Of a DNA stretch of 5,089 nt, positions 1-5,089 are shown piece by piece. This stretch comes from Candidatus Sumerlaeota bacterium. GTDB taxonomy: Bacteria; Sumerlaeota; Sumerlaeia; JAFGJS01. Location: NCBI GenBank assembly GCA_016928995.1, contig JAFGJS010000049.1, positions 1-5,089 of the forward strand, written 5' to 3'. The position numbers and the translations under genes were made by a program. A model generated the notes under the pieces. That model saw only the letters and a program-made list of their open reading frames with translations. It had not been told where the DNA came from and did not search any database. Positions within the stretch are counted from its first letter, which is position 1. The number at the start of each line of letters is the position of its first letter.

Positions 1-316
1 CGGCTCGAATCAGAAGTGGAACATCGCCGACCTGGGCAGCAGCGTGTACAGCATCCGCAGCTACCAGAGCGGCAACCTTGCCGCCGACGTCTGGAACTGG
101 GGCACGGGCAACGGCACCAACATTGCGCTGTATACCTATTGGGGCGGCAATTCCCAGAAATACTATTTCGCGAGCGACAGCGGCTATTATCGCATCACGC
201 CATATATCTCAAGCGGCCAATGCCTGGACGCCTATGGCACCGCGGACGGCTCCAATGTCGGCACCTGGTCCTACTGGGGCGGCACGAACCAGCAGTGGTC
301 GGTTCAGGCGCCCTGA
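1..316 (+). CDS. C-terminal ricin-type beta-trefoil (CBM13-like) domain of a truncated secreted enzyme (5' end outside window)
   Basis: The reading frame is open from base 2 to a TGA at 314-316, giving 104 residues and no start, so the gene begins upstream of the window. The visible part is the last two-thirds of a ricin-type beta-trefoil lectin domain. It has a QKW element near the left edge, the core YTYWGGNSQKYYF, the sugar-site-like QCLDAYGTADGSN, and a closing WSYWGGTNQQWSV. It matches the C-terminus of the rhamnogalacturonan lyase downstream at 89 of 104 residues by my hand count, with one single-residue indel. Such modules usually sit at the C-terminus of secreted glycosidases or polysaccharide lyases and bind plant polysaccharide. 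The catalytic domain is not visible. By paralogy with the next gene it may be another pectin-acting enzyme, but that is inference. Confidence 0.85.
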   Translation, partial: GSNQKWNIADLGSSVYSIRSYQSGNLAADVWNWGTGNGTNIALYTYWGGNSQKYYFASDSGYYRITPYISSGQCLDAYGTADGSNVGTWSYWGGTNQQWSVQAP

Positions 317-337
317 TCATTGAACGCAATGGGATGA

Positions 338-382
338 GCGTTCCTCCGGCGTTAAATCTTGTTTCTGCCGCCGGAGGAACGC
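338..382 (+). other. Perfect 14-bp intercistronic stem-loop
   Basis: Bases 338-351 (GCGTTCCTCCGGCG) are the exact reverse complement of 369-382, leaving a 17-base loop rich in T and A. The stem starts 21 bases after the stop codon of the upstream gene and ends 76 bases before the lyase start. No run of T follows on the plus strand, so it is not a standard intrinsic terminator. It could be a partial terminator, an RNase processing or 3'-end stabilising hairpin between co-transcribed genes, or a binding site. No convincing promoter was seen between the two genes, which favours co-transcription. Confidence 0.6.
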
Positions 383-446
383 AACGCCGAACAGCAGTCA
401 TGAAATCAGGAAGGATGAGCGCATCAGCGCGAAAATAATTTTTCTG

Positions 447-453
447 AAGGAGG
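447..453 (+). promoter_or_regulatory. Strong Shine-Dalgarno site for the PL11 lyase
   Basis: AAGGAGG lies 5 bases before the ATG at 459 and 8 bases before a second in-frame ATG at 462. The spacing slightly favours the second ATG, which would drop one residue and leave the signal peptide intact. The strength of this site supports translation starting here rather than at any later codon. Confidence 0.85.
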
Positions 454-458
454 CGGTC

Positions 459-2678
459 ATGATGAGTCGCATGAGAGGGGCAGGACTGGGAGCGGTGATG
501 TTGCTCCTGCTGACGGCACTGTGTGTGAATGAGTCGTTTGCAGCGCGGCCGATGGAGAGTTTGGATCGCGGGATTGTGGCGGTTCGCACGGGGACTTCCA
601 GCGCTTTTATCAGCTGGCGTTTGCTGGGATTGGATCCGTCGGGCATCGGCTTTAATCTGTATCGTTCGGCGAACGGCGGAACGGCGGTAAAACTCAACAG
701 CTCCGTGCTGACCGGCGGAACGAACTACACGGACACGGTCTCCGACTTCACGCAAAGCAACACGTATTATGTAAAACCGGTGATCGGCGGCGCGGAGCAG
801 GCGGCCAGCGGTTCGTTTACGCTGTCGGCCAATCATGCGACGGAACCGTGCGTCGTGGTGCCGCTGAACAGCGGGGCAGAAATTCATTTCGCCTGGGTCG
901 GCGATCTGGACGGCGACGGCGAGTATGACTTTGTCATCGACCGGCTGAATTGGGGCAGCAGTTTCAAGATCGAAGCCTACAAGCGCGATGGGACGTTCTT
1001 GTGGGACGTTGATTATGGCGACAATAGTTTGAACCAGAACAATATTGAGGGCGGCTCTTCGGTCATCGACGTGGGTCATTGGGACGGCGTGACGGTTTAC
1101 GATCTGAACAACGATGGCAAGGCGGAAGTGATCACCAAGATCGCGGACGGCGTGACGTTCGGCGATGGATCGACCTGGACCAACAGCAGCGACGACAAGC
1201 AGTGGATCGCCGTGCTGGACGGCATGACCGGCGCGATGCTGAACTACTCGGCGATCCCCACGACCTATATCTCGGACGGTCCGATGATGGCTCAGCTCGG
1301 CGTGGGCTGGGACGGTTCGCGGAATGTGATCTTCGCCCATCTGAAAAACCGGCAGGATGACGGCGACTTCAACACCATGACCTGCGCTTATTCCTGGAGC
1401 GGGAGCAGCTTATCCCGGCTATGGACGAGCACCGCATCGGGCGCCCAGGGCCATCAGATCCGGATCTGCGACGTGAACGGCGACGGCTGCGACGATCTGT
1501 GCCATATCGGCTACGCGCTGAATGGCGCCAACGGCTCGAAGCTCTATGACATAAGCGGCGTGGCGCACGGAGACCGTTGGCATATCGGCCGGTTCAATCC
1601 GGGCAGCAGCGGCATGCAGACATGGGGCGTTCAGCAGGACAACAGCAGCGGGCTTTGCGAGTTCTATTGTAACGTGAACTCCACCTCGCTGACATGGGGA
1701 CATTACTTCGGCGTGTATGACATCGGACGCGGCGACGTGGGCGACATCGATCCTCGCTATTCGGGGTATGAGGCGTGGTCGTTCAGCGGCGTGTATAACG
1801 CCCCTTCGAACACTCTGATCACGAGCAGTTATCCGTATCCCTGCCTTCGTCTCTGGTGGGACGGCGATGTGTTGTCGGAGCAATTCAATGACGGAAAAAT
1901 CGAAAACTGGAATTACTCGGGCAGCTATGTTGAGCGCCAGCTGACGACGTGGAATTATCAAAGCGCCACCCGCAGCGATCGCGGCGCGCCGTTGTTTTAT
2001 GGCGATATCCTCGGAGATTGGCGTGAAGAATTAGTGATGAGCAACTATGAGGATTATTCGAGATTGATTATCTTCACTTCGCCGATCGCGACGGACACGC
2101 GGATTTATACGCTGGCGCACAATCCCTACTACCGTAATGACATGACGGTGAAAGGCTATATGCAATCGCACCATACGGATTACTATCTGGGCGACGGCAT
2201 GAGCACGCCGCCCACGCCGGATATCAGCTATGATGGCAGCGAAAGCGGAAGCAGCATCACCGGGAGCTATCTGCTCATTTCCAATCGCGCCAGCGGCAAG
2301 GCGATGGACGCAGGCGGCAATAGCAACGGTTCGAATGTGCAAATCTGGACGTACTGGGGCGGCACGAATCAACAATGGAACATCGCCGACCTGGGCAGCA
2401 GCTTGTATAGCATCCGTAGCGCCCAAAGCGGCAATCTTTCCGCTGACGTTTGGAATTGGGGCACGGTCAACGGCACGAATATCGCGCTATATACTTACTG
2501 GGGCGGAAATCCTCAGAAGTATTATTTCACGGATGCCGATAGCGGATACTACCGCATTACGCCGTATATCGCGAGCGCTCAGTGCCTGGACGCCTATGGC
2601 ACATCGAACGGCTCGAACATCGGCACATGGTCGTACTGGGGCGGCACGAATCAACAGTGGTCGGTTGAAGCGCCGTGA
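459..2678 (+). CDS. Secreted rhamnogalacturonan lyase, polysaccharide lyase family 11, with C-terminal ricin-type lectin domain
   Basis: The protein has 739 residues. A signal peptide is evident: basic start (R4, R6), hydrophobic core about 10-23, likely cleavage after S-F-A at 28, and no lipobox. Residues about 30-120 form the N-terminal beta domain typical of PL11 (RPMESLDRGIVAV, then SWRLLG). The propeller domain carries repeated acidic calcium-type loops: DLDGDGEYD (149-157), DLNNDGKAE (215-223) and DVNGDGCDD (338-346). HGDRWHIG and GDILGDWREEL (515-525) are PL11 hallmarks. Residues about 600-739 are a beta-trefoil with three WGG repeats. The family cleaves the rhamnose-galacturonate backbone of rhamnogalacturonan-I by beta-elimination, using calcium. 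Whether this enzyme is endo (YesW-like) or exo (YesX-like) cannot be told. It acts outside the cytoplasm, presumably with the upstream lectin-tailed gene. The intrinsic terminator at 2765-2795 follows. Confidence 0.93.
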   Translation: MMSRMRGAGLGAVMLLLLTALCVNESFAARPMESLDRGIVAVRTGTSSAFISWRLLGLDPSGIGFNLYRSANGGTAVKLNSSVLTGGTNYTDTVSDFTQSNTYYVKPVIGGAEQAASGSFTLSANHATEPCVVVPLNSGAEIHFAWVGDLDGDGEYDFVIDRLNWGSSFKIEAYKRDGTFLWDVDYGDNSLNQNNIEGGSSVIDVGHWDGVTVYDLNNDGKAEVITKIADGVTFGDGSTWTNSSDDKQWIAVLDGMTGAMLNYSAIPTTYISDGPMMAQLGVGWDGSRNVIFAHLKNRQDDGDFNTMTCAYSWSGSSLSRLWTSTASGAQGHQIRICDVNGDGCDDLCHIGYALNGANGSKLYDISGVAHGDRWHIGRFNPGSSGMQTWGVQQDNSSGLCEFYCNVNSTSLTWGHYFGVYDIGRGDVGDIDPRYSGYEAWSFSGVYNAPSNTLITSSYPYPCLRLWWDGDVLSEQFNDGKIENWNYSGSYVERQLTTWNYQSATRSDRGAPLFYGDILGDWREELVMSNYEDYSRLIIFTSPIATDTRIYTLAHNPYYRNDMTVKGYMQSHHTDYYLGDGMSTPPTPDISYDGSESGSSITGSYLLISNRASGKAMDAGGNSNGSNVQIWTYWGGTNQQWNIADLGSSLYSIRSAQSGNLSADVWNWGTVNGTNIALYTYWGGNPQKYYFTDADSGYYRITPYIASAQCLDAYGTSNGSNIGTWSYWGGTNQQWSVEAP
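2360..2678 (+). repeat. Direct repeat: lectin-domain coding block shared with 1-316
   Basis: This 319-base block encoding the last two-thirds of the lyase's beta-trefoil aligns along its whole length with 1-316. The only length difference is one codon, near the TDADSG segment. The proteins differ at about 15 positions, and many codons differ silently. It is therefore a diverged duplication, not an assembly artefact. The copies lie about 2.36 kb apart in the same orientation, so recombination between them could delete or duplicate the lyase gene. Confidence 0.85.
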
Positions 2679-2764
2679 CCGTCATTCAAGATGAGTGGTT
2701 CATTTGATCGAGGCGCTGATTGTAAGTTATGTAACATCTCCTTCTTTTTTGGTTACGCACTTGC

Positions 2765-2795
2765 CCGCATCTTGCCATGGATGCGGTTTTTTTTT
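2765..2795 (+). terminator. Intrinsic (rho-independent) terminator after the lyase
   Basis: CCGCATC (2765-2771) pairs perfectly with GATGCGG (2780-2786) around an 8-base loop, and nine consecutive T residues follow (2787-2795). It lies 86 bases past the lyase stop codon. The T run is on the plus-strand side only, so it ends plus-strand transcription. The minus-strand relic ends 10 bases beyond it. Confidence 0.92.
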
Positions 2796-2805
2796 GTGGG
2801 ATATG

Positions 2806-3149
2806 TTATGATGCGATGTCTTTGCGCAGGAAAAGCGCCAGTGTTCCGAGGAGGATGACAATTACGCTTGCGATCAGGATGCAATTATCGGCCCAGTTGA
2901 TCGCGCCGGTGGAGAATACTTTTGTCGGATCGGCGTAATGGAAGGGAGTCAGCCAGGCGAGCCATTGCGCAACGTCCACGATGTTGAGGGCTTTGTCGAA
3001 GATGAAACTGAACAGGAGATACCCTGCGCCGGCGCTGTTTGGTCCGGGAAAGCCGAAGACCTCGCACGCTTCGATGCGCAGGTTCAAGTCCTCGACGCCG
3101 CGGCAAGCACGATAGAACTTCGTCAGCTGATTGGTTCAATGATGGACAT
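2806..3149 (-). pseudogene. Broken ABC exporter relic: ABC ATPase N-terminus joined to ABC-2 permease C-terminus
   Basis: Reading the minus strand from the ATG at 3149, the product begins M-S-I-I-E and then shifts frame at about 3135-3137, hitting TGA. One added base restores TNQLTKFY, then GVEDLNLRIEACEVFGF and GPNSAG. That is the usual N-terminus of an ABC-type ATPase up to Walker A (normally GPNGAGKT). Walker A is corrupted: G to S, and the lysine is gone. At about 3024-3033 it runs straight into permease-like sequence, with a hydrophobic YLLFSFIF, then WLAWLTPFHYADPTKVF, a last membrane helix and the ending LRKDIAS, as in ABC-2 permeases. Walker B, the signature motif and most of the permease are absent. 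The simplest reading is one deletion across adjacent ATPase and permease genes, followed by decay. A fragment from a TTG at 3087 stays open, but I do not think it is functional. Confidence 0.8.
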
Positions 3150-3343
3150 TCGCCTGAGATGTTCGTTGATTGATCCTGAATAATCAAGCGCACAGATGCT
3201 TCTATTGCTGCATTAATACCGGCCATGTTGATTGGTGCGCCTTGTTCTTGAATACCGCGGCCAGTTATTCAGCTTTTTTGGACGGTGGAATAGTAAGGCA
3301 ACATGCCTAACGTTCGGCATCAGCGGCATGGCAGCAGCGATGA

Positions 3344-3359
3344 CTGGATGTTTGTCCAG
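3344..3359 (-). other. Small hairpin after the microprotein stop
   Basis: CTGGA (3344-3348) pairs with TCCAG (3355-3359). On the minus strand it starts 10 bases after the TAA of the lysine-rich microprotein. An overlapping alternative, CCAG-GT-CTGG (3356-3365), competes with it. No T run follows, so a terminator role is doubtful. It is recorded as the only visible structure in the 220-base gap between the microprotein and the ABC relic, which otherwise shows nothing recognisable. Confidence 0.25.
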
Positions 3360-3369
3360 GTCTGGGCGA

Positions 3370-3474
3370 TTATTTCTTTTTTTCTTTTTTCAGTTGCCGT
3401 TTTTCCTTGAGGCTTAGTTTAGCCTTTTTCTGTTCTTCCTTTTTACCTTTGTCTTTCTTTCCTGATTCGCCCAT
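3370..3474 (-). CDS. Lysine-rich 34-residue microprotein, function unknown
   Basis: This short frame runs from ATG (3474-3472) to TAA (3372-3370). It starts MGESGKKDKGKKEEQ and ends LKEKRQLKKEKKK. Fifteen of its 34 residues are lysine, with one arginine, five glutamates and one aspartate, a net charge of about +10. There is no hydrophobic stretch, so it is cytoplasmic, probably a charged helix (LSLKEKRQLKKEKKK) after a flexible Gly/Lys start. An AAGGAGA site sits 7 bases upstream, strong support for real translation. From memory it resembles tiny unannotated lysine-rich proteins in several bacterial phyla, but I cannot name a family. The composition would suit binding to nucleic acid or ribosomes; that is a guess. 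It lies between the reductase and the ABC relic on the same strand. Confidence 0.72.
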   Translation of the reverse strand: MGESGKKDKGKKEEQKKAKLSLKEKRQLKKEKKK

Positions 3475-3481
3475 AGCTCTT

Positions 3482-3488
3482 TCTCCTT
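3482..3488 (-). promoter_or_regulatory. Shine-Dalgarno site of the lysine-rich microprotein
   Basis: On the minus strand the sequence is AAGGAGA, 7 bases before the ATG at 3474. The spacing and match to the 16S anti-SD are as good as those of the lyase and the reductase, and this decides in favour of a real small gene over low-complexity noise. Confidence 0.75.
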
Positions 3489-3535
3489 TATCGCCTCGAA
3501 ATCCAACAGCTTATCGAAGTGATTTTTTCTCAAAG

Positions 3536-3565
3536 AAGCTAATCGTATTGGCCGTTATATGTCAA
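3536..3565 (-). promoter_or_regulatory. Possible sigma-70-type promoter for the microprotein
   Basis: On the minus strand a perfect TTGACA (-35, 3565-3560) is followed after 18 bases by TAGCTT (3541-3536), a poor -10 element. Transcription would begin about 50-55 bases before the microprotein ATG. The weak -10 makes this tentative. Confidence 0.3.
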
Positions 3566-3628
3566 ACCAATAACAAAACATCGATAAATCATGAAGGGCA
3601 TAACGGATGTCATGCGCCTTGGAATGAA

Positions 3629-3667
3629 AGGCAATATTGTTTATCCGAGCGCCCGCTTGGATTGCCT
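3629..3667 (-). terminator. Hairpin directly after the aldo/keto reductase stop, possible terminator
   Basis: AGGCAAT (3629-3635) pairs with ATTGCCT (3661-3667), a 7-bp stem that begins 1 base after the reductase TAA on the minus strand. A partly paired GC-rich arm lies inside. Only a short T-rich stretch (TTTCATT) follows, so termination would be weak. If it fails, the reductase message could read through into the microprotein. Confidence 0.3.
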
Positions 3668-3668
3668 A

Positions 3669-4655
3669 TTACTGAACGAGCAGAATGTCGATTTGGTGCA
3701 TTTGTTCCTTGCTCAATGGACCGAATTGCATGGCGTTGATGTTTTCTTCGGCTTGCTTGACGGTTTTGAAGCCGGGAATGGGGATCGTGTTTTCGCTGCG
3801 GGCCCAGATCCAGGCGAGGGCGCCTTGCGCCAGGGTGCGGCCTTCGCTGGTGAGGATCTGGCGGATGGCGTCGAGCTTCCGCAGCCAGGCGGGATTGGGC
3901 TTGCCGCCTTTGATGCCTTCGTACCATTCGACGTTGCGGCGCACATCGTCGGCGGGGAAGCGCGTGCTTTCCTGGAACTTGCCGGTGAGCAGCCCCATGG
4001 CCAGCGGGCTGCGGTTGACGCTGGCCAGGTTGCGCTCTTCGCAGAGCGCGAGGATCTCCGCGTTGTAGCTGAAGACGTTCATGTGCTGCTGCACGGCGAT
4101 GCAGTGCGGGCCTTCGGCGAAGACCTTGACGCGCTCCAGCGAGTCGGTGCTCCAGGCGTAGCCGCGGATTTTGCCTTCTTCGACGAGCTGCTCGAGCGCA
4201 TCGCGCGTGGGCGCGGCTTTTTCCGGCGGGTAGCCGGAGAGATGGAATTGGTAGAGGTCGATGTAGTCGGTGTTGAGGCGGCGCAGGCTGGCTTCGAGCG
4301 CCTGGCGGGCATGTTCCGGGCTGCCGTCCTCGCCGGTCACGTGGCGCGTCGGGCTGTCGAACACGTTGCCGAATTTCGTCGCGATGACCACGCCGTCGCG
4401 GCGTCCGGCCAGCGCTTTGCCCAGCACTTCTTCCGAGTGGCCGGCGCCGTAGACGTCGCTGGTGTCGAAGAAATTCACGCCGAGTTCGAGGGCGCGATGG
4501 ATCGCGCGGATCGATTCGCCGTCGTCCACCGCGCTCCAGCCGACCGGGACGTTGCCGGGGCTGGTGAAGGGTCCGCCGATGGCCCAGCAGCCCAGGCCCA
4601 TGGCGCTGACCTGGATGCCGGAGCGTCCGAGTTGTCTGCTGAATGTATTGTTCAT
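3669..4655 (-). CDS. Aldo/keto reductase (NADPH-dependent oxidoreductase, AKR11/IolS-YhdN-like)
   Basis: The protein has 328 residues, normal for the family, and is a cytoplasmic TIM-barrel enzyme that reduces aldehydes or ketones with NAD(P)H. The full catalytic tetrad is visible: D64 and Y69 in FFDTSDVYG, K94 in ATKFG and H138 in YQFH. The cofactor-binding end is also present: IPIPGFK (291-297), then E303-E304-N305. SPLAMGLLTGKF is a further family hallmark. The start at 4655 was chosen because AGGAGGA lies 8 bases upstream and the conserved N-terminus (SRQLGRSGIQVSAMGLG) follows at once. An upstream in-frame ATG at 4754 would add 33 residues with no family resemblance. The substrate is unknown. 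A link to sugar metabolism or detoxification is common in this family but not shown here. It stands alone on the minus strand, 194 bases from the microprotein. Confidence 0.95.
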   Translation of the reverse strand: MNNTFSRQLGRSGIQVSAMGLGCWAIGGPFTSPGNVPVGWSAVDDGESIRAIHRALELGVNFFDTSDVYGAGHSEEVLGKALAGRRDGVVIATKFGNVFDSPTRHVTGEDGSPEHARQALEASLRRLNTDYIDLYQFHLSGYPPEKAAPTRDALEQLVEEGKIRGYAWSTDSLERVKVFAEGPHCIAVQQHMNVFSYNAEILALCEERNLASVNRSPLAMGLLTGKFQESTRFPADDVRRNVEWYEGIKGGKPNPAWLRKLDAIRQILTSEGRTLAQGALAWIWARSENTIPIPGFKTVKQAEENINAMQFGPLSKEQMHQIDILLVQ

Positions 4656-4663
4656 GCCGTTGT

Positions 4664-4670
4664 TCCTCCT
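4664..4670 (-). promoter_or_regulatory. Shine-Dalgarno site of the aldo/keto reductase
   Basis: On the minus strand AGGAGGA lies 8 bases before the ATG at 4655. This fixes the start and rules out the longer reading from 4754. Confidence 0.9.
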
Positions 4671-4671
4671 G

Positions 4672-4731
4672 ATTATAGTGATCACAAAAATTTGTCCGAA
4701 TGGGAAGAGCACACAGCCGAGGGCGGCTGTG
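4672..4731 (-). promoter_or_regulatory. Candidate control region of the reductase: TATAAT box, GTGATCAC palindrome, 8-bp hairpin
   Basis: On the minus strand a perfect TATAAT lies at 4677-4672. Immediately upstream is the 8-base palindrome GTGATCAC (4678-4685), overlapping an ACAAA-AA-TTTGT inverted repeat (4684-4695). Further up, CACAGCCG (4712-4719) pairs perfectly with CGGCTGTG (4724-4731) around a 4-base loop. If TATAAT were the -10, transcription would start at or inside the SD site and there is no good -35, so the true promoter may lie further upstream. In that case the hairpin would sit in the leader. The palindromes could be operator sites. Confidence 0.3.
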
Positions 4732-4755
4732 CCACATTCAAACGATGCGGACATA

Positions 4756-5089
4756 ACTTGTGAAAGATGTTTCAGTTTGAGTAACCGTCAATTTAAGCGA
4801 TGCGGAAAAAAATTGCCATCATATTTTATGGTTTAAATTTCGGCGCTTCGTATGGGCGAGTTTTCCGCGGGCGGCGTCAATGGCGCTTCTTTACTCCGAT
4901 ACGGATTTGATGGCGTGAGCGCAAGCGCTCCTCTGGAGCGCGTTCGTGCGCCTTGGTTGACCCGGGCAACTCGCTTGTGCTCCTACGGAGCAATGCCGGA
5001 TTATAGACTGATCCACAAAATGAACGCTGCTTTCGAATGGCGCCGCAATCAGTGCCGCGACTGTGAAGGAGCGGCCCCGGCGGCGCCGC
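4756..5089. other. 334-base stretch without a convincing gene
   Basis: The first ~90 bases are A/T-rich and precede the minus-strand reductase; they may hold its promoter, though I could not pick -35 and -10 boxes with confidence. The remainder is GC-rich and carries the hairpin cluster at 4917-4992. A plus-strand frame from an ATG at 4852 stays open to the window edge (79 codons). It has no ribosome binding site, no recognisable motif and runs through the hairpins, so I do not call it a gene. The last ten bases (5080-5089) are the palindrome GCGGCGCCGC, cut off by the window end. Confidence 0.5.
4917..4992. repeat. Cluster of short perfect hairpins, REP/BIME-like palindromic repeat
   Basis: GCGCTCC (4925-4931) pairs with GGAGCGC (4935-4941) around a 3-base loop. 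TGCTCC (4978-4983) pairs with GGAGCA (4987-4992) around another 3-base loop. Both share the core GCTCC-TNN-GGAGC. A weaker GTTG/CAAC stem (4956-4959 with 4967-4970) lies between them. A competing hairpin, GAGCGC-AA-GCGCTC (4917-4930), overlaps the first. Nine bases past the last hairpin is TTATAGA (5001-5007). Paired, similarly built palindromes separated by a short spacer are the hallmark of REP/BIME-type interspersed elements. I recall like-looking units in other genomes, but this is unverified. Confidence 0.45.

Follow-up and report, generated by a model that had tools for sequence, protein, structure and literature searches.

The question raised by this locus is whether a T-rich stretch, which looks like low-complexity DNA on the plus strand, conceals a gene on the minus strand and, if so, what kind of gene it could be. 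The window, i.e., the whole stretch of DNA analysed here, is one entire contig of 5,089 bases. On its minus strand, from 3474 to 3370, an ATG-to-TAA frame encodes the 34 residues MGESGKKDKGKKEEQKKAKLSLKEKRQLKKEKKK, of which 15 (44%) are lysine, giving a net charge of approximately +10. The initial annotation had described this frame, its length, its composition and the ribosome binding site AAGGAGA 7 bases before the ATG (3488-3482), and the sequence bears each of them out. The features considered here are as follows:

3370-3474, minus strand: lysine-rich microprotein gene, 34 residues, ATG to TAA (evidence: sequence, conserved family, codon selection)
3482-3488, minus strand: Shine-Dalgarno sequence AAGGAGA, 7 nt before the ATG
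3352-3369, minus strand: trailer TCGCCCAGACCTGGACAA 3' of the stop codon, conserved and forming a short hairpin
3560-3565, minus strand: TTGACA hexamer, no -10 partner
3305-3311, minus strand: GTTAGGC, identical to the integron R' core half-site, 58 nt 3' of the stop codon, no R'' partner
3669-4754, minus strand: aldo/keto reductase (PF00248, Pfam E 2.7e-65), the upstream same-strand neighbour

A conserved reading frame in T-rich DNA

Approximately 90 relatives of the microprotein were found, with lengths of 34-42 residues, in some ten phyla, most of them sharing 65-80% identity with the window protein. A tblastn-type search of the class detected relatives in 5 of 39 genomes, the window's own genome counted, and a scan of named genomes recovered at least 28 microprotein loci. 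These span Sumerlaeota, Planctomycetota, Methylomirabilota (NC10), Pseudomonadota, Acidobacteriota and Aminicenantes, Lentisphaerota, deltaproteobacteria, Nitrospirota, Chloroflexota and one FCB MAG, while at least two of the carriers, delta proteobacterium NaphS2 and Botrimarina colliarenosi, are strain genomes rather than MAGs. The family consensus is approximately MGDKGKKDKGKREQQKKAQLTPKEKRKLKKEKKNK. M1, G2, D8, K9, E13, K16, R26, K29, and K32 are invariant across 32 family sequences, and about 17 residues are invariant or nearly so and are kept in relatives of several phyla. Most copies are preceded by an AGGAG-type element, typically GCAAGGAGAAACAGAT-ATG, and start with ATG or, rarely, GTG. 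The window trailer is also similar to the post-stop sequences TTGCCCAGTG and ATGCCCAGTGCTGTCCGG of relatives.

Frame, start codon and Shine-Dalgarno element are all kept across phyla, and the refutation set out in the initial annotation, a lack of conservation in these three, thus did not come about. The comparison of synonymous and non-synonymous change that it had proposed points to strong purifying selection. Among 35 copies the median pN was 0.167 against a saturated pS of 0.839, pN was below pS in 593 of 595 pairs, and mean entropy at codon positions 1, 2 and 3 was 0.42, 0.49, and 1.11 bits, respectively. That the frame arose by chance in low-complexity, T-rich DNA would account for the appearance of the plus strand; however, this reading is refuted by the conservation of the family, the codon-position bias, a pN far below pS and the retained Shine-Dalgarno element taken together, and we regard its probability as negligible. 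From these sequence comparisons it is near certain that the window ORF is a real protein-coding gene, and it shows plainly how a conserved gene can fall short of the usual length cut-offs and pass for low-complexity DNA.

A TTGACA box had been suggested as possible, and although the hexamer is present (3565-3560), its role as part of a promoter was rejected since no matching -10 hexamer lies downstream. Between 3280 and 3660 no sigma-70-like site was detected, against 0.7 expected in shuffles. AlphaFold2 predicts two helices, a weaker one at residues 3-16 and one at 22-33 (mean pLDDT approximately 85), the latter matching the charged helix that had been noticed in the C-terminal half. The turn between them carries an S/T/N/D-x-K-E pattern and may be read as a helix cap.

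No relative of the family was found in Pfam, NCBIfam, PHROG, PADLOC or PDB, small ribosomal proteins included, the best values being 0.082 in Pfam (for one member), 0.21 in PHROG and 0.94 in PDB; judged by these sequence searches, it is not described in any library searched. A phage or plasmid origin was rejected after IMG/VR and the phage and plasmid collections returned no match. A wider actinobacterial family of the type 'KSLKEKRAxKKAK' was also considered; searching plasmids with a sequence of that type gave no hit, and we make no claim for it. Literature searches on integron microproteins, the peptide string and cold-shock cassettes returned nothing relevant. Small basic proteins associated with the ribosome or RNA include the bS22 / AURKAIP1-COX24 and bTHX types. 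Like the microprotein these are shorter than 45 residues, strongly basic, helical and encoded by a stand-alone gene, but they have no sequence match to it, and the microprotein is dominated by lysine rather than arginine. It also differs from core ribosomal proteins in being horizontally scattered.

Spread between phyla and carriage by integrons

The occurrence of the family is patchy, at 2-13% of genomes per group. Carriers number 11 among 95 NC10 genomes and 34 among the 347 genomes of the class that includes a Sedimentisphaerales MAG; at phylum level they number 15 among 395 for the phylum of NaphS2 and 6 among 297 for that of an Aminicenantes MAG. Most carrier genomes have one copy. The copy in genome G045 shares 92.8% DNA identity with that of a Nitrospirota MAG over a stretch of 181 nt that takes in leader and trailer, and 90% over 141 nt with that of a Sumerlaeota genome. 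DNA identity of approximately 93% between phyla that extends into non-coding flanks argues for horizontal transfer, and it is very likely on these sequence grounds that the family moves horizontally between many bacterial phyla; errors in MAG binning might inflate individual transfer cases, but not the overall pattern. In one NC10 clade the microprotein has been retained vertically at a common locus. We are dealing with a microprotein gene under strong selection in approximately ten phyla and, very probably, moving between them.

Some relatives are carried in integrons. The ORF forms part of a cassette in several genomes from NC10, Chloroflexota and Desulfobacterota, where the attC comes directly after a single ORF as in known integron gene cassettes. 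At four loci (L063, L067, L110, and L154) the attC follows in the same orientation as the ORF, and its score of 17.4-18.6 exceeds the 15.6 that shuffles reached at most. At L065 the microprotein lies within a longer array of R' sites. Such cassettes differ from the window copy and from most other copies, which have no intact attC. In the attC scan no site with paired R''/R' and L''/L' arms was found near the window copy, and the window's genome, which is 92% complete, holds no integron integrase above the family cut-off (best TIGR02249 match 61 bits against 265). With only the GTTAGGC half-site and no intact attC, the window copy was rejected as an intact integron cassette and is not called one here; the half-site at 3305-3311 is no more than a decayed attC and may have arisen by chance.

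A different arrangement occurs in a Sumerlaeota relative of the window's class (G003), where approximately eight copies of an ORF-carrying repeat of some 200 nt lie within 14 kb (L014, G003:C19, 1-14000). The copies share one orientation throughout and are interspersed with unrelated genes, among them a polysaccharide deacetylase, a CAAX protease and an HTH/Fic pair; some are shortened, and two of these carry an identical internal deletion of the ORF. The repeat ends are similar to short inverted repeats of the form GGGGACRGG...CCTGTCCCC. Directly after the CAAX-protease gene of the array lies an attC-like site (8445-8503 of L014, R'' GCCTAAC / R' GTTCGGC), which in the first attC scan scored 13.5, where shuffles gave no more than 10.5.

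Neighbouring genes and a candidate role

The neighbours of most copies are unrelated. RRM genes, which are rare in the control (74 in 148 Mb), lie within 4 kb of six copies and always on the same strand, and RhlE-type DEAD-box helicases lie near three copies. For RRM genes 0.22 were expected within 4 kb (p approximately 1e-7, or 3e-6 with two related genomes counted once) and 0.08 within 1.5 kb, where 4 were seen, and for the helicases 0.06 were expected (p 3e-5), with the qualification that these p-values treat copies as independent and that the RNA hypothesis was formed on the same data that support it. A cold-shock-domain gene is found near one further locus. In a Pfam scan of the 148 nearest neighbours, Helicase_C (4), DEAD (3), and RRM_1 (3) ranked within the top six families. 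At L071 a helicase was substituted for two short doubtful ORFs, which raises the Helicase_C and DEAD counts by one each. At L139 and L144 an RRM gene is followed after approximately 90 nt by the microprotein and then by an intrinsic terminator, an order that looks like a two-gene operon. Adjacency to RRM or DEAD-box genes exceeds expectation in Phycisphaerae-class genomes and a few others, whereas a further Desulfobacterota sample gave 0 of 14, and overall the association is confined to about 10 loci out of some 80. No RNA-related neighbour of the window copy lies within its 5-kb contig.

The initial annotation had suggested a nucleic-acid or ribosome partner from composition, and for the nucleic-acid part the RRM and DEAD-box RNA helicase neighbours provide indirect support. 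Our tentative reading, for which we see a little under even odds, is that this basic 34-residue protein, a member of an undescribed mobile family, may serve as an RNA-binding accessory to RNA chaperones. Two lysine-rich helices with a conserved capping turn between them would bind RNA or an RNA-protein complex electrostatically, and the protein would assist RRM proteins and RhlE-type DEAD-box helicases, and perhaps proteins with a cold-shock domain as well. Its gene is self-contained, with its own Shine-Dalgarno sequence and, in several relatives, its own terminator, and very probably spreads as a single-gene cassette, at times in integrons. The microprotein differs from bacterial RRM proteins and RhlE-type helicases, the RNA chaperones that are its repeated neighbours, in lacking an RRM or helicase domain, and the association concerns some copies only. 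RNA binding, the chaperone role, a link to cold or stress and like behaviour of the window copy and its relatives are all things that we infer. A broader version, in which this lysine-rich family of approximately 35 residues is a portable RNA-chaperone cofactor able to join the RRM, RhlE or cold-shock machinery of hosts that are not related, and in which integrons are one of several routes by which the stand-alone cassette is passed on, we consider rather unlikely.

Basic composition would equally suit DNA, the ribosome, polyphosphate or acidic proteins as partners, and RNA cannot be singled out from net charge alone. The gene could thus be real and mobile while its product is a nucleoid or DNA-compacting peptide, a binder of polyphosphate or acidic proteins, or a ribosome-bound factor, with the RRM and helicase genes merely hitch-hiking. 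The unrelated neighbours of most copies are consistent with this, as are the Desulfobacterota copies that adjoin B12-dependent radical SAM genes instead. However, six of the rare RRM genes stand close to copies on the same strand, and the two RRM pairs that resemble operons end in a terminator; a partner other than RNA is a real possibility, though we doubt it. That the gene is a selfish or addiction-type cassette gene persisting through its mobility, such as half of a toxin-antitoxin pair or an anti-defence function, seems improbable to us. Patchy spread across phyla, integron carriage and the repeat array by Fic/HTH genes in the Sumerlaeota relative would fit such a gene, but a conserved partner gene is absent, PADLOC gave no match and the phage families no convincing one, one NC10 clade retains the gene vertically at one locus, and the protein is hydrophilic without a membrane-active pattern.

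If the link to RNA is true, the microprotein would be a transferable part of the RNA-chaperone machinery, an idea that the RRM-microprotein pairs make directly testable. The family is also a hint that, among the unexplained cassettes of integrons, some carry housekeeping-like microproteins, not resistance or toxin genes.

Several observations on the surroundings of the gene may be added. B12-binding radical SAM genes of the NPPLGLLTVAAMLP type, some of which contain DUF4070, recur near the microprotein, mainly in Desulfobacterota (L051, L064, L158, L160, L161, and L165; also L071, L123, and L134). No Rfam element or tRNA was found near microprotein copies. At L056 and L057, in one Nitrospirota MAG and one Aminicenantes MAG, a common tRNA-like 3' end (GGTTCAAATCC...CCA) directly follows the microprotein, and no tRNA was called there by ARAGORN or Rfam. 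In the window itself the microprotein is flanked on one side by the aldo/keto reductase, which by neighbour comparison is no recurrent neighbour of other copies, and on the other by a rhamnogalacturonan lyase. A 93-residue ORF with a membrane segment (2806-3087, minus strand) has no Pfam match and resembles the C-terminal fragment of a truncated permease. The lyase, of family 11 (459-2678), and the gene adjacent to it (1-316) encode products that end in a near-identical ricin-type lectin domain.
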